Below, piece after piece: positions 1 through 64,000 of a DNA stretch of 64,000 bases. The stretch lies in NCBI GenBank assembly GCA_900112915.1, contig FONK01000005.1, positions 1 through 64,000 of the forward strand, written 5' to 3'. The notes beneath the pieces were generated by a model. It was not told the DNA's origin. It was given only the letters and a program-made list of their open reading frames with translations, and did no database searches. Each line of letters opens with the position of its first letter. The stretch's first letter is position 1. The position numbers and the translations under genes are program-made. Source of the stretch: Peptostreptococcaceae bacterium pGA-8. GTDB taxonomy: Bacteria > Bacillota > Clostridia > Peptostreptococcales > Anaerovoracaceae.

Positions 1-945
1 GCAAAGGTAATAGATGCCAATGATGAAAGAGGTTATTACTGTGAAATCATAGGTAAAAGAGCAGGAAAGACAACATTAATACTGGAAGATTCAGGCACAG
101 TCCTTGAGAAAGAAGTTAATGTAAAGGCTACAATTCTACTGAACAAAAATTTAGAAAACTATCTAAATGCATTGGAAGGTTGGTATGGGTACTCTGAAGC
201 CAGTGACAATTATAAGGAAATCATCGATGTATACAATGAGCATAGCCCTTTAGCTCTAGGATATAAAGTTAAGTATACGGATGAATGGTGTGACACATAC
301 ATATCAGCCGCAGCTATAAAGGCAGGTATAGTATCTTTAATTGGGACAGAATGTGGTTGTGAAAGACATATTGATATATTTAAGGCTAAAGGAATTTGGA
401 TTGAAGATGGACGCATAACACCGCAAGTTGGAGATATAATCGTATATAATTGGGATGCATTTGGACAACCAAATGATGGATTTTCAGACCACATAGGCGT
501 TGTAAAATCAGTTCAAAATGGGCATATAATGGTGATTGAAGGTAACCTTAATGAGCGTGTTGGTTATAGAAAAATTCCTGTAGGATGGGGTTATATAAGA
601 GGTTATGCACGCCCTAATTATGGCGCCAGTGCCACAGTGACATACCCAACAGATGCTGGTTCAGAGAGTTTATATACACTTGAACAGTTTAGACCAATGG
701 GTGTAATAAAGTGGAAGGGATATACATATAAGTATTATTCAGAGTTAGTATTGCCAGGCACAGGGTTAAATATACCCGGCAGACATGTTGATGGTGGTTT
801 TGTGAGAGACATTGACGGATATATCGCTGTTGCGAATAGCCAATTGGAGAAGGGCACAATAGTTCCTACACCATTTGGGGCAGATGGGAAGGTGTATGAT
901 CGCACAACAACTACTGCTGATGTGATTGATATATATATTCACTAA
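1..945 (+). CDS. Secreted CHAP-domain cell-wall hydrolase with C-terminal 3D-like domain (5' end missing)
   Basis: The reading frame is open from base 1, so the gene starts upstream of the window; an internal TTG at 172 is not a real start. The first ~55 visible residues look like the end of a bacterial Ig-like (Big_2) domain. A CHAP-type papain-fold amidase/endopeptidase follows, with a candidate catalytic Cys in EWCDTYISAAA, His in DHIGVV and the EGN motif. The last ~80 residues (GYIAVA, TPFGADGKVYD, IDIYIH) resemble the 3D/RlpA-like double-psi barrel of peptidoglycan-acting enzymes. Probable role: peptidoglycan cleavage outside the cell. The order Ig-like, CHAP, 3D-like is inferred from motifs only. 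No terminator is obvious before the next promoter. Confidence 0.75.
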   Translation, partial: AKVIDANDERGYYCEIIGKRAGKTTLILEDSGTVLEKEVNVKATILLNKNLENYLNALEGWYGYSEASDNYKEIIDVYNEHSPLALGYKVKYTDEWCDTYISAAAIKAGIVSLIGTECGCERHIDIFKAKGIWIEDGRITPQVGDIIVYNWDAFGQPNDGFSDHIGVVKSVQNGHIMVIEGNLNERVGYRKIPVGWGYIRGYARPNYGASATVTYPTDAGSESLYTLEQFRPMGVIKWKGYTYKYYSELVLPGTGLNIPGRHVDGGFVRDIDGYIAVANSQLEKGTIVPTPFGADGKVYDRTTTTADVIDIYIH

Positions 946-982
946 TTATTCTGAAAAGGAAATGGCAGACGGGTTGAAAAGT

Positions 983-1011
983 TTGCAAAATACAGTTTAA
1001 ATTGATATAAT
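983..1011 (+). promoter_or_regulatory. Sigma-A-type promoter of the envelope-glycan operon
   Basis: TTGCAA (983-988) and a perfect TATAAT (1006-1011) are separated by exactly 17 bp, 32 bp upstream of the first ATG of the glycan locus. No other strong promoter was noticed before 12.0 kb, and gene spacing stays small throughout, so this may drive the whole run of genes. Confidence 0.7.
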
Positions 1012-1043
1012 ATGGGTTGAGATTTTGTTGAAAGAAGTATGTT

Positions 1044-2189
1044 ATGAACAGACGAATACGCAAAGGTTTCAGCCTATTTTTATTTTATATTTATAATAGA
1101 ATTATATCACAATTTGTACCTATAAAAGATAAAGCCGTATTCTTGTCAGAAGCTACGGCTCATTTAGATGGAAATCTTAAAAAAATGAGTGAATTTATAG
1201 CTGATAAAGGAATTCATATTGAGTTTTACATGAAATCTGATAGAAGAAAAAGAATGAGCTTAAAGGAACTCTGTAATATTATGTATGCTATGACAACGTC
1301 AAAATACATTTTTTTGGATGATTTTTATGGATTAGTCTCCGCAATGAAGGTTAGAAAAAACCAAAACCTAGTGCAGCTGTGGCATGGTGCTGGTGCGTTT
1401 AAAAAATTTGGATTTAGCAGATTAAATACAGGCGATAATGTGAAAAAAGTCCATCGAGGTTATAAGAAATATACTCATGTTTCTGTGACCTCTGAAAGTG
1501 TACAATGGTGTTATGCTGAAGCCTTTGGAATCGATGCAGATAACATTAAAGCCTATGGAGTACCGAGGCTTGATTACTTTTTTAATGTAGAAACTATTGA
1601 TAAAGAAAAAAATAAATTTTTTAATCAATTTCCAGAAATGATTGGTAAAAAGATAGTCCTAGTAGTGCCGACGTATAGAGGAAAAAAGATTGAAGATGCA
1701 GCATATGCCTTTGATAAGTTAAATGCAGAAAAAATTTGTAGTTGCTTGGGAGATGACTATAAGGTGATTGTAAGGTGGCATCCTGCATTACAAAACAACA
1801 TTAAACTTGGTAAGGTTAAATATAACCTTCCGGATGGAGTGACAGACTTATCAGATTATGACAGCATCAATCGATTACTTCTCGTTACTGATGTGTTGAT
1901 TACAGACTATTCATCTGTGATTTTTGATTATTTCTTTGTTAAAAAACCGATAATTTATTTCCCATATGATTTAGATGCTTACGATGCAAGTAGAGGATTG
2001 TACTATCCTTTTGAAGACTATGTCTATGGCGATATAGCTTATGATACAGAGGGGATTATTGATTCTATAAGAAAATCTTCTCTTCATGAAAACAGAAGAA
2101 ATCAGTTTTATAATATGTTTTTAAACGGTTGTGATGGTAAATCTACAGAGAAAATATTTAATTGGGTATTTGAAAATGAAAGGCTTTAA
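1044..2189 (+). CDS. CDP-glycerol/CDP-ribitol phosphotransferase family protein (TagB/TagF/TarL-like)
   Basis: The 381-residue product matches the glycerophosphotransferase family (PF04464), which transfers polyol-phosphate from a CDP-activated donor onto a lipid-linked glycan at the inner membrane face. Family signs are the QLWHGAGAFKKFG motif near residue 110, RWHPAL near 245, and DVLITDYSSVIFDYF near 290, whose Asp-Tyr-Ser-Ser block is characteristic. An N-terminal hydrophobic stretch may help membrane association. It is the first gene after the promoter at 983-1011. Because tarI and tarJ homologues lie downstream, ribitol phosphate is as plausible a substrate as glycerol phosphate; the sequence alone does not decide. 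Confidence 0.85.
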   Translation: MNRRIRKGFSLFLFYIYNRIISQFVPIKDKAVFLSEATAHLDGNLKKMSEFIADKGIHIEFYMKSDRRKRMSLKELCNIMYAMTTSKYIFLDDFYGLVSAMKVRKNQNLVQLWHGAGAFKKFGFSRLNTGDNVKKVHRGYKKYTHVSVTSESVQWCYAEAFGIDADNIKAYGVPRLDYFFNVETIDKEKNKFFNQFPEMIGKKIVLVVPTYRGKKIEDAAYAFDKLNAEKICSCLGDDYKVIVRWHPALQNNIKLGKVKYNLPDGVTDLSDYDSINRLLLVTDVLITDYSSVIFDYFFVKKPIIYFPYDLDAYDASRGLYYPFEDYVYGDIAYDTEGIIDSIRKSSLHENRRNQFYNMFLNGCDGKSTEKIFNWVFENERL

Positions 2190-2194
2190 TTTTT

Positions 2195-3565
2195 ATGTAT
2201 AGTGTTAGTTTTAAAGATAGACTCAACAAGTTTAATAATTATGTTGTGATTATCTATGCGATGCTATTTATAGCATCAAGTACAATTGTTGCAAAATTTT
2301 GTGGAGCATGGATTGAACGGTTGGAAGTTGTTATAGGAATTGCAATACTAGGACTATATCTTATAAACATATTCACTGATAAGAAAATTGCTTTAAAAAA
2401 TGTATTATTGGAAAATATTATAGCGATTGTTTATTTGTGTTTTAGAGCATACACCCTGTATAAGCTCCACTTAGATTACAGTACTTTGAGAACTATATTT
2501 TTTGAAACTGTTTACTTGCTTTGCATATCTAGGTATATATTGGGCAATGTAGAGAATATGAAGTGTCTATTTAAATATTTAATTGGGACTAATTTGATTC
2601 TAAATATAGCTAATCTAGTTATGTTCTTTGCATTAAACCAGGTTCCCGGCCTTTATAAATCCGCAGTTAAATATACTTTCTTAAATACAGATACAAATTA
2701 TATATACAGTGCTTTATACCCTAATCCAAATACAATGGGTATTATGACAACTTTTTCCATATTATGTGCGTTTATTCTATACAGGAAAACCGAGACATAC
2801 AGCTTAGTATATAGAGCTATATATTTAGTTATTTCACTTATATCTATTTATATCTCAGGCTGCAGGGCAGCAGAAATAGCTCTACTGGTAACTCTATTGG
2901 CATATATAATTATTAAACTTTTGCATATAAACAAATTAAAGCTTATAGTAGGTCTTTGCTTAATATCATCAATTATTTTTGTTGCCGGAATATCAGGATA
3001 TATTTCAAGCCAATATGATAGAGATATTATGTACATAAGTGAAACTGAAATTAAACTAGATAACTTAAGTACGGGTCGATATATGATTTGGAAATCTGGA
3101 TATTTTGCACATAGAGAAAAGTTATTATCTGGAGTAGGAAGTCTGCACAATGAGATAAAGCAACGTGATGGATATGTAGTAAATCACTTTAAAGAAAACC
3201 ATACTGATTTAGGTGAGCATAATCGTTTAAAACTAGGCCCTCACAATGGCTATATAGGCATGATTTGGTGTACAGGTGTAGTAGGTGCCTTGCTATTTTT
3301 CTTGGCACTTTTGCAGAAAATAAAAAGGGCCAAGAGTCTGGAGAATGGTAATTGGTATCTAACCGTAATATTTATTTTCATTGTAAATCTATTTGAAACT
3401 ATGTTTATCATAAGCAGATTTTTCTTGGTTCTGTACTTATTCCTCATCCTCGCAATGGATGACGACAGTGAGACCTACGCGGAAGGGAGCAGTATAGAGA
3501 ATCCGGAGAATATAGCTGATAGCGACAGTATTAAAAAGAGCATAGAGTGTACACAGGAGGTGTAA
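2195..3565 (+). CDS. O-antigen ligase/polymerase (Wzy-like) membrane protein
   Basis: A 456-residue polytopic membrane protein with roughly ten or more predicted hydrophobic segments and a large extracytoplasmic loop around residues 265-355 that contains ARYxxW-like and HN/GPHNGYIG motifs, the hallmark of the O-antigen ligase/polymerase family. Such enzymes polymerise or ligate lipid-linked repeat units outside the membrane. It starts 5 bp after the preceding CDP-polyol transferase and ends one base before tarI, so it is co-transcribed. A Wzy-like polymerase inside a TarIJ locus suggests a repeat-unit polymer containing polyol phosphate rather than a classical wall teichoic acid. The C-terminal ~40 residues are acidic and cytoplasmic. 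Confidence 0.75.
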   Translation: MYSVSFKDRLNKFNNYVVIIYAMLFIASSTIVAKFCGAWIERLEVVIGIAILGLYLINIFTDKKIALKNVLLENIIAIVYLCFRAYTLYKLHLDYSTLRTIFFETVYLLCISRYILGNVENMKCLFKYLIGTNLILNIANLVMFFALNQVPGLYKSAVKYTFLNTDTNYIYSALYPNPNTMGIMTTFSILCAFILYRKTETYSLVYRAIYLVISLISIYISGCRAAEIALLVTLLAYIIIKLLHINKLKLIVGLCLISSIIFVAGISGYISSQYDRDIMYISETEIKLDNLSTGRYMIWKSGYFAHREKLLSGVGSLHNEIKQRDGYVVNHFKENHTDLGEHNRLKLGPHNGYIGMIWCTGVVGALLFFLALLQKIKRAKSLENGNWYLTVIFIFIVNLFETMFIISRFFLVLYLFLILAMDDDSETYAEGSSIENPENIADSDSIKKSIECTQEV

Positions 3566-3566
3566 T

Positions 3567-4280
3567 ATGGTATATGCGTTAGTTTTAGCCGGCGGCATTG
3601 GCAGAAGAATGGGAGATGTTAATAAACCGAAGCAGTATATGAACATCGGTGACAAGCCGATAATAGTTCATACAATCGAAAAATTCTGCCTATATGAAGA
3701 GTTTGAGAAGGTTATTGTTTTGTGCCCGAAGGAATGGGTTGAGCATACTAAGAGCCTCATTAAGAAGTACATTGCAACATCTGATAATGTAGTGGTAATT
3801 GAGGGTGGGTCAATGAGAAATGAAACCATTATGAAGGGCATTTCTTTTATTGAAAACGAAGGCAATCTAAATGATGAAACAATCATTGTTACTCACGATG
3901 CAGTTAGACCCTTTGTTACCTATAGAATGATAAAGGAGAACATAGAAGTCACAAAAGAGTTTGGTGCCTGCAATACGGTTATCCCGGCTACAGATACAAT
4001 TGTTTGCAGTGTTGATCAAAAGACAATTGCTCAAATTCCGGACAGAGCAGAGCTGTATCAGGGACAAACGCCACAGAGCTTCCAAGCTCTTAAGCTAAAA
4101 GAACTTTATGAAAGCCTTGATGATGATGAAAAAGAGGTTCTGACTGATGCTTGCAAAATATTTATTTTGAAGGGTCAAGAAGTTAGGCTTGTCAATGGAG
4201 AAACCTTCAATATTAAAATCACCTACCCTTATGATATTGCTGTGGCAGAGTCATTGCTGAGAGGAATTGCACAATGTTAA
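3567..4280 (+). CDS. tarI: Ribitol-5-phosphate cytidylyltransferase (IspD/TarI family)
   Basis: A 237-residue nucleotidyltransferase of the IspD/TarI family. The CTP-binding signature LAGGIGRRMG is at residues 7-16 and PKQY at 21-24; GGSMR (80-84) and HDAVRP (110-115) are also conserved. The reaction is CTP + D-ribitol 5-phosphate to CDP-ribitol, or CTP + methylerythritol phosphate if it is IspD. TarI is preferred because the next gene, overlapping by 7 bp, encodes a TarJ-type reductase, and the two form a known CDP-ribitol pathway unit. An AGGAGG-like site (caggaggtgtaat) precedes the ATG. A dual IspD role cannot be excluded, since no other ispD is visible in this window. Confidence 0.85.
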   Translation: MVYALVLAGGIGRRMGDVNKPKQYMNIGDKPIIVHTIEKFCLYEEFEKVIVLCPKEWVEHTKSLIKKYIATSDNVVVIEGGSMRNETIMKGISFIENEGNLNDETIIVTHDAVRPFVTYRMIKENIEVTKEFGACNTVIPATDTIVCSVDQKTIAQIPDRAELYQGQTPQSFQALKLKELYESLDDDEKEVLTDACKIFILKGQEVRLVNGETFNIKITYPYDIAVAESLLRGIAQC

Positions 4281-5299
4281 ATACCGTATACAGGCTCACA
4301 GAGCCGAGGAAAATTGAAATAGAATTTTCCGATGTGGATTTAAACAACGGCACGATTTTAGTTCGCCCCACACATTTGAGCATCTGCAATGCCGACCAGC
4401 GATACTATCAGGGAAAGCGTTCGGCAGAGGTACTGGCAAAAAAGCTGCCCATGGCACTTATTCACGAGGGCATAGGAACTGTAGTTTACAGCAATGATTC
4501 TGAGCTTAAGGTTGGGCAACGAGTTATAATGATACCCAATGCTCCTGTTGAGGAGGACGAATTCATACATGAGAACTATCTAAGGAGCAGCAGGTTTAGA
4601 GCAAGCGGATTTGATGGATTCATGCAGGATTGTGTTGCACTTCCAAAGGATAGGCTTGTAGCTGTTCCTGAGGATATAGATCCATTAGTTGCAGCATTTA
4701 GCGAAATCATATCAGTCGGGTATCATGCGGTAAACAGGTTTTTACAATTTAGCCATGACAGGCGAAAAACCATTGGAATTTGGGGAGATGGGAATTTAGC
4801 CTTTCTGGTAGCCCTAATTCTTAGATATAGATTACCGGAAGCCAAAATCGTCGTACTCGGTAAGAATCAGTACAAGCTGGAGTACTTCTCTTTTGTTGAT
4901 GAAACTTATCTCATTACGGATATTCCGGTGACCTTTCAGCCGGATCATGCCTTTGAATGCGTCGGCGGTGAAGGCTCTCCTGTTGCTATAAATCAGATTA
5001 TTGATGTGATTAAACCGGAAGCGACCATTTCGATTTTAGGAGTTAGTGAGAATAATGTCCCTATTAACACGAGAATGATTTTGGAAAAAGGGCTTGTGGT
5101 TTTTGGCAGCAGCCGAAGCGGAAGAAAGGATTTTTTAGACACTGTAAGGTTATTCACTGAACATCCTGAGGTGGTAGATTACTTTACATCCATTGTCGGA
5201 CAGGTGGTTGATGTTAGGAATATTGAAGATATGAATCAAGCATTTGAGCTTGATATTAAAAAGGCTTACGGAAAAACAATCATGCTATGGAATGTTTAA
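4274..5299 (+). CDS. tarJ: Ribulose-5-phosphate reductase (TarJ-type alcohol dehydrogenase)
   Basis: A 341-residue medium-chain dehydrogenase of the TarJ group. It reduces D-ribulose 5-phosphate to D-ribitol 5-phosphate with NADPH, feeding TarI. TarJ-like motifs are visible: SICNADQRYYQG (36-47) and LPMALIHEG (58-66), followed by a Rossmann domain from about residue 165 (GIWGDGNLAF). The gene overlaps tarI by 7 bp, the compact arrangement expected of partners in one pathway. Zinc dependence is uncertain: the canonical catalytic Cys/His pair seems partly present (SIC, IHEG). Confidence 0.85.
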   Translation: MLNTVYRLTEPRKIEIEFSDVDLNNGTILVRPTHLSICNADQRYYQGKRSAEVLAKKLPMALIHEGIGTVVYSNDSELKVGQRVIMIPNAPVEEDEFIHENYLRSSRFRASGFDGFMQDCVALPKDRLVAVPEDIDPLVAAFSEIISVGYHAVNRFLQFSHDRRKTIGIWGDGNLAFLVALILRYRLPEAKIVVLGKNQYKLEYFSFVDETYLITDIPVTFQPDHAFECVGGEGSPVAINQIIDVIKPEATISILGVSENNVPINTRMILEKGLVVFGSSRSGRKDFLDTVRLFTEHPEVVDYFTSIVGQVVDVRNIEDMNQAFELDIKKAYGKTIMLWNV

Positions 5300-5348
5300 T
5301 TTAGCCCACAAATAAAAGGTCAAGGCTGAATTGATGAAAGGAGATGCG

Positions 5349-7055
5349 ATGAAACCAAGTGTTTCTGTGATTATTCCGGTATACAATGTGGAAAAGTACA
5401 TAGAGAGAATGCTGGAATCCGTTAGAAATCAGACCTTTCAGCAGTGGGAGGCAATCCTTATAAACGATGGTAGTACCGATTCATCTCAGCTGATAATTGA
5501 TAAGTTCACTAAAAAAGACAAACGCTTTCGGTCTTTTTATAAGGAGAATGGAGGGGTAGCATCAGCAAGGAATATGGGAATCGACCTATCGGAGGGAGAT
5601 TATTTGGTATTTTATGATCCTGATGATTTTATACCCCCTAAGGCCTTGCAGCATATGCATAATAGGGCAATTTCATCTCAGGCTGATATGATTGTCGGGG
5701 TTATGGAAGAGATTAGCTTAGGCGAGCATTTGATATATATGCATTCGCAGAAACTGGCAAAGCAAAAAAAAATAAGCTCCTTGGACAAGCATTTTTTTGG
5801 GGCATGGTCCATATGCAACAAGATGTTTTCTGCCGATTTTGTTAAAAGCAATAACCTTAAAATTGAGCCTTTGACCAATGCTGAGGATGGGGTTTTTACA
5901 TTCTCAGCGCTGAAAGCCGGAGCACGGGCAGCAGGCTGTGACCATGTGGCATATAACTATTTGAAGCGGCCATTTTGGACAGAGCCTTCGGCTACACAAA
6001 ATATATCCCCTAAGTATCTAAAAGGACTACTTGCTTCCCATGATAGAATTTTAGAATTAGCAAAAAGTTTAAATAGCAGCCCTGCATATTTGGAAGACCT
6101 ATATATCAGGTTCATGGAAGGTGAAATGATAAATGGATATTATCGCGGATTGTGGCGTGCCGGTGCGGATGGGGCTGATATGCTTGAGGAAATAAAAGAA
6201 AGATATAATGCCTACAGCCTCAACGTAAGTGCAGTAAGGCTTAAAGAGCTTTACGCCAGACATAGAGATATAAAGCTGGAAGAAGGCTTCAAGCCATTGG
6301 ATTATATACAAGAAAATCCTAAGATTTCAGTTATAATTTCACCAAGGCTTAATGAGATAGAGATAAATAGGGTAATCGGAAGTCTCTATAATCAAAGATT
6401 TCTGTATTTTGAAATTCTGATTTCATCAGGAGCCTCAGAGTTAGTTGATGATACCTACTTAAAACGAGGAAATATGAAAGTCTTTGAATCCAAAGAGAAT
6501 TACCTTCAGCAGGGAATTAATAAGGCAAAGGGTGAGTTCATAGTTATCGTCAATGAAGCGGTTATATACACTAAGGAATCCTTGAGAGCGATGGAAGGAG
6601 CCCTTTACAGAAACCGTAAGCTGGATTTTGCAGCTATGAATGTTAAACTATTTGACGGCAATGAAACCAAACCGATTGCCGGCTTAAATGGCGCTTTTGG
6701 ATATTTTGGCAAGGGAAAGGGCGGCAAATCAAACTTAAATCTGGGGGATGCGCTTATGGCTAATAAGCTTATAAGAAAGGCATCTCTCAGCGGCATTACC
6801 CTTACCGGAGACTCTAAAGAAGACTCTCGGCGATTATATGAACAAAAGAACTTCATTAAACTGAGAAAAGGTGCCATGGTTATGGAAAAGAATGCATCCG
6901 CCTTACCAAATGCGGAAAAATCAATTAGCATGACTTTAAAGATCAGCTCAGTGCTTAATTCAAATATAGAAGCAACAGTGAATAAGCTAAAAAGAGTTAT
7001 TACTCGCGAAGATATAAATAACCTCAAAAATACATTTAAGAAAAAGGGCAAGTAG
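5349..7055 (+). CDS. Family 2 glycosyltransferase with a second degenerate GT2-like half
   Basis: Start chosen at ATG 5349 because AAAGGAG (5337-5343) sits 5 bp upstream; in-frame TTG 5331 and ATG 5334 lack such a site. The N-terminal half (about 2-230) is a GT-A glycosyltransferase: SVIIPVYN (6-13), NDGSTD (39-44), and a DPDD metal/donor motif (90-93). After about residue 320 a second stretch (KISVIISPRLNE, SLYNQRF) resembles the start of another GT2 domain but lacks a clear DXD motif. The product is 568 residues, larger than a single GT2. It probably adds a sugar to the polyol-phosphate polymer; donor and acceptor are unknown. It sits between tarJ and a second CDP-polyol transferase. Confidence 0.8.
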   Translation: MKPSVSVIIPVYNVEKYIERMLESVRNQTFQQWEAILINDGSTDSSQLIIDKFTKKDKRFRSFYKENGGVASARNMGIDLSEGDYLVFYDPDDFIPPKALQHMHNRAISSQADMIVGVMEEISLGEHLIYMHSQKLAKQKKISSLDKHFFGAWSICNKMFSADFVKSNNLKIEPLTNAEDGVFTFSALKAGARAAGCDHVAYNYLKRPFWTEPSATQNISPKYLKGLLASHDRILELAKSLNSSPAYLEDLYIRFMEGEMINGYYRGLWRAGADGADMLEEIKERYNAYSLNVSAVRLKELYARHRDIKLEEGFKPLDYIQENPKISVIISPRLNEIEINRVIGSLYNQRFLYFEILISSGASELVDDTYLKRGNMKVFESKENYLQQGINKAKGEFIVIVNEAVIYTKESLRAMEGALYRNRKLDFAAMNVKLFDGNETKPIAGLNGAFGYFGKGKGGKSNLNLGDALMANKLIRKASLSGITLTGDSKEDSRRLYEQKNFIKLRKGAMVMEKNASALPNAEKSISMTLKISSVLNSNIEATVNKLKRVITREDINNLKNTFKKKGK

Positions 7056-7063
7056 AAGAAGCT

Positions 7064-8179
7064 ATGATAAAGATCCTTATTTATGCAGTAAGAATAGTGT
7101 TAAATATAATATATGCCATTATTAAGCTGTTCCCGATGCAGAATAAGGTTGTTCTTGTAAGTCGCCAAGGAAATAGCGAGTCACTGGATTTTAAGCTGAT
7201 TAGGGAAGAAATTGCCGAAAGTCATCCTGATTATAAATGTGTCAGCCTTTGCAAGAAAATCGATGCAGGTGTTTTTGGCAAGCTTTCTTATTGTGGACAC
7301 CTTCTAAAGCAGATGTGGCATATCGGAACCTCAGAAATCATAATAACTGATTCCTACTGCCTGAGCATAAGTCTTTTGAGGCAGAGGAAGAATGCACGGA
7401 TATTTCAGATTTGGCATGCCCTTGGAGCATTAAAAAAGTTTGGGAAAAGTATTGCCGGTAATACCGGTGAGGGTAGAAACCAAGCCCTTGCTTCAGCTAT
7501 GAATATGCATGGGAATTATACAAAGGTTATGATAAGCAGTGAGGCTTGCAGAGACGCCTTTGGGGAAGCCTTCGGATATGAAGGGAAAAATCTGTTTATA
7601 GGCTCTCTGCCTCGAGTTGATGCAATAAAAAGCGAGGCCTTTATGGAGACTGCAGCGCTGAAGATTAAAGCCGAATACCCACAGCTGGAGCAAAGGCAAG
7701 TCCTTCTATATGCACCGACCTTTAGGAAGGGCATAGATATTTCAAAAAACATTATTGACTTGAATGATGCAATAGACCATAATAAATATGCTCTAATAGT
7801 AAAGAAGCATCCGTTGATGTCTATAGATACACCGATAGTTGATGCCATTATTGACAATAAATTTTCGACTTTAGAGGTGCTTTCTGTTGCAGATGTTGTT
7901 ATTTGTGACTATTCTGCCGTTATCTACGAAGCGGCTCTGGCTAAAAAGAAGCTGGTCTTCTATGCCTTTGATATAGATACTTACGGACAGAGACGGGACT
8001 TCTATATTGACTATTTAAATGAAATGCCGGGGCATGTTTGCAAAACAGCTGATGAGGTTGCTGATGTTTTGATGTCGGAGGAGTTTCAACCGGAAAGGGT
8101 ATCGGAATTTGCAGATAAGTATGTTGAAATTACAGAAAATTGTACTGAGAAGCTTGTGAGGGAGTTTTATGAAAAATAG
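7064..8179 (+). CDS. Second CDP-glycerol/CDP-ribitol phosphotransferase family protein
   Basis: A 371-residue TagF/TarL-family protein. The motifs QIWHALGALKKFG near residue 115, LYAPTFRKG near 205, VKKHP near 247 and DVVICDYSAVIYEAA near 280 match the same family as the gene at 1044, but the two proteins are clearly divergent. An N-terminal hydrophobic helix precedes the catalytic part. Two such enzymes in one cluster usually divide priming and polymerising steps, or act on different CDP-polyols. The gene follows the GT2 gene by 8 bp and overlaps the next gene by 11 bp, so translation is probably coupled. Confidence 0.85.
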   Translation: MIKILIYAVRIVLNIIYAIIKLFPMQNKVVLVSRQGNSESLDFKLIREEIAESHPDYKCVSLCKKIDAGVFGKLSYCGHLLKQMWHIGTSEIIITDSYCLSISLLRQRKNARIFQIWHALGALKKFGKSIAGNTGEGRNQALASAMNMHGNYTKVMISSEACRDAFGEAFGYEGKNLFIGSLPRVDAIKSEAFMETAALKIKAEYPQLEQRQVLLYAPTFRKGIDISKNIIDLNDAIDHNKYALIVKKHPLMSIDTPIVDAIIDNKFSTLEVLSVADVVICDYSAVIYEAALAKKKLVFYAFDIDTYGQRRDFYIDYLNEMPGHVCKTADEVADVLMSEEFQPERVSEFADKYVEITENCTEKLVREFYEK

Positions 8180-9575
8180 TAAACAAAATCAGAATAAGAG
8201 ATTTTTCAGCTTCATAGCTTCAGCTTATATGATAGCTGTAATCTCAGCGGTTTTCTTCTATGAATGGATAACCTACTACAATCTCGATATTGTATTGCCA
8301 TATCACTATAAGGGGCACTGGGTAATTATGGGAGTTTACATAGCAGAGCTGATGATTTTCTTCTCTGTCTATGGGGGACTTAAGTTCGGATATTTGAAGG
8401 CAAGCAGCTCAATGCTGTCACATTTGTTGGCGGTTTTTTGTACTAACATGTTGATGTTTTTGCAGATTTCAATGCTTTCAGCGAAGATAGCGCAGATAGA
8501 ACCATTTATAAATATGAACTTGGCGGATTTTGCCATAATCATAGTAAGTGCATTTGCTATTGAAGCCTTGCATTCCAAGCTGTTCCCGCCTCACGATGTG
8601 TTCATTGTATATGATGAATACAAGCCAAATGCAATGATGACCAAGCTCAGGTATAGGGATGATAAGTTTAATATAGAGCTTGTGAAGAATGTAAATGAAA
8701 TATCGTGGGAAGAGTTTAAGGAGCATGCAAATAAGTATGGAACAGTCCTTATTTATGATATACACTCAGAGCTTAGAAATAAGATATTGAAATACTGCTA
8801 CGCTCAGGACATTAGGATATATGCGACAACCAAAATTTCGGACATACTGCTGAAGGGTGCTGATGATATACATATATTTGATACGCCTATTTTGTTGATA
8901 AGAAATAGCGGTCTTACATTATGGGAAAGAATTATTAAGCGTTTGATGGATATTACATTTTCCATCATAGTTCTTATTATATTTTCACCGGTTATGCTTA
9001 TTACTGCCATTGCAATTAAAGCCTATGACGGCGGTCCTGTATTATTTAGACAAGAAAGATACACTATTGGAGGCAGAATCTTTAGAATTCACAAATTTAG
9101 AAGCATGATTGTAGATGCGGAATCTGATGGCAGAGTTATTCCAACATCTGATAAGGATCCTAGAATTACGCCGATTGGTGATTTTATCAGGAAAACCAGA
9201 ATTGATGAGCTGCCGCAAATGATTGATATTCTAAAAGGTGATATGAGTCTTGTAGGCCCCAGACCGGAAAGGGTTGAGCATGTTGAAAAGTACACTGAAG
9301 CAATATCTGAATTTGATCTCAGACTCAAGGTAAAGGGGGGGCTTACAGGATATGCGCAGATTTATGGAAAATACAATACGACAGCATATGACAAAATTAA
9401 GCTGGACCTGATGTATATACAAAACTACTCGATATTACTTGATATTAAAATGCTATTTCTTACACTAAAGGTAGTTTTTATGAAGGAGAGCACTGAAGGC
9501 TTTTCAGAAGAACAGAAAATCAAAATAAACGCAGATATGAAACAAAATTCAATGAACAATAATATAGAGGAATAA
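8169..9575 (+). CDS. Exopolysaccharide polyprenyl glycosylphosphotransferase (priming sugar transferase)
   Basis: A 468-residue WbaP/CpsE-type enzyme. About four N-terminal membrane helices (to about residue 135) are followed by a soluble linker domain and then the conserved bacterial sugar transferase domain: a re-entrant helix (LMDITFSIIVLIIFSP), FRQERYTIGG, KFRSM, RIDELPQMIDILKGDMSLVGPRPE and GLTGYAQI. It moves a sugar-1-phosphate from a UDP-sugar to undecaprenyl phosphate and so starts repeat-unit synthesis. With the Wzy-like gene at 2195 this points to a Wzx/Wzy-like route, although no flippase is in the window. The start overlaps the upstream gene by 11 bp. Confidence 0.85.
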   Translation: MKNSKQNQNKRFFSFIASAYMIAVISAVFFYEWITYYNLDIVLPYHYKGHWVIMGVYIAELMIFFSVYGGLKFGYLKASSSMLSHLLAVFCTNMLMFLQISMLSAKIAQIEPFINMNLADFAIIIVSAFAIEALHSKLFPPHDVFIVYDEYKPNAMMTKLRYRDDKFNIELVKNVNEISWEEFKEHANKYGTVLIYDIHSELRNKILKYCYAQDIRIYATTKISDILLKGADDIHIFDTPILLIRNSGLTLWERIIKRLMDITFSIIVLIIFSPVMLITAIAIKAYDGGPVLFRQERYTIGGRIFRIHKFRSMIVDAESDGRVIPTSDKDPRITPIGDFIRKTRIDELPQMIDILKGDMSLVGPRPERVEHVEKYTEAISEFDLRLKVKGGLTGYAQIYGKYNTTAYDKIKLDLMYIQNYSILLDIKMLFLTLKVVFMKESTEGFSEEQKIKINADMKQNSMNNNIEE

Positions 9576-9586
9576 GTGGAGGTTCT

Positions 9587-10885
9587 ATGGAAAAACAATA
9601 TATTGCAGATTATGTAAAGGTACTGAAAAAGGAATTAGTTCCGGCCCTTGGATGTACTGAACCAATTGCAATTGCTTTTGCTGCAGCTAAAGCAAAGGAT
9701 GTTCTCGGTGTTAAACCGAGTCGAATGGTTGCCAAATGCAGCGGAAATATAATTAAAAATGTAATGGGGGTAGTTGTTCCCAATTCAGATAACAACAAAG
9801 GAATTGCCACTGCAGCAACCTTAGGAGCCATCGCCGGTGATGGAAATGACGGGCTTAATGTGCTAAAAAGTGTAAAGCCTGAGGACATTGTTGAATGTAA
9901 GAGGCTGGTTGCAGAAGGATTTTGCACTTGCACATTGGCAGAAGGCGTTGAGAACCTGTTTATAGATATTATCGCCTATGAAGATGATGAAGATGGAAAT
10001 GAGCTTCATAGTGCTGAAGTTATAATTGCAGATACCCATACTAACATAATAAAGATTGTAAAGGATGGAAAAGTGGAATTTGATAAGGCTACTTCAGATG
10101 CAGGTGAGGAGCATACAGCCTATCCCATGAGCATAGCTACAATAATTGACTTTGCCAATGAAGTTGAAATTGACGAAATTGAGGAAGTTTTTAAAAGACA
10201 GGTAGAGTATAATACTGCTATTTCTGAAGAAGGCCTAACTAATAGATATGGTGCCAATTTAGGTAGTACACTTATAAAAAGTGGAAATTCATCCTTTGGG
10301 GCTCGTGTGAAGGGTAAGGTTGCAGCCGGATCTGATGCGAGAATGGGTGGTTGCAGCATGCCTGTTATTATAAACTCGGGAAGTGGAAATCAAGGACTGG
10401 CAGTTTCGTTGCCGGTAATTGAGTATGCAAAAGAAAATTTCCTAAATAATGAGAAACTTTACAGAGGACTGGCTGTTAGTAATCTTGTTTCAATTTATAT
10501 TAAGAAGAAAATTGGAAGTTTATCAGCTTTTTGTGGTGCTTCGTCAGCAGCAGCGGCTTCAGGTGCGGCTGTTGCCTATCTTAAAGGATGGTTGGTACCA
10601 CAGATTGAGAAGGTTATTGAATCAACCCTTGTAAATGTTGGAGGAATAATTTGTGACGGTGCAAAATCCACATGCGCTGCAAAATTAGCTACAGCCCTTG
10701 ATGCAATGCTTACTTCGCTCGATATGCTTGAAGCCGGCTTTGAGTTCGGCATTGATGAAGGCTTGCTGGGTGAGAGTGCTGAAGAGACTATTTCAAATGT
10801 CTGCTATGTGGGAAAGAATGGTATGTCGGAAACTGATATAAATGTTCTTAAGATTATGACAGGAGAAATAGATACAATGCTTTAG
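9587..10885 (+). CDS. cyuA: L-cysteine desulfidase family protein (CyuA/YhaM, UPF0597)
   Basis: A 432-residue member of the L-cysteine desulfidase / L-serine dehydratase-like family (COG3681). Its signature PALGCTEPIAIAFAAA begins at residue 19. Further conserved parts are KCSGNIIKN, SGSGNQG and GGIICDGAKSTCAAK, whose cysteines probably bind an iron-sulfur cluster. The family degrades L-cysteine to pyruvate, ammonia and sulfide, which would make H2S and detoxify cysteine. The gene follows the sugar-phosphate transferase by only 11 bp with a GGAGG site, so it appears transcriptionally joined to the glycan genes although functionally unrelated. Confidence 0.88.
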   Translation: MEKQYIADYVKVLKKELVPALGCTEPIAIAFAAAKAKDVLGVKPSRMVAKCSGNIIKNVMGVVVPNSDNNKGIATAATLGAIAGDGNDGLNVLKSVKPEDIVECKRLVAEGFCTCTLAEGVENLFIDIIAYEDDEDGNELHSAEVIIADTHTNIIKIVKDGKVEFDKATSDAGEEHTAYPMSIATIIDFANEVEIDEIEEVFKRQVEYNTAISEEGLTNRYGANLGSTLIKSGNSSFGARVKGKVAAGSDARMGGCSMPVIINSGSGNQGLAVSLPVIEYAKENFLNNEKLYRGLAVSNLVSIYIKKKIGSLSAFCGASSAAAASGAAVAYLKGWLVPQIEKVIESTLVNVGGIICDGAKSTCAAKLATALDAMLTSLDMLEAGFEFGIDEGLLGESAEETISNVCYVGKNGMSETDINVLKIMTGEIDTML

Positions 10886-10902
10886 ACTTTTTTGGAGAAA
10901 AC

Positions 10903-12000
10903 ATGAATAAAAAAAGATATTACGGAGTGGATTTACTTAGATGTATTTCAATGATTCTGGTTGTAATTTTACATACACTGGGTGCTGGAGGTGTATTGGA
11001 TGCAACTGCGCAAGGGACTATGACATTTTCGGTTGTTTGGCTATTAGAAATCATAGCTTATCCAGCTGTAAACATTTTTGCTATGATTAGTGGATTTGTA
11101 GGATACTCAGATGAAGTATATAAGTTTAAATATAGCAATTGCATAAGCCTATGGATTAGAATTGTTTTTTATGGGATTATATCTACAGTAGTAATATATT
11201 TTGTTAATTCCGAGCTTGTGAGCACAGGAGATTTTTTTCGGGTATTTTTTCCTATTACTACAAGGGCATATTGGTACTATACAGCTTATGTGGTGTTAGT
11301 AGTACTAATACCTGCTATAAATTTTGTTTTAAGGTCGTTAGATAAAAAAGTTTTATTCAGTTTGTTAATACTTATATTCTTACTTTCAATTTTGGAAACC
11401 ACGACAAAGCAGTTTGCCTTAAGTGGTGGATATGGCTTCACATGGTTGGCTCTTTTGTATGTACTGGGAGCTATTATTAAAAAATGTAAGCTTCATGAAA
11501 AAATTAAGCTAGGATATGCATTAACAGCATTGTTAATGTCAATTTTGATTACTTGGATATGGCTTTTATATGGAAGAGAAATTTCTTTGTTTAATTGGGA
11601 GATAGATAAAGAATTGTTTATTTCATATGTATCACCTACAGTATTATGTTCAGCTGTTATGACTTTGATAATTTTTGCTAAGGTTGAATTTTGCGATAAG
11701 GTAAATCGAATAATAAAATTAATTAGACCTTGTGTATTTACAACATTTATACTTAACAGTCAATATTCAATTGCAAACAATTTTCTTTATGGCAAATTTG
11801 TGTTTTTAGCAAATACAAGAGCCGTTATTGTACCGGTTTTTGTTATTGGCTATGCTGTTACATTTTTTGTAGTCTCTACATTGATAGACTTATTGAGAAT
11901 ATACATCTTTAAATTTGCAAAAGTGGATAGTCTATCTAAAAAGGTTGAAAGTGGGATTAAATTTTTATTGGATAAGATGTCAAGCTTGGTCGTAGATTAA
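10903..12000 (+). CDS. Membrane acyltransferase (acyltransferase_3 family)
   Basis: A 365-residue polytopic membrane protein of the acyltransferase_3 family (OafA/WecH-like), recognised by the N-terminal YYGVDLLRCISMILVVILH, where the Arg and His of the R-x10-H motif are present, and by about ten hydrophobic helices. These proteins O-acetylate or succinylate exported glycans or lipids. There is no SGNH domain. Placement 17 bp after cyuA and at the end of the glycan run suggests it modifies that polymer. The local sequence is more AT-rich than the tarI-tarJ section. Confidence 0.75.
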   Translation: MNKKRYYGVDLLRCISMILVVILHTLGAGGVLDATAQGTMTFSVVWLLEIIAYPAVNIFAMISGFVGYSDEVYKFKYSNCISLWIRIVFYGIISTVVIYFVNSELVSTGDFFRVFFPITTRAYWYYTAYVVLVVLIPAINFVLRSLDKKVLFSLLILIFLLSILETTTKQFALSGGYGFTWLALLYVLGAIIKKCKLHEKIKLGYALTALLMSILITWIWLLYGREISLFNWEIDKELFISYVSPTVLCSAVMTLIIFAKVEFCDKVNRIIKLIRPCVFTTFILNSQYSIANNFLYGKFVFLANTRAVIVPVFVIGYAVTFFVVSTLIDLLRIYIFKFAKVDSLSKKVESGIKFLLDKMSSLVVD

Positions 12001-12021
12001 CTTTTTTATCACAAAAAACTA

Positions 12022-12711
12022 CTACAATAGTCTAAAGCTTGTTCGTTCACTTTCAATGATGCCTTCATTGTTCAGAAGCTTTATTTCACGCATCATGGCA
12101 GAGCGATCAACATGAAGATACTCTGACAGTTGACTTAGATTCATGGGAATGGTGAATATAGAGCTTTTTTTAGAAGATGTAGATTTGATATATTTTAAAT
12201 ATGTGAGTAATTTTGCTCTAATTGTGGGCTGTCCTATTATGGAAACATATAGGGACAGCTCTTGTGATTTTTGTGCAGACATAATAAATAAATTGCTTAT
12301 CAGCTGGCTGTGATGCATACAAGCATTTTCACATGGCGTGACAACATGAGAGTAGTCTATGAAGCTGATTTGACAATCTGAAGTTGCAGTAATTACATAT
12401 TGAAAATTGTCGAGGGGCAACGAAAATATTTCTCCGAACACATCTACGCTTTTATAGCTTTCCAGCAGAAATATTTCACCATCGGCATTGATGATTTCCA
12501 GCTTAGCTGTTCCTTCCCAAAGGATAGCAAGGGTAGGATGTGATAGACTCATAGAATCCAAAGACATTTGAGATTTTTTAAGCAAATCATCCAGGGAATA
12601 TTCCATGATGGTTTCCTTATTGGAATATGCTTTAGTCGTAGGGTTAAAACAAGGAATCATTTTTTTTATGCTTTCGGGGCCGATACCACTTAACACACTT
12701 ATTTTTTCCAT
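12022..12711 (-). CDS. Crp/Fnr-family transcriptional regulator
   Basis: A 229-residue regulator with an N-terminal cyclic-nucleotide-binding-like beta-barrel (about 20-125), a dimerisation helix and a C-terminal winged helix-turn-helix (LSQLSEYLHVDRSAMMREIKLL, about 190-212). Four cysteines at 21, 113, 127 and 131, including a CxxxC pair in TPCENACMHH, could give redox or metal sensitivity, though the classical FNR spacing is absent. It diverges from the acyl-CoA dehydrogenase fusion gene across a 194-bp gap that contains a dyad suited to this family (12828-12846). It therefore probably regulates that operon and perhaps itself. Confidence 0.85.
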   Translation of the reverse strand: MEKISVLSGIGPESIKKMIPCFNPTTKAYSNKETIMEYSLDDLLKKSQMSLDSMSLSHPTLAILWEGTAKLEIINADGEIFLLESYKSVDVFGEIFSLPLDNFQYVITATSDCQISFIDYSHVVTPCENACMHHSQLISNLFIMSAQKSQELSLYVSIIGQPTIRAKLLTYLKYIKSTSSKKSSIFTIPMNLSQLSEYLHVDRSAMMREIKLLNNEGIIESERTSFRLL

Positions 12712-12827
12712 TTTCTCACCAAATCCGTCAATCTTTATTAAATCATTTAAGAAAGCAAGTATTTATAATTCAACAATTAGCTTGTCTCTCTACAGCGTAA
12801 ATCTGATTGATATAATTATAACACATA

Positions 12828-12870
12828 TGTTGCATTTACCACAACAAATTTTGGGTATAGTAGTTATAAT
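12828..12870 (+). promoter_or_regulatory. Candidate Crp/Fnr operator with a promoter lacking a good -35
   Basis: The dyad TGTTG-N9-CAACA occupies 12828-12846. A perfect TATAAT lies at 12865-12870, but the hexamer 17 bp upstream (CAACAA) is not a -35 box. The dyad centre is about 40 bp upstream of the expected transcription start near 12877, the classical class II activator position. The same dyad overlaps the probable -35 (TTGTGG) of the divergent regulator, whose -10 would be 12820-12815. Activation of the fusion gene plus autorepression is an inference. Confidence 0.5.
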
Positions 12871-12905
12871 GAAGGAAATAAATTAGAAATTTAAGGAGGT
12901 ACATA

Positions 12906-14828
12906 ATGCTTTTTAAAACAACAGAAGCTCATGAGGAATTTAGAGCAAAGATAAGAGCCTTTGCTGAAGAGGAAGTGAAGCCTATTGCTTTCATGCTGGA
13001 CAAGGAAAATTCTTTCCCGCATGAGGTTGTTAAGAAGATGGCTAAAAATGGTTGGTTGGGAATACCTTATCCAAAGGAATACGGTGGAGCAGGCATGGAT
13101 GCATTAAGCTATGCTATTGCAGTCGAAGAGCTTTCAAGAGTTGATGGAGGTACGGGAGTAATACTATCTGCTCATGTTTCTCTCGGTTCATATCCGATCG
13201 CTGCTTTCGGTACTGAAGAGCAGAAGAAAAAGTATCTGATGCCTCTTGCTAAAGGAGAAAAGTTAGGTGCATTCGGATTAACTGAACCAAACGCAGGCTC
13301 AGATGCCGGTGGAACAGAGACTACGGCTGTTTTGGAAGGCGATCATTATATCCTAAACGGTGGCAAAATTTTCATTACAAATGCACCTATCGCTGAAACA
13401 TACATAGTTTTCGCTGTAACTACTCCTAATATCGGAACTAAAGGAATCAGTGCCTTCATTGTTGAAAAGGGCTGGGAAGGCTTTGAATTCGGAGACCACT
13501 ATGACAAGCTGGGTATCCGCTCATCATCCACTGCCGAGTTAATCTTCAATGATGTTAAGGTTCCTAAGGAAAATCTGCTTGGTAAGGAAGGTCAGGGCTT
13601 CAAGATTGCAATGGCAACCCTTGATGGGGGTAGAATCGGCATTGCTTCTCAGGCACTTGGTATTGCGCAGGGAGCTTTCGAGCATGCTGTTGAATATTCA
13701 AAGGAAAGAATTCAGTTCGGTAAACCGATTGCTTTTCAGCAGGTTAATTCTTTCAAAATCGCTGACATGGCAACTAAGCTAAGATGCGCAAGATTCCTTA
13801 TTTATTCGGCTGCAGAGCTTAAGGAAGCTCACGAACCATATGGAATGGAATCTGCTATGGCAAAGCAATATGCATCTGATATTGCTCTTGAGGTAGTAAA
13901 CGATGCCTTACAAATCTTCGGAGGCACCGGTTACCTGAAGGGTATGGAAGTTGAGAGAGCATACCGAGATGCTAAAATCACAACCATTTATGAAGGTACT
14001 AACGAGATCCAGAGAGTTGTTATTGCTTCTCACATTCTAGGCAAAGCACCAAAGGAAGATGGGGGAGTGGTAAAGAAACCGGCCGCAGCGGCAACCGGTG
14101 CAAGGAAAAAAATCTTATTTAAGGGTACTGCTCAGGAACAGGTTGATCAACTAGTTGAAGCACTTAAAGGCGATGGCTATGACTTTACTGTAGGCATTGA
14201 TAAGGATACTCCGATTGTAGAGGCGGATCGAGTAGTTTCAGCCGGTAAGGGTATTGGCGAAAAAGCTAATATGAAGCTTATTGAAGCTCTTGCTGTACAG
14301 GCCGGAGCAGCAGTCGGTTCTTCAAGACCTGTTGCAGAAACATTAAAATATCTTCCTATTGACAGATATGTAGGAATGTCAGGACAGAAATTTACAGGAA
14401 ATCTTTACTTTGCATGTGGTATTTCCGGTGCAAGTCAGCATCTGAAGGGTATCAAGGATGCAACAACTATCGTTGCAATTAATAAGAACAAGAATGCTCC
14501 TATTTTCAAGAATGCTGACTATGGAATCGTAGGAGATGTACTTGAAATTCTTCCCCTGCTGACTAAAGCCCTTGATAACGGTAAGGAAAAGAAACCGGCA
14601 CCGCCAAGGGTTAAGATGAAGAGAGCAACAGTTCTTAAGGAGGCCGATCCTTTTGACAGATATGTATGCAACGGATGTGGATATGAATATCATACCGAAT
14701 TAGGTGATCCCGATGGAGATATTGCTCCGGGTACAACTTATGAACAGCTTCCTGAAGAGTGGCTATGCCCGCTTTGTGGATCTGCAAAAATAGATTTTGT
14801 AAAAGTTAAAACAAAGGAGGATAAATAA
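12906..14828 (+). CDS. Acyl-CoA dehydrogenase - ETF alpha C-terminal domain - rubredoxin fusion
   Basis: A 640-residue triple fusion. Residues about 1-378 are a short-chain (butyryl-CoA-like) acyl-CoA dehydrogenase with GLTEPNAGSDAGG, RIQFGKPIAFQQ, QIFGGTGYLKG and the YEGTNEIQR catalytic-Glu motif. Residues about 405-570 are the FAD-binding C-terminal domain of ETF alpha (GKGIGEKAN, GSSRPVAE, CGISGASQH, NADYGIVGD). Residues about 586-632 are rubredoxin with iron ligands Cys588, Cys591, Cys621 and Cys624. The order suggests an intramolecular electron path: acyl-CoA, FAD, FAD, Fe. It has a strong AGGAGG site and overlaps the flavodiiron gene by 1 bp. Electron direction is inferred; no separate ETF beta gene is nearby. 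Confidence 0.92.
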   Translation: MLFKTTEAHEEFRAKIRAFAEEEVKPIAFMLDKENSFPHEVVKKMAKNGWLGIPYPKEYGGAGMDALSYAIAVEELSRVDGGTGVILSAHVSLGSYPIAAFGTEEQKKKYLMPLAKGEKLGAFGLTEPNAGSDAGGTETTAVLEGDHYILNGGKIFITNAPIAETYIVFAVTTPNIGTKGISAFIVEKGWEGFEFGDHYDKLGIRSSSTAELIFNDVKVPKENLLGKEGQGFKIAMATLDGGRIGIASQALGIAQGAFEHAVEYSKERIQFGKPIAFQQVNSFKIADMATKLRCARFLIYSAAELKEAHEPYGMESAMAKQYASDIALEVVNDALQIFGGTGYLKGMEVERAYRDAKITTIYEGTNEIQRVVIASHILGKAPKEDGGVVKKPAAAATGARKKILFKGTAQEQVDQLVEALKGDGYDFTVGIDKDTPIVEADRVVSAGKGIGEKANMKLIEALAVQAGAAVGSSRPVAETLKYLPIDRYVGMSGQKFTGNLYFACGISGASQHLKGIKDATTIVAINKNKNAPIFKNADYGIVGDVLEILPLLTKALDNGKEKKPAPPRVKMKRATVLKEADPFDRYVCNGCGYEYHTELGDPDGDIAPGTTYEQLPEEWLCPLCGSAKIDFVKVKTKEDK

Positions 14829-16042
14829 TGCATTGCGTAAGAAAAGTGACCGATGACCTGTATTGGGTCGGTGCTAATGAAAAAAGATTGCACCTATTTG
14901 AAAACATTCATCCAATCGAAGATGGTGTATCATATAACTCATATTTGCTTTTAGACGAGAAAACGGTTCTATTTGATACAGCAGATTGGGCAGTAGGAAG
15001 ACAGTTTATTGAAAATGTTGAATATGTTCTTGATGGCAGAAAGCTCGACTATATGGTAATTAATCATATGGAACCTGACCACTGTGCATCTATGGAAGAA
15101 ATTCTGCTCAGATACCCGGAAGTTACAGTAGTTTCAACTGAGAAAGCGTATATGCTTATGCAGCAGTTCGGCTTCAGCGTAACTGATAACTTCCATCAGG
15201 TTCAAGAAGGAGACACTATGTCCTTCGGTAAGCACAATGTAGTATTTGTTGAAGCTCCTATGGTACATTGGCCGGAAGCAATGGTAACCTTTGATACAAC
15301 CAATGGAGTTCTGTTCTCAGCAGATGCTTTCGGATCATTTAAATCACTGGACGGCGTGTTATTTGCCGATGAAGTAAACTTTGACAGAGACTGGCTTGAT
15401 GAGGCTAGAAGATACTATACCAATATTGTAGGTAAATACGGTCCTCATGTAATGGATCTTTTAGGCAAGGCTGCAACGATTGATATTAAAATGCTTTGCC
15501 CTTTACATGGTCCGGTTTGGAGAAAGGATCTAGGATACATCCTGGATAAGTATGTTCACTGGGCAACCTATGAACCGGAGGAAAAGGGTGTACTGATTGC
15601 TTACGCTTCTATGTATGGTAATACAGAATCAGCAGCACAGATTCTGGCTGCCAAACTCCATGAAAAGGGTATGCACAACCTTAGGATGTATGATGTATCT
15701 AAAACTCATCAGTCATATCTAATTGGTGAAGCATTCAAGTACAGCCATATGGCACTTTTAGCTCCAACCTACAACTTAAACCTTTTCCCACCGATGGAAA
15801 GCTTTATGCTGGATATGCAGAAGCTGAACCTTCAGAAGAGGGTAGTTGGTGTAGTTGAAAATGGATCATGGGCTCCACAGTCAGGCGTTGTAATGAAAGA
15901 AATTCTTGATTCAATGAAGCAGATGACAGTTCTTAATGAAGAAGTATCAGTAACATCTTCAGTTAGCAAGGCTGTTTATGACGAACTTGACTCACTGGCA
16001 GATAGTATCATTGATTCAATGAAGCAGGATTACAAGTATTAA
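14828..16042 (+). CDS. fprA: Flavodiiron protein (FprA family A-type flavoprotein)
   Basis: A 404-residue flavodiiron protein: an N-terminal metallo-beta-lactamase-like diiron domain with H80-x-E82-x-D84-H85 (HMEPDH) and further ligands near HWPEAM, SADAFGSF and CPLHGP, followed by a flavodoxin domain from about residue 255 (YASMYGNTESAAQ). The family reduces O2 to water, or NO to N2O, with electrons usually delivered by rubredoxin. Its start codon shares a base with the stop of the rubredoxin-containing fusion gene, so the donor domain and the terminal reductase are translationally coupled. A strong hairpin terminator follows at 16087-16125. O2 rather than NO reduction is an inference. Confidence 0.93.
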   Translation: MHCVRKVTDDLYWVGANEKRLHLFENIHPIEDGVSYNSYLLLDEKTVLFDTADWAVGRQFIENVEYVLDGRKLDYMVINHMEPDHCASMEEILLRYPEVTVVSTEKAYMLMQQFGFSVTDNFHQVQEGDTMSFGKHNVVFVEAPMVHWPEAMVTFDTTNGVLFSADAFGSFKSLDGVLFADEVNFDRDWLDEARRYYTNIVGKYGPHVMDLLGKAATIDIKMLCPLHGPVWRKDLGYILDKYVHWATYEPEEKGVLIAYASMYGNTESAAQILAAKLHEKGMHNLRMYDVSKTHQSYLIGEAFKYSHMALLAPTYNLNLFPPMESFMLDMQKLNLQKRVVGVVENGSWAPQSGVVMKEILDSMKQMTVLNEEVSVTSSVSKAVYDELDSLADSIIDSMKQDYKY

Positions 16043-16086
16043 TTTTTCATATACTTGATTAACCGAGTTAAAAAGGTTAGAATATA

Positions 16087-16125
16087 GACGATGGATGGTG
16101 ATGAACCGATTCCATCGTCTTTTTT
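16087..16125 (+). terminator. Rho-independent terminator after the flavodiiron gene
   Basis: A 9-bp perfect stem (GACGATGGA / TCCATCGTC, 16087-16095 and 16111-16119) is followed by six T residues at 16120-16125. It closes the acyl-CoA dehydrogenase fusion-fprA operon. Confidence 0.85.
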
Positions 16126-16143
16126 AGAAGCATAAGATATTTA

Positions 16144-17154
16144 ATGGCACTGCGGAGTAAATTGTTGGAAATGAAAACCATAGAAAATATGAGTAAAAGC
16201 AGCGGCTCAGCTGCATATGAAATTTCAGATTTTAAAATGCTTGAGAGGGTACTCAGAGATAGTATAAAAGAGCCGGTAACTGTTGCCATTGCATGTGCTC
16301 ACGACTATGAAAGCCTTAAGGCGATATTTAAGGCTGAAGATGAGGGGCTCGCCGATTATTTGCTGTTAGGTATAAAACCTGAAATAATTAATTTGGCGGA
16401 AAGGCTGCACAAAGAAGGAGCATGCTCACAAAAACAACTGGATGAGCTTATTGGCAGGATTGTGCATTGTGAAAATGGCGAGGAAGCAGCCGTGAAAGCA
16501 GTAGAAGCAATCCGCTCAGGAAAAGCACAGGTTCTATTCAAGGGCATAATGCAGACTAAGACTCTTTTGAAAGAGGTTGTTAATAAGGATAGAGGCCTCG
16601 GAACCGGTAGTCTTATGTCCAGTGTCGTGTTATTAGATGTTCCGAAGTACCATAAGATTTTTGCTGTTACAGATCCGGGCATGGTTATGTATCCCGATTT
16701 ATCTGATAAGGTTGACCTTGTGAAAAATGCTGAAAAGCTGATGACATCATTTGGCTATGAGGCTGTTAAAGTGGCGGGTATTTGTGCTATTGAGGTAGTA
16801 AATGAAAAGATGCCGGAAACTGTTGATGCAGCAAGGATTGAAGAAATGTCGACAGCTGGTGAGCTGGGACGAGTGACTTTTCAGGGACCATTGTCAATGG
16901 ACGTGGCCATGAACAAAGAAATGGCAGAACATAAGAAAACCTTTGGCAGTGTTGCCGGCAATGCAGATGTGCTTTTGGTGCCATCAATAGCTACCGGAAA
17001 TGTCATAGTTAAGTCTTTGATGGTTCTGGCTGATGCTAAGATGGCAGGCTGTGTAGTGGGAGCGAGTTGCCCAATTGTGCTCACATCCAGAAGTGCTGAT
17101 TTTAGTGAAAGATATTATTCAATTTTGGCGTGTGCGCTCAGCGCATCAAGATAG
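16144..17154 (+). CDS. Phosphate butyryltransferase/phosphotransacetylase family protein
   Basis: The product matches the phosphate acetyl/butyryltransferase family, which exchanges acyl-CoA and acyl-phosphate. The segments LFKGIMQTKTLLKEV, GLGTGSLMSSVVLLDVPKY, FAVTDPGMVMYPDL, FQGPLSMDVAMNK and VLLVPSIATGNVIVKSL are typical of Ptb. At 336 residues it is about 35 longer than usual Ptb; the extra N-terminal residues have no clear domain, and ATG 16171 or 16189 are alternative starts since no convincing ribosome site distinguishes them. No butyrate kinase gene lies beside it. It sits after the butyryl-CoA-dehydrogenase-like fusion, consistent with C4 acyl-CoA metabolism. Confidence 0.8.
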   Translation: MALRSKLLEMKTIENMSKSSGSAAYEISDFKMLERVLRDSIKEPVTVAIACAHDYESLKAIFKAEDEGLADYLLLGIKPEIINLAERLHKEGACSQKQLDELIGRIVHCENGEEAAVKAVEAIRSGKAQVLFKGIMQTKTLLKEVVNKDRGLGTGSLMSSVVLLDVPKYHKIFAVTDPGMVMYPDLSDKVDLVKNAEKLMTSFGYEAVKVAGICAIEVVNEKMPETVDAARIEEMSTAGELGRVTFQGPLSMDVAMNKEMAEHKKTFGSVAGNADVLLVPSIATGNVIVKSLMVLADAKMAGCVVGASCPIVLTSRSADFSERYYSILACALSASR

Positions 17155-17164
17155 GAGGGATTAA

Positions 17165-17515
17165 ATGCTATTTGTTGAATATCCTAAATGTACGACTTGC
17201 AAAAAAGCGAAGAAATGGTTGGAGGATGGTGGATTTCAGTTCCAAGACAGACATATTAAGGAGGAAAACCCAACCTATGAAGAGCTTAAAGCTTGGTATG
17301 AAAAAAGTGGCTTACCAATTAAAAGATTTTTCAATACCAGTGGACTTTTGTATAAGGAGCTGGGCTTGAAGGATAAGTTGCCTGATATGACAGAAGATGA
17401 AATGCTTAAGCTTCTTGCAACTGATGGAATGCTGGTAAAAAGACCGGTTCTCGTTGGAGAAGATTTTGTGTTAACAGGCTTTAAGGAAGCGGAGTGGAGT
17501 GAAAAATTAAAATAG
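17165..17515 (+). CDS. ArsC/Spx-family thioredoxin-fold protein
   Basis: A 116-residue protein of the ArsC/Spx/YffB family: a thioredoxin fold with a CTTC motif (Cys9, Cys12) and the conserved IKRFFNTSG and VKRPVLV segments. ArsC-like members act as glutathione or thioredoxin-dependent reductases, while Spx-like members bind RNA polymerase under thiol stress. Length and the RP motif fit the poorly characterised "arsenate reductase family" group; no ars genes are nearby, so arsenate reduction is not assumed. It starts 10 bp after the Ptb-like gene with a GGAGG site and ends at a terminator. Confidence 0.82.
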   Translation: MLFVEYPKCTTCKKAKKWLEDGGFQFQDRHIKEENPTYEELKAWYEKSGLPIKRFFNTSGLLYKELGLKDKLPDMTEDEMLKLLATDGMLVKRPVLVGEDFVLTGFKEAEWSEKLK

Positions 17516-17520
17516 AGCTT

Positions 17521-17551
17521 AAAACCGGATTGAAAGGTCCGGTTTTAATTT
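17521..17551 (+). terminator. Terminator after the ArsC/Spx-like gene
   Basis: A perfect 9-bp dyad AAAACCGGA (17521-17529) and TCCGGTTTT (17538-17546) with an 8-nt loop runs into AATTTTA. It overlaps closely the converging terminator for the minus-strand aminopeptidase. Confidence 0.8.
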
Positions 17552-17558
17552 TAGGCAT

Positions 17559-17595
17559 AAAAATCCCCCTTTCACCGGTTGTACGGCAAAAGGGG
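17559..17595 (-). terminator. Terminator of the M29 aminopeptidase gene
   Basis: Read on the minus strand, CCCCTTT and AAAGGGG arms (17565-17572 and 17589-17595) flank a GC-rich loop and run into a T tract (complement of 17559-17563). Confidence 0.65.
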
Positions 17596-17628
17596 TACAT
17601 ATCAGTATTATACCGAGCCTTGGCCCAT

Positions 17629-18738
17629 CTATTTCAATTTGTCCGGGTTAAGACCCTCCAACTCAGGGATTACGAAAAGTCCATCTTTTCTGATTAGCAC
17701 GTCATCAAAGTATATTTCACCCCCACCATATTCAGGTCTTTGGATTAGAACAAGATCCCAGTGAACTGCAGATTCATTGCCATTAGGAGCATCTTCGTAA
17801 CAACGGCCCGGAGTTAAGTGGAAGCTGCCACAAATTTTTTCGTCAAATAAGGTATCCTTCATTGGGTGCAGCACATAAGGATTAACTCCAATTGCAAACT
17901 CACCAAAGTATCGGGCTCCCTCATCGGTGTCGAGGAGAGCATTGATTTTTTCATTGTTGTTGGCAGTTGCATTAACTATTTTTCCATTTTCAATCTCAAA
18001 ACGGATATTTTCGTAAGTAAAGCCCTGTTCTTCAGATACTGTATTGTATGATATTACACCGTTTACCGATTCTCTTACCGGTGCAGTATATACCTCTCCA
18101 TCGGGAATATTCCTTAGACCGTCGCATTTTACAGCACCTACGCCCTTTATGCTGAAGGTCAGGTCAGTGCCGGGAGCAACAAGGCGAACCTTGTCTGTTT
18201 TGTTCATAAGCTCCACCAGCGGATCCATTGCCTTGCTCATTCTTTCATAATCCAATGTGCAGACATCAAAGTAGAAATCCTCAAAGGCCTCTTGGCTGGT
18301 TCCTGCAAGCTGGGCCATTGAAGGTCCCGGGTATCTGAGAACAACCCATTTGGTCTTATTCACTCTATAATCCAAGGTTGGGCTTGTTAGCTTGTAGTAA
18401 AGATTGAGCTTTTCAGAAGGCACATCAGACAGCTCGGACACATTTAGTCCGGCACGCACTGCAATATATGCGTCCATTCCCTTCATCTGATGCAACATTG
18501 TTTCGTTTAAAAATTCAATCTGCTCTTCATCACAGCCGAGCATAATTTCTCTAATCAGTTCACCATCTCTTGCCGTTACATAAGGCTTTCCCCCTGCCGC
18601 ATATACATCCTTAATGAGCTGCTTAATTAGAGGTTTAGTGCACTCACCTTCATAATCTATTAAAACTTTTTCACCCGGCTGAATGTCGCAGGAATAATTA
18701 ACCAGCAGGCCGGATAATTTTTTTACTCTTGGATCCAT
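17629..18738 (-). CDS. Aminopeptidase, M29 family
   Basis: A 369-residue M29 metallo-aminopeptidase (AmpS/PepS/aminopeptidase T type), which releases N-terminal amino acids from short peptides in the cytoplasm using two metal ions. Recognisable parts are the N-terminal VNYSCDIQPGEKVLIDYEG, central TDLTFSIKGVGAV, the metal-site region (TYENIRFEIENGK) and a C-terminal ESAVHWDLV...GGGEIYFDD block. The length is slightly below the usual ~400. An AAGGGAG site precedes the ATG. The gene is transcribed alone, convergent to the ArsC/Spx gene. A candidate -10 (TATAAT on the minus strand, 18838-18833) lies ~95 bp upstream. Confidence 0.88.
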   Translation of the reverse strand: MDPRVKKLSGLLVNYSCDIQPGEKVLIDYEGECTKPLIKQLIKDVYAAGGKPYVTARDGELIREIMLGCDEEQIEFLNETMLHQMKGMDAYIAVRAGLNVSELSDVPSEKLNLYYKLTSPTLDYRVNKTKWVVLRYPGPSMAQLAGTSQEAFEDFYFDVCTLDYERMSKAMDPLVELMNKTDKVRLVAPGTDLTFSIKGVGAVKCDGLRNIPDGEVYTAPVRESVNGVISYNTVSEEQGFTYENIRFEIENGKIVNATANNNEKINALLDTDEGARYFGEFAIGVNPYVLHPMKDTLFDEKICGSFHLTPGRCYEDAPNGNESAVHWDLVLIQRPEYGGGEIYFDDVLIRKDGLFVIPELEGLNPDKLK

Positions 18739-18971
18739 AATATCTCCCTTCGTGGTTTAACTTTTAATAATTAGTGCCATGACCGCCTAAATTTATGGGC
18801 GCTCGTCAGCATCGACTTACATACTTTTAATTATTATACACTAATTTATTGCAGATTAAAACAAGAACATGGCCTTGCGTCTAATTCAAATAGTCTTACT
18901 TTTTTCTTAACTTTTCGGTGATTTTGATATATAATTAATCTATATCATATTTAGAGAATTTGGAGAATTTT
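18739..18971. other. Divergent intergenic region with leader stem-loop and two promoters
   Basis: The forward promoter for the malic enzyme is TTAACT (18907-18912), 17 bp, TATAAT (18930-18935). The reverse promoter for the aminopeptidase has its -10 at 18838-18833, giving an ~88-nt leader that can fold as TGAC-gag-CGCC, a 10-nt loop, GGCG-GTCA (about 18781-18808). No known riboswitch was recognised in it. Confidence 0.5.
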
Positions 18972-20132
18972 ATGAGTGAAGATAGAAGAAAGCCGGCTCT
19001 CGACCTGCATGAAAGCTGGCATGGAAAGTTGGAATTTAAATCAAAGATAGATATTAATACAAAGGAAGACTTGGCTCTGGCATATACGCCGGGGGTTGCG
19101 GAGCCTTGCCTGGAGATTGCAAAGGATGAGTCCTTGGCATACAAATATACAGGTAAGGGTAATATAGTTGCAGTTATAACTGACGGAACGGCTGTTTTGG
19201 GCCTTGGGGATATCGGCCCTTCAGCAGCAATGCCTGTAATGGAAGGGAAATGTGCACTTTTTAATACATTTGCGGGTATCGATGCAGTTCCGATTTGTGT
19301 GGACAGTAAGGACACCGAAGAAATAATTAAAACCGTTTATAACATTTCAAAGAGCTTTGGTGGAATTAATCTTGAAGACATCAGCGCTCCGAGATGCTTT
19401 GAAATAGAGCGTAGGCTTATTGAAATGTGCAATATTCCCGTTTTTCATGACGACCAGCATGGAACAGCTATTATCACCTGTGCCGGGCTTATTAATGCCA
19501 TTAAGGTTACAGGCAGAAAGATGGGCGAGCTGAAAATTGTAATCAGCGGAGCAGGTTCTGCCGGGATATCCATAGCAAAAATGATTCTTTCCATGGGATT
19601 TGGGGAAGTCATTATGTGTGGAAGCAGAGGCATCATATATAAAGGAGACCCTAAGAATAATCCGGAACAAGAGCTTATGGCTGATATAACAAATCTTGGA
19701 AGGCTCAAAGGAAGCCTGGCTGATGCCATGGTAGGTGCTGATGTGCTCATCGGCGTTTCAAAACCGGGAGTTGTAACGCAGGATATGGTCAGATCAATGG
19801 CGAAGGATTCTATTGTGTTTGCAATGTCAAATCCTATTCCTGAAATTATGCCGGAGCTTGCCAAGGAAGCCGGCGCAAGGGTTGTTGGAACCGGTAGATC
19901 CGATTTTCCGAATCAGGTGAACAATGTTTTGGCGTTTCCGGGTATATTCAGAGGTGCCCTTGATGCAGGAGCGAAAAAGATAACGGAAGAGATGAAGGAG
20001 GCTGCTGCAAAATCCATTGCAGGAGTAATAAGCGATAGCGAACTGTCTGAGGACTATGTGCTTCCGGATCCCTTTGACAAAAGAGTCGTAAGCCGAATTG
20101 CAGAGGCTATAAAGGAGATTTGTAATGGCTAA
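18972..20132 (+). CDS. Malic enzyme (malate dehydrogenase, oxaloacetate-decarboxylating)
   Basis: Start chosen at ATG 18972, with GGAG at 18962-18965; in-frame TTG 18960 is too close to that site. The 386-residue product is a short bacterial malic enzyme that interconverts malate and pyruvate + CO2 with NAD(P). Family signs are [27 protein letters not shown], the metal-binding FHDDQHGTA, and the Rossmann motif [11 protein letters not shown]. The C-terminal PTA-like domain of long malic enzymes is absent, as expected for this size. It overlaps the fumarase gene by 8 bp, so the pair interconverts pyruvate, malate and fumarate. Confidence 0.92.
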
Positions 20133-21555
20133 AGAGTATGGGGACAATTATAGAATAGAAACAGATTCCATGGGTGAAGTTAAGGTCCCAATTGAAAAAT
20201 ATTGGGGAGCACAAACCATGAGAAGCTTAGAGAATTTTAAAATCGGATGGCAGATGCCTGATGAAATAATTAAAGCCTTTGCCATTCTAAAATCGGCTGC
20301 AGCCAAGGTTAATGTACAGCTAGGTGTATTGGATGCTGAAAGAGCTGAAGCTATTTCAAAGGCTTGTGCTGAGATTATGGAGGGAAAACTTGAGGGTAAT
20401 TTCCCCTTGGTGGTTTTTCAAACCGGCAGCGGTACTCAAACCAATATGAATGTTAATGAGGTTGTTGCCGGAAGAGCCAACGAAATTTTGAGAAGTTTAG
20501 CATCGGGCAATGGTGACAGAACCGATAAGATACCTGCTGCTGTGCAAATTCACCCCAATGACCATGTGAATAAAAGTCAGAGCTCCAATGATACCTTTCC
20601 GACTGCAATGCATATTGCATCAGTAAAGATTTTGGAGGAGGCTCTTTTGCCGGCTCTTGATGAAATTATCGATACCTTTCTGGAGCTTGAAGGTCGATAT
20701 ATGGATATTGTTAAGGTTGGACGAACTCATTTGCAGGATGCAGCCCCCCTTACTTTAGGACAGGAAATCAGTGGATGGCGTTCTGCTCTTGAGCATAATT
20801 ATAATATGATTGAGTCCAGCATGAATGGACTGAGAGAGCTTGCTCTAGGCGGCACAGCCGTTGGAACCGGCTTAAACGCACCGGCAGAATTTGATATAGC
20901 TGTAGCAGAGGAGATTTCCCAGCTTACAGGTTATGAATTTCAAACTGAAGAAAATAAGTTTCATGGATTGACATCTAAGGATGCTTTGGTATTTTCCCAT
21001 GGAGCCCTTAAGGCATTGGCAGCTAATTTGATGAAAATTGCCGGTGATGTTAGGCTTTTAGCCTCCGGACCGAGATGTGGAATCGGGGAAATCTTCATAC
21101 CGCAAAATGAACCGGGCAGCTCAATTATGCCTGGAAAGGTAAATCCTACTCAATGTGAGGCAGTTACCATGGTTTGCGTACAGGTTATGGGCAATGATGC
21201 AGCTATTGGGTTTGCAGCATCACAGGGTCATTATCAGCTTAATGTTTTTATGCCTGTTATAATTGACAATTATTTAAAATCTGTTAAGCTTTTGGCAGAA
21301 GCTATTCATAGCTTTAACCGTCATTGTCTTGTCGGTCTTGAGCCTAATGTGGAAAAGATAAAGGAGAACTTGGATAAATCCCTTATGCTGGTTACGGCCT
21401 TAAATCCTCACATTGGATATGACAAGTCGGCAGAAATTGCTAAAAAAGCATATAGAGAAGGTATCTCTTTAAAGGAGGCGGCTGTGGATTTAGATTATGT
21501 CTCTGCAGAGGATTTTGACCGATGGGTAGATCCGAAAAAAATGGTGAATAGATGA
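20125..21555 (+). CDS. fumC: Class II fumarate hydratase
   Basis: A 476-residue member of the fumarase/aspartase superfamily. It interconverts fumarate and malate without an iron-sulfur cluster. Conserved blocks are [39 protein letters not shown] and the superfamily signature [13 protein letters not shown]. The TQTNMN and NDHVN patterns favour fumarase over aspartase. It overlaps the malic enzyme gene by 8 bp and the ZIP transporter by 4 bp (ATGA), an operon of three genes. An oxygen-stable fumarase suits the redox-defence genes elsewhere in the window. Confidence 0.92.
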
Positions 21556-22334
21556 GTTTAGAGGTTTTTTATGGAATAATGATTCCTTTTGTAGGAACCA
21601 CTTTAGGTGCAGCCTGTGTTTTCGCCATGAGGAAGGAAATGAATGCCACTATTCAGAAAATACTTACAGGCTTTGCAGCGGGAGTTATGGTGGCGGCATC
21701 AATTTGGAGTCTTTTGATTCCTGCCATTGATCAATCCTCTCATATGGGGAAGTTGGCATTTATTCCGGGAGTAGTAGGGTTTTTATTTGGGATATTTTTC
21801 CTCCTATTCCTTGATGGCACTATTCCTCATTTGCATCCGGGAAGTGAAGAGGCTGAGGGACCTGCCGGTCACTTCAAAAAAACCACCATGCTAATACTGG
21901 CAATAACAATTCATAACATACCTGAAGGTATTGCTGTAGGTGTGGTCTATGCCGGATTTCTGGCAGGAAATGTGAATATCAGCGCTGCCGGCGCATTGGC
22001 TCTTTCTCTTGGAATTGCCATACAAAATTTTCCGGAAGGTGCTATTGTCTCCATGCCTCTTAAAGCCGCAGGAATGAGCAAAAGAAAGGCATTCATAAGT
22101 GGATCTATGAGCGGTATTGTTGAACCTCTTGCTTCAGCTGTAACTATTGCCGCAGCAAGTCTGATGGTGCCGGTTCTACCATATTTACTCAGCTTTGCGG
22201 CAGGAGCCATGATCTATGTGGTAGTTGAGGAGCTAATTCCTGAAATGTCGGAGGGACAGCACAGCAATGTCGGAACCATAGCATTTGCAATAGGCTTCAG
22301 TGTTATGATGGTATTAGATATCTCTTTAGGTTAA
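21552..22334 (+). CDS. ZIP-family divalent metal transporter
   Basis: A 260-residue membrane protein with about eight hydrophobic helices. The metal-path motifs [10 protein letters not shown] (TM4) and [10 protein letters not shown] (TM5), a further VEELIPE late in the protein, and a His-containing loop (PHLHPGSEE) mark a bacterial ZIP (ZupT-like) transporter importing Zn2+, Mn2+ or Fe2+. The ATGA overlap with fumC indicates coupled translation. Malic enzyme requires Mn2+ or Mg2+, so metal supply is a possible link, but that is conjecture. Confidence 0.88.
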
Positions 22335-22362
22335 TCGTATAATAATAAACAAAGGATTAGTT

Positions 22363-22734
22363 ATGAAAATAGTAAACAGAAAAAATATGATGTTGATAAT
22401 CTGAGTTCTAATGGCTGCGGCATTCGTATATACCTTCCATAATCCTTCAAATAAGACAGTGTCCAATTATAAGCTGACAGATGAGATAACTTACAATGGA
22501 CAAATGAATGAAGGTGTTTTTAATGGTAAGGGAATTTTAAAAACTCCGGAGGGAAAGTATATCGGAGAATTTGCAGATGGCAGATTTTCAGGAAATGGAG
22601 AATTTAAATCCAAGAAAATGTGGACCTATAAGGCTGTTTTTCATCCAAAGAATAGCAGCGATAGTATCAGCATAACTTTGGGCAACAAGACAAAATGGGT
22701 TAAAGATGGTGATACATGGACGGAAGAGCAATAG
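22363..22734 (+). CDS. MORN-repeat secreted/anchored protein, interrupted by an in-frame TGA
   Basis: The natural start appears to be ATG 22363, with AAAGGA upstream, but TGA at 22402-22404 interrupts what looks like an N-terminal membrane anchor (MKIVNRKNMMLII, stop, VLMAAAFVYTF). Translation from the in-frame ATG 22411 would give 107 residues lacking the basic N-terminus. The body holds two or so MORN-like repeats (YNGQMNEGVFNGKG, YIGEFADGRFSGNG). A TGG-to-TGA change would explain it. TGA is a normal stop elsewhere in the window (fumC, cdd), so a changed genetic code is unlikely. The gene overlaps the O-acetyltransferase gene by 19 bp. Function unknown; probably envelope-associated. Confidence 0.6.
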
Positions 22735-24416
22735 ATCAGGAAAATAAATTTATATATGGACTTAATTCCATGCGTATTTTTGCTATTGGAATAATTTTGG
22801 TGTACCATTTTATGCCGGATTTAGTGCCCGGCGGCTTCTTTGGCGTTAATATGTTTTTTGTAATTTCAGGTTTCTTAATGACCTATCATGTGCTGAAGGA
22901 AATAGATGCGACCGGTGGTATATCGCTGAAAAAGTTCTACGAAAAACGGTTTTTAAGAATCTTTCCGGGAGTCTCATTGTTGATTATACTGGGTCTGGTT
23001 TTGGTGAACTTCGTAAGTGGGGACTATCGTGTAGATATAGATAAACAGGTTACCGCAACCTTTTCATTTTTCACCAACTGGTATGAAATCGCCACAGGTG
23101 GAAGCTATGAATCACAGTTTATACACCATATATTTGTTCATACATGGTTCCTGGCAGTTGAAATACATTTCTACATTATTTGGTCACTGATTTTAGTTGC
23201 ACTGATTAAAATGAATAAGAAAAAACAATTTATGGAATTTTCACAGCTTGCCTTGTTAGTTGCCCTATGCCTGGCCATGTTGTCTTATTTTCTTTTATTT
23301 GTAGGAAATTTTCATCTTGCAAAAAATATATCCTGGTTATACTTCTCAGACTTTACAAGGCTATCATCCCTGTTTACAGGTGCGGTTCTGGCTTGCTATT
23401 TGAGAAATGAACGAAAGCCGTTCAAACATAGTAAGGTTATAACCATTTTGGGTTATGGATTGATTTTGCTTATGGCATTACTCTTCGGATATGAAATTAG
23501 ATTGACCTATATCGTAGGATTTTTCCTTGCGGATTTTATTGCTGCAATGTTAGTTCTAAATTACACAAAGCTTAAGGGCAAGTCTGAAGCTAAACTGTTG
23601 AAGACCTTGTCTGAAGCCAGCTATGGGGCATATCTCTTTCATTGGCCGCTTCTTGTGATGATTCCGACAATCATCAGCGGTATATTGGGATATATCATTG
23701 CAGTTGTACTGACGATTTTGCTGGTTATTTTTAACAGCAAAATCTGGGAGCCTATTATAACAGGGCGATTTACTTCAGCTCCAAAGATAGTCCATATGGA
23801 CATGGTGCCTAAAGGGGCATTATCTGTGGCGCCGCTCGTATCTGTAGGGCTTATAGTTATTTTGACTGCAATTTCTTCATTTAGAGCACCTAGTATGATT
23901 TCTCTCAAGCAGAGTATTTGGGAAAATGCAGTGAAGCAAGACATAGAAAAAATACAGAGCGACTTCGGACAGCTGGAAAATCAAATAGGAATAAATGTTG
24001 AGACAGGCGGGGTTATTGACAACGGTGACGGACTTAACATTGACAAAATAGTCGAAGCCGGCGGTGTTACCGTCATAGGTGACAGTGTTTTAGTCGGTCC
24101 GAGAGATTATATTATGACTCACATTCCAAATACCTTTGTAGATGCAGAGGGATTTAGATTGGCTGAGCATGGTGAAAGGGTCATTGAGCAGCTTAAGGAG
24201 AACGGTAAGCTGGGGGAATATGTTGTCATTGCCCTCGGTAATAATGCTGTCACTGATAGGGAAACTGCCTTGGTTAATATGATTAAAGCAGTACCGAAAA
24301 AAACCAGATTGATCTTTGTAACGCCATATGATGAGAGAATTCCGGATCATGACGGCGGTATAGCCATGAAAAAGCTTGCCAAGAAGTATAATTTCATTAC
24401 AATAATGGACTGGTAA
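22716..24416 (+). CDS. OatA-like O-acetyltransferase (acyltransferase_3 + SGNH), truncated by a stop codon
   Basis: The 566-residue product has an acyltransferase_3 membrane domain (about 1-390; GLNSMRIFAIGIILVYHF, GGFFGVNMFFVISGFLMT, HTWFLAVEIHFY) and an extracellular SGNH domain from about 445 (block I VIGDSVLVG, block III ALGNN). Such enzymes O-acetylate peptidoglycan or another wall polymer. The frame ends at TAA 24414-24416 directly after FITIMDW, but the same frame then continues with 46 codons that supply the expected block V (TDGVHF, catalytic Asp/His). A TAT/TAC-to-TAA change is therefore likely, leaving the enzyme without its catalytic His. Confidence 0.8.
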   Translation: MDGRAIDQENKFIYGLNSMRIFAIGIILVYHFMPDLVPGGFFGVNMFFVISGFLMTYHVLKEIDATGGISLKKFYEKRFLRIFPGVSLLIILGLVLVNFVSGDYRVDIDKQVTATFSFFTNWYEIATGGSYESQFIHHIFVHTWFLAVEIHFYIIWSLILVALIKMNKKKQFMEFSQLALLVALCLAMLSYFLLFVGNFHLAKNISWLYFSDFTRLSSLFTGAVLACYLRNERKPFKHSKVITILGYGLILLMALLFGYEIRLTYIVGFFLADFIAAMLVLNYTKLKGKSEAKLLKTLSEASYGAYLFHWPLLVMIPTIISGILGYIIAVVLTILLVIFNSKIWEPIITGRFTSAPKIVHMDMVPKGALSVAPLVSVGLIVILTAISSFRAPSMISLKQSIWENAVKQDIEKIQSDFGQLENQIGINVETGGVIDNGDGLNIDKIVEAGGVTVIGDSVLVGPRDYIMTHIPNTFVDAEGFRLAEHGERVIEQLKENGKLGEYVVIALGNNAVTDRETALVNMIKAVPKKTRLIFVTPYDERIPDHDGGIAMKKLAKKYNFITIMDW

Positions 24417-24554
24417 GCCTTCGGAAATAAGCATGAGGAAATTTATGAAGGCACTGACGGCGTTCATTTTGCCGGTCGAGAGAAGGCATATTCTCTATAT
24501 GTTACAGAGCTGAAGAAGGCTATAGTTGCTGCAAGCAAGGGAAAAGTCAAATAG
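24417..24554 (+). pseudogene. Detached 3' end of the OatA-like gene (SGNH block V)
   Basis: Immediately after the TAA at 24414, in the same frame, 45 sense codons encode AFGNKHEEIYEGTDGVHFAG and a C-terminal helix before TAG at 24552-24554. The DGVHF segment is the Asp-x-x-His block that completes an SGNH hydrolase triad. There is no start codon or ribosome site of its own, so this is the severed tail of the upstream gene. Confidence 0.75.
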
Positions 24555-24572
24555 TATATATAGTAGACTTTA

Positions 24573-24608
24573 AAATATCCTCCTTACTGAAAAGTAAGGA
24601 GGATATTT
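24573..24608. terminator. Bidirectional terminator between convergent genes
   Basis: A perfect 16-bp stem (24573-24588 and 24593-24608) capped by a GAAA tetraloop, with T-rich sequence on both exit sides. It ends the OatA-like gene on the plus strand and the UPF0210 gene on the minus strand. Confidence 0.88.
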
Positions 24609-24627
24609 ATTAAGGCTAAGCCTGATT

Positions 24628-25986
24628 CTAGTTCTTCAGACTTTGAAGAGGGGCAGGAATTCTTCCACCTCTTTTTATCATTTTTGATGGTGAATATGGG
24701 TTCAATTTCATTATCGGCCCACTTCCAAGAAGTCCGCCAAAGTTCAGCTCTCCATCCTCAGGAAGCCCAATAGCAGGAATTAGTCTAACTGCAGTTGTCT
24801 TAGAGTTAACCATTCCAATCGCCGCTTCATCGGCAATAATTGCTGATATCGTCTCTGCCGTAGTATCACCGGGAACTACTATCATATCAAGACCTACAGA
24901 GCATACAGCTGTCATTGCCTCCAATTTTTCTATTATTAAGGCTCCGGATCTGGCAGCTGCTATCATTCCGGCATCTTCAGTTACAGGAATAAATGCTCCG
25001 GATAGACCTCCTACAGCTGATGATGCCATAACTCCGCCTTTTTTAACAGCGTCGTTCAGCATTGCAAGAGCAGCTGTGGTTCCGTGAGCACCGCACTGCT
25101 CCAGTCCAATTTCCTCAAGTATATGGGCGACAGAATCACCAACTGCCGGAGTAGGAGCCAGAGATAAATCTATAATTCCGAAAGGTACACCGAGCATTTC
25201 AGCGGCTTCAGCCCCTACAAGCTGTCCCATTCTTGTAATTTTAAATGCCGTCTTCTTTATAGCTTCAGCTATCTCATCCATTGTCGCCTTATCGTCCATT
25301 TTAGCCAGCACCGATCTGACCACTCCGGGTCCGGATACACCGATATTCAAGACGCAGTCAGCTTCACCGACTCCGTGGAAGGCTCCTGCCATAAATGGAT
25401 TATCTTCGACAGCATTGCAGAAGACTACCAGCTTGGCAGCTCCTATACATTTGTTGTCAGCAGTTAACTCGGCTGTTTCACGAACCTTTTCGCCCATTAG
25501 CTTTACGGCGTCCATATTGATTCCGGCACGGGTGGAACCCACGTTGACGGAGGAGCAGACGAAGTCTGTGGTGGCTAAGGCGCGAGGTATAGCCTCGATG
25601 AGCTCGCGGTCGCCGGCTGCAAAGCCTTTTTGGACGAGGGCTGAGAAGCCGCCGATGAAGTTGACGCCAACTTCCTTAGCCACCTTGTCCAGCACCTGCG
25701 CATACTTGACCGGATCACCGCCGGAAATTCCCACGAGCATGGAAATCGGTGTAACGGAAATTCTTTTGTTTACAATGGGAATACCATATTTCTTGGCAAT
25801 AGATTCGCCCACAGCAACCAGATTTTTTGTCTTTGCGTATATTTTGTTGTAAATCTTCTCACATGATTTATCAATGTCGGTATCGGCACAATCAAGGAGA
25901 GAGATCCCCATAGTTATTGTTCTAATATCCAGGTGTTCCTCCTGTATCATGGTTATGGTTTCCATGATGTCTGTCATATTAAGCAT
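24628..25986 (-). CDS. PFL family protein (UPF0210)
   Basis: A 452-residue member of the UPF0210 family, often labelled "PFL family" because of distant similarity to pyruvate formate-lyase/ribonucleotide reductase-like folds. It is recognised by the N-terminal [28 protein letters not shown] and the Gly-rich C-terminal part ([18 protein letters not shown]). The biochemical function is not established. It lies 20 bp downstream of a small ACT-domain gene, the usual partner in Firmicutes, so the two probably act together, the ACT protein perhaps sensing an amino acid. Confidence 0.85.
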
Positions 25987-26006
25987 AATTATCTCCTATG
26001 TTATAG

Positions 26007-26282
26007 CTATATTCTGTGCATAGAGTTAAAAATGTTTTCATGCATTACATGAACCGTCATTTCAGGTACTCTTTCGCCTATTTCATCCTTTAATTCCTCC
26101 AGCTGACAATTGATATTGCTTATTTCAATTATCATAATCATGCAGAAGAAGCCGTCTAAAACGCTTTGGGTTACTTCAATTACATTGGCATTTGCCTCGG
26201 CACATTTGCCGGAAACCTCTGCCAAAATTCCAACCATATCCCTACCGATAACGGTGATAACAGCTCTAGTATTCTCTTTCAT
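26007..26282 (-). CDS. ACT-domain protein (UPF0237)
   Basis: A 91-residue single ACT domain: AVITVIGRDMVGILAEVSGKCAEANANVIEVTQSVL at the N-terminus (split here as GRDMVGILAEVS and ANANVIEVTQ) is the standard ligand-binding ACT start. Such small proteins usually bind an amino acid and regulate a partner. It is upstream of and co-directional with UPF0210, forming the widespread UPF0237-UPF0210 pair. A GGAGGGATTTAG site precedes the ATG on the minus strand. Confidence 0.88.
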   Translation of the reverse strand: MKENTRAVITVIGRDMVGILAEVSGKCAEANANVIEVTQSVLDGFFCMIMIIEISNINCQLEELKDEIGERVPEMTVHVMHENIFNSMHRI

Positions 26283-26433
26283 CTCTAAATCCCTCCATGA
26301 ATAGTCTGTATATCCTTTAAATTTACAGAAAAATTTGATTTATGTCAAGGGAAACCATCATAAATTAACACAGTATTGCAATATCTTATTAAAATATAGT
26401 TTAAAAAATTTTGCAGAAAATAAAAAATAGAGT

Positions 26434-26536
26434 GTTAGTTACCGCTAACGAAGGGTATATAAATGGTGTTGCAACGAAGGATGCAATACTTGTGGACACC
26501 CTAGGGCTTTAAGCCCGGGGCAGTCTCAATGTAACT
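26434..26536 (+). ncRNA. Structured 5' leader of the AhpC/AhpF-like operon (unidentified motif)
   Basis: Upstream of the peroxiredoxin gene lies a run of dyads in otherwise AT-rich DNA: GTTAGT/GCTAAC (26434-26449); GGTG (26465-26468) with CACC (26497-26500) enclosing TTGCA/TGCAA (26469-26473 and 26482-26486); and GGGC/GCCC (26504-26516). CCC at 499-501 could also pair with GGG at 517-519, competing with the GGTG/CACC helix. The AGGAGG site follows at ~26545. No known riboswitch consensus was matched, so the regulatory role is inferred. Confidence 0.45.
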
Positions 26537-26559
26537 GAAATTTTAGGAGGAAATTAAAA

Positions 26560-27123
<564 letters not shown>

Positions 27124-27124
27124 A

Positions 27125-28774
27125 ATGAACAAAAATATGGACAACATGTATGATGTTGTAATTGTAGGCGGTGGGCCGGCAGGGCTTACCGCCGCTCTAT
27201 ATCTTGCTCGGGCATGCTACAGAGTGGTGGTTTTGGAAAAAGAACGCTTTGGCGGACAGATTACAATTACTTCAGAGGTGGTCAATTTCCCGGGAGTATT
27301 TAAAACAAGCGGAAAAGCACTTACAGATACAATGAGAAAACAGGCAGAGTCCTTTGGTGCTGAATTTTTGTTGGATAAAGTCACAGGTCTTGAGCTGAAA
27401 GGGGACATTAAGACAATTAAAACTCCAAGCAGAGAGCTGAAGGCTTATGGGGTGCTGATTGCAACAGGTGCACATCCCAGAAAAATCGGATTTGCCGGAG
27501 AAGATGAATTCCAAGGCCGTGGTGTAGCCTATTGTGCAACCTGTGATGGAGAGTTTTTTACAGATAAAGAAGTGTTTGTCATAGGTGGTGGTTTTGCTGC
27601 CGCTGAAGAAAGTGTTTTTTTGACAAAATATGCAAAAAAAGTGAATGTGATTCTCAGAAAAGATGATTTTTCCTGTGCTAAAGCGACAGCTGACGAAGCA
27701 AAAAACAATCCTAAAATCCACATGATTCCCAATACAATATTGGAAGAGGTTTCAGGAGATTCAGCTTTGACACGAGTTAAGTATACAAACATTAAAACCG
27801 GTGAAACAACCATAAGAGAGGCTGAAGCGGGTGATAATTTCGGTGTATTTTCCTTTGCCGGATATGTGCCTGCAACAGGCTTCATAAAAGGACTAATTGA
27901 CCTTGATGAAAACGGATATATAATCTGTGACAGGAATTTAAAGACCGGCATTGAAGGTGTTTATGCAGCCGGGGATGTTTGTGTAAAGCATCTTAGACAG
28001 GTTGTAACAGCGACGGGAGACGGTGCTCTTGCAGCTACAGAGCTGGAAAGATATGCTTCAGCTATGCATGAAAAGCTTGGAATAATACCGAAGGCACCTG
28101 AAAGAAAGTCGGTAAGTGCTGTCCCGGCAGTCGGCAATGAGGGTCAAAAAGCCGTAGAAAACAGCAGTGGGGATTCTTTGTTCACGGCAGAGATGCTGGC
28201 TCAACTCAATACAGTATTTGAGCGTATGGAAAAATCTTTGATATTGAAGGTTTATACCGATGACAGACAGGTATCAAAGGAGCTTTCGGCATACATGACC
28301 GAATTGGCAGAACTGAGCGATAAGCTGAAAGTTGAGCTTATAACCGAAGCAGGTGAGGGAGTCCCTTGTGTCAAGGTTCATGATCAGAGTGGAGCCTATA
28401 CAGGTTTGGCGTTCCATGGAGTTCCCGGCGGTCATGAGTTCACCTCCTTTGTTTTAGGGCTTTACAATGCGGCAGGCCCGGGTCAGCCTATGGCGCAAGA
28501 GGTAAAAGATAGAATAGGGCAGATTGTAAGTCCTGTGGATATGAAAATAATGGTATCCCTAACCTGTACCATGTGTCCGGATTTAGTTGTTGCTGCGCAG
28601 AGGATTGCAGCTGAAAACAGCATGGTGAGGGCTGAAATATTCGATCTCAACCATTTTCCTGAAATGAAGGATAAATATCAGGTTATGAGTGTTCCGTGTA
28701 TGGTCATTAACGGAGGCAAGCCTGTATTTGGGAAAAAGGATATTTCTCAGCTTTTGGATTTGATTTTGCAGTAA
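27125..28774 (+). CDS. AhpF-like peroxiredoxin reductase with rearranged domain order
   Basis: A 549-residue flavoprotein. Residues ~8-315 form a thioredoxin-reductase-like FAD/NAD(P)H module (VVIVGGGPAGLTAALYLARA, redox pair Cys137-Cys140 in CATC, GVYAAGDVC). Residues ~365-549 form a tandem thioredoxin-fold unit with a second redox pair Cys481-Cys484 (SLTCTMCPD), equivalent to the N-terminal domain of classical AhpF. In enterobacterial AhpF that unit comes first; here it is C-terminal after a low-complexity linker. The expected role is NAD(P)H-dependent reduction of AhpC. Adjacency to ahpC (1 bp) strongly supports this. Confidence 0.9.
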   Translation: MNKNMDNMYDVVIVGGGPAGLTAALYLARACYRVVVLEKERFGGQITITSEVVNFPGVFKTSGKALTDTMRKQAESFGAEFLLDKVTGLELKGDIKTIKTPSRELKAYGVLIATGAHPRKIGFAGEDEFQGRGVAYCATCDGEFFTDKEVFVIGGGFAAAEESVFLTKYAKKVNVILRKDDFSCAKATADEAKNNPKIHMIPNTILEEVSGDSALTRVKYTNIKTGETTIREAEAGDNFGVFSFAGYVPATGFIKGLIDLDENGYIICDRNLKTGIEGVYAAGDVCVKHLRQVVTATGDGALAATELERYASAMHEKLGIIPKAPERKSVSAVPAVGNEGQKAVENSSGDSLFTAEMLAQLNTVFERMEKSLILKVYTDDRQVSKELSAYMTELAELSDKLKVELITEAGEGVPCVKVHDQSGAYTGLAFHGVPGGHEFTSFVLGLYNAAGPGQPMAQEVKDRIGQIVSPVDMKIMVSLTCTMCPDLVVAAQRIAAENSMVRAEIFDLNHFPEMKDKYQVMSVPCMVINGGKPVFGKKDISQLLDLILQ

Positions 28775-28839
28775 CAATTGTACCTGCCGACACCTTGCCT
28801 TATTAGCGTTATGGCAGACAGCATTTGAAATTAATCAAA

Positions 28840-29886
28840 TTAAAAATCAATTCGATATTGATTTCGTTTTAATTCTGAATCGATTTTGTATATGAACTTG
28901 AGGTTAGGGTATTTATTGTTAAAGTAAATTTTATTCCTTTTCGAATTTCCAATCATATTAGAAAAATCTCGAGGTGATGAATAGCAGGTAACTGTTCCGT
29001 TTCCTTGGGATTTTTTCTTTTCGTGACTTAATGTCTCATTGACATAGGGCTTCAATTCATTTTCAATAATTTCCCTCGCTAAATCGCCTTCAACCAGCTG
29101 CCTAAAGGCAGGATGGAAGGTTGCTCCTGTGAGACTGTTGGAAGGACCGATTAAATCAGAACTCTTTAATCCCACTCTAATTATGTTAATTCCGGCGGAG
29201 GATAATATTTTATACATTTCTTTAGCTCGAAAAACCGCATCGTCCTCATCAAGCATTTTGTATGTGCCTGCAAGTGTCATGTCATATAGCTCAGTGTTTT
29301 CAATTACTACAGTTGGATAGAGTCTTGCAGTTTCAGGGTTCAATGCCACAGCTTCCTTAGCTGAAAAAATATCGGCCTCCAGACTGTCTCCGGGCAGTCC
29401 TATCATAAGCTGTATACCTAGGCTGAATTTCCAATATTTAATTTTTTTGCAGGCTGAATATACATCCTCAACCCTGTGGCCCCGTTTTGATGCAGCAAGA
29501 ACCTTCGGGTCAAAAGATTGGACTCCCAGCTCTATTACATCTACGCCATGGGACTTGAGGTTTTCAAGGATTTCATCATCAATATAGTCTGGCCTTGTGG
29601 AAAGGTGTATTTTGTCGATTTTTCCCATATCCTTGTATTCTTTGGCAACTGAAAGATATTCACTTTGCTCCTCCATGGGAAGCCCCGTGAAGCTGCCGCC
29701 GAAGAAAGCCATTTCCACTGTTTCAACATTTTCTAAAGTTTCTAACCATGTGTCGGCGATTTTTCTTATATCAGATGTTGTTATGTCACCATCTCTGGCT
29801 GTTATCCTTCTTTGATTACAAAACACACAATCGTTGGGGCAGCCCTTATGGGGTATGAAAATTGGTATTATAGCATGCTTTTTCAA
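28840..29886 (-). CDS. Radical SAM protein, Elp3-like
   Basis: A 348-residue radical SAM enzyme with the [4Fe-4S]-binding CxxxCxxC at Cys16, Cys20 and Cys23 (GCPNDCVFC), the FFGGSFTGLP motif, and LGVQSFDP/MIGLPGD segments typical of the Elp3-related bacterial group. The lysine acetyltransferase domain of full Elp3 is absent. Reaction and substrate are unknown; tRNA modification has been suggested for relatives. The gene overlaps its upstream neighbour by 4 bp (29883-29886), indicating coupled expression. The last ~50 residues are Lys/Asn/Tyr-rich. Confidence 0.82.
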   Translation of the reverse strand: MKKHAIIPIFIPHKGCPNDCVFCNQRRITARDGDITTSDIRKIADTWLETLENVETVEMAFFGGSFTGLPMEEQSEYLSVAKEYKDMGKIDKIHLSTRPDYIDDEILENLKSHGVDVIELGVQSFDPKVLAASKRGHRVEDVYSACKKIKYWKFSLGIQLMIGLPGDSLEADIFSAKEAVALNPETARLYPTVVIENTELYDMTLAGTYKMLDEDDAVFRAKEMYKILSSAGINIIRVGLKSSDLIGPSNSLTGATFHPAFRQLVEGDLAREIIENELKPYVNETLSHEKKKSQGNGTVTCYSSPRDFSNMIGNSKRNKIYFNNKYPNLKFIYKIDSELKRNQYRIDF

Positions 29887-30563
29887 GGCAACACCTCCTG
29901 AATTATTGACCCTATATCAAGCAGAGGAAGCTCCGGAAACCAAACAGGTTCAAGACCGCATTCGTCTATAAAATCTATAATTTCCATGAAGCTGTTGTGT
30001 CTGCTTAAATCACCGTTAAAAACTATTTTATCATCTACCCGCCCGCAGCAGCCCGGAAGGAAACCATTTTTGTAGCCCGGCAAGAGCACAGGTGACGGTT
30101 CAATGAGCAGCGTGGACAAAAAATCCTTTGTTCTTTTGTATATGCCTGCGTCCTGGGTTATTATTCGGTCACCCGGAAGGGGTAAGGCATTGCAGCGAGT
30201 GTACCCCTGCGGTACATCAATTAAGGTTTTTCCCATATCCCTTGCCACCTCTAAAAGGCTTGGGGATGTGATTGAAAGCTTGTGGAGAAAATAGTTATCG
30301 GTTACGGAGGCGTTAAAGATTGCTTCAGAGGGATATCCGGCCACCGGAGCCTTTGAGTCTCCGTGAAAAACATAAGAGTCTGCATCTGTTCCGATCTTGC
30401 ATAGATAAATGTCACTATGGCAGGAAATTGCCTTTGGAAGCATGCTGTTTTGTCCATTAATAACAACGAGCTGATGACCCATAGCTTCAATATAGTCCTT
30501 TACAACCCCATATGCTGATTTTGAAATATAAACCTTACTAATCATACATACATTATAGCTCAT
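29883..30563 (-). CDS. Conserved hypothetical protein, possibly GME-fold (DUF6873-like)
   Basis: A 226-residue protein with no signal or membrane segment. The pattern of short blocks (DVPQGYTRCNALPL, ITQDAGIYK, LLPGYKNGFLPGCCGR, IVFNGDLSRHNSF) is reminiscent of the DUF6873 family, which I recall being assigned a guanidino-modifying-enzyme fold; this is from memory and unverified. Candidate catalytic residues would be the His in DLSRHN and the nearby Cys residues. ATG 30545 is an alternative start, since no clear ribosome site supports 30563. Co-transcribed with the Elp3-like radical SAM gene by a 4-bp overlap. Confidence 0.6.
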   Translation of the reverse strand: MSYNVCMISKVYISKSAYGVVKDYIEAMGHQLVVINGQNSMLPKAISCHSDIYLCKIGTDADSYVFHGDSKAPVAGYPSEAIFNASVTDNYFLHKLSITSPSLLEVARDMGKTLIDVPQGYTRCNALPLPGDRIITQDAGIYKRTKDFLSTLLIEPSPVLLPGYKNGFLPGCCGRVDDKIVFNGDLSRHNSFMEIIDFIDECGLEPVWFPELPLLDIGSIIQEVLP

Positions 30564-30639
30564 ATTTGAGAAGGAAATCCATAGGAATATGGTGAATTTT
30601 TCTATAGTAATAATGCTTTAAGTGTTGTATAATTTAGCT

Positions 30640-31326
30640 ATGGTAAACATTGGAAATAGCTGGGATGAAATCCTGAAGGAAGAATTTAAAAAAGAATATT
30701 ATTTAAATCTGAGGCAGTTTTTGAAAAATGAGTATATGACACGGAGGATATATCCTGACATGTACAGTATTTTTAATGCCTTTAAGCTTACCGCCTACGA
30801 GGATGTAAAATGTGTAATCCTTGGGCAAGACCCTTATCATGGGCCTAATCAGGCTCACGGCTTGGCATTTTCAGTTCAAAAGGGTGTGGATAAACCTCCG
30901 TCACTTAAGAATATATTTAAAGAACTAGCCGTTGAAATGGCAGAAAGCCAAGGAATTTCTATGCGAATACCATCTCATGGATGCCTTGAAGAATGGGCAA
31001 GGCGTGGGGTAATGCTTCTTAATACCTGCCTCACGGTGAGGGCAGGACAGGCCGGATCTCATAGAAAAAAGGGATGGGAAATCTTTACAGATAAGGTAAT
31101 TGAGACCTTATCAAATCGTCGGGAGCCCATGGTGTTTATCTTGTGGGGAAACCCGGCCAGGGCAAAGAAAAGTCTAATTGATGGAAGCAGGCATTTGATT
31201 GTGGAAGGAACCCATCCAAGCCCGCTGTCGGCTCATACGGGGTTCTTTGGAGGAAATTATTTTATAAAGGCTAACGACTTTTTAAAGCAGCAGGGGAAGG
31301 AACCTATTGACTGGGTGATAGAGTAG
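30640..31326 (+). CDS. ung: Uracil-DNA glycosylase
   Basis: A 228-residue family-1 uracil-DNA glycosylase, which removes uracil from DNA in base-excision repair. The catalytic Asp lies in GQDPYHGPNQAHGLAFS, and the DNA-intercalation/His motif is HPSPLSAHTGFFGG. ATG 30640 is chosen because MVNIGNSWDEIL aligns with the normal UNG N-terminus; GTG 30622 would add six residues overlapping a TATAAT. No ribosome site precedes ATG 30640, and TATAAT (30628-30633) places the start of transcription at about the A of this ATG, so the mRNA may be leaderless. A terminator follows. Confidence 0.93.
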   Translation: MVNIGNSWDEILKEEFKKEYYLNLRQFLKNEYMTRRIYPDMYSIFNAFKLTAYEDVKCVILGQDPYHGPNQAHGLAFSVQKGVDKPPSLKNIFKELAVEMAESQGISMRIPSHGCLEEWARRGVMLLNTCLTVRAGQAGSHRKKGWEIFTDKVIETLSNRREPMVFILWGNPARAKKSLIDGSRHLIVEGTHPSPLSAHTGFFGGNYFIKANDFLKQQGKEPIDWVIE

Positions 31327-31345
31327 GGAAATAAATGATTTGAGA

Positions 31346-31378
31346 AACAACATGTCAAAATGATATGCTGTTTTTCTT
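31346..31378 (+). terminator. Terminator after ung
   Basis: Arms AACAACATGTCA (31346-31357) and TGATATGCTGTT (31361-31372), with one mismatch and one G-T pair, enclose AAA and are followed by TTTCTTT. Confidence 0.7.
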
Positions 31379-31469
31379 TGCTTAAAAATCGCTGCCGGGT
31401 GATAGTGATATAAGCGAAAATAAACATAAATAAATTCCCGAAGTCATGCAAACATTTCCACTGAAACTA

Positions 31470-31498
31470 TTGAAAATATGCGGAATTTATGCTAAAAT
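31470..31498 (+). promoter_or_regulatory. Promoter of typA
   Basis: TTGAAA (31470-31475), a 17-bp spacer, and TAAAAT (31493-31498), located about 48 bp before the typA start codon. Confidence 0.7.
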
Positions 31499-31545
31499 AC
31501 TATGATATTCAGAAAATGGGAAAATAGTATCTAAAAGGAGCTTAT

Positions 31546-33414
31546 ATGGCAGAAAAACAGAAGATAATTAATATTGCAGTAATCGCCCATGTTGATGCGG
31601 GCAAATCCACCCTGGTAGACGCATTTTTAAACCAGAGCGGCGTTTTCAGAGATAATGAGGAAACCGTTGATTGTGTTATGGACAGCGATGATATTGAAAG
31701 AGAAAGAGGAATTACTATATATTCCAAGAACTGTTCGATAATGCATGGCGACGTAAAAATAAATATTGTTGACACACCGGGTCACGCCGACTTCTCATCA
31801 GAAGTTGAGCGTATTATGAAGACTGTGGATACGGTTATTTTGCTTGTAGATTCCAGCGAAGGACCGATGCCGCAAACCAGGTTCGTTTTGAATAAGAGTC
31901 TTGAGCAGGGACTGAATCCTATTTTGTTCATCAATAAGATTGACAAGAAGGATGCCCGTGTTGAAGCAGTTGTTGATGAAGTTTATGAGCTGTTTATGGA
32001 CCTGAATGCAAATGACAGGCAGCTGGACTTTCCTATCCTATATGGAATCGCCAGACAGGGAGTGGCAGTTTATAATCCTGAAGATGCTGATGACGTAGTG
32101 GTGAGCGATGGAACCGTTAAACTGAAGCACACGCCGGGAGGAATTGGAAATCACAGCATAACACCTTTGTTTGAAACTATTATAAAGCACTGTGAACCAT
32201 ATCCGGATTTGCGGGAAGAGCCGTTGCAGCTGCAGGTGTCAACCCTGGGCTATGATGACTACATTGGAAGACTGGGAATCGGCAGGATTACCAAGGGCAA
32301 AATAAAGGCGGGCCAGACTGTTGCCGTTGCCAAGGCAGACGGGTCTATAGCAAATAATAAGATAAATCAAATCTTCGTATACAGAGGCCTTAAGAGAATG
32401 GCTGTAGAAGAAGCTGAATGCGGTGATATTGTTGTTGTTTCCGGACTTTCCGACATATCTATCGGGGAAACCATTTGTGATACGGCAAACCCGGAGCCTA
32501 TGGAGATGATCAGTATTGAAGAGCCTACTCTCAGTATGAATTTTCTTGTAAACAAAAGCCCGTTTGCAGGCAAGGTCGGCAAGTTCGTAACCTCAAGACA
32601 CATTAGAGAAAGACTTAACAAAGAATTGGAGGTCAATGTGGGTCTTGTAGTTGAAGATACCGACTCTACAGACTGCTTTAAGGTTTCAGGTCGAGGAGAG
32701 CTTCATCTTTCAATTCTTATTGAAAATATGAGAAGAGAAGGATATGAGCTGGCAGTTTCAAAGCCTGAGGTTATATATAGAAGAGATGAGAAGGGCAAAA
32801 AGCTTGAGCCTATAGAAGAGGTTGTAGTTACAGTGCCTGATGAGTACTCAGGGGCTGTGATTTCCAAGCTAAATCAGCGTAAGGGCATTATGGTTCAGAT
32901 GTCCGGAGAGAATGGATATTCAAAGATTGAATATCATGTGCCGACAAGAGGACTTCTAGGCTATAGATCAGAATTCATAAATGAAACAAGAGGAGAGGGA
33001 ACTATGGAAAGACGTTTCCTTGACTTTGAAGAATACAAGGGAGATATTCCGGGAAGAACCAACGGAGTTGCCATTGCCATCGAGCAAGGCGTTTCCACAC
33101 CATATGCTCTGTTCAATATAAGCGAAAGAGTTCAGATGTTCATTGAACCGGGAACTAAGGTTTATGAGGGAATGATCGTCGGAATGAACTCAAGAAATGA
33201 GGATATGGAAGTAAACCCGTGTAAAGCAAAGAAAGCGACCAACATGAGGGCGGCAGGAAGCGATGATGCCATTAAACTCAGCCCTGCAAGGGTGTTCACC
33301 TTGGAAGAGGCCTTAGAATTCATAGATGATGACGAGTTAGTTGAAATAACACCGGATGATATTAGACTTAGAAAGAAGCTTTTGACTGAGCTGGAAAGAA
33401 GAAGGGCTAGATAG
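31546..33414 (+). CDS. typA: Ribosome-binding GTPase TypA/BipA
   Basis: A 622-residue translational GTPase of the BipA/TypA family, which helps 50S ribosome assembly and stress adaptation. The G1 loop AHVDAGKST is near residues 14-22, the switch region has RERGITIYSKN, and DTPGHADF and NKIDKKDA mark G3 and G4. Elongation-factor-like domains II, III and V follow, with the BipA-specific C-terminus (NMRAAGSDDAIKLSPAR). In the last domain, the usual LEF/FIDDDE stretch is intact. The start is fixed by AAAAGGAG. The length is slightly over the usual ~610. It is followed 13 bp later by a mechanosensitive channel gene. Confidence 0.95.
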   Translation: MAEKQKIINIAVIAHVDAGKSTLVDAFLNQSGVFRDNEETVDCVMDSDDIERERGITIYSKNCSIMHGDVKINIVDTPGHADFSSEVERIMKTVDTVILLVDSSEGPMPQTRFVLNKSLEQGLNPILFINKIDKKDARVEAVVDEVYELFMDLNANDRQLDFPILYGIARQGVAVYNPEDADDVVVSDGTVKLKHTPGGIGNHSITPLFETIIKHCEPYPDLREEPLQLQVSTLGYDDYIGRLGIGRITKGKIKAGQTVAVAKADGSIANNKINQIFVYRGLKRMAVEEAECGDIVVVSGLSDISIGETICDTANPEPMEMISIEEPTLSMNFLVNKSPFAGKVGKFVTSRHIRERLNKELEVNVGLVVEDTDSTDCFKVSGRGELHLSILIENMRREGYELAVSKPEVIYRRDEKGKKLEPIEEVVVTVPDEYSGAVISKLNQRKGIMVQMSGENGYSKIEYHVPTRGLLGYRSEFINETRGEGTMERRFLDFEEYKGDIPGRTNGVAIAIEQGVSTPYALFNISERVQMFIEPGTKVYEGMIVGMNSRNEDMEVNPCKAKKATNMRAAGSDDAIKLSPARVFTLEEALEFIDDDELVEITPDDIRLRKKLLTELERRRAR

Positions 33415-33427
33415 GAGAGAATATGAT

Positions 33428-34270
33428 ATGAGTTACGATACAGCAATGCAAGGTGATTTTTTAAATTCTATCCAGGATAACTTTATTTATAACTTTTTAA
33501 CAAATGTCATCCTGACTTATGTAGGGATTTCACTGCTTACTCTGATCATTGGGATAATCTTCATAATTCAGATGAAGAAGTTGACTCTAAAGCTTCTGAA
33601 AAAGAGCAAGATGGACCCCGCTTTACACAATTTCATTGCAAGCAGTGTAAAGATTATTTTGAGCATTATTCTTGTAATAATTATTATGGCGGAGCTTAAT
33701 ATCCCTACAGCACCGGTTATAACCGTACTGGGTGCATCAGGAGCGGCAATTGCCTTAGCCCTCAGAGACAGCCTGGCTAATGTGGCAGGCGGAATAATCA
33801 TTATGATTACAAAGCCGATTTTAAAAGGTGAGGTAATTGAAATTGAAGGCACTATAGGAGCTGTAGACAGTATAGAGCTTTTAGCGACACATCTACATAC
33901 CATGGATAACAAGAAGGTGACAATTCCCAACGGAAAGCTGACAAATTCCATTGTAACTAATTACTCAAGAGAAGATATCAGAAGGGTGGATTGCCAATTT
34001 GGAATAAGCAGCGAGGCTGATTTGGTTAAAGCCAAGGAGCTTTTGAAGAATGTAGCCTTAAGCTGCTCTCTAATCTTAGAAAAGCCTAATTTCGTAGTAG
34101 GCGTTGACAGACACGGTGAAAAAGGCACGATTCTGGACCTTAAGCTGTGGGCTAAGACAGAGGACTATTTTGATGTTAAATATTTTGTAGAAGAAAATGT
34201 AAAGCTTGCTTTTGATGAAGCAGGAATTAGCCCGGCAGCACACATTGTGGATGTAAGGCTGAAAAAATAA
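33428..34270 (+). CDS. Small-conductance mechanosensitive channel (MscS family)
   Basis: A 280-residue MscS-type channel that opens on membrane tension to release solutes under osmotic downshock. Three N-terminal membrane helices (about 20-45, 70-92 and 95-120) are followed by a cytoplasmic beta domain. The pore helix TM3 shows the Gly/Ala pattern VLGASGAAIALALRDSLANVAGG typical of MscS (here split as GASGAAIALALRDSLAN). GGAGAG precedes the start codon. It lies between typA and pyc; co-transcription with typA is likely (13-bp gap). Confidence 0.9.
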   Translation: MSYDTAMQGDFLNSIQDNFIYNFLTNVILTYVGISLLTLIIGIIFIIQMKKLTLKLLKKSKMDPALHNFIASSVKIILSIILVIIIMAELNIPTAPVITVLGASGAAIALALRDSLANVAGGIIIMITKPILKGEVIEIEGTIGAVDSIELLATHLHTMDNKKVTIPNGKLTNSIVTNYSREDIRRVDCQFGISSEADLVKAKELLKNVALSCSLILEKPNFVVGVDRHGEKGTILDLKLWAKTEDYFDVKYFVEENVKLAFDEAGISPAAHIVDVRLKK

Positions 34271-34312
34271 ATCATATAGTAAATTTGATAGTAGAAGGAG
34301 ATGGTGAATAAA

Positions 34313-37300
34313 ATGGGTGAAATTAAGAGATTTAAGAGAGTATTAGTAGCCAACAGAGGAGAAATCGCCATAAGAATTTTCAGAGCATGCAGTGAGCTGG
34401 GAATTCGTACTGTTGCAATTTATTCTGAAGAGGATAAAAATACTCTATTTAGAACAAAGGCTGATGAATCCTATCAGATAGGGAAGGGAAAGAGCCCTGT
34501 CGATGCCTATCTTGGCATAGATGAAATAATTGAATTGGCAAAGAATAAGGGGGTTGACGCCATACATCCCGGCTATGGCTTCCTTTCTGAAAATGTTGAA
34601 TTTGCTAAGGCATGTCAGGATGCAGGAATAGAGTTTATAGGTCCTACCCACCACATGATGGACAGACTTGGAGATAAGATTAAATCAAAGATAGTTGCTG
34701 ACGAGGTTAAAGTGCCGACAATTCCGGGAACAAAAGAGGCGATTACCTCTGATGAGGATGCCCTTGCCTTTGCAAGGGATTGTGGCTATCCGATTATGCT
34801 CAAAGCAGCTGCAGGCGGCGGTGGCCGTGGTATGCGTATTGTCAGAAGCGAGGCGGAGCTTATTGGTGAATACAGAAGCGCCAAGAGTGAGGCAAAAAAG
34901 GCCTTTGGGATAGACGATATTTTCATTGAGAAGTATCTGGAGAATCCTAAGCACATTGAAGTACAGGTTTTGGGGGATAAGGAAGGAAATCTTATCCATC
35001 TTTTCGAGCGTGACTGCTCTATTCAGAGAAGACACCAGAAGGTAATTGAATTTACCCCATCCCTGTGTTTAAGCGACGAACAGCGAGAGGCTATTTGTGC
35101 CGATGCGCTTAAGATTGCAGGAGCTGTTAATTATAGAAGTGCAGGAACTGTTGAATTTCTATTGGATCAGGATGGAAAGCATTATTTCATTGAAATGAAC
35201 CCCAGAATTCAGGTTGAGCACACTGTCACTGAAATGGTAACAGGTGTCGATATTGTCCAAAGTCAAATTATGATAGCTCAGGGCTATAGGTTGACTGATA
35301 AAGAAATGGGCATAGGCAGCCAAGAAGATATCAAGGTTCGCGGCTATGCAATTCAGTGCAGAATTACAACAGAGGATCCGACAAACGGATTTGCTCCTGA
35401 CACAGGAATAATTGAGCAGTATCGTTCAGCTTCCGGATATGGCATAAGACTTGACGGGGGGAATGGATTTACAGGTTCAATAGTTACTCCATACTATGAC
35501 AGTCTTTTGGTAAAGATTACTTCATGGGCCATGACCTTTGAAGGAGCGACAAGAAAAGCGATTAGAGCACTTAGAGAAACTAAAATAAAGGGTGTTAAGA
35601 CAAACATAGGATTTCTTTTAAATGTGTTGAATCATCAGAAATTCGCTGATGGGGATTGCAACACGGGATTTATCGGTTCAACACCTGAACTTTTCGCAAT
35701 TCCGCAAAAAATAGACAAAGAGCTTAAGGTTCTCAATTTCATCGGCAATAAGGTTGTAAATGAAACTAAGGGGCAGAAGCCTCAGTTTAATGTGCCTGTA
35801 TTCCCAAGAATTCCTCAAGAGGAGATAGATAAGCTTTCAGGAACAAAGCAGCTATTTGAGGAGCTGGGTCCAAAGGGCTTGGCTGATTGGGTTAAGAAGC
35901 AGGACAAAATTCTTCTCACTGATACGACCATGAGAGATGCTCAGCAATCACTTATGGCAACCAGGGTTAGAACAGTTGATATGGAAAAAATTGCTCCGGC
36001 AGTTGCTCTTTACGGTAAAGATTTATTCTCTCTCGAAATGTGGGGAGGCGCTACCTTTGATACAGCATACAGATTTCTTAAGGAAGACCCATGGGAAAGG
36101 CTGGAAACACTTAGAAGAAAGATTCCTAATATTTTGATGCAGATGCTCATTCGTGGAGCTAATGCAGTAGGATATAAAAACTATCCGGATAATATTATCA
36201 GGAAGTTTGTAAAGGAATCAGCCAATAAGGGCATTGATGTGTTCAGAATTTTCGACTCCCTTAACTGGATTGAGGGCATGGAGGTAGCTTTAGATGAAGT
36301 ATTAAATCAAGGCAAAATAGCGGAAGCCTGCATTTGCTATACAGGAGATATTTTGGATGATGCCAGAACAAAATATAATCTTGACTACTATGTGAGAATG
36401 GCAAAAGAGCTTGAAAGACGAGGTTCTCATTTCTTGGGAATTAAGGATATGTCAGGGCTTCTCAAGCCAATGGCGGCACAAAAATTGATTTCAGCCCTTA
36501 AGAGTGAAATAGATATTCCTATTCATCTGCACACCCACGACACCAGCGGAAACGGCGTTGCAACTCTTTTGATGGCGGCTCAGGCGGGAGTGGATGTAAT
36601 TGATGCGGCATTTAATTCAATGTCCGGTCTCACATCCCAACCGGCCCTAAACTCCATCGTAGCGGCTCTTGAGAACTCCGACAGAGACACAGGCATCGAC
36701 CCGACGGAAATTCAAAGAATTTCCGAATATTGGAAGGATGTTCGACCGGTCTACAAGAACTTCGAATCGGAGCTTATGACCTCAACCGCTGAAATTTACA
36801 AGTATGAAATTCCCGGCGGCCAATATTCCAACCTGAAGCCTCAGGTTGAAAGCTTCGGTCTCGGCCATAAGTTTGAAGAAGTTAAGGATATGTACAAGAG
36901 CGTAAATACTATGCTCGGAGATATTGTAAAGGTTACACCATCATCGAAAGCCGTGGGAGATATGGCAATCTTCATGGTTCAGAATGATTTGACCCCTGAA
37001 AACATTTTAGAAAAAGGAAAGGGCATCGACTACCCTGATTCAATCGTTTCTTACTTTGAAGGAATGATGGGGCAGCCTGAAGGAGGCTTCCCTAAGGATT
37101 TGCAGAAGTTGATTTTAAAGGACAGAGAACCGATTACCTGCAGACCGGGAGAGCTTCTGGAGCCGGAGGATTTCGACGCAATTAAGAAGCATCTTGTGGA
37201 GGATCTTGAGCTGGAAGGAAATGATGTTCAGGTTATAAGCTATGCAATTTACCCTAAGGTATTTGAAGACTACATCAAGGGCATTAGAAAAGATGGCGAT

Positions 37301-37756
37301 TTCAGACTTATGGGTTCCGATATCTTCTTCCATGGCATTGCCGAAGGAGAAACCTGTGAGGTTAAAATTGAAGAAGGTAAGGTCCTTGTAATTAAGCTGA
37401 TAGAAGTTAGGGGTGCCGACCATGAAGGCATGAGAGAGCTAACCTTTGAAGTCAATGGAAACCGAAGAGTTGTCAAGGTTAAGGATCTTGATGTTGAAGA
37501 TTCGGTGGCAACATCAGTTACAGTCATGGCTGATGAAGATAACCCGATGGAAATTGGAGCAAACATCCCCGGAAACATAATTAAAATTATGGTAAAAGAA
37601 GGGGACGTTGTAGAAGACCATCAACAAATTGCCGTAATTGAGGCTATGAAGATGGAAACCAATATAATCGCCACCGCCAAGGGAACTGTGGAAAAAATCT
37701 TCGTTAAAGAAGGTCAACAGGTCAAGGCGGGAGAGATGATTGCATTACTGAAGTAA
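34313..37756 (+). CDS. pyc: Pyruvate carboxylase
   Basis: The start is taken as ATG 34313 (MGEIKRFKRVLVANRGEIA), because ATG 34301 directly abuts AAGGAG while GGTGA at 34303 serves 34313. The 1147-residue enzyme carboxylates pyruvate to oxaloacetate using ATP, bicarbonate and biotin. Domain order is biotin carboxylase (~1-455; AAAGGGGRGMR, FIEMNPRIQVEHT), carboxyltransferase (~530-800; DTTMRDAQQSLMATR, HLHTHDTSGN), an allosteric linker, and a C-terminal biotinyl domain with the lysine in EAMKMET. This is the full-length single-chain form. With malic enzyme, fumarase and PPDK it defines the C3/C4 node of central metabolism. Confidence 0.96.
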   Translation: MGEIKRFKRVLVANRGEIAIRIFRACSELGIRTVAIYSEEDKNTLFRTKADESYQIGKGKSPVDAYLGIDEIIELAKNKGVDAIHPGYGFLSENVEFAKACQDAGIEFIGPTHHMMDRLGDKIKSKIVADEVKVPTIPGTKEAITSDEDALAFARDCGYPIMLKAAAGGGGRGMRIVRSEAELIGEYRSAKSEAKKAFGIDDIFIEKYLENPKHIEVQVLGDKEGNLIHLFERDCSIQRRHQKVIEFTPSLCLSDEQREAICADALKIAGAVNYRSAGTVEFLLDQDGKHYFIEMNPRIQVEHTVTEMVTGVDIVQSQIMIAQGYRLTDKEMGIGSQEDIKVRGYAIQCRITTEDPTNGFAPDTGIIEQYRSASGYGIRLDGGNGFTGSIVTPYYDSLLVKITSWAMTFEGATRKAIRALRETKIKGVKTNIGFLLNVLNHQKFADGDCNTGFIGSTPELFAIPQKIDKELKVLNFIGNKVVNETKGQKPQFNVPVFPRIPQEEIDKLSGTKQLFEELGPKGLADWVKKQDKILLTDTTMRDAQQSLMATRVRTVDMEKIAPAVALYGKDLFSLEMWGGATFDTAYRFLKEDPWERLETLRRKIPNILMQMLIRGANAVGYKNYPDNIIRKFVKESANKGIDVFRIFDSLNWIEGMEVALDEVLNQGKIAEACICYTGDILDDARTKYNLDYYVRMAKELERRGSHFLGIKDMSGLLKPMAAQKLISALKSEIDIPIHLHTHDTSGNGVATLLMAAQAGVDVIDAAFNSMSGLTSQPALNSIVAALENSDRDTGIDPTEIQRISEYWKDVRPVYKNFESELMTSTAEIYKYEIPGGQYSNLKPQVESFGLGHKFEEVKDMYKSVNTMLGDIVKVTPSSKAVGDMAIFMVQNDLTPENILEKGKGIDYPDSIVSYFEGMMGQPEGGFPKDLQKLILKDREPITCRPGELLEPEDFDAIKKHLVEDLELEGNDVQVISYAIYPKVFEDYIKGIRKDGDFRLMGSDIFFHGIAEGETCEVKIEEGKVLVIKLIEVRGADHEGMRELTFEVNGNRRVVKVKDLDVEDSVATSVTVMADEDNPMEIGANIPGNIIKIMVKEGDVVEDHQQIAVIEAMKMETNIIATAKGTVEKIFVKEGQQVKAGEMIALLK

Positions 37757-37769
37757 GGAATCACAATAA

Positions 37770-38795
37770 ATGACGGAAGAATTTAGAGAATTCATAGTAG
37801 ATGAAACAATAGACAGAAGTGAGCTGTTCGGCACCATGGACAGAAATTTAACTGCCATTCAGGAAGCCGCAGGTGTAGAAATTTTTCAGCGAGATGATAA
37901 GCTTCTCATCAGACCCTTAGATTCATCAGATGACGGAAGGGGAGATGGAGAAGCCTCAGGCCACGAGGCGGTAGAGCTTGCTTCGGGTATCCTAAATGAG
38001 CTGATTGAGCTTATAAAATTAGGCGAGCATATTGATCAGCAGAAGCTAAGCTACATAATTCAGCTTAAAACTAAAGGTGTTTCATATAGTGAGAGCAATG
38101 TCAGCAAGGATATAATATGCTTCACAGCTAAGGGCAGACCTTTAAAGCCTAAAACAATAGGGCAGAAAAACTATGTTTCCGGCATTAGAAAAAGAGATAT
38201 TGTATTCGGCATAGGTCCTGCAGGTACAGGAAAGACCTATCTTGCAGTGGCAATGGCAGTGACAGCTCTTAAAAATAAGCAGGTTGAAAAGATAATTTTA
38301 ACAAGACCTGCTGTTGAGGCCGGAGAAAGACTGGGATTTTTGCCGGGCGACCTTCAAGATAAGGTAGACCCATACCTCAGACCACTGTATGATGCACTAT
38401 ATGATGTGCTTGGCAGGGATGCGGCTCTTAGACTTAAGGAGAAGGAAGTAATCGAAGTTGTGCCTTTGGCATATATGAGGGGCAGAACCTTGGATAATGC
38501 CTTCATAATCTTGGATGAGGCTCAAAATACCACAAAAGAACAGATGAAGATGTTCCTGACAAGAATGGGCTTTGGCTCCAAGATTGTCGTAACAGGGGAT
38601 ATTACTCAGATTGACCTGCCTAAGGATAAGAAATCGGGACTTGTGGAAGCCTCAAAGGTTCTTGACGGCGTTAAAGGAATTGATTTCTGCTATCTAAAGG
38701 ATGTGGATGTAGTTCGACATGAGTTGGTTAAAAAGATAATCACAGCTTATGACAGGTATTATGCCAAGGAGGCGAAAGATGATACTGTATTATGA
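37770..38795 (+). CDS. phoH: PhoH family ATPase
   Basis: A 341-residue PhoH-like protein: an N-terminal KH-like region and a P-loop ATPase with Walker A GPAGTGKTY (~151-159), TRPAVEAGERLGFLPGDL and Walker B FIILDEAQNTT. It is thought to act in RNA metabolism and is usually next to ybeY, as here (17-bp overlap). An acidic insertion of Asp/Glu/Gly (about 50-65) is unusual but lies in the variable N-terminal region. It begins the phoH-ybeY-cdd-era-recO housekeeping cluster. Confidence 0.93.
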   Translation: MTEEFREFIVDETIDRSELFGTMDRNLTAIQEAAGVEIFQRDDKLLIRPLDSSDDGRGDGEASGHEAVELASGILNELIELIKLGEHIDQQKLSYIIQLKTKGVSYSESNVSKDIICFTAKGRPLKPKTIGQKNYVSGIRKRDIVFGIGPAGTGKTYLAVAMAVTALKNKQVEKIILTRPAVEAGERLGFLPGDLQDKVDPYLRPLYDALYDVLGRDAALRLKEKEVIEVVPLAYMRGRTLDNAFIILDEAQNTTKEQMKMFLTRMGFGSKIVVTGDITQIDLPKDKKSGLVEASKVLDGVKGIDFCYLKDVDVVRHELVKKIITAYDRYYAKEAKDDTVL

Positions 38796-39243
38796 TGAGG
38801 CTGAACAGTCAACCCTTGCATCTGAAGTCCTAAATAAGATGAAAATCGGGGCAATTCACTGCTTGCAGCGTGAAGCCCTTCCGGAGGAACGTTGTGAAAT
38901 TAGTCTAACTCTCGTATCAAAAGAAGAAATCCACGAGCTGAATAGAGACTATAGAGGTGTTGACAGAGTTACCGATGTTCTATCCTTTCCTCAATTTGAG
39001 GATTTGAACAGTATTCCTGAGGAGGGACCTCTTGTCCTTGGAGATGTCGTCATATGCAAAGAAGTATGCAGCGAGCAGGCAGAAAGCTATGGACACTCCT
39101 TTGATAGAGAAATTGTCTACCTTTTCGTTCATAGCATTCTTCATTTATTAGGCTATGACCATGAAGAGGAAAGTGAAAAAAGGGAAATGCGTGGTCTGGA
39201 AGAAGAAACTATGGCACTTCTGAACCTTAAGGAGGGACAATAA
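38779..39243 (+). CDS. ybeY: rRNA maturation endoribonuclease YbeY
   Basis: Start chosen at ATG 38779, preceded by AAGGAGG with a 6-bp spacer; the longer frame from 38749 would add ten residues inside phoH. The 154-residue metal-dependent RNase has the zinc triad H-x3-H-x5-H in HSILHLLGYDH and the conserved NRDYRGVDRVTDVLSFP. It processes the 3' end of 16S rRNA and helps ribosome quality control. The diacylglycerol kinase gene often found after ybeY in Firmicutes is missing; cdd follows directly, with the stop codon TAA adjoining the ATG. Confidence 0.93.
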   Translation: MILYYDEAEQSTLASEVLNKMKIGAIHCLQREALPEERCEISLTLVSKEEIHELNRDYRGVDRVTDVLSFPQFEDLNSIPEEGPLVLGDVVICKEVCSEQAESYGHSFDREIVYLFVHSILHLLGYDHEEESEKREMRGLEEETMALLNLKEGQ

Positions 39244-39621
39244 ATGGAAGATAGAGAGCTATTTTTAAAAGCAAAGGAAGTCATGCCGAGAGCATATGCA
39301 CCATTTTCCGGTTTTAAGGTGGGAGCAGCTCTCTTGAGCACGGATGGTAGGGTTTTCACCGGGGTAAATGTGGAAAATTCTTCCTATGGAGGAACAATAT
39401 GTGCAGAGAGGGGGGCATGCATGAAGGCGATTTCAGAAGGTGCTCAAAAATTTGAAATGATAGCTATTGCAACCTCAGAAGATTTTGCTTGGCCCTGTGG
39501 ACTTTGCCGACAGTTTTTATATGAATTTGCTCCTGATCTGAAGGTGATAGCGGGACCGGATGAAGATAATCTCAGGACTCTAACCCTTAAGGAGCTTTTA
39601 CCGGAAGGATTCAGGCTATGA
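39244..39621 (+). CDS. cdd: Cytidine deaminase
   Basis: A 125-residue homotetrameric-type cytidine deaminase that converts cytidine and deoxycytidine to uridines in pyrimidine salvage. Zinc ligands and the catalytic Glu lie in CAERGA and PCGLCRQ; NVENSSYGGT is the substrate region. GGAGG precedes the start. The stop codon overlaps the era start as ATGA. The length is normal. Confidence 0.95.
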   Translation: MEDRELFLKAKEVMPRAYAPFSGFKVGAALLSTDGRVFTGVNVENSSYGGTICAERGACMKAISEGAQKFEMIAIATSEDFAWPCGLCRQFLYEFAPDLKVIAGPDEDNLRTLTLKELLPEGFRL

Positions 39622-40514
39622 TGAAATCAGGATTTATCGGCATTGTAGGAAGACCGAATGTTGGAAAATCAACGCTGCTTAATGCAATTCTCGGAGAAAA
39701 AATTGCCATAACAACGGACAAGCCTCAAACTACCAGAAACAGCATCAGAGGAATTTACACCTGCCACGGGGAAAAGGATAGCTGTCAAATGATTTTCATC
39801 GACACACCGGGCATACATAAAGCCAGGAATAAGCTGGGTTCGGCTATGACGGATATGGCGATTTCCACCTTCAAGGAAGTAGATGTAATACTTTTTCTTG
39901 TAGACAGCAAAATAGACAAGGGACCGGGGGATAAGTACATTTTGGAACTGCTTAAGAAGGTAAAGACTCCCAAGTTCCTAATAATAAATAAGATAGATAC
40001 CATGAGTCCGGAGGACTTTCGAGATACCTTTGAGGCATACGACAAAGAAGGCGTATTTGATGAAATCATCGGAACATCAGCCATTGACGGAAAGAATGTA
40101 GATGTGGTCTTGAAAAAACTGGAAGAAAAAATGGAGCCGGGTCCTATGTTCTTTCCGGAAGAGATGATAACGGATCATCCTGAAAAATTCATAGTCAGCG
40201 AAATAATAAGAGAAAAAATTCTCAACTATACTGAAGATGAAGTTCCCCACGGCGTGGCTGTTGAAATTGAAAGCTACAAAGAAGAGGATAGAATTACCCG
40301 CATTGGCGCTGTGATTTATTGTGAAAGAAAATCCCACAAAGGAATAATAATAGGCAAGCAGGGAAGAAAATTAAAGGGCATTGGGAAAAGCGCCAGAGTG
40401 GAAATAGAAGCTATGCTTGGAACAAAGGTATTCCTCGAGCTTTGGGTAAAGGTAAAGGAAAACTGGAGAGATAGTGACTTTGCTATCAGCAACTTCGGCT
40501 ATAAGGAGAAGTAG
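39618..40514 (+). CDS. era: GTPase Era
   Basis: A 298-residue Era GTPase, which binds the 3' end of 16S rRNA and assists 30S assembly. The G domain has GRPNVGKSTLLN (~9-20), the T-rich switch TDKPQTTRNSIRG, DTPGIHKARN and NKIDTM; the C-terminal KH domain has IIGKQGRKLKGIGKSAR. The ATGA overlap with cdd and a 0-bp gap to recO show tight operon packing. The two Met codons at 39618 and 39621 are both possible starts. Confidence 0.96.
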   Translation: MMKSGFIGIVGRPNVGKSTLLNAILGEKIAITTDKPQTTRNSIRGIYTCHGEKDSCQMIFIDTPGIHKARNKLGSAMTDMAISTFKEVDVILFLVDSKIDKGPGDKYILELLKKVKTPKFLIINKIDTMSPEDFRDTFEAYDKEGVFDEIIGTSAIDGKNVDVVLKKLEEKMEPGPMFFPEEMITDHPEKFIVSEIIREKILNYTEDEVPHGVAVEIESYKEEDRITRIGAVIYCERKSHKGIIIGKQGRKLKGIGKSARVEIEAMLGTKVFLELWVKVKENWRDSDFAISNFGYKEK

Positions 40515-41288
40515 ATGCAAATTAACACTGAAGGCATTGTGCTTAGGCAGAGCAAGGCTGTAGGGGGCAAAAAAGTCGTAACCCTTTTAACAAAAAAATA
40601 TGGGAAAATCGCTGTCGGCACTACTGTTGCTCATAAGTCCAAGACAAAGTCGGCTTTGGCACTCAGCCCTTTCACACTGGGGAATTATCAACTGTTTAAG
40701 AACCGTGGTTATTACAATATGGACAGCGCTGAAGCCATTAAAAGCTATTTTGCCATCGGAGAAGATGTGGGTAAATACATGTACTCCTCCTATGCTCTTG
40801 AGCTTTTAGACCGACTTTTGCCGGAGGAAATGTCCATGAGCTCCATATTCACGCTTACGGTGAATTTCTTTGAAGCCATGGAGAAGAGAAAGTCCGGATA
40901 TGAGACTCTTTTGTTGGCTCTTGAGATAAAGCTTCTCAGAAAGCTGGGAATTTTCCCCCGGGTGGAGAAATGTACCTGCTGTGAAAGGACCGATAATCTG
41001 GAGTTTTTCAGCATCGAGGATGGAGGGGTAATCTGTTCTTTTTGCAAGGTAAATAAGCAAGATAGATTGATTTATGACGCTAATTTTGGTATGATAGATA
41101 TTATAAAATATTTTGACAAGAAGCCCTTCAAGGAATTTGAAAAACTGAATTTGAAAGAGGAGACAGCCTCTAAACTTCAGAAAGTTATTAAGGATTATAT
41201 TGCTTTTCATTTTGACCTTAGGGAGATGAAAAGCGAAACTCTGCTAAATATAGCTGTGGATAATAAATCGGATGATAAATCACAATAA
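40515..41288 (+). CDS. recO: DNA repair protein RecO
   Basis: A 257-residue RecO: an N-terminal OB fold (INTEGIVLRQSKAVGGKKVVTLLTKKYG), a helical domain, and a zinc-binding four-Cys site (CTCCERTD and CSFC). It loads RecA on SSB-coated DNA together with RecR. It starts right after the era stop codon; AAGGAG within the era 3' end serves as ribosome site. Its position after era is the standard Firmicutes arrangement. Confidence 0.92.
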   Translation: MQINTEGIVLRQSKAVGGKKVVTLLTKKYGKIAVGTTVAHKSKTKSALALSPFTLGNYQLFKNRGYYNMDSAEAIKSYFAIGEDVGKYMYSSYALELLDRLLPEEMSMSSIFTLTVNFFEAMEKRKSGYETLLLALEIKLLRKLGIFPRVEKCTCCERTDNLEFFSIEDGGVICSFCKVNKQDRLIYDANFGMIDIIKYFDKKPFKEFEKLNLKEETASKLQKVIKDYIAFHFDLREMKSETLLNIAVDNKSDDKSQ

Positions 41289-41306
41289 GATTATGGAGGT
41301 ATAGCT

Positions 41307-42008
41307 ATGGAAATTACTTTAGAAAAAATTGAATTGGTAAAAGACAGAACAGGTGTAACCTATAAAGAAGCTAAGGATGCTCTTGAGGCGGCCGGCGGAA
41401 ATGTTGTAGATGCGATCATCGGCATTGAAGAGGCTGTAGACAGTCAAGAAAAGCAGACTGCGGCTAAAAAGGGTGAAGATCTGGTAGAAAAGATGAAGGC
41501 AATTGTTAAGAAGGGTAATGTTTCCAGAATTGTTATAAAGAAGGACGATTCTGTGATTTTAAACATTCCTCTTAATGCCGGAATTATCGGAACTGTAGTT
41601 GCTCCATGGGGAATGATTGCAGGTGTTGTGGCTGCATTTGGCTTTAAATGTAAAATCGAATTCTTAAAGGATGACGGCTCCGTGGTGGATATTTCAGATA
41701 AGGCTGCAGGTCTATACGACAAAGCGGGAGACGTCTTTGAAGAAGCTAAGGAAAAGGGTGGAGCGGTTTACCAGAAGGCTGTTGACACTGCCAGCGACAT
41801 GAAGGACAAGTTCATGGAAAAAACGGATGACCTGGAAGTAAAATGGGAAGACATAAAGGATAAGGCTGAAGATGTGGTTTCAAAGACCGTTCCCGATGTG
41901 GAAGAGGGCGCTAAAACCGTTGAAGATATCGTAAACGAAGCAGAAGCCGGCACATCTGAGCTTGATGAAAAATTAGATGAAATAGAAAAAAAGTTAGAGG
42001 ATAGGTAA
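41307..42008 (+). CDS. DUF4342-containing protein with N-terminal UBA-like domain
   Basis: A 233-residue protein of unknown function. Residues ~1-40 resemble a UBA/TS-N helical domain (KDRTGVTYKEAKDALEAAGGNVVDAI). Residues ~60-125 match DUF4342, with a short Gly/Ala/Pro hydrophobic stretch (VVAPWGMIAGVVAAFGF) that may associate with the membrane. Residues ~130-233 are charged, helical and Lys/Glu/Asp-rich, possibly coiled coil. It lies between recO and glyS with gaps of 18 and 6 bp, so it is co-expressed with translation and repair genes. A link to ribosome or envelope stress is only speculation. Confidence 0.75.
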   Translation: MEITLEKIELVKDRTGVTYKEAKDALEAAGGNVVDAIIGIEEAVDSQEKQTAAKKGEDLVEKMKAIVKKGNVSRIVIKKDDSVILNIPLNAGIIGTVVAPWGMIAGVVAAFGFKCKIEFLKDDGSVVDISDKAAGLYDKAGDVFEEAKEKGGAVYQKAVDTASDMKDKFMEKTDDLEVKWEDIKDKAEDVVSKTVPDVEEGAKTVEDIVNEAEAGTSELDEKLDEIEKKLEDR

Positions 42009-42014
42009 TTATTA

Positions 42015-43445
42015 ATGAGCAACGAAGTTACAATGGAGAAAATTACAGCCCTTGCTAAGAACAGAGGATTTGTTTATCCAGGTTCTGAAATTTATGGAGG
42101 TCTTGCAAACACTTGGGATTATGGTCCGCTGGGTGTTGAGTTTAAAAATAATGTCAAGAAGGCATGGTGGAAGAAGTTTGTACAGGAATCTCCATATAAC
42201 GTAGGGTTGGATGCTGCAATCCTAATGAATCCTAAAACATGGGTTGCATCAGGACATGTAGGAGGCTTTTCAGATCCGTTAATTGACTGTAAAGGCTGTA
42301 AATCAAGATTTAGGGCTGACAAGCTGATTGAAGACTATATTCAAGAACAAAATCTTCCTGAGGCTGTAGTTGATGGCTGGAGTAACAAAGAAATGGAAAG
42401 CTACATTGCTGAGCATGGGATTAAATGTCCGGACTGTGGCAAAACAGAATTTACTTCAATCAGGCAGTTCAACTTGATGTTTAAAACATTCCAGGGTGTT
42501 ACGGAAGAAACCAGTGCAGAGCTTTTCCTTAGACCGGAAACTGCTCAAGGTATTTTCGTAAACTTTAAGAATGTTCAGAGAACATCGAGGAAAAAGGTTC
42601 CCTTCGGAATTGCCCAGATAGGCAAGTCCTTTAGAAATGAAATTACTCCCGGTAACTTCACATTTAGAACCAGAGAGTTTGAGCAGATGGAGCTCGAATT
42701 CTTCTGCAAGCCGGGGACTGACCTGGAATGGTTCAAGTATTGGAAGGATTATTGCTGGAACTTCTTACTTTCACTGGGAATGAAGGAGGATAAGGTAAGG
42801 ATGAGAGATCATTCCCCTGAAGAACTTTCTCACTACAGTGCAGGAACTACAGATATTGAATATCTATTCCCATTTGGTTGGGGTGAGCTTTGGGGAATTG
42901 CAGACAGAACGGATTTCGACCTGCGTTCTCATAATGATGTTTCCGGAGAATCCATGTATTATGTAGATCCGGATGCTGACCAGAGCCTACCTAAGGATGA
43001 TCCTCAAAGAAGATATATTCCATACTGCATTGAGCCGTCACTGGGTGCTGATAGAGTAGCCCTTGCTTTCCTGGTAAATGCTTATCATGAAGAGACTCTA
43101 ACCGATGACAAGGGTAAGGAGGATACAAGGGTTGTGATGAAGTTCCATCCGGCACTGGCGCCATTTAAGGCTGCAATTCTGCCGCTTACGAAGAAGCAGA
43201 GTGAAGAGGCGACTGCTTTGTACACTGAACTTTCCAAGCACTTTATGGTAGATTATGATGCTGCGGGAACTATCGGAAAGAGATATAGAAGAGAGGATGA
43301 AATCGGAACTCCATATTGCATCTGCGTGGATTTCGATACAGCTGAGGACGGATGTGTCACAATTAGAGACCGCGACACCATGGAACAGATAAGAATACCG
43401 ATGGACCAGGTGAAAGCATATATTGATGAAAAACTTAATTTTTAA
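42015..43445 (+). CDS. glyS: Glycine-tRNA ligase (eukaryal/alpha2 type)
   Basis: A 476-residue class II glycyl-tRNA synthetase of the homodimeric type (GlyQS), charging tRNA-Gly. Motif-like segments are [22 protein letters not shown] at the N-terminus (split as [13 protein letters not shown] and [11 protein letters not shown]), [31 protein letters not shown] and PSLGADR near the C-terminus, plus an anticodon-binding domain (~370-476). The ribosome site is AGAGGATAGG. PPDK follows 17 bp downstream. No T-box is visible upstream, as the previous gene ends 6 bp away. Confidence 0.95.
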
Positions 43446-43462
43446 TAAGGAGATTTAGAGAG

Positions 43463-46087
43463 ATGAAAAAATTTGTTTATTCATTTAATGAGGGTTCTAA
43501 GGACATGAGAAACTTGCTTGGTGGTAAGGGTGCAAATCTAGCTGAAATGACCAAAATTGGTCTGCCGGTACCATTTGGCTTCACAGTAACAACTGAAGCC
43601 TGCAACAAGTATTATGATGAGAATCGTCAGATTGCACAGGAAATTATTGAGGAAATCGAAGCTAAGCTGGCTGAGCTTGAAAATGTTACAGACAAAAAGT
43701 TCGGCAGCGTTGAAAATCCTCTATTGGTATCAGTTCGTTCAGGAGCAGTATTTTCAATGCCCGGAATGATGGATACTATTTTGAACCTTGGATTAAATGA
43801 TGAGACGGTTGAAGGGCTTGCAAAGCTTACCGGTAACGAGAGATTTGCTTACGACAGCTACAGAAGGTTTATTCAGATGTTCGGTGATGTTGTAATGGAA
43901 ATTCCGAAGTCAAAGTTTGATGTGATTTTCGATGGAACAAAAAATGAAGTGGGAGTTAATTACGACTTCGAGCTTTCTGCTGACAACCTAAAGAGCATAA
44001 TCGAAGAATATAAGAAGCTTGTTAGGAAAGAAATGGGTAGAGACTTCCCGCAGGTTCCAAAGGATCAGCTGATGGAAGCTATCATGGCTGTATTCCGTTC
44101 ATGGAACAATGACAGAGCTATTCTGTACAGAAAGCTTAACGGAATTCCGGATAATCTTGGAACTGCAGTAAATGTACAGTCGATGGTCTTTGGAAACATG
44201 GGAGATACATCAGGTACAGGTGTTGCATTTACTCGTTCCGCAGTTGATGGAAGCAAAGAAATCTTTGGAGAATTTCTTGTTAATGCACAGGGAGAAGATG
44301 TTGTTGCGGGTATCAGAACACCTAAGCCAATTGCTGAAATGGCTGATACTTTCCCTGAAGTTTACAAGGATTTTGAAAGAATTGCCGGCGTTCTTGAAAA
44401 ACATTATCAAGACATGCAGGACATGGAGTTCACCGTTGAAAGAAACAAATTATTCATGCTTCAGACCAGAAATGGTAAGAGAACCGCAGCGGCAGCTGTA
44501 AAAATTGCAGTCGATATGGTTGCTGAGGGCTTAATCGATAAAGAAACAGCAGTAATGCGTGTAGAACCTGCACAGATTGACCAGCTTCTACATCCTAAGT
44601 TTAATGAAGCGGCAGAAAAGGCGGCAGTAACTCTCGCAAAGGGTCTTCCTGCATCACCGGGTGCTGCAACCGGTAAGATTTACTTCCACGCATCCGATGC
44701 CGAGGCGGCAGTAGCCGGCGGAGAAAAGGTTGTTCTTGTTAGACAGGAAACTTCTCCTGAAGATCTGGCAGGCATGGTTGTTGCTGAAGGTATTTTGACA
44801 GCAAGGGGAGGAATGACTTCTCATGCGGCGGTAGTAGCAAGAGGTATGGGCAAGTGCTGCGTAGCAGGCTGCTCAGAGATTGCTGTCGATGAAGCCGGAA
44901 AGGTTATGAAGGTGGGAGCAAAAGAATTCCACCAGGGTGATTACATTTCCATCAATGGTTCCACCGGCACCGTTTATGAGGGACAGGTTGAAACCATGGC
45001 TCCTGAACTATCAGGCGACTTTGGAACTATCATGCATTGGGCTGATGAAATCAGAAAGCTAAAGATCAGAACCAATGCAGATAATCCAAGAGATGCTAAA
45101 CAGGCTATTAAGTTTGGTGCAGAGGGAATCGGCCTTTGCAGAACTGAGCACATGTTCTTTGAGGAAGAGAGAATCCCAGCTATCAGAAGAATGATACTTG
45201 CTGATACGGAAGCTGAAAGAAGAGAAGCTTTAGCTCAGCTGCTTCCATATCAGAAAGGTGATTTTAAGGGTATCTATGAGGCTATGCTTGAAAGACCTGT
45301 AACTATCAGACTTTTAGACCCACCTCTACATGAATTCCTACCACATACAGAGGAGGAGACGAGAGCTCTTGCTGAGCAGTTTAACATTCCTTATGAAAAG
45401 CTGGCTCAGAAAGCTGTAGACCTTCATGAGTTCAACCCGATGCTTGGTCACAGAGGCTGCAGACTTGCAGTTTCATATCCTGAAATCGCCGAAATGCAGA
45501 CAGAGGCAATTATCAGTGCTGCAATAGAAGTCAGAGAAGAAAAGGGTATTAACATCGTTCCTGAAATTATGATTCCACTTGTTGGATCAGTTGCAGAGTT
45601 GGCAGTAGTTAAAAAGACGGTAGTTGAAACTGCAGATGCTATTTTGGCAAAGGCAGGAGTGGAAATGAAGTATCTGGTTGGTACAATGATTGAAATTCCA
45701 AGAGCTGCTATTACTGCAGATGAAGTTGCTGAAGAAGCGGAATTCTTCTCCTTCGGAACTAATGACTTAACTCAGATGACCTTTGGTTTCTCAAGAGATG
45801 ACACCGGAGATCTGATTAAGAAATATGTTGATGATAAGATTCTAGCTGACGACCCGTTCCAGAGCATTGATCAGACGGGTGTAGGCAAGCTGATGGACAT
45901 GGCTGTTAAGCTGGGAACCAAGACAAGACCTAACATTAAGCTGGGCATCTGCGGAGAACATGGTGGAGACCCTAAGTCCATTGAATTCTGCCACAACTTA
46001 GGACTTCAGTATGTAAGTTGCTCACCATATAGAGTGCCGATTGCAAGACTTGCAGCAGCACAGGCAGCTATCCGCGACAAGCGCTAA
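43463..46087 (+). CDS. ppdK: Pyruvate, phosphate dikinase
   Basis: An 874-residue PPDK, interconverting pyruvate + ATP + Pi with PEP + AMP + PPi. The N-terminal ATP-grasp domain begins LLGGKGANLAEMTKIGLPVP; the swivelling domain has the catalytic His in GGMTSHAAVVARGMGK with its regulatory Thr neighbour; the C-terminal TIM barrel has GLCRTEHMFF and the catalytic Cys in LGICGEHGGDP. The length is normal. AAGGAG precedes the ATG. In anaerobes it can run glycolytically with PPi or gluconeogenically; with Pyc and malic enzyme it gives a flexible PEP-pyruvate-oxaloacetate node. A stem (GCGCTAATC/GATTAGTGC) overlaps its stop codon. Confidence 0.96.
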   Translation: MKKFVYSFNEGSKDMRNLLGGKGANLAEMTKIGLPVPFGFTVTTEACNKYYDENRQIAQEIIEEIEAKLAELENVTDKKFGSVENPLLVSVRSGAVFSMPGMMDTILNLGLNDETVEGLAKLTGNERFAYDSYRRFIQMFGDVVMEIPKSKFDVIFDGTKNEVGVNYDFELSADNLKSIIEEYKKLVRKEMGRDFPQVPKDQLMEAIMAVFRSWNNDRAILYRKLNGIPDNLGTAVNVQSMVFGNMGDTSGTGVAFTRSAVDGSKEIFGEFLVNAQGEDVVAGIRTPKPIAEMADTFPEVYKDFERIAGVLEKHYQDMQDMEFTVERNKLFMLQTRNGKRTAAAAVKIAVDMVAEGLIDKETAVMRVEPAQIDQLLHPKFNEAAEKAAVTLAKGLPASPGAATGKIYFHASDAEAAVAGGEKVVLVRQETSPEDLAGMVVAEGILTARGGMTSHAAVVARGMGKCCVAGCSEIAVDEAGKVMKVGAKEFHQGDYISINGSTGTVYEGQVETMAPELSGDFGTIMHWADEIRKLKIRTNADNPRDAKQAIKFGAEGIGLCRTEHMFFEEERIPAIRRMILADTEAERREALAQLLPYQKGDFKGIYEAMLERPVTIRLLDPPLHEFLPHTEEETRALAEQFNIPYEKLAQKAVDLHEFNPMLGHRGCRLAVSYPEIAEMQTEAIISAAIEVREEKGINIVPEIMIPLVGSVAELAVVKKTVVETADAILAKAGVEMKYLVGTMIEIPRAAITADEVAEEAEFFSFGTNDLTQMTFGFSRDDTGDLIKKYVDDKILADDPFQSIDQTGVGKLMDMAVKLGTKTRPNIKLGICGEHGGDPKSIEFCHNLGLQYVSCSPYRVPIARLAAAQAAIRDKR

Positions 46088-46118
46088 TCAGAGATTAGTG
46101 CTCAGGGCATAGAAAATA

Positions 46119-46183
46119 GGTTCTATAATATCCGTTGGGGTGAATTAAAAAATCACTCTAGCGGATTTTTGTCCTATAGCCCC
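46119..46183. mobile_element. 65-bp ISL3-like miniature element or fused IS ends
   Basis: This segment reads as two IS ends facing each other: GG..CTATA, ATCCG and GTGA blocks from the left are mirrored by TCAC, CGGAT and TATAG..CC on the right, with a short AT-rich centre. The left end has the look of an ISL3-family terminal repeat (GGTTCT...TTGGGGTGAAT), and a 27-bp stretch at 47405-47431 matches it at 22 of 27 positions. No transposase is present. Assignment to ISL3 is by memory of such ends. Confidence 0.5.
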
Positions 46184-46198
46184 ACATATAACTATGCC

Positions 46199-46237
46199 AA
46201 AAGCACCGGCACTCTTAATTTGAGCGCCGGTGCTTTT
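46199..46237. terminator. Bidirectional terminator downstream of ppdK
   Basis: Arms AAAAGCACCGGC-a-CTC (46199-46214) and GAG-c-GCCGGTGCTTTT (46222-46237) form a strong GC-rich stem with one mismatch, flanked by A and T runs so that it serves both ppdK (+) and the minus-strand remnant. Confidence 0.85.
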
Positions 46238-46247
46238 GCCATTTACA

Positions 46248-47066
46248 TTATTTGATTATTCTCCAAAGCCCTGTTTTATTAGAGCCGACACGCTCAATAA
46301 TGCCTTTTTCCTTCAAGGACTTGATTGTTCTTTCAACCGTGCTCATACTCAAACTGGTCTTTTCCTTCATTTCGGGCTTGGTGATTTTCGTAGCAGCAGC
46401 GATAAGTTTAAGAACGGCTTGCTCGTTGGCATTAAGAGTCGATTTTATCCCTTCATTTATCACTTCATTTTTGTCATTTATCCCTTCATTTATCACAACA
46501 TTCCGAATGGTGACATTCAGCATAAAAGCGTTGTCGGTGTATTCCGGATCGGGCAGTCCTGCGTTTTCCATTTCATTAAACATACGGTCAACGCCTTCGC
46601 CAAATTCTTTGACATACTCATACTGATGCAGGAACTTGGCGATTTTCGGATTGCGGGAGAAATGCACGGTGCGGAGATTGTTCAGGCGAACAATTCCCGG
46701 CAGGCTGCCCGGACTCTCAACAGTGATGCGGTCGTCAAACATTTTGATCTGAATGTCTGTGCATTTAATGCTGTAATCACGGTGAGCAATTGCATTGACG
46801 ATGCTTTCCTTCCAAGCAAATTCAGGATATTCGGGAGTGGTAACAAAGCGACCGTCGTTACCGAGCCGAGTGCGTTCCTTGATCTGACTTTCAACGAAAT
46901 CCAACGCCTGCCGAACGACATCAAGAATGCGGCCATTAAAGGTTTCATCCTTTATGACATTCATCTCTGTGCCGACCTTTGCTTCGACACCGTCATAACG
47001 GATAAACCGAACTCTTGCACGAGGGAAAAATCTCTACGGATTCTTGCCGAACAGAAGCAAGGCAGC
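46248..47066 (-). pseudogene. Remnant of an AlbA/Schlafen-type ATP-binding regulator (COG2865)
   Basis: On the minus strand a 238-residue frame (46964-46248) encodes the C-terminal half of a COG2865-type protein: ESIVNAIAHRDYS, DDRITVESPGSLPGIV, RNPKIAKFLHQ, EFGEGVDRM and a final winged helix. Homology continues upstream of its ATG through RARVRFIRYDGVEAKVGTE to an in-frame TAG at 47036-47038, and beyond it to AALLLFGKNP, where the normal protein would have a Gln at the stop. The N-terminal AlbA domain is missing altogether; homology stops near 47066. The gene is thus 5'-truncated and carries a nonsense codon. The ends meet a different remnant on the other strand. Confidence 0.8.
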
Positions 47067-47257
47067 TCCTTAATTTGGAGCGCAGCACCTTTTATGACCG
47101 CAAGAAGGAAGCGGTATTGTTGCTCGGAATATCCCTATGGGGTTATGCGATCCCTGTATTCCGTGGTATTTTTGATGCAGAGGGAGATGAGAGCGATATT
47201 CCCGAATTCTTCACCAATACGGAAAAGTCCGACCTTTGTCCGACGAAAGTCCGATGA
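47063..47257 (+). pseudogene. Fragment of a small phage/ICE transcription regulator (ArpU-like)
   Basis: In the frame of codons from 47063, the product QLLNLERSTFYDRKKEAVLL, then GISLWGYAIPVF and an acidic tail, resembles the C-terminus of small sigma-like/ArpU-type regulators of phages and integrative elements; I recognise the pattern (Arg-Ser-Thr-x-Tyr-Asp-Arg-Lys-Lys-Glu-Ala) but not the precise family. The preceding residues in the open frame come from the antisense of the COG2865 remnant, so homology begins at the junction near 47061-47067. No promoter or start belongs to it. Confidence 0.45.
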
Positions 47258-47295
47258 AAATCCGACCGATTTCCTACTGAAAGTCCGACTTTGCC
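47221..47295. repeat. Cluster of five imperfect AAAGTCCGA-type repeats
   Basis: GTCCGA or ATCCGA occurs five times in about 70 bp, mostly as AAAGTCCGAc/t or close variants, immediately after the regulator fragment. A TGCTATAAT -10-like motif follows near 47300. Such clusters occur beside regulators in integrative elements; binding-site function is a guess. Confidence 0.5.
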
Positions 47296-47368
47296 TATGC
47301 TATAATCGCTATGCTGCCGGATCGTGTCCGCTTCTCGGATGCGATAGAAAGCAAATAGACATACAAAG

Positions 47369-47403
47369 CAGTTACAGCCTCGACCGAGGTTTGTAGCTGT
47401 TTT
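47369..47403 (+). terminator. Terminator-like hairpin downstream of the regulator fragment
   Basis: CAGTTACA and TTGTAGCTG arms extend a GC-rich CCTCG/CGAGG core (47378-47382 and 47385-47389), with TTTT directly after. Likely the original terminator of the mobile-element operon. Confidence 0.6.
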
Positions 47404-47404
47404 C

Positions 47405-47431
47405 GGTTCTTTGTCAACCGTTGGGGTGAAT
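47405..47431 (+). mobile_element. Solo ISL3-like terminal repeat
   Basis: GGTTCTTTGTCAACCGTTGG followed by GGTGAAT (47405-47431) is the second copy of the end seen at 46119, in the same orientation, sharing the 14-bp core CCGTTGGGGTGAAT exactly. No transposase or partner end is visible beside it. Confidence 0.5.
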
Positions 47432-47461
47432 GCCCAATTGTTTGATCAAATCTACCTGTAT

Positions 47462-47525
47462 AGCCTATGATATTTAACTAAAAAATAAGTATCATAGGCT
47501 GGATGCAGAAGTGCATCCGGCTTTT
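47462..47525. terminator. Two adjacent hairpins, the second terminator-like
   Basis: The first is a perfect 11-bp dyad AGCCTATGATA/TATCATAGGCT (47462-47472 and 47490-47500). The second, GGATGCA-gaag-TGCATCC (47501-47518), is followed by GGCTTTT. Neither follows an intact gene. Confidence 0.6.
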
Positions 47526-47594
47526 AACTTAATTGCAAAGGTAAGTAAAAATGACGAATTGGAATTGTTTATTGGTAAATAGTTTAAGTGAGTG

Positions 47595-47680
47595 TTTGAA
47601 AAGTCAGAGAAATACCAATTAAAAATATTTGAAAAGTCAGAAAAATACGATAAATTTTATTTGAAAAATCGAAAGAAGGT
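47595..47680 (+). repeat. Three iteron-like direct repeats
   Basis: TTTGAAAAGTCAGA[G/A]AAATAC occurs at 47595 and 47628, and a decayed copy (TTTGAAAAATCGAAAG) at 47660, spaced 33 and 32 bp apart, about three helical turns. The array ends just before the ribosome site of the small ORF at 47686. Confidence 0.65.
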
Positions 47681-47685
47681 TAGAA

Positions 47686-47805
47686 ATGTTATATCGTAAG
47701 ATTGAAAAAGCCTTCGTTTTGTCAAATGCGCGAGATGTAATCCGGAAGGGCAAAATCATATACATCCCCGTTTACTACATTATGTTCTGCAATCCTGCTA
47801 TGTAA
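47686..47805 (+). CDS. Possible small protein of 39 residues, unrecognised
   Basis: ATG 47686 is preceded by GAAAGAAGG about 6 bp away and opens 39 codons ending at TAA 47803. The predicted product starts MLYRKIEKAFVLSNARDVIR and ends with a short hydrophobic, Tyr/Ile-rich segment. I do not recognise it. It follows three iteron-like repeats, so it could be a leader or regulator fragment, or a remnant. No terminator is obvious before msrAB. Confidence 0.25.
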   Translation: MLYRKIEKAFVLSNARDVIRKGKIIYIPVYYIMFCNPAM

Positions 47806-47935
47806 CTTTTTTGCAATAAAACCTTAATTTTATCTCTCAGCAATACGGTGTATAAATTTACCAATAAATGTACAGGCACAATATGACAAACAAACTAAAG
47901 AACAGAAAAATAGAGTGCCGGATTGAGAGGTGTCC

Positions 47936-49042
47936 ATGAGCTTGAAAAAGGTAACTGCCATAGGACTGGTAATAATACTGTCAATTGGCGTATTCTATGC
48001 TTACACTAAGCTTTCAAAAATAGGCTCCATGAGCATAGGTGAGAGGATAGTAAATTCAGTGACTATGAACACAGACAAGGAGGAAAAGATGAATAAGAAT
48101 GCAGCAACAAAAGAGATATACCTGGCAGGCGGTTGTTTTTGGGGAATGGAAGAGTATTTTTCACGACTTGACGGAGTTGAAGATGTAACGGTAGGCTATG
48201 CTAATGGTACTACTGAGAAAACCGGCTATGAGCTTCTAAAGGTGACAAAACATGCGGAGACCATACACATCACATATGACGCAAGCACTATCAACTTGAG
48301 GACGATTCTTTTGCACTATTTCCGAGTAATAGATCCAACAAGTGTAAACAAGCAGGGAAATGATGTGGGAGAGCAGTATAGAACCGGCATATATTATAAA
48401 AATGATGAGGATTTGGCAACAATACGGGAGATAATAGAGGAGAAGGAAGCTGAACTAAATCAGAAGGTGGCTGTGGAAGTTAAGCCTATAGAGCACTATA
48501 TTTTGGCTGAAAAATATCATCAGGATTATTTAAAGAAGAATCCTAACGGATATTGCCATATTGATGTAAATCGTGCAAAGGATCCGGTGATAGATGCTAA
48601 GCTATATAAAAAGCCGTCCAAGGAAGAGCTTAAGGCTAAGCTTTCAAAGGAAGAATACGCCGTTACTCAGGAGGATAATACGGAGCCGGCATTTAGCAAT
48701 CGCTATTGGGATAGTTTTAAGGATGGCATATATGTAGATGTTGCAACGGGGGAGCCTCTTTTTTCCTCAAAGGATAAGTTTAAGTCAGGTTGCGGATGGC
48801 CAAGCTTTACGAAACCAATATCCTCAGATGTTATTACAGCCCATGAGGATTCAAGTTTTAATATGAAGCGCATTGAGGTTAGGAGCAGAGTAGGGAACTC
48901 TCATTTGGGACATGTATTTGATGATGGGCCGAAAGATAAGGGGGGACTTCGTTTCTGCATTAATAGTCTAGCCATAAAATTTATACCTAAAGATAAGATG
49001 GTTGAGGAAGGCTATGGGGATTTGCTGAAATATGTAAAATAA
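47936..49042 (+). CDS. msrAB: Membrane-anchored peptide methionine sulfoxide reductase MsrA-MsrB fusion
   Basis: Start chosen at ATG 47936, with GAGAGG 6 bp upstream; GTG 47930 falls inside that site. The 368-residue protein has an N-terminal hydrophobic anchor (~5-22), then MsrA with catalytic Cys in [11 protein letters not shown] and the EQYRTGIYY motif, then MsrB with [15 protein letters not shown] and the catalytic Cys in RFCIN. It repairs both S and R methionine sulfoxides in proteins, here probably outside the membrane. The MsrB part lacks the zinc-binding CxxC pairs, as in Neisseria PilB-type forms. A terminator follows at 49088. Confidence 0.95.
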
Positions 49043-49087
49043 CCATTTAACATCGCCAAATTAATTTGATATTGGTATTAGTTCATA

Positions 49088-49134
49088 AAGTCCATTATAT
49101 TTCGGGAGAAATCTCAAAATATAGTGGGCTTTTA
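49088..49134 (+). terminator. Terminator after msrAB
   Basis: Arms AAGTCCATTATATTT (49088-49102) and AAATATAGTGGGCTT (49117-49131) pair over 15 positions with two G-U pairs and are followed by TTT. Confidence 0.8.
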
Positions 49135-49197
49135 TAGTGCTTCAGATAAGGAATATTTATGTAAATCAAAAAAATTTGGAAAAAGATATATTACTAC

Positions 49198-49226
49198 TTG
49201 ACAGTTAGCTATGGCTAACATAATAT
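49198..49226 (+). promoter_or_regulatory. TetR-MATE operon promoter with operator dyad in the spacer
   Basis: A perfect -35 TTGACA (49198-49203) and TAATAT (49221-49226) are 17 bp apart. The spacer contains the perfect dyad GTTAGC-tatg-GCTAAC (49204-49219), placed exactly where a TetR dimer would block RNA polymerase. The regulator gene starts 59 bp downstream, so autoregulation of the efflux operon is likely. Confidence 0.8.
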
Positions 49227-49233
49227 ATAGATA

Positions 49234-49255
49234 TTACCGATAAAACTCTCGGTAA
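49234..49255 (+). other. Leader hairpin of the TetR gene
   Basis: TTACCGA (49234-49240) and TCGGTAA (49249-49255) form a 7-bp stem with an 8-nt loop in the 5' leader, ending about 20 nt before the GGGGAGG ribosome site. It could be a second operator or an RNA stability element. Confidence 0.4.
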
Positions 49256-49284
49256 AGATTGTAAATTTTGTTGGGGAGGTAATT

Positions 49285-49896
49285 ATGTCAAAGCGAATAA
49301 GATTAAAACCTGAAGATAGAAGAGCTAAGATATTAGAAAGTTCCATAGAGATTTTTAACAAAAAGGGATATAAAGAGACAACCATGGCTGACTTAGTTGA
49401 AGCCTCAGATCTTTCTTTTGGAGGCTTCTACCACTATTACAGTGATAAGGCTGATGTTTTGATGGATATAATGAGAGAAGGAAATAGGTATAGATTAGAG
49501 GAAAATAGAAGATTTCTTAAAGAACATCCTAATCTAGGTAAGGAAGAAATTTTAATAGAAATGGGCATTAATAAGCTTTTAGACAAGAATACAATGAAGC
49601 CCATTTACTCTATGCTGCTTATGGAAGTCAAAAGTGATGAAAAGATTAGGAAATTATACAATGAATTAATTAAAGAAGGAATGGAGGATTTCAGAGATTT
49701 TCTAGGAGAAAGTCATATAGATATTTTATCAGATATGAAATCTGAGTTTTTCCTCGGTGTGATAAACAGCCTTTTCTTAGGAATCTATGCTCTTGATTTG
49801 GAAGATATATTTTCTCAAGACAGAGAAGCCTTAAAAGATATTATAAAAACCATGCTTAAACATATTAAAAATAAAGGAGAAGTATATGAGAAATAA
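49285..49896 (+). CDS. TetR/AcrR-family repressor
   Basis: A 203-residue TetR-family protein: an N-terminal helix-turn-helix DNA-binding domain (RRAKILESSIEIFNKKGY, TTMADLVEASDLSFGGFYHYYSDKADVL, ~12-60) followed by an all-helical ligand-binding and dimer domain. The start is supported by GGGGAGG. It overlaps the MATE transporter gene by 11 bp and its own promoter carries a 6-4-6 dyad, so it most likely represses this operon until a transported compound binds. The ligand is unknown. Confidence 0.92.
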   Translation: MSKRIRLKPEDRRAKILESSIEIFNKKGYKETTMADLVEASDLSFGGFYHYYSDKADVLMDIMREGNRYRLEENRRFLKEHPNLGKEEILIEMGINKLLDKNTMKPIYSMLLMEVKSDEKIRKLYNELIKEGMEDFRDFLGESHIDILSDMKSEFFLGVINSLFLGIYALDLEDIFSQDREALKDIIKTMLKHIKNKGEVYEK

Positions 49897-51262
49897 TGAA
49901 CAAACACTTATTTTGGAAGGAAATATTTGGAAAATGATGTGGACCTTATCTTGGCCTGCAATTGTGGCAATGGTATTATATGGTCTAAATGTATTTATAG
50001 ATGGCATTTTTGTCGGGCAATTCATTGGCGAAACTGCCTTAGGGGGAATAACCCTTGTTTACCCTATAACACAAATATTAAATGGAGTTGGCACCTTAAT
50101 AGGTGTAGGCGCAGGGTCTTATCTCAGCATTTTAATAGGCAAAAAAGATTTTGAAAAACAACATAGGCTAATGGGTAATGTAAACTACCTTATTCTAATA
50201 AGCAGCGCTATAGTAACGGTTTTGGGAATAATTACTATGCCTTATATTTTGAACTTTTTAGGAGCCAAAGAAGCAGAATATGCATACAGCAAAGATTACA
50301 TAACTACTGTCTTATTTGGAAGTATATTTTGGATTGCCGGTCTCGCCTATAATATGATTGTTCGTGCAGAAGGTAGAATGAAAACTGCTGCTTTTATGAT
50401 GGGAACAGGTCTTGTGGCAAATGTAATCTTAAACTATATATTTGTTGCAATACTCCATTGGGGTGTTATAGGAATTGCCTTAGGGACAAACATAGGAATG
50501 TTGATCTATACACTGCAATTTATTGTCTATATGGCAAGGAAAAAAGCCAGCTTTGAATCTAACTATTTGTCATTAAAAAGAGTTCATGATGATAAAAAGC
50601 AAATCATGTCTCTCGGATTCCCATCTCTTCTAATGAGCGTAATGTATGTAATTCAAATGTTTGTCATAATGTATTCTTTGAAAACCTATGGTGTTGATAG
50701 CGATGTATCTTTTTATGGAGCAGTATTTAGGCTTTTCAATTTATTCTTGACACCTATTTATGGATTAATGCGAGCATTACAGCCGGCTATAGGAATAAAT
50801 TTTGGAGCAGGACATTACAAAAGAGTATCACAGTCATTTAAACTTTTTGCCTTTGTAGCGGCGTTGATTATGTTGCCGTTCTGGGCAGTAGCTATGCTGA
50901 AGCCTGATTTTATGATGCATATGTCACTGCCTGACAGGGTGTTCACGGATATTGATGTAAGCAACTTTAGGTTTATGCTGGGTCTTTGCCCGGTACTTCC
51001 TGCAATTTTCATGGCTATGACATATTGGCCTGCAGTTGGAAATGCAAAACCGGCAGCGATTCTAGGGATTAGCAGGCAACTGTTTTTGTATATTCCTGCA
51101 ATGCTGATTCTACCTAAATTATTTGGAGTTTCTTGGCTTTATAAAGGCTCCTTTGTAATTGATTTGGCAATTATAGTAATTGTTTTGACTATGGTACTGA
51201 AAGAATTAAAAGTGTTATGCACAAAAGAGAAACCCTTGGCAGTCAATAGTAATAATCTATAG
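49886..51262 (+). CDS. MATE-family multidrug efflux transporter
   Basis: A 458-residue membrane protein with 12 predicted helices and the MATE pattern: SWPAIVAMVLYGLNVFIDGIFVG (given in part: LNVFIDGIFVGQF) in TM1-2, TLIGVGAGSYLSILIGK, and RPALQPAIGINFGAG-like sequence (RALQPAIGINFGAG) at the second half start. It exports cationic drugs or toxic compounds using a Na+ or H+ gradient. Coupled to the TetR repressor by an 11-bp overlap with AAAGGAG upstream. The substrate cannot be read from the sequence. Confidence 0.92.
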   Translation: MRNNEQTLILEGNIWKMMWTLSWPAIVAMVLYGLNVFIDGIFVGQFIGETALGGITLVYPITQILNGVGTLIGVGAGSYLSILIGKKDFEKQHRLMGNVNYLILISSAIVTVLGIITMPYILNFLGAKEAEYAYSKDYITTVLFGSIFWIAGLAYNMIVRAEGRMKTAAFMMGTGLVANVILNYIFVAILHWGVIGIALGTNIGMLIYTLQFIVYMARKKASFESNYLSLKRVHDDKKQIMSLGFPSLLMSVMYVIQMFVIMYSLKTYGVDSDVSFYGAVFRLFNLFLTPIYGLMRALQPAIGINFGAGHYKRVSQSFKLFAFVAALIMLPFWAVAMLKPDFMMHMSLPDRVFTDIDVSNFRFMLGLCPVLPAIFMAMTYWPAVGNAKPAAILGISRQLFLYIPAMLILPKLFGVSWLYKGSFVIDLAIIVIVLTMVLKELKVLCTKEKPLAVNSNNL

Positions 51263-51306
51263 AATATTTTTATTCAGCTTCCCAGCTGAGTGTGGAAATC
51301 ATAAAT

Positions 51307-51335
51307 TTGAACCTATATTAAATCTATGCTAAAAT
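51307..51335 (+). promoter_or_regulatory. Promoter of the two-component operon
   Basis: TTGAAC (51307-51312), a 17-bp spacer and TAAAAT (51330-51335). CTAAAATAG is repeated directly 10 bp later, giving a second potential -10. The start codon is 30 bp downstream. Confidence 0.65.
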
Positions 51336-51364
51336 AGTCTAAAATAGCGATAAATAGGTGAAAA

Positions 51365-53071
51365 ATGGACAAGATTAGCGAAAAAATTATATATAGAATA
51401 GTAATAATGATTATAGGAAGCTTCTTAATCATTGAGGCTATATATCTTTTTTCAGGTGATAAATATCAGATTCTTTATGCACCTTCTCTTAGGATTACAA
51501 AATATCTGTTTTTCATAATGTTTTTCACCAGCTGGGGAGCCTTTACCAATTATAGGTGCGCTAATAGAAACATAAAAAATTTGCTGAATTTGCTAAGTAT
51601 CTGCATAGTTGCAGAGGTTATGTTGGATTTTATAAAGGACATTATTGTTTTCGACATAGGCTTAACCAAGGCATTTTGGTACATTGGACTTTTGCCTGAG
51701 TATTTGATTCCATTTTTCTTTTATATGACAGCCCTAGCCCACGGTGAAACAGCTATGACAAAAAAGCTGCACACAAAAATTATATGGTCAATGTCCATTA
51801 CAGCCATTTGCGTGTTGGCTATTTTGACAAACGAGCTTCACCACGGCATTTTTCACTTGAATTACAAAGAAGGCCTTTGGGACCTGACATATAGTTATGA
51901 GCCTGCGTATTTTATCATTTACATATGGGCAGTGCTTTGCTATGCAATGGCGATTATTATTTTGATTATTAAAGCCAGAAACATAGAAACAAAAAAATAT
52001 TTTTGGCTCCCGATAACAATCGGTATAATACTGTTTTGTTATACCTTCGCTTTTGTTGCAGGATTATTTGGACCGGGATATGTAAAAGCTACCGGAGATC
52101 CGGGGCTGTACATATATCTCATTGTTGTAGCTATTCTTGAGGGGCTGTTGCGAAAACGTTTTCTGCCGGTAAACTCCGGATATGGGGAATTTTTCTTAAG
52201 CTCCACAGTCGGAATGGCAATTGAAGATGAAAGTGGTCGGGTCAAGTATAGGACGAGAAACTATGGCAAAAAAGACGTACTTTCAATCGTGCATAAAATA
52301 AATGGGGGGGGTAGAGTAACCTTTGAAGAGAATGTAGAAACCTTGAAATTGCTTCGATATAGCCTTGAGAGGAAGAACAAAGAGCTTACTGTGCAAAAAG
52401 CTGCCCTGGATGCGAAAGCATCTCTGGAAGGCGAGCTTATGGCTGTAGAATATAGAAATAGACTTTATAACGAAGTTGAAGATACTTTGGCAAATAAGTT
52501 CAGTATGGTAAGGGTTCTTATTGATTTGGTAAACAAAGAGCTTAAGGGAAACGATAATCCAAGGTCTGTTAATCAGTTACTGAAAAAAATCAGCGTTTTG
52601 ATTACCTACATAAAGCGAAAATGTAATTTTATTTTGTTGGCAAAGGAAAATAAAAAAATATCGACAGTAGAGGTTGAGCTTGCCATAAGAGAGAGTTTGA
52701 CTAGCATTGAAACTCTGGGGATAAATTGTGCCATTATGAATGGTACAGTTGGAGAAAAACTCAGTACAATTGTGGCTATGCTCTTCTTTGATTGGTATGA
52801 AGAACTCGTGGAGACCTTTTCCTATGCAGAGGTTGACTCTTTTGCCGTAACCTTCTTGAAGGATGCGGATGGCTATGTTAAACTGACAGCATTTCTTGAT
52901 GCAGCCGGTAGCGATAAAAGTGGAAAAAATCCAATTCAAATGAAGTTCTCCCATGCTTTGGTATCCAGAGCCAAGGACTATGGAGGGATTATTAAAAGTC
53001 ACTATGAGGGCAATTCATACATATATTCCATAGCGATGAGAGATAATATGGAGGGAAATGATGTTTTATAG
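51365..53071 (+). CDS. 7TM sensor protein with degenerate histidine-kinase-like C-terminus
   Basis: A 568-residue protein. Seven or eight membrane helices (to about residue 265) resemble the N-terminal 7TM region of some histidine kinases. A coiled-coil segment follows (~320-370), then a ~190-residue C-terminal region whose layout suggests a kinase dimerisation and ATPase fold, but the Asn (N) box and Gly-rich (G) boxes are not recognisable. It may therefore be a pseudokinase receptor that works through the true kinase encoded next, which it overlaps by 14 bp. The ligand is unknown. GGTG precedes its ATG. Confidence 0.65.
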   Translation: MDKISEKIIYRIVIMIIGSFLIIEAIYLFSGDKYQILYAPSLRITKYLFFIMFFTSWGAFTNYRCANRNIKNLLNLLSICIVAEVMLDFIKDIIVFDIGLTKAFWYIGLLPEYLIPFFFYMTALAHGETAMTKKLHTKIIWSMSITAICVLAILTNELHHGIFHLNYKEGLWDLTYSYEPAYFIIYIWAVLCYAMAIIILIIKARNIETKKYFWLPITIGIILFCYTFAFVAGLFGPGYVKATGDPGLYIYLIVVAILEGLLRKRFLPVNSGYGEFFLSSTVGMAIEDESGRVKYRTRNYGKKDVLSIVHKINGGGRVTFEENVETLKLLRYSLERKNKELTVQKAALDAKASLEGELMAVEYRNRLYNEVEDTLANKFSMVRVLIDLVNKELKGNDNPRSVNQLLKKISVLITYIKRKCNFILLAKENKKISTVEVELAIRESLTSIETLGINCAIMNGTVGEKLSTIVAMLFFDWYEELVETFSYAEVDSFAVTFLKDADGYVKLTAFLDAAGSDKSGKNPIQMKFSHALVSRAKDYGGIIKSHYEGNSYIYSIAMRDNMEGNDVL

Positions 53072-54368
53072 TCTTGAAACGATGAGTCCCATAATAATTT
53101 ATCCAGTGCTTATCTTTGGATTGCAATCAATTATAGTTCAATCAGTGCTTCTGTTCCTGGATATCGCATCATTGCAATTTGAATACAAGCTCAGGGCTGT
53201 AGCTCTTGATATTTTGTCCACAATCACTCATGCTTTAATCCTTACAGTCATTATAACTGCTTGGTACCAAGGGAACCTTGGCATGCTTTCCGAATATAAG
53301 TCTTATTCTGAGCCCTTCGCAATTTTTGTTATTTGTTTTGCCATTACTGTTTTTGTATTAACCTTCAGACGAGGCGTAGTTTACTTAATAAGTGGTAGAA
53401 AACGTCTTATGCCCAATTCCGTAAAAGAGGCTATCGATACATTGCCCATCGGACTTGCATTTGGGAAGGAAGATGGCAGCTTACTTTTAGCGAACAAAAA
53501 AATATATGAGATTGGTTTTGACGTTATTGGCAGGGATTTGCAGGATCTTAGACTTTTTTGGCAGTTAATAAAGACCGGACAGGTAGCCCATGGATGGTCA
53601 ACAAAAAATACCGGAGTGAATGAAATTCTGGTACGCAACGATAAAATAACATATCAGTTCTCAATCTCTCGCATAAGTCTGGAAGAATATGAGTATTATG
53701 AGATGGTTATCTTAGATGTTACTGAAATTGATAAAATAATAAGTGAGATTTCAGATGCAAACGAAAAGCTTGAGGCTGCAACAAAAGAGTTGAAGCAGAT
53801 GAGTTTTAATGAGGAAATGCTTCGACAGGAGAAAGAGCTTCTTCGCTTAAAAAGCTTTTTCCATGATGAGCTCGGTCGTGATGTGACCATGATTTCAAGG
53901 TGCTTAGAGAGAGGTCAGAATACTGAAGACATTATTTTATTAGCACAGCTGATTTCCAGAGACTTGGAAAATATTAAGATTAGGAAGAAGCAAAACGCCA
54001 AGGATGCCCTTTCAACATTAAAAAAGCTTACCGGCAGTGTAGGCGTTAATTTAGAAATAAGAGGTGAGATTCCCTTTGACCTTCTTATTGGACAAATTAT
54101 GGTGGATATAATCAGTGAAGCTGTTACTAATGCCGTAAGACATGGGAAGACCGATGAAGTTCTGGTGAATATTGAGGATAAAGGTGATTTTATTGTGATG
54201 GAGATAGAAAATGACGGTAACATGCCGGCACATAAAGATGGCGTTCCTGTAAGAGAAGGCGGAGGCATCAAGGGCATGAGAAATCGTGTAAAATCAATTG
54301 ATGGCACCATGAGTATAGATGTGAGTGATAAATTTAAAATAAAATTCAGCTTCCCAAAGGTAAGCTGA
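53058..54368 (+). CDS. Sensor histidine kinase (NarX/DesK-like HATPase)
   Basis: A 436-residue kinase with three or four N-terminal membrane helices (to ~115), a PAS-like region (~125-225), a coiled coil and a kinase core. A probable phospho-His is in SFFHDELGRDV (~271). The ATPase domain has a clear N box (SEAVTNAVRHGKTDE), a D box region (EIENDGNMP) and G box (GGGIKGMRNRV). It should phosphorylate the NarL-type regulator on the opposite strand at 54485. GGAGGG lies upstream of the two adjacent Met codons. Convergent arrangement with the regulator gene is unusual but their pairing is likely. Confidence 0.85.
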   Translation: MMFYSLETMSPIIIYPVLIFGLQSIIVQSVLLFLDIASLQFEYKLRAVALDILSTITHALILTVIITAWYQGNLGMLSEYKSYSEPFAIFVICFAITVFVLTFRRGVVYLISGRKRLMPNSVKEAIDTLPIGLAFGKEDGSLLLANKKIYEIGFDVIGRDLQDLRLFWQLIKTGQVAHGWSTKNTGVNEILVRNDKITYQFSISRISLEEYEYYEMVILDVTEIDKIISEISDANEKLEAATKELKQMSFNEEMLRQEKELLRLKSFFHDELGRDVTMISRCLERGQNTEDIILLAQLISRDLENIKIRKKQNAKDALSTLKKLTGSVGVNLEIRGEIPFDLLIGQIMVDIISEAVTNAVRHGKTDEVLVNIEDKGDFIVMEIENDGNMPAHKDGVPVREGGGIKGMRNRVKSIDGTMSIDVSDKFKIKFSFPKVS

Positions 54369-54417
54369 ATTAAAAAAAGAAAATGTATTAAATACTTGAA
54401 CTATATTAAAATATAGC

Positions 54418-54488
54418 CTAGAGCAATATTACACCATTTAAGGAATTAATGCAATACAATTTTTTAATTGGTTTAAATATTGCTCTAG
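54418..54488. terminator. Long dyad between convergent kinase and regulator genes
   Basis: Perfect 13-bp arms CTAGAGCAATATT (54418-54430) and AATATTGCTCTAG (54476-54488) surround a 45-nt AT-rich loop. The right arm covers the regulator's stop codon and runs into TTTATTTTT. It may terminate kinase transcription; the long loop is atypical. Confidence 0.5.
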
Positions 54489-55114
54489 TTTATTTTTGGA
54501 TTTAAGTATCCATTGGAAATAACATGAACCACAAGCTTGGCTGTACTGTTGAATCCCGTTTTGGAAAGAATATTGGAAATATAGGATTTTACAGAGCTTT
54601 CAGCCAGATTCAGACTATCGGCAATTTCTTTTCGTGACTGTCCTCCACACATTAAGAGGAGAATTTCCTGCTCTCTTTTAGTTAAGTCGAATAACTTTGA
54701 ATCCATAGAAATTGGCTTTGCCATAGGATATGTGCTGTAGCCCTGAGATGTTCCCTTCAATATTGAAATCATTTCATTTAAATTAATATTCTTATATATG
54801 AAGCTATCGGCACCGGCTGCTTTAGAAAGCTCAATGAACCTTAACTCCATCATTCCGGTCATAATCACTACCTTAACCTCCGGCATATGAGTTTTTATAT
54901 CCCTGGCAGCAGTAATTCCACTTTCATCGTTTTCTGTGCAGACATCCATAAGGATAATATCAGGTCTAACATCTCTGCATAATGCCAGCGCCTCTCCGGC
55001 ATTTCCCGTATCGCCTACTATTGTAAATTCCGGATCTTCGCCGATGCTCTTAATGAGAGAATCTCTAACCATTTGTTGGTCTTCCACAATAACCAATTTT
55101 ATTTTATCAGTCAT
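54485..55114 (-). CDS. NarL/LuxR-family response regulator
   Basis: Start chosen at ATG 55114 (MTDKIKLVIVEDQQMVRDSL), because GGAGG lies 6 bp upstream; the longer frame from 55129 contains that ribosome site. The 209-residue regulator has a receiver domain (acidic pocket VEDQQ, phospho-Asp in PDIILMDV, Lys in FIYKNI) and a C-terminal LuxR-type helix-turn-helix (LTKREQEILLLMCGGQSRKE, ESSVKSYISNIL). It is likely paired with the kinase at 53058. A GGTAGC/GCTACC dyad lies ~40 bp upstream. It stands next to the adhesin region, which is a reasonable but unproven target. Confidence 0.9.
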   Translation of the reverse strand: MTDKIKLVIVEDQQMVRDSLIKSIGEDPEFTIVGDTGNAGEALALCRDVRPDIILMDVCTENDESGITAARDIKTHMPEVKVVIMTGMMELRFIELSKAAGADSFIYKNINLNEMISILKGTSQGYSTYPMAKPISMDSKLFDLTKREQEILLLMCGGQSRKEIADSLNLAESSVKSYISNILSKTGFNSTAKLVVHVISNGYLNPKIN

Positions 55115-55315
55115 ATCTAACCTCCGCATATAATCTACAATATATCTTCAAGGTAGCATATTTTATTAAATTTAGCTACCGCCTTTTGTTTGAAATTATT
55201 AAGAAAATAATAGCCAAAAGTATATAGCTATACCCACTAAAGTATGTTACAATAAGCGAATTGGCTGTCTATTAAGTAAAAATAATGTGATGAAAGGATG
55301 AAAAAGGGAGTAGAC

Positions 55316-55543
55316 ATGAAACATTCTTTATTAGTAAAAATTCTGTCGGTATTCCTATCTATTGCGATTGTAATTACACTTATACCCGGTAATTTTGCAA
55401 TTGCAGCAGACGGTTTAGAGACGGTTTCTGACAATGAAGAAATTAAAAATGCTGATATCCATCAGCAAGAAGACAATGAAAATGTTAAGAGCAATGTTGA
55501 TGCGGAAGCGATTTCGATGCCGGTCAAGAATTCACAGATGTAA
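55316..55543 (+). CDS. 5' fragment (signal peptide) of the frameshifted InlB-repeat surface protein
   Basis: Start chosen at ATG 55316, with AAGGGAG about 6 bp upstream; ATG 55298 precedes that site. The 75-residue frame encodes a signal peptide (KHSLLVKILSVFLSIAIVITL, cleavage expected after FAIAA) and an acidic mature N-terminus, then stops at TAA 55541. From 55501 a different frame encodes SDFDAGQEFTDVSDNGVAVF, plausible continuation of the same protein, so a one-base deletion (or two-base insertion) near 55500-55515 splits the gene. No homopolymer is present there. Confidence 0.75.
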   Translation: MKHSLLVKILSVFLSIAIVITLIPGNFAIAADGLETVSDNEEIKNADIHQQEDNENVKSNVDAEAISMPVKNSQM

Positions 55544-55605
55544 GTGACAATGGTGTAGCTGTTTTTGCTAAGGCTAAGGAAGGCATATTCCCCGCCGGAA
55601 CAAAG

Positions 55606-58600
55606 ATGGTTTTGAGGTCAGTTTCAAAGAAAAAAGCCATCAGGATTGCAGATAAATCTGTTAAGGATACTGTTGAAGATGCAATTGGTGTAGATATTAG
55701 CTTTATTGATGACAATGGAAATGAAATTGAGCCCAAGGATGGTCAACATGTGGATGTTTCTCTTTCATTAAATAAAGATTTAAAAGGAAGCAGCTTTAAA
55801 GTAATTCATCAGAAGGATAACGGCAAAACCGAGATTATTTCTTCCGATGCAAATTCTGCCGGAGCAAATTTTGCAACAGGCGCCTTTTCTATTTACATAA
55901 TAGGCGGAGAGACTGCAATTGCAACCTATAATTTTTATGATACAGATAATAATAAAATCATAAGCACCCAGAGAGTTAAAAATGGAGACAACCTTGTAAA
56001 GCCTAAAACTCCATCTAAGCCTGGATTCAAGTTTACGGGATGGGCAACCGCCCCTTATGCACAAACTCCGGATTTTAAAGGTTTTGGTGTGCAGAATAAT
56101 GTAGCAGAAGCCACAGTTTCTGTTTATCCTGTCTTCAAAGAAATCCATTATGTTTTCTTTATGGATAGTGTTGGAAAAGATGCTAACCCAAGCAGAATTA
56201 TCTTCACTAAAGAGGGAATCCATGGAGCAGATCTATCTGTCAGTGATGTAGTAGTTCCTCTTGATTCAACAAAGAAGGTTATAAGCTGGCATAAAGACAG
56301 CAACTTGAGTGCGGAAAGCAAAGTAGATAAGGTTACATTGGATAGTGAAAATGTAACTATATATCCTAATATTAAAGAGGGTCATTACTTGACTTTTGAT
56401 ACCGGCGAAGGTGCAAGCTATCTTATGCCTCAGTTTGTTGTTGCCGGAGATAAAACACAGGAACCGAGTCCGCCAAAAAGATCGGGATATGATTTTCAGG
56501 GATGGTCAACGGATAAAAATGGAAGCGTTAATTATGACTTTAATGAAACCTTAAATATCGGAAAAACTATTTATGCCGTATGGAGGGCAAAGGAAAATAC
56601 TAAGTACACTGTTGTAATATGGAAGCAGTCGGTAAATGATAAAAAAGAATTTAGCGATAATCAGAAAACCTATGATTATGCTGAATCCTTCGAGAGAACT
56701 GCCAATACAGGTGCTGATGTGGAACCCTCACATTCGGATCAGCACAAGGACTACATGGGATTTCACTATAACCCTAATAATTCCAAGGCGGTAACTGTTA
56801 GAGGTGACGGATCTACAATTCTCAATGTTTATTATGATAGGAATTTGTTGACATTGAATTTCTATCAATCTTTGAATGGAAATTGGGAGAAATGGAATAC
56901 TATGGTTGGACTATATGGTCAGACCTTAGCTCAGAACAACTATGTTTGGCCGGAAACAAATGATTATTGGCAGGAGCTTAATTTAGAAACAGGGGCAGTA
57001 AGCAAAGGACTTACTTTCTTAGATGCTTTTTTGTTTGATGATCTGGATGCAATCGCTGCAAACTATCCCAAAGATACATTGAATATAGGGACTACCAGGA
57101 AAAATACCGGCATGTTTAACATTAGACATTATAAACAGACAGCGGATGGAAGCTATTCTGATGCTGCTGCTAATGAGACGAAGACGAATGGAGGTCGTTT
57201 CACATTTTCCGATAAATATAATGGGTTTACAATAAAGTCATATAAAATAGGTGATCAAGGTGAGCGTGTTGATACAACTGCCGGAGTTAGCGTAAAGTAT
57301 CGCGATAATTTACATGTTTACTACGAACGAAATCGTTACAATTTAACCTTCTACAATCATGATTCTTATGATACGGAGCATGAAAAAAAGGTTCTATTTG
57401 AGGAGCAGCTCGATCAATATAATTATACTCCTGAGCGTCCTGCCAATCTGCCATCTGACTTTAAATTTGTCGGATGGTTTAAGGATAAGGCATTAACTAA
57501 GGAATTTGACTTTAAGACTGAAGTAATGCCGGCAGCCGGGCTGACAGTTTACACAAAATGGCAGGCGCCGATTTACAAGGGAAAAATTCATTTAACCATA
57601 GATGCAAATGGTGATACGAGACTTATTAAAATCCCATATGGCACTAATATTAACGAAAATTATATGCCGACAGTGAAGTCTCATGATGGAAAAATCATAC
57701 AGTCCGGAACACCTGGTACAACAATTACCATTCCGGAAGGTAATGACTGGGCAGGCTGGTCAACTAAAACAGAGGATGGAAAGCTTATTAAGCACAATTT
57801 TGATAATCAAATTTATGATGATATTGAGCTATATCCTTACTATATTAATAAAATTAAGCATGATGTAAAATATGTTACTTCACCGGGCAGTGGAGCTGTT
57901 ACGGATAAGAAGATATATGCAGAAGGTTCTTTTGCAGATGTACAGCCTTCATATTCTGTAGATGCACCTGAAGGTAAGGTTTTCTTATGCTGGAATGATA
58001 AAGAAGATCTTAGTGGAGAAGATTATTATCCGGAAGATAAAATAAAGGTAAGTTCAAGTTTAACTTTATACGCTAAATACGGTGATAAAGTTAAAAATAC
58101 AAAGCTTACATATAAGTCAAACTATCCTGAAGCTTTGGCAGCCAATGCAGAAAAGCTGCAGGAAATAAATGGAACAACAGATTTGAGCAATAACAGTGTT
58201 TTCTCACTTTATTCTTTAGAAGCGGCAGGCTTTAACAATGCTGCTGTTTTAAATGAATACTATTTCGCCGGTTGGAAGGACTCTAATACCGGAAAGCTTT
58301 ACAATCCCGATGATAAGGTTGATATTGACAATGCAACTGAGAATGTATTAGAAGCTCAGTGGGAAAAGAGAAGGGATTTAAAAATCATTATTACAGGTAA
58401 AAGGGCAGACGTAATGTATACCGGAAAAACCCAATCTGTTGAAGGTTATGAGGCTAAATTTGAGCTTGCCGGAGCAGCAATTTCAAATGTACCGGGTGTT
58501 GTATTAAATACGACACAGACAAAAGCAGAAGGCAAAAATGTAGGCACCTATAACCAGAACCTGACCAAAGAACAATTTACTGTAACCGGAAATGATGTTA

Positions 58601-59271
58601 GAAAGTATAAAATCACCCTTGAAGTTACAGATGGAAAGCTGACGATTAAGCCGGCTAAATTGATCGTTAATACAAAGGGTAGGACAGACATTTACAATGG
58701 CAAACCGCTTACCTGCGACGAAGGTGAAATTCTAGGACTTGTCAATGGAGAAAGGGCAGAATTAAAATGCACAGGATCTCAGACATATGATGCCAAAATC
58801 GAAATTACAACAGTCGGCGGTATCTTTACATATGATGGAAGGGAACACGGTGCGAAGGTGACAGTACCTGAATTGCCGGAAGGATATACCTTGAAGGTAG
58901 CAAGTTCAGATGCCAAGGCTATTGATGCTACAGGAGAATATGGCATTGAAGCTAAGTGTGATAATCTTGTGATTGAAAATGCCGCAGGTGAAGATGTAAC
59001 TGATAACCTAAATATTAAGTTCGTTAATGGTAAAATTGTAATCAACCCGGCAGAACTGTTAATTGAAACTCCGGATGCAAAGAAAATATATGATGGAAAA
59101 CCTCTTACAAAAGAGTCAAATTACAAATTGCTTGAAAAGGTCGGAGCCCTTACGATAGAAAAGAAAAACACAGTTAATACAGGGGATAATAACCCCTTTG
59201 CAGCATTTGTAAAGCTGCTGTTAATATCAGTAATAGGCTTACTGGGTACGCTATATCTTAAAAAACGCTAA
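55606..59271 (+). CDS. InlB-repeat (Flg_new) surface adhesin, body separated from its signal peptide
   Basis: The readable frame begins at 55501, before the first ATG at 55606, and runs 1,221 residues from that ATG. Several Listeria-Bacteroides repeat (InlB B-repeat/Flg_new) units occur, marked by PGFKFTGWA, SGYDFQGWSTDKNG, DFKFVGWFKDKALTKEF and EYYFAGWKD. Two or three MBG-like beta domains follow (YTGKTQSVEGYEA, YNGKPLTCDEGEI, YDGREHGAKVTVP, YDGKPLTKES). The C-terminus has VNTGDNNPF, a hydrophobic helix and KKR, like a cell-wall sorting signal but without LPxTG. As a stand-alone frame it has no export signal. Likely role: cell-surface adhesion. Confidence 0.8.
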   Translation: MVLRSVSKKKAIRIADKSVKDTVEDAIGVDISFIDDNGNEIEPKDGQHVDVSLSLNKDLKGSSFKVIHQKDNGKTEIISSDANSAGANFATGAFSIYIIGGETAIATYNFYDTDNNKIISTQRVKNGDNLVKPKTPSKPGFKFTGWATAPYAQTPDFKGFGVQNNVAEATVSVYPVFKEIHYVFFMDSVGKDANPSRIIFTKEGIHGADLSVSDVVVPLDSTKKVISWHKDSNLSAESKVDKVTLDSENVTIYPNIKEGHYLTFDTGEGASYLMPQFVVAGDKTQEPSPPKRSGYDFQGWSTDKNGSVNYDFNETLNIGKTIYAVWRAKENTKYTVVIWKQSVNDKKEFSDNQKTYDYAESFERTANTGADVEPSHSDQHKDYMGFHYNPNNSKAVTVRGDGSTILNVYYDRNLLTLNFYQSLNGNWEKWNTMVGLYGQTLAQNNYVWPETNDYWQELNLETGAVSKGLTFLDAFLFDDLDAIAANYPKDTLNIGTTRKNTGMFNIRHYKQTADGSYSDAAANETKTNGGRFTFSDKYNGFTIKSYKIGDQGERVDTTAGVSVKYRDNLHVYYERNRYNLTFYNHDSYDTEHEKKVLFEEQLDQYNYTPERPANLPSDFKFVGWFKDKALTKEFDFKTEVMPAAGLTVYTKWQAPIYKGKIHLTIDANGDTRLIKIPYGTNINENYMPTVKSHDGKIIQSGTPGTTITIPEGNDWAGWSTKTEDGKLIKHNFDNQIYDDIELYPYYINKIKHDVKYVTSPGSGAVTDKKIYAEGSFADVQPSYSVDAPEGKVFLCWNDKEDLSGEDYYPEDKIKVSSSLTLYAKYGDKVKNTKLTYKSNYPEALAANAEKLQEINGTTDLSNNSVFSLYSLEAAGFNNAAVLNEYYFAGWKDSNTGKLYNPDDKVDIDNATENVLEAQWEKRRDLKIIITGKRADVMYTGKTQSVEGYEAKFELAGAAISNVPGVVLNTTQTKAEGKNVGTYNQNLTKEQFTVTGNDVRKYKITLEVTDGKLTIKPAKLIVNTKGRTDIYNGKPLTCDEGEILGLVNGERAELKCTGSQTYDAKIEITTVGGIFTYDGREHGAKVTVPELPEGYTLKVASSDAKAIDATGEYGIEAKCDNLVIENAAGEDVTDNLNIKFVNGKIVINPAELLIETPDAKKIYDGKPLTKESNYKLLEKVGALTIEKKNTVNTGDNNPFAAFVKLLLISVIGLLGTLYLKKR

Positions 59272-59389
59272 CAGAAGAATTAAAAATATGCTCATAAAGT
59301 GTTTACAAAGTGAATATTTGATGATGCAGTTAATTATACAAATAACATCATACAACAAAGCAAAATTGTAAACGCACAGGAGATAAAAG

Positions 59390-60013
59390 ATGAAAAATAT
59401 TTTTGAAAAGACAAAGACATTCATAAAGGAAAACAAAGCTAAAACGGCAATTACATTAGCATGTGCCATATTGCTTGTTCCTTTGTTAGTCTATGGGATA
59501 ATCAAAACAATTCCTGAAGATACTGCTTCAACAGCAAATTCCGGAAAAGAAGTTACTGCGGTAGCCGATGTTAAGACAGATAAGAAGAAAGAAACTTCAC
59601 AGTCTGACTCAAGCACTACATCGACAGTAAATAAGTTGAGTTCGAAGGATTCGGCTGCTAAGACACCAAGTAAATCAAACACAAGCTCGAATTCAAGCTC
59701 AAGTTCTTCTAGCACAACTGCTCCAAAGAAGAAGGAATGGGTAGTTGATAGAAAGGCGTATGATGAAACAAAAAGTGTGCCTGTGTACGAAGATGTAGAT
59801 GTGTATAATTTGTACGCTACTAACAGAGAGACAGGAGTAGAAGAATTGCTTGGTAAGTATTATACATACGCTGATACATTTGCTGCTATGGAAGCTATAG
59901 ATAACAACAAATACGTAAATGTCGCGTATGAATTAAATTACGAAACAAAACTTGTTAGAACTGACACACAAGTAATTCATCATCCGGAAGAAGGACACTG
60001 GGAATACAAGTAA
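59390..60013 (+). CDS. Secreted or anchored Ser-rich hypothetical protein
   Basis: A 207-residue protein with a basic N-terminus, one membrane/signal helix (ITLACAILLVPLLVYGII, ~22-39), a Ser/Thr/Lys-rich linker with a run of Ser residues (~95-110), and a C-terminal ~90-residue part rich in Tyr, Val and charged residues (WVVDRKAYDETKSVPVYEDV, HHPEEGHWEYK). That ending resembles short tail motifs of clostridial surface proteins, but no domain is recognised. AGGAGA precedes the start. A terminator follows at 60029. It sits between two adhesin genes and may be an accessory surface protein. Confidence 0.7.
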   Translation: MKNIFEKTKTFIKENKAKTAITLACAILLVPLLVYGIIKTIPEDTASTANSGKEVTAVADVKTDKKKETSQSDSSTTSTVNKLSSKDSAAKTPSKSNTSSNSSSSSSSTTAPKKKEWVVDRKAYDETKSVPVYEDVDVYNLYATNRETGVEELLGKYYTYADTFAAMEAIDNNKYVNVAYELNYETKLVRTDTQVIHHPEEGHWEYK

Positions 60014-60028
60014 ATAAACATAGATACT

Positions 60029-60066
60029 AAGAGCGCATTGCGATTAAGCTTTGCGCTCTATTTTTA
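60029..60066 (+). terminator. Terminator after the Ser-rich protein gene
   Basis: AGAGCGCA (60030-60037) and TGCGCTCT (60052-60059) form a perfect 8-bp stem followed by ATTTTTAT. Confidence 0.8.
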
Positions 60067-60084
60067 TGCAAGAAAGGAAAATAA

Positions 60085-60606
60085 ATGAAAACAAAAGCAA
60101 AAAGTAGACTACTTGCTCTGGTTATGGCTTTTGCGATGGTCGTTGGTCCATTTATGAGTGTTGCAAACGCCATGGAAAACGAACAAGCAAGACCATTGCT
60201 TTTAGAAGACCAAGTCGAAGTCAAAATAGAAAAGGCAGAAAATGGTTCTGTTAAATTCTGCAAAGACGGCAAGACTATTGAAGACACGAGTCTAATGGTC
60301 GACAAAGGTGAGAAAGTAGTCTTAGAAGTAAAAGCAAACGAAGATTACGAGCTTGAAAAATTAGAGTCTAAGACTGCAGACGAAACAGAAAAGCTCGAAG
60401 TAAAAGACGACAAGATTGAGTTAACTATTTTAGAAGATATTGTTATTAGCTCAAAATTCAAGGCTGTCAAAGTCGAAGAAGAGCAGAAGACAGAACAACG
60501 CAAGACTACTGACAACAAGCAAGAAACACAACCTGTCAAAGAAGAAAAAAAGTTGAAGAAAACAAGAGCGAAGCAAAAGAAGATGCTAAAGCAGCAGTTA
60601 ATTTGA
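60085..60606 (+). CDS. 5' part of a SpaA-type adhesin, split by a poly-A frameshift
   Basis: A 173-residue frame with AAAGGA before the ATG. It encodes a signal peptide (SRLLALVMAFAMVVGPFMSV, cleavage after ANA), an InlB/Big-like beta region (VEVKIEKAENGSVKFCKDGK) and a charged Lys/Glu/Thr linker. The final ~18 residues (KLKKTRAKQKKMLKQQLI) are unlike the rest: they arise after the A7 run at 60545-60551. With one more A, the frame would read VEENKSEAKEDAKAAVNLMP and join the frame that begins at 60603. The two frames are one gene. Confidence 0.75.
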   Translation: MKTKAKSRLLALVMAFAMVVGPFMSVANAMENEQARPLLLEDQVEVKIEKAENGSVKFCKDGKTIEDTSLMVDKGEKVVLEVKANEDYELEKLESKTADETEKLEVKDDKIELTILEDIVISSKFKAVKVEEEQKTEQRKTTDNKQETQPVKEEKKLKKTRAKQKKMLKQQLI

Positions 60607-62774
60607 TGCCTTCGAAATCAGAAGAAGAGCAAGCCACAACTACAGTAGAGCAGTACTTAAAGTCAAATGTAAACTCTCAGTATGCGAATGTAAAGTCTTT
60701 TAAGATTGCGGGCTCTATGACTATTGCTCCTACTATGGCAACAGCAGACACTACATCGTTAGACGATTTATGGGCAGAACAAAACATAGATAAGTTCAAG
60801 AGTGCAGGTTATTCTACTGTAGCATTATATGATGTTGACAAAGACTCTGCTTACTATGTTGCGTACGTGCAGTCAGACATCACAGATGCTAAGTTAGTTC
60901 AAGCTTTAGCAGCAAAGAACAACACGAACGCTGAACTTAGAAAAGATGTTATTTACGAAAATGGAATAGCGTATGTCCCAAAGAAATATGACCCTAACAA
61001 CGACACAAGAATGCAGTTGCTTTATGCTACTTCAGACAATTCTGAAGCTAAGACAGAAGTAACAGTTAAAAACAATAATGTTGAAGGTGACTTTATAGAA
61101 AATCTTATTGTCACATCAAAGCTTGATAGTAATTTTGTTAAGTTTAATATTACAAAAGGTAATACAGAATTAGATTATTACGACATTAAGTCTTTGAAGA
61201 TTAACGGCAAAGAAGAAGTAAATAATCTAAGCTTTTGGGCTATCAATGACTCTACTATTATCATAAATGGCGTACCGGCTTCAATCAATAAAGTAGAAAT
61301 TGAACTAGCGAAAGAAACTATCTTAATAAAAGCAGGTGCTCCAGCGTGGTATACTTCACCCGTTATGACACTCCCAGGTACTTGGGAATTTGGTCATGAG
61401 CCACGAGTAAATGAAGTTATTAAGATATTTAATACTCATAATACATACTACGGCAACAGCCAAGGTGGAAGAACAGGTTACACGTACGGCGCGTCAACTC
61501 ACTGGATGAATGCAGGTACTGTGCATACAGCGATAGCACACGTAGCGTTAGGTTGGAAGGATGCTCCCCTTGATGACCTAGACAGATTTACTATAGCGTC
61601 TTTAAGAACTACTACTATCCCAGCTCAGACTGTAGGCGATATCAAGATACCATCAATCCCTGAATTTTCAATGGTTTGTTCTCACATTGGTGTAAATGCA
61701 AACTTAGACTATCAATCAGGCTATAATAATGGAGCTAAATCTGACCCTGGTCTTAGAGTAAGAATTATCGCTAAGTATGGGAACAAGCTTTTATGCGCTT
61801 TCGTATCACCAACTGCTATGACACAAGCGGGTGCGGGTTTGTTTATGATTCAATATCAGTCTGGTGGTAAAGCATACGTCCAAAAGACTTCTGCCAATCC
61901 TGACGCAGAAGCTTTAACTAAGTTATGCCCACTTTACACTTTAGCTGGTGCTAAGTACACATTCTATAAAGACAAAGAATGCAAAACTTCTATAGTGACA
62001 GTTACAACTGATAAAGCTGGCAAGAGCAACACAATCAAAGTCGCTTCTGGAACATATTATGTAAAAGAAACCAAAGCGCCATTTGGTTATTTGTTAGACA
62101 AAAAAGTACACGAAGTTACAGTAAAAAGTGGTCAAACCGTAAAAGTAGCTGTTAAAGACAGACCTATGCTTGACCCGATAAGAGCTGTTGTACAAAAAAC
62201 AGTTGAAGAAGGCGCTGATAAGAACTTGTCCGTAAAAGGTGCTGAATTTGAATTTAAGTACTATCCTACTCTCGGAGATATCACAAAATCTGAAGCTATA
62301 AGGACTTGGAATTTTGCCGCTGATGACAACGGTTTTGTAAGATACGACGATAGAAATAAGATTTCAGGTGACGAATTATTCAAATACAAAGACGCACCTA
62401 TAGGCATAATTGGTACTTATACTATCAAAGAAACAAAGGCTCCAAAGGGTCTTGCATTAGATGAAAGAACAATTTATGTAAGAATCGCACCTAATGCTAA
62501 AGGCACTCGCACTATTAGAACATTCAGTGAAAGTGCAACATTTACAAATCCAGTTGAAATAAAAGATGGTGAAGCTCTATTCGATCATATAGAAAAAACA
62601 CAAAAAGTAAATCTTCACCTGCAGAAAGTAGACGCTGAAACAAAACAGTCGGTACCGCAAGGATATGGCACGTTAGAAGGTGCAATTTACTCTGTATTCA
62701 GATTTGACCCTCTTGCGGCAGAAGACGAATTTGTAGCAGATATTGTTACAGACGCAGCCGGTAAAGCAGTATAA
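60603..62774 (+). CDS. 3' part of a SpaA-type adhesin with prealbumin-like repeats, C-terminally truncated
   Basis: The frame is really open from just after the A7 run at 60545, but its first start is the TTG/ATG at 60603-60606; no ribosome site precedes it. The 723 residues comprise an N-terminal unknown region, a central part with WYTSPVMTLPGTWEFG, and at least three SpaA/Cna-B-like domains marked by YYVKETKAPFGYLLD and YTIKETKAPKGLALDE, often isopeptide-crosslinked. The third repeat (LEGAIYSVFRFDP) breaks off at TAA 62772 right after GKAV; no cell-wall anchor follows. Codon choice differs from neighbours (more GAC, GCG, ACG), suggesting transfer. Confidence 0.78.
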   Translation: MMPSKSEEEQATTTVEQYLKSNVNSQYANVKSFKIAGSMTIAPTMATADTTSLDDLWAEQNIDKFKSAGYSTVALYDVDKDSAYYVAYVQSDITDAKLVQALAAKNNTNAELRKDVIYENGIAYVPKKYDPNNDTRMQLLYATSDNSEAKTEVTVKNNNVEGDFIENLIVTSKLDSNFVKFNITKGNTELDYYDIKSLKINGKEEVNNLSFWAINDSTIIINGVPASINKVEIELAKETILIKAGAPAWYTSPVMTLPGTWEFGHEPRVNEVIKIFNTHNTYYGNSQGGRTGYTYGASTHWMNAGTVHTAIAHVALGWKDAPLDDLDRFTIASLRTTTIPAQTVGDIKIPSIPEFSMVCSHIGVNANLDYQSGYNNGAKSDPGLRVRIIAKYGNKLLCAFVSPTAMTQAGAGLFMIQYQSGGKAYVQKTSANPDAEALTKLCPLYTLAGAKYTFYKDKECKTSIVTVTTDKAGKSNTIKVASGTYYVKETKAPFGYLLDKKVHEVTVKSGQTVKVAVKDRPMLDPIRAVVQKTVEEGADKNLSVKGAEFEFKYYPTLGDITKSEAIRTWNFAADDNGFVRYDDRNKISGDELFKYKDAPIGIIGTYTIKETKAPKGLALDERTIYVRIAPNAKGTRTIRTFSESATFTNPVEIKDGEALFDHIEKTQKVNLHLQKVDAETKQSVPQGYGTLEGAIYSVFRFDPLAAEDEFVADIVTDAAGKAV

Positions 62775-62997
62775 AAAAATACCAGCCTTTAGCTAAAAGC
62801 AGAAAATTTAATGTGTTATCTACCATAACCATAAGTATATTCCTACACCACCTTTTAACAATAATTTTCCCTAAAATACTGTACAAAAGTCTGTATTTTT
62901 ATTCAACTAAAGTAATTATAATATGAATAACAGATGTGGTACTCGGATGTATCAACTAGCGTTATAATTACACTTTATATGAAGGGAGTTTAAAAAA
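62775..62997. other. Intergenic region upstream of the VWA adhesin gene
   Basis: The 223 bp after the truncated adhesin contain no recognisable continuation of its third SpaA repeat or of a sorting signal in any frame. TATAAT at 62963-62968, without a clear -35, is the best promoter candidate for the next gene. Confidence 0.4.
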
Positions 62998-64000
62998 ATG
63001 AAGCTTAAGACTAAATTCAGAGAACGTATATGGGCATATGTTCTTGCAGTTACATTAGTAATTGGGAATTTTGGATTTGCAATGAATCCGTTATCCTCTT
63101 ATGCTCTTGAAAATGAATCCGGCATTGATAGTGAAGAAACTACAATAGCCAAGGATGATACAGATTTATCATTAAAGGATGATACGGAGGTGATTGACGA
63201 GAATCAAGCTATAAATAATTTTGCAGATGAGGATACAAAAGAGCAAATAACAGATTCTCCTGCCAATGGGCAATATGAAGAAGATGAGCCTCTTAATGTT
63301 GAAGAAAATCCCGACAATCTGTCCGGGCCTGTAAAGGCGGATGGAACCATTAATTTAGGGAAAATACAGGGTGAAGTTATAGAGAGCAAGCCGGTTTCAA
63401 GAGGTCTACGAGGTTTAATGAGAACATCTTCGGCAGATATGTGGATACAAACTTTGATTGGCCCTGATGCATTGGAAAGTGGTGCATTGGCTGAGCCCGG
63501 TTCAGTTAAAGCATATAAACCGATTATTGAAGAAGATCCAACCGTTGCAAACAAATGGAATGTTAAGATGCTTGTAGCTGCAAGAGATTCCATTAAGACA
63601 TCCAGGATAGTACTTGTGATGGATGTATCTACCAGCATGACTTATAATGATAGGATTGTAAAAGCAAAAGAAGCAGCTCATGCCTTTGTAAATAAAGTTC
63701 TTACAGAGTCAAGTGCTACCCAAATTGCTTTAGTAACCTTTGGTAAGGATACTAGGACTTTGCAGGGATTTACCAACAATAAGGGCGAATTAAATGCAGC
63801 CATTGATTCTATTGATATAAAATCAAACACAGGCACTTTTACACAGGCAGGTATTAAGCACGCCCAAGGACTACTGGACAGTGTTTCGGCAGATAAGGAA
63901 TATATGGTGCTATTATCTGATGGAGAACCTACATACAGCTATGGACTGGATAACCCGGATAATTATTTAATGGCAGGAGGTCCCGGGAAATATGACAATG
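62998..64000 (+). CDS. Secreted von Willebrand A-domain adhesin (3' end beyond the window)
   Basis: ATG 62998 is preceded by AAGGGAG (62982-62988). The frame is open to base 64000 and runs off the window. The first ~37 residues are a signal peptide (RIWAYVLAVTLVIGNFGFAM, cleavage near SYALE). An acidic, low-complexity stretch (~40-125) follows, then a VWA domain from ~200 with the MIDAS motif DVSTSMT, TGTF for the second metal loop, and LLSDGEPTY. Comparable proteins are pilus-tip or surface adhesins of Gram-positives, often with SpaA repeats and a sorting signal beyond the visible part. It is the third large surface protein in this region. Confidence 0.85.
   Translation, partial: MKLKTKFRERIWAYVLAVTLVIGNFGFAMNPLSSYALENESGIDSEETTIAKDDTDLSLKDDTEVIDENQAINNFADEDTKEQITDSPANGQYEEDEPLNVEENPDNLSGPVKADGTINLGKIQGEVIESKPVSRGLRGLMRTSSADMWIQTLIGPDALESGALAEPGSVKAYKPIIEEDPTVANKWNVKMLVAARDSIKTSRIVLVMDVSTSMTYNDRIVKAKEAAHAFVNKVLTESSATQIALVTFGKDTRTLQGFTNNKGELNAAIDSIDIKSNTGTFTQAGIKHAQGLLDSVSADKEYMVLLSDGEPTYSYGLDNPDNYLMAGGPGKYDN

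Follow-up and report, generated by a model that had tools for sequence, protein, structure and literature searches.

A frame-split and truncated SpaA-type adhesin gene in Peptostreptococcaceae bacterium pGA-8, probably a decaying pseudogene

Two reading frames at a short adenine run

The window analysed here comprises the first 64,000 nucleotides of contig FONK01000005.1 of Peptostreptococcaceae bacterium pGA-8, and all features in it are given on the forward strand. Close to its right end lie two consecutive open reading frames that together resemble a single surface adhesin gene. ORF1 (60085–60606, 173 aa) encodes a signal peptide, a beta-type domain and a Lys/Glu-rich linker, followed by about 17 out-of-frame residues past an A run, as indicated by its translation, codon score and homologue alignment. 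According to its translation, Pfam matches, codon score and alignments, ORF2 (60603–62774, 723 aa) encodes an adhesin head and SpaA domains, is truncated in the third SpaA domain and lacks a sorting signal. The SpaA (prealbumin-like) domains, a feature of sortase-anchored SpaA/CnaB-stalk adhesins, are matched by PF17802 in two stretches (1.2e-23); the best match covers 61938–62162 (ORF2 residues 445–519 of 722), and SpaA is the only Pfam family matched by the window protein. The signal peptide and the SpaA domains are not in the same frame, as ORF1 and ORF2 are offset by one position.

The original prediction located the frame change at the AAAAAAA run at 60545–60551, and both the sequence and codon statistics confirm this position. 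Codon-usage scoring of short segments, with 28 ORFs of the window as the training set, indicates that the ORF1 frame is coding until the run (+0.63 versus -0.71 at 60300–60480), and that the SpaA frame is coding directly past it (60552–60606, +0.75 versus -0.14 for the ORF1 frame). Because the codon scores swap frames there, with the change located at about 60550–60564, the frame change must lie at or adjoin the A7 run. The earlier figure of about 895 residues for a joined protein is arithmetically correct as well.

The A7 run itself is ordinary and short, and such runs are not in excess. The window contains 32 A7 matches, compared to a mean of 57.1 in 100 shuffled sequences, every one of which held at least 32, and coding-strand runs of at least seven A occur 13 times in 42,876 nt of ORFs. 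Elsewhere in the window, an A9 run, longer than the A7 run, is found at 5764–5772 inside a long ORF (5331–7055), and the longest G run of the window, a G8 at 52304–52311, is located inside the ORF at 51365–53071. By length, this G8 run is a better candidate for phase variation than the A7 run.

At the junction of the two frames, the ORF1 stop codon and an ATG in the SpaA frame share bases in a TGATG (60604–60608), which raises the question of re-initiation. Simulated frame breaks produce such an overlap in 5.7% of cases (626 of 11,052 positions in window ORFs), and the Shine-Dalgarno energy at the ORF2 ATG is weak (-1.1, compared to -5.9 for ORF1, while the median over 30 listed starts is -7.9). 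As the overlap can thus arise by chance and the product would not be exported, re-initiation was rejected as an explanation and is kept as the source of a side product only.

The adhesin gene is preceded by a gene for a small secreted or lipoprotein-like protein (59390–60013). Such a gene, whose product there ends in HPEQGHWEYR or a similar sequence, also lies 5' of a SpaA adhesin gene at four related loci (L068, L070, L071 and L072). In two of these loci (L068 and L071) the gene pair lies beside mobile-element-like genes, which we take to be ArdC-, MobV- and Fic-like, and the small gene and the SpaA adhesin may constitute an adhesin module conserved on mobile elements. Among named genomes, the closest counterpart of an 874-aa protein encoded in the window comes from a MAG of Candidatus Allocopromorpha (79%). 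On the other side, an intact VWA surface protein gene recognised by Pfam (1705 aa) begins at 62998 and extends past the window end at 64000.

Homologues of both halves and the missing 3' end

The best single-frame homologue is a SpaA adhesin encoded on the plasmid pFMC of Finegoldia magna ATCC 29328 (WP_012289958, L074), to which both halves align with their order kept. This protein shares the succession of signal peptide, beta domain, charged linker, head and SpaA stalk; it differs in that it is in a single frame over the first 1973 residues, the part that was read, and has 12 SpaA stretches, whereas the window gene is split and truncated. The signal peptide and beta part of ORF1 align to its N-terminus with a score of 121, which is reached by none of 500 segment-wise shuffles (maximum 88), and the beta domain alone scores 84, which is reached by none of 1000 shuffles (maximum 52). 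ORF2 aligns to its head with 27% identity over 445 columns (2.5e-22), and the head and the window protein are likewise 27% identical over winC 59–434. Since a single F. magna protein covers both halves, the split part of the earlier proposal of a split SpaA-type adhesin with possible phase variation or slippage holds; the switch part is not supported.

Homologues of the head were found in 8 of the 296 family genomes (E<=0.01) and in 5 of the 393 order genomes (E<=0.001), with the own genome counted in each. Five of the seven non-self matches in family genomes were read (L063–L067), and in all of them a single frame spans signal peptide, linker and head, although contig ends cut two of the five. 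The two weakest matches were left out: the one in G177 is interrupted by stops, and the stretch in G286 shows housekeeping genes. Thus, the linker break is absent from all six head homologues read (L063–L067 and L074), and the frame break is not a conserved feature of these relatives of the kind that programmed frameshifting would predict. No close homologue of the head was found in the family and order genomes searched, and the own genome contains no second copy of the locus DNA. In addition, a scan of IMG/VR and GTDB contigs confirmed no homologue of the ORF, and plasmid and phage records gave 10 and 6 weak matches, respectively.

The SpaA part has closer relatives in three adhesins of anaerobes (L005, L069 and L070), which are 37–43% identical through this region, and of which L070 also has the same small gene upstream. 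They differ from the window gene in having another N-terminal head, and in being intact, with a C-terminal LPXTG-like motif (TG(D)), a hydrophobic stretch and a charged tail, none of which is present in ORF2. In the alignments to all three, ORF2 stops at the same endpoint, position 62774, inside the third SpaA domain, leaving 424 (L005), 666 (L069) and 452 (L070) residues of the homologues unmatched. Where these continue for 424–666 residues, the window has a non-coding stretch (62775–62997), in which all three frames score negative from 62775 to 62995. Querying the own genome with the L005 C-terminus brought up no detached 3' remainder; a match to a 431-aa C-terminal stretch of L005 at C4:51.9 kb was rejected as the missing half, as it belongs to an independent, intact SpaA/T-Q gene of 527 aa. 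The thioester/SpaA adhesins L068 and L071 resemble the locus in their small upstream gene, signal peptide and SpaA domains, but L068 also matches TED_2 (below the cut-off) and T-Q domains, while the window protein matches SpaA only.

As ORF2 is truncated and no remainder was found in the genome, a product joined at the A run would end in the middle of a domain, and would, judging from the sequence, also lack any anchor. The thioester adhesin TIE of pLS20 is described as functional without a sorting signal (PMC8092201), so that a missing anchor alone does not prove lost function. The stronger argument for such a loss is that the cut falls within a domain. Compared to its intact homologues, the gene carries two inactivating lesions of the kind that define pseudogenes, the frame break and the 3' truncation.

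Other interrupted surface genes in the genome

A second broken surface gene lies upstream in the window, at 55.3 kb, and encodes a protein with List_Bact repeats and an NTGD tail. It is split after the signal peptide, which is encoded at 55316–55543, while the main part occupies 55606–59271 in a frame that is open from 55501, past a stop at 55498. The two frames overlap by 43 nt, and the longest run in or beside the overlap is TTT. Its intact relatives L226 and L227 have the signal peptide, an acidic linker and the following domain in one frame. L226 (G104:C20, around 84781) lies in a frame that stays open for 11,858 codons.

Furthermore, three surface genes on other contigs are interrupted by in-frame stops, namely a TAA in C10, a TGA in C9 and a TAA in C2. 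The C10 gene (L109, 1159–3561) encodes a surface protein with a PKTGD anchor, and many relatives were found for the part downstream of its TAA. The C9 (L079, 7751–11497) and C2 (L078, 5452–7326) genes are paralogues, and each is open where the other stops: the C9 sequences before and after the TGA align continuously to the open C2 frame (scores of 228 and 600, compared to shuffle maxima of 70 and 77), and C9 is open at the position of the C2 TAA. The alignment begins at residue 63, and the start of the C2 gene therefore appears to be swapped for unrelated sequence, which is presumably glutaredoxin-like.

Overall, reading of the surface genes led to 13 being judged open and 5 interrupted (5 of 18). 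Twelve of these came from 16 anchor matches (11 open, one interrupted, four unjudged), and six from other comparisons. Two genes at contig ends (C19:51099 and C22:16) and one cut by the stretch (the C11:32.5 kb gene) were left out of the judgement, and two further candidates (C11:2087 and C22:23824) were discarded because they did not look like surface genes. A frame-switch scan of 198,795 nt, judged by eye, revealed no clear break outside surface genes; many of its rows reflected usual gene overlaps or antisense echoes, minus-strand rows were left out, and of five rows read in translation four were ordinary overlaps, as judged by eye and from known family starts.

Decay weighed against switching, recoding and error

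Taken together, the locus is best explained as a decaying pseudogene of a SpaA/CnaB-stalk adhesin that has at least two lesions and is probably non-functional. The ancestral gene would have encoded a signal peptide, a beta domain, a Lys/Glu-rich linker, an adhesive head, a SpaA stalk and a sorting signal in one frame. Codon statistics and homologues show that a one-position frame change at the short A run in the linker parts export from the adhesin. The homologues also show that the gene has lost its end, starting midway through the third SpaA domain, presumably in a separate event. Ribosomes starting at 60085 are expected to yield a short secreted fragment ending at 60606, whereas any adhesin part produced through weak re-initiation at the TGATG would lack a signal peptide and presumably not leave the cell. 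The adhesin gene would be one of several surface genes in the genome with differing inactivating lesions. The absence of internal stops from the 723 codons of the SpaA frame counts against decay, and it implies either recent damage or continuing selection on the product. The gene resembles the frame-transition pseudogenes found with GeneTack, in which singleton breaks lack a conserved recoding signal, and no difference from these as described was seen; in PMC3711429, singleton frame breaks are put down to indels or sequencing errors, which fits the decay verdict.

Among the alternatives, a wrongly determined length of the A run, through sequencing or assembly error, is unlikely, but less so than the others. 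It would mean that the real gene has one frame through the linker and is still truncated at 62774. Homopolymers are typical error sites, and the frame is intact on both sides; however, other A runs of 7–9 in the window sit in long open frames, homopolymer errors do not account for the in-frame stops and the homopolymer-free break in other surface genes, and the frame-switch scan, judged by eye, gave no clear break elsewhere than in surface genes. Slipped-strand phase variation, in which replication slippage alters the run length and switches the adhesin on and off, is less probable still. This is a surface gene broken at a mononucleotide run shortly after its export signal, and the A run of Campylobacter pgp1 is 9, 8 and 7 nt long in 20, 830 and 9 of 859 genomes (PMC5133587), so that with runs varying between 7 and 9 the mutation itself is plausible. 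Against this stand a run that is short and no longer than chance would give (A7, 32 seen and 57 expected), an 'on' product that would still be cut mid-domain, a neighbouring broken gene without a repeat at its break, and the lack of a second allele, as neither a genome copy nor a close head homologue was found. A related proposal by analogy is that the two-part gene might still be used, with slippage during replication or on the ribosome causing a head-and-stalk adhesin without anchor, like that of pLS20, to be exported by a small fraction of cells or ribosomes, while the majority of cells would lack it; along with other split surface genes, this gene would belong to a bet-hedging surface repertoire. 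This is similarly improbable.

A still smaller chance is given to -1 ribosomal frameshifting at A_AAA_AAG (60546–60552), which would yield some joined protein. The heptamer is exactly in the -1 slippery register, a -1 shift enters the SpaA frame, and the same sequence forms the E. coli dnaX shift site and is very shifty in that species (PMC5009743). However, the heptamer is common, as the listed ORFs of the window contain 10 in register, nine of them elsewhere, and no stimulator accompanies it: the fold of the 89 nt downstream has a z-score of -0.69 and is equalled by 53 of 200 shuffles, while the upstream Shine-Dalgarno duplex energy is +1.5. In E. coli, one lysine tRNA reads both AAA and AAG (PMC5009743), whereas ARAGORN finds a tRNA-Lys gene with anticodon ttt and a separate one with ctt in this genome, from which we infer that slipping is lowered by the separate CUU tRNA. 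In addition, no head homologue shares the break. RNA polymerase slippage on the A run, giving a mixed mRNA population, is the least credible of all. It is known on A9 in bacteria, but selection against slippage is evident at runs of nine, in a large proportion of 108 genomes (PMC1088944), and the A7 run is shorter. A transcriptome-wide survey in Buchnera uncovered no transcription error by which a frame was restored (PMC5574713).

Phase variation and transcriptional slippage thus receive no positive support, as A7 is short and such runs are not enriched, the product is truncated either way, and other surface genes are broken without repeats. The fixed pseudogene, which the original prediction had named as an outcome that would refute it, fits best. 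The locus also calls for caution, since an A run at a frame break suggests a switch, while the other end of the gene and its neighbours show plain decay. Several inactivated surface-protein genes lie beside intact ones in this genome, and could be traced across strains as surface-repertoire turnover.
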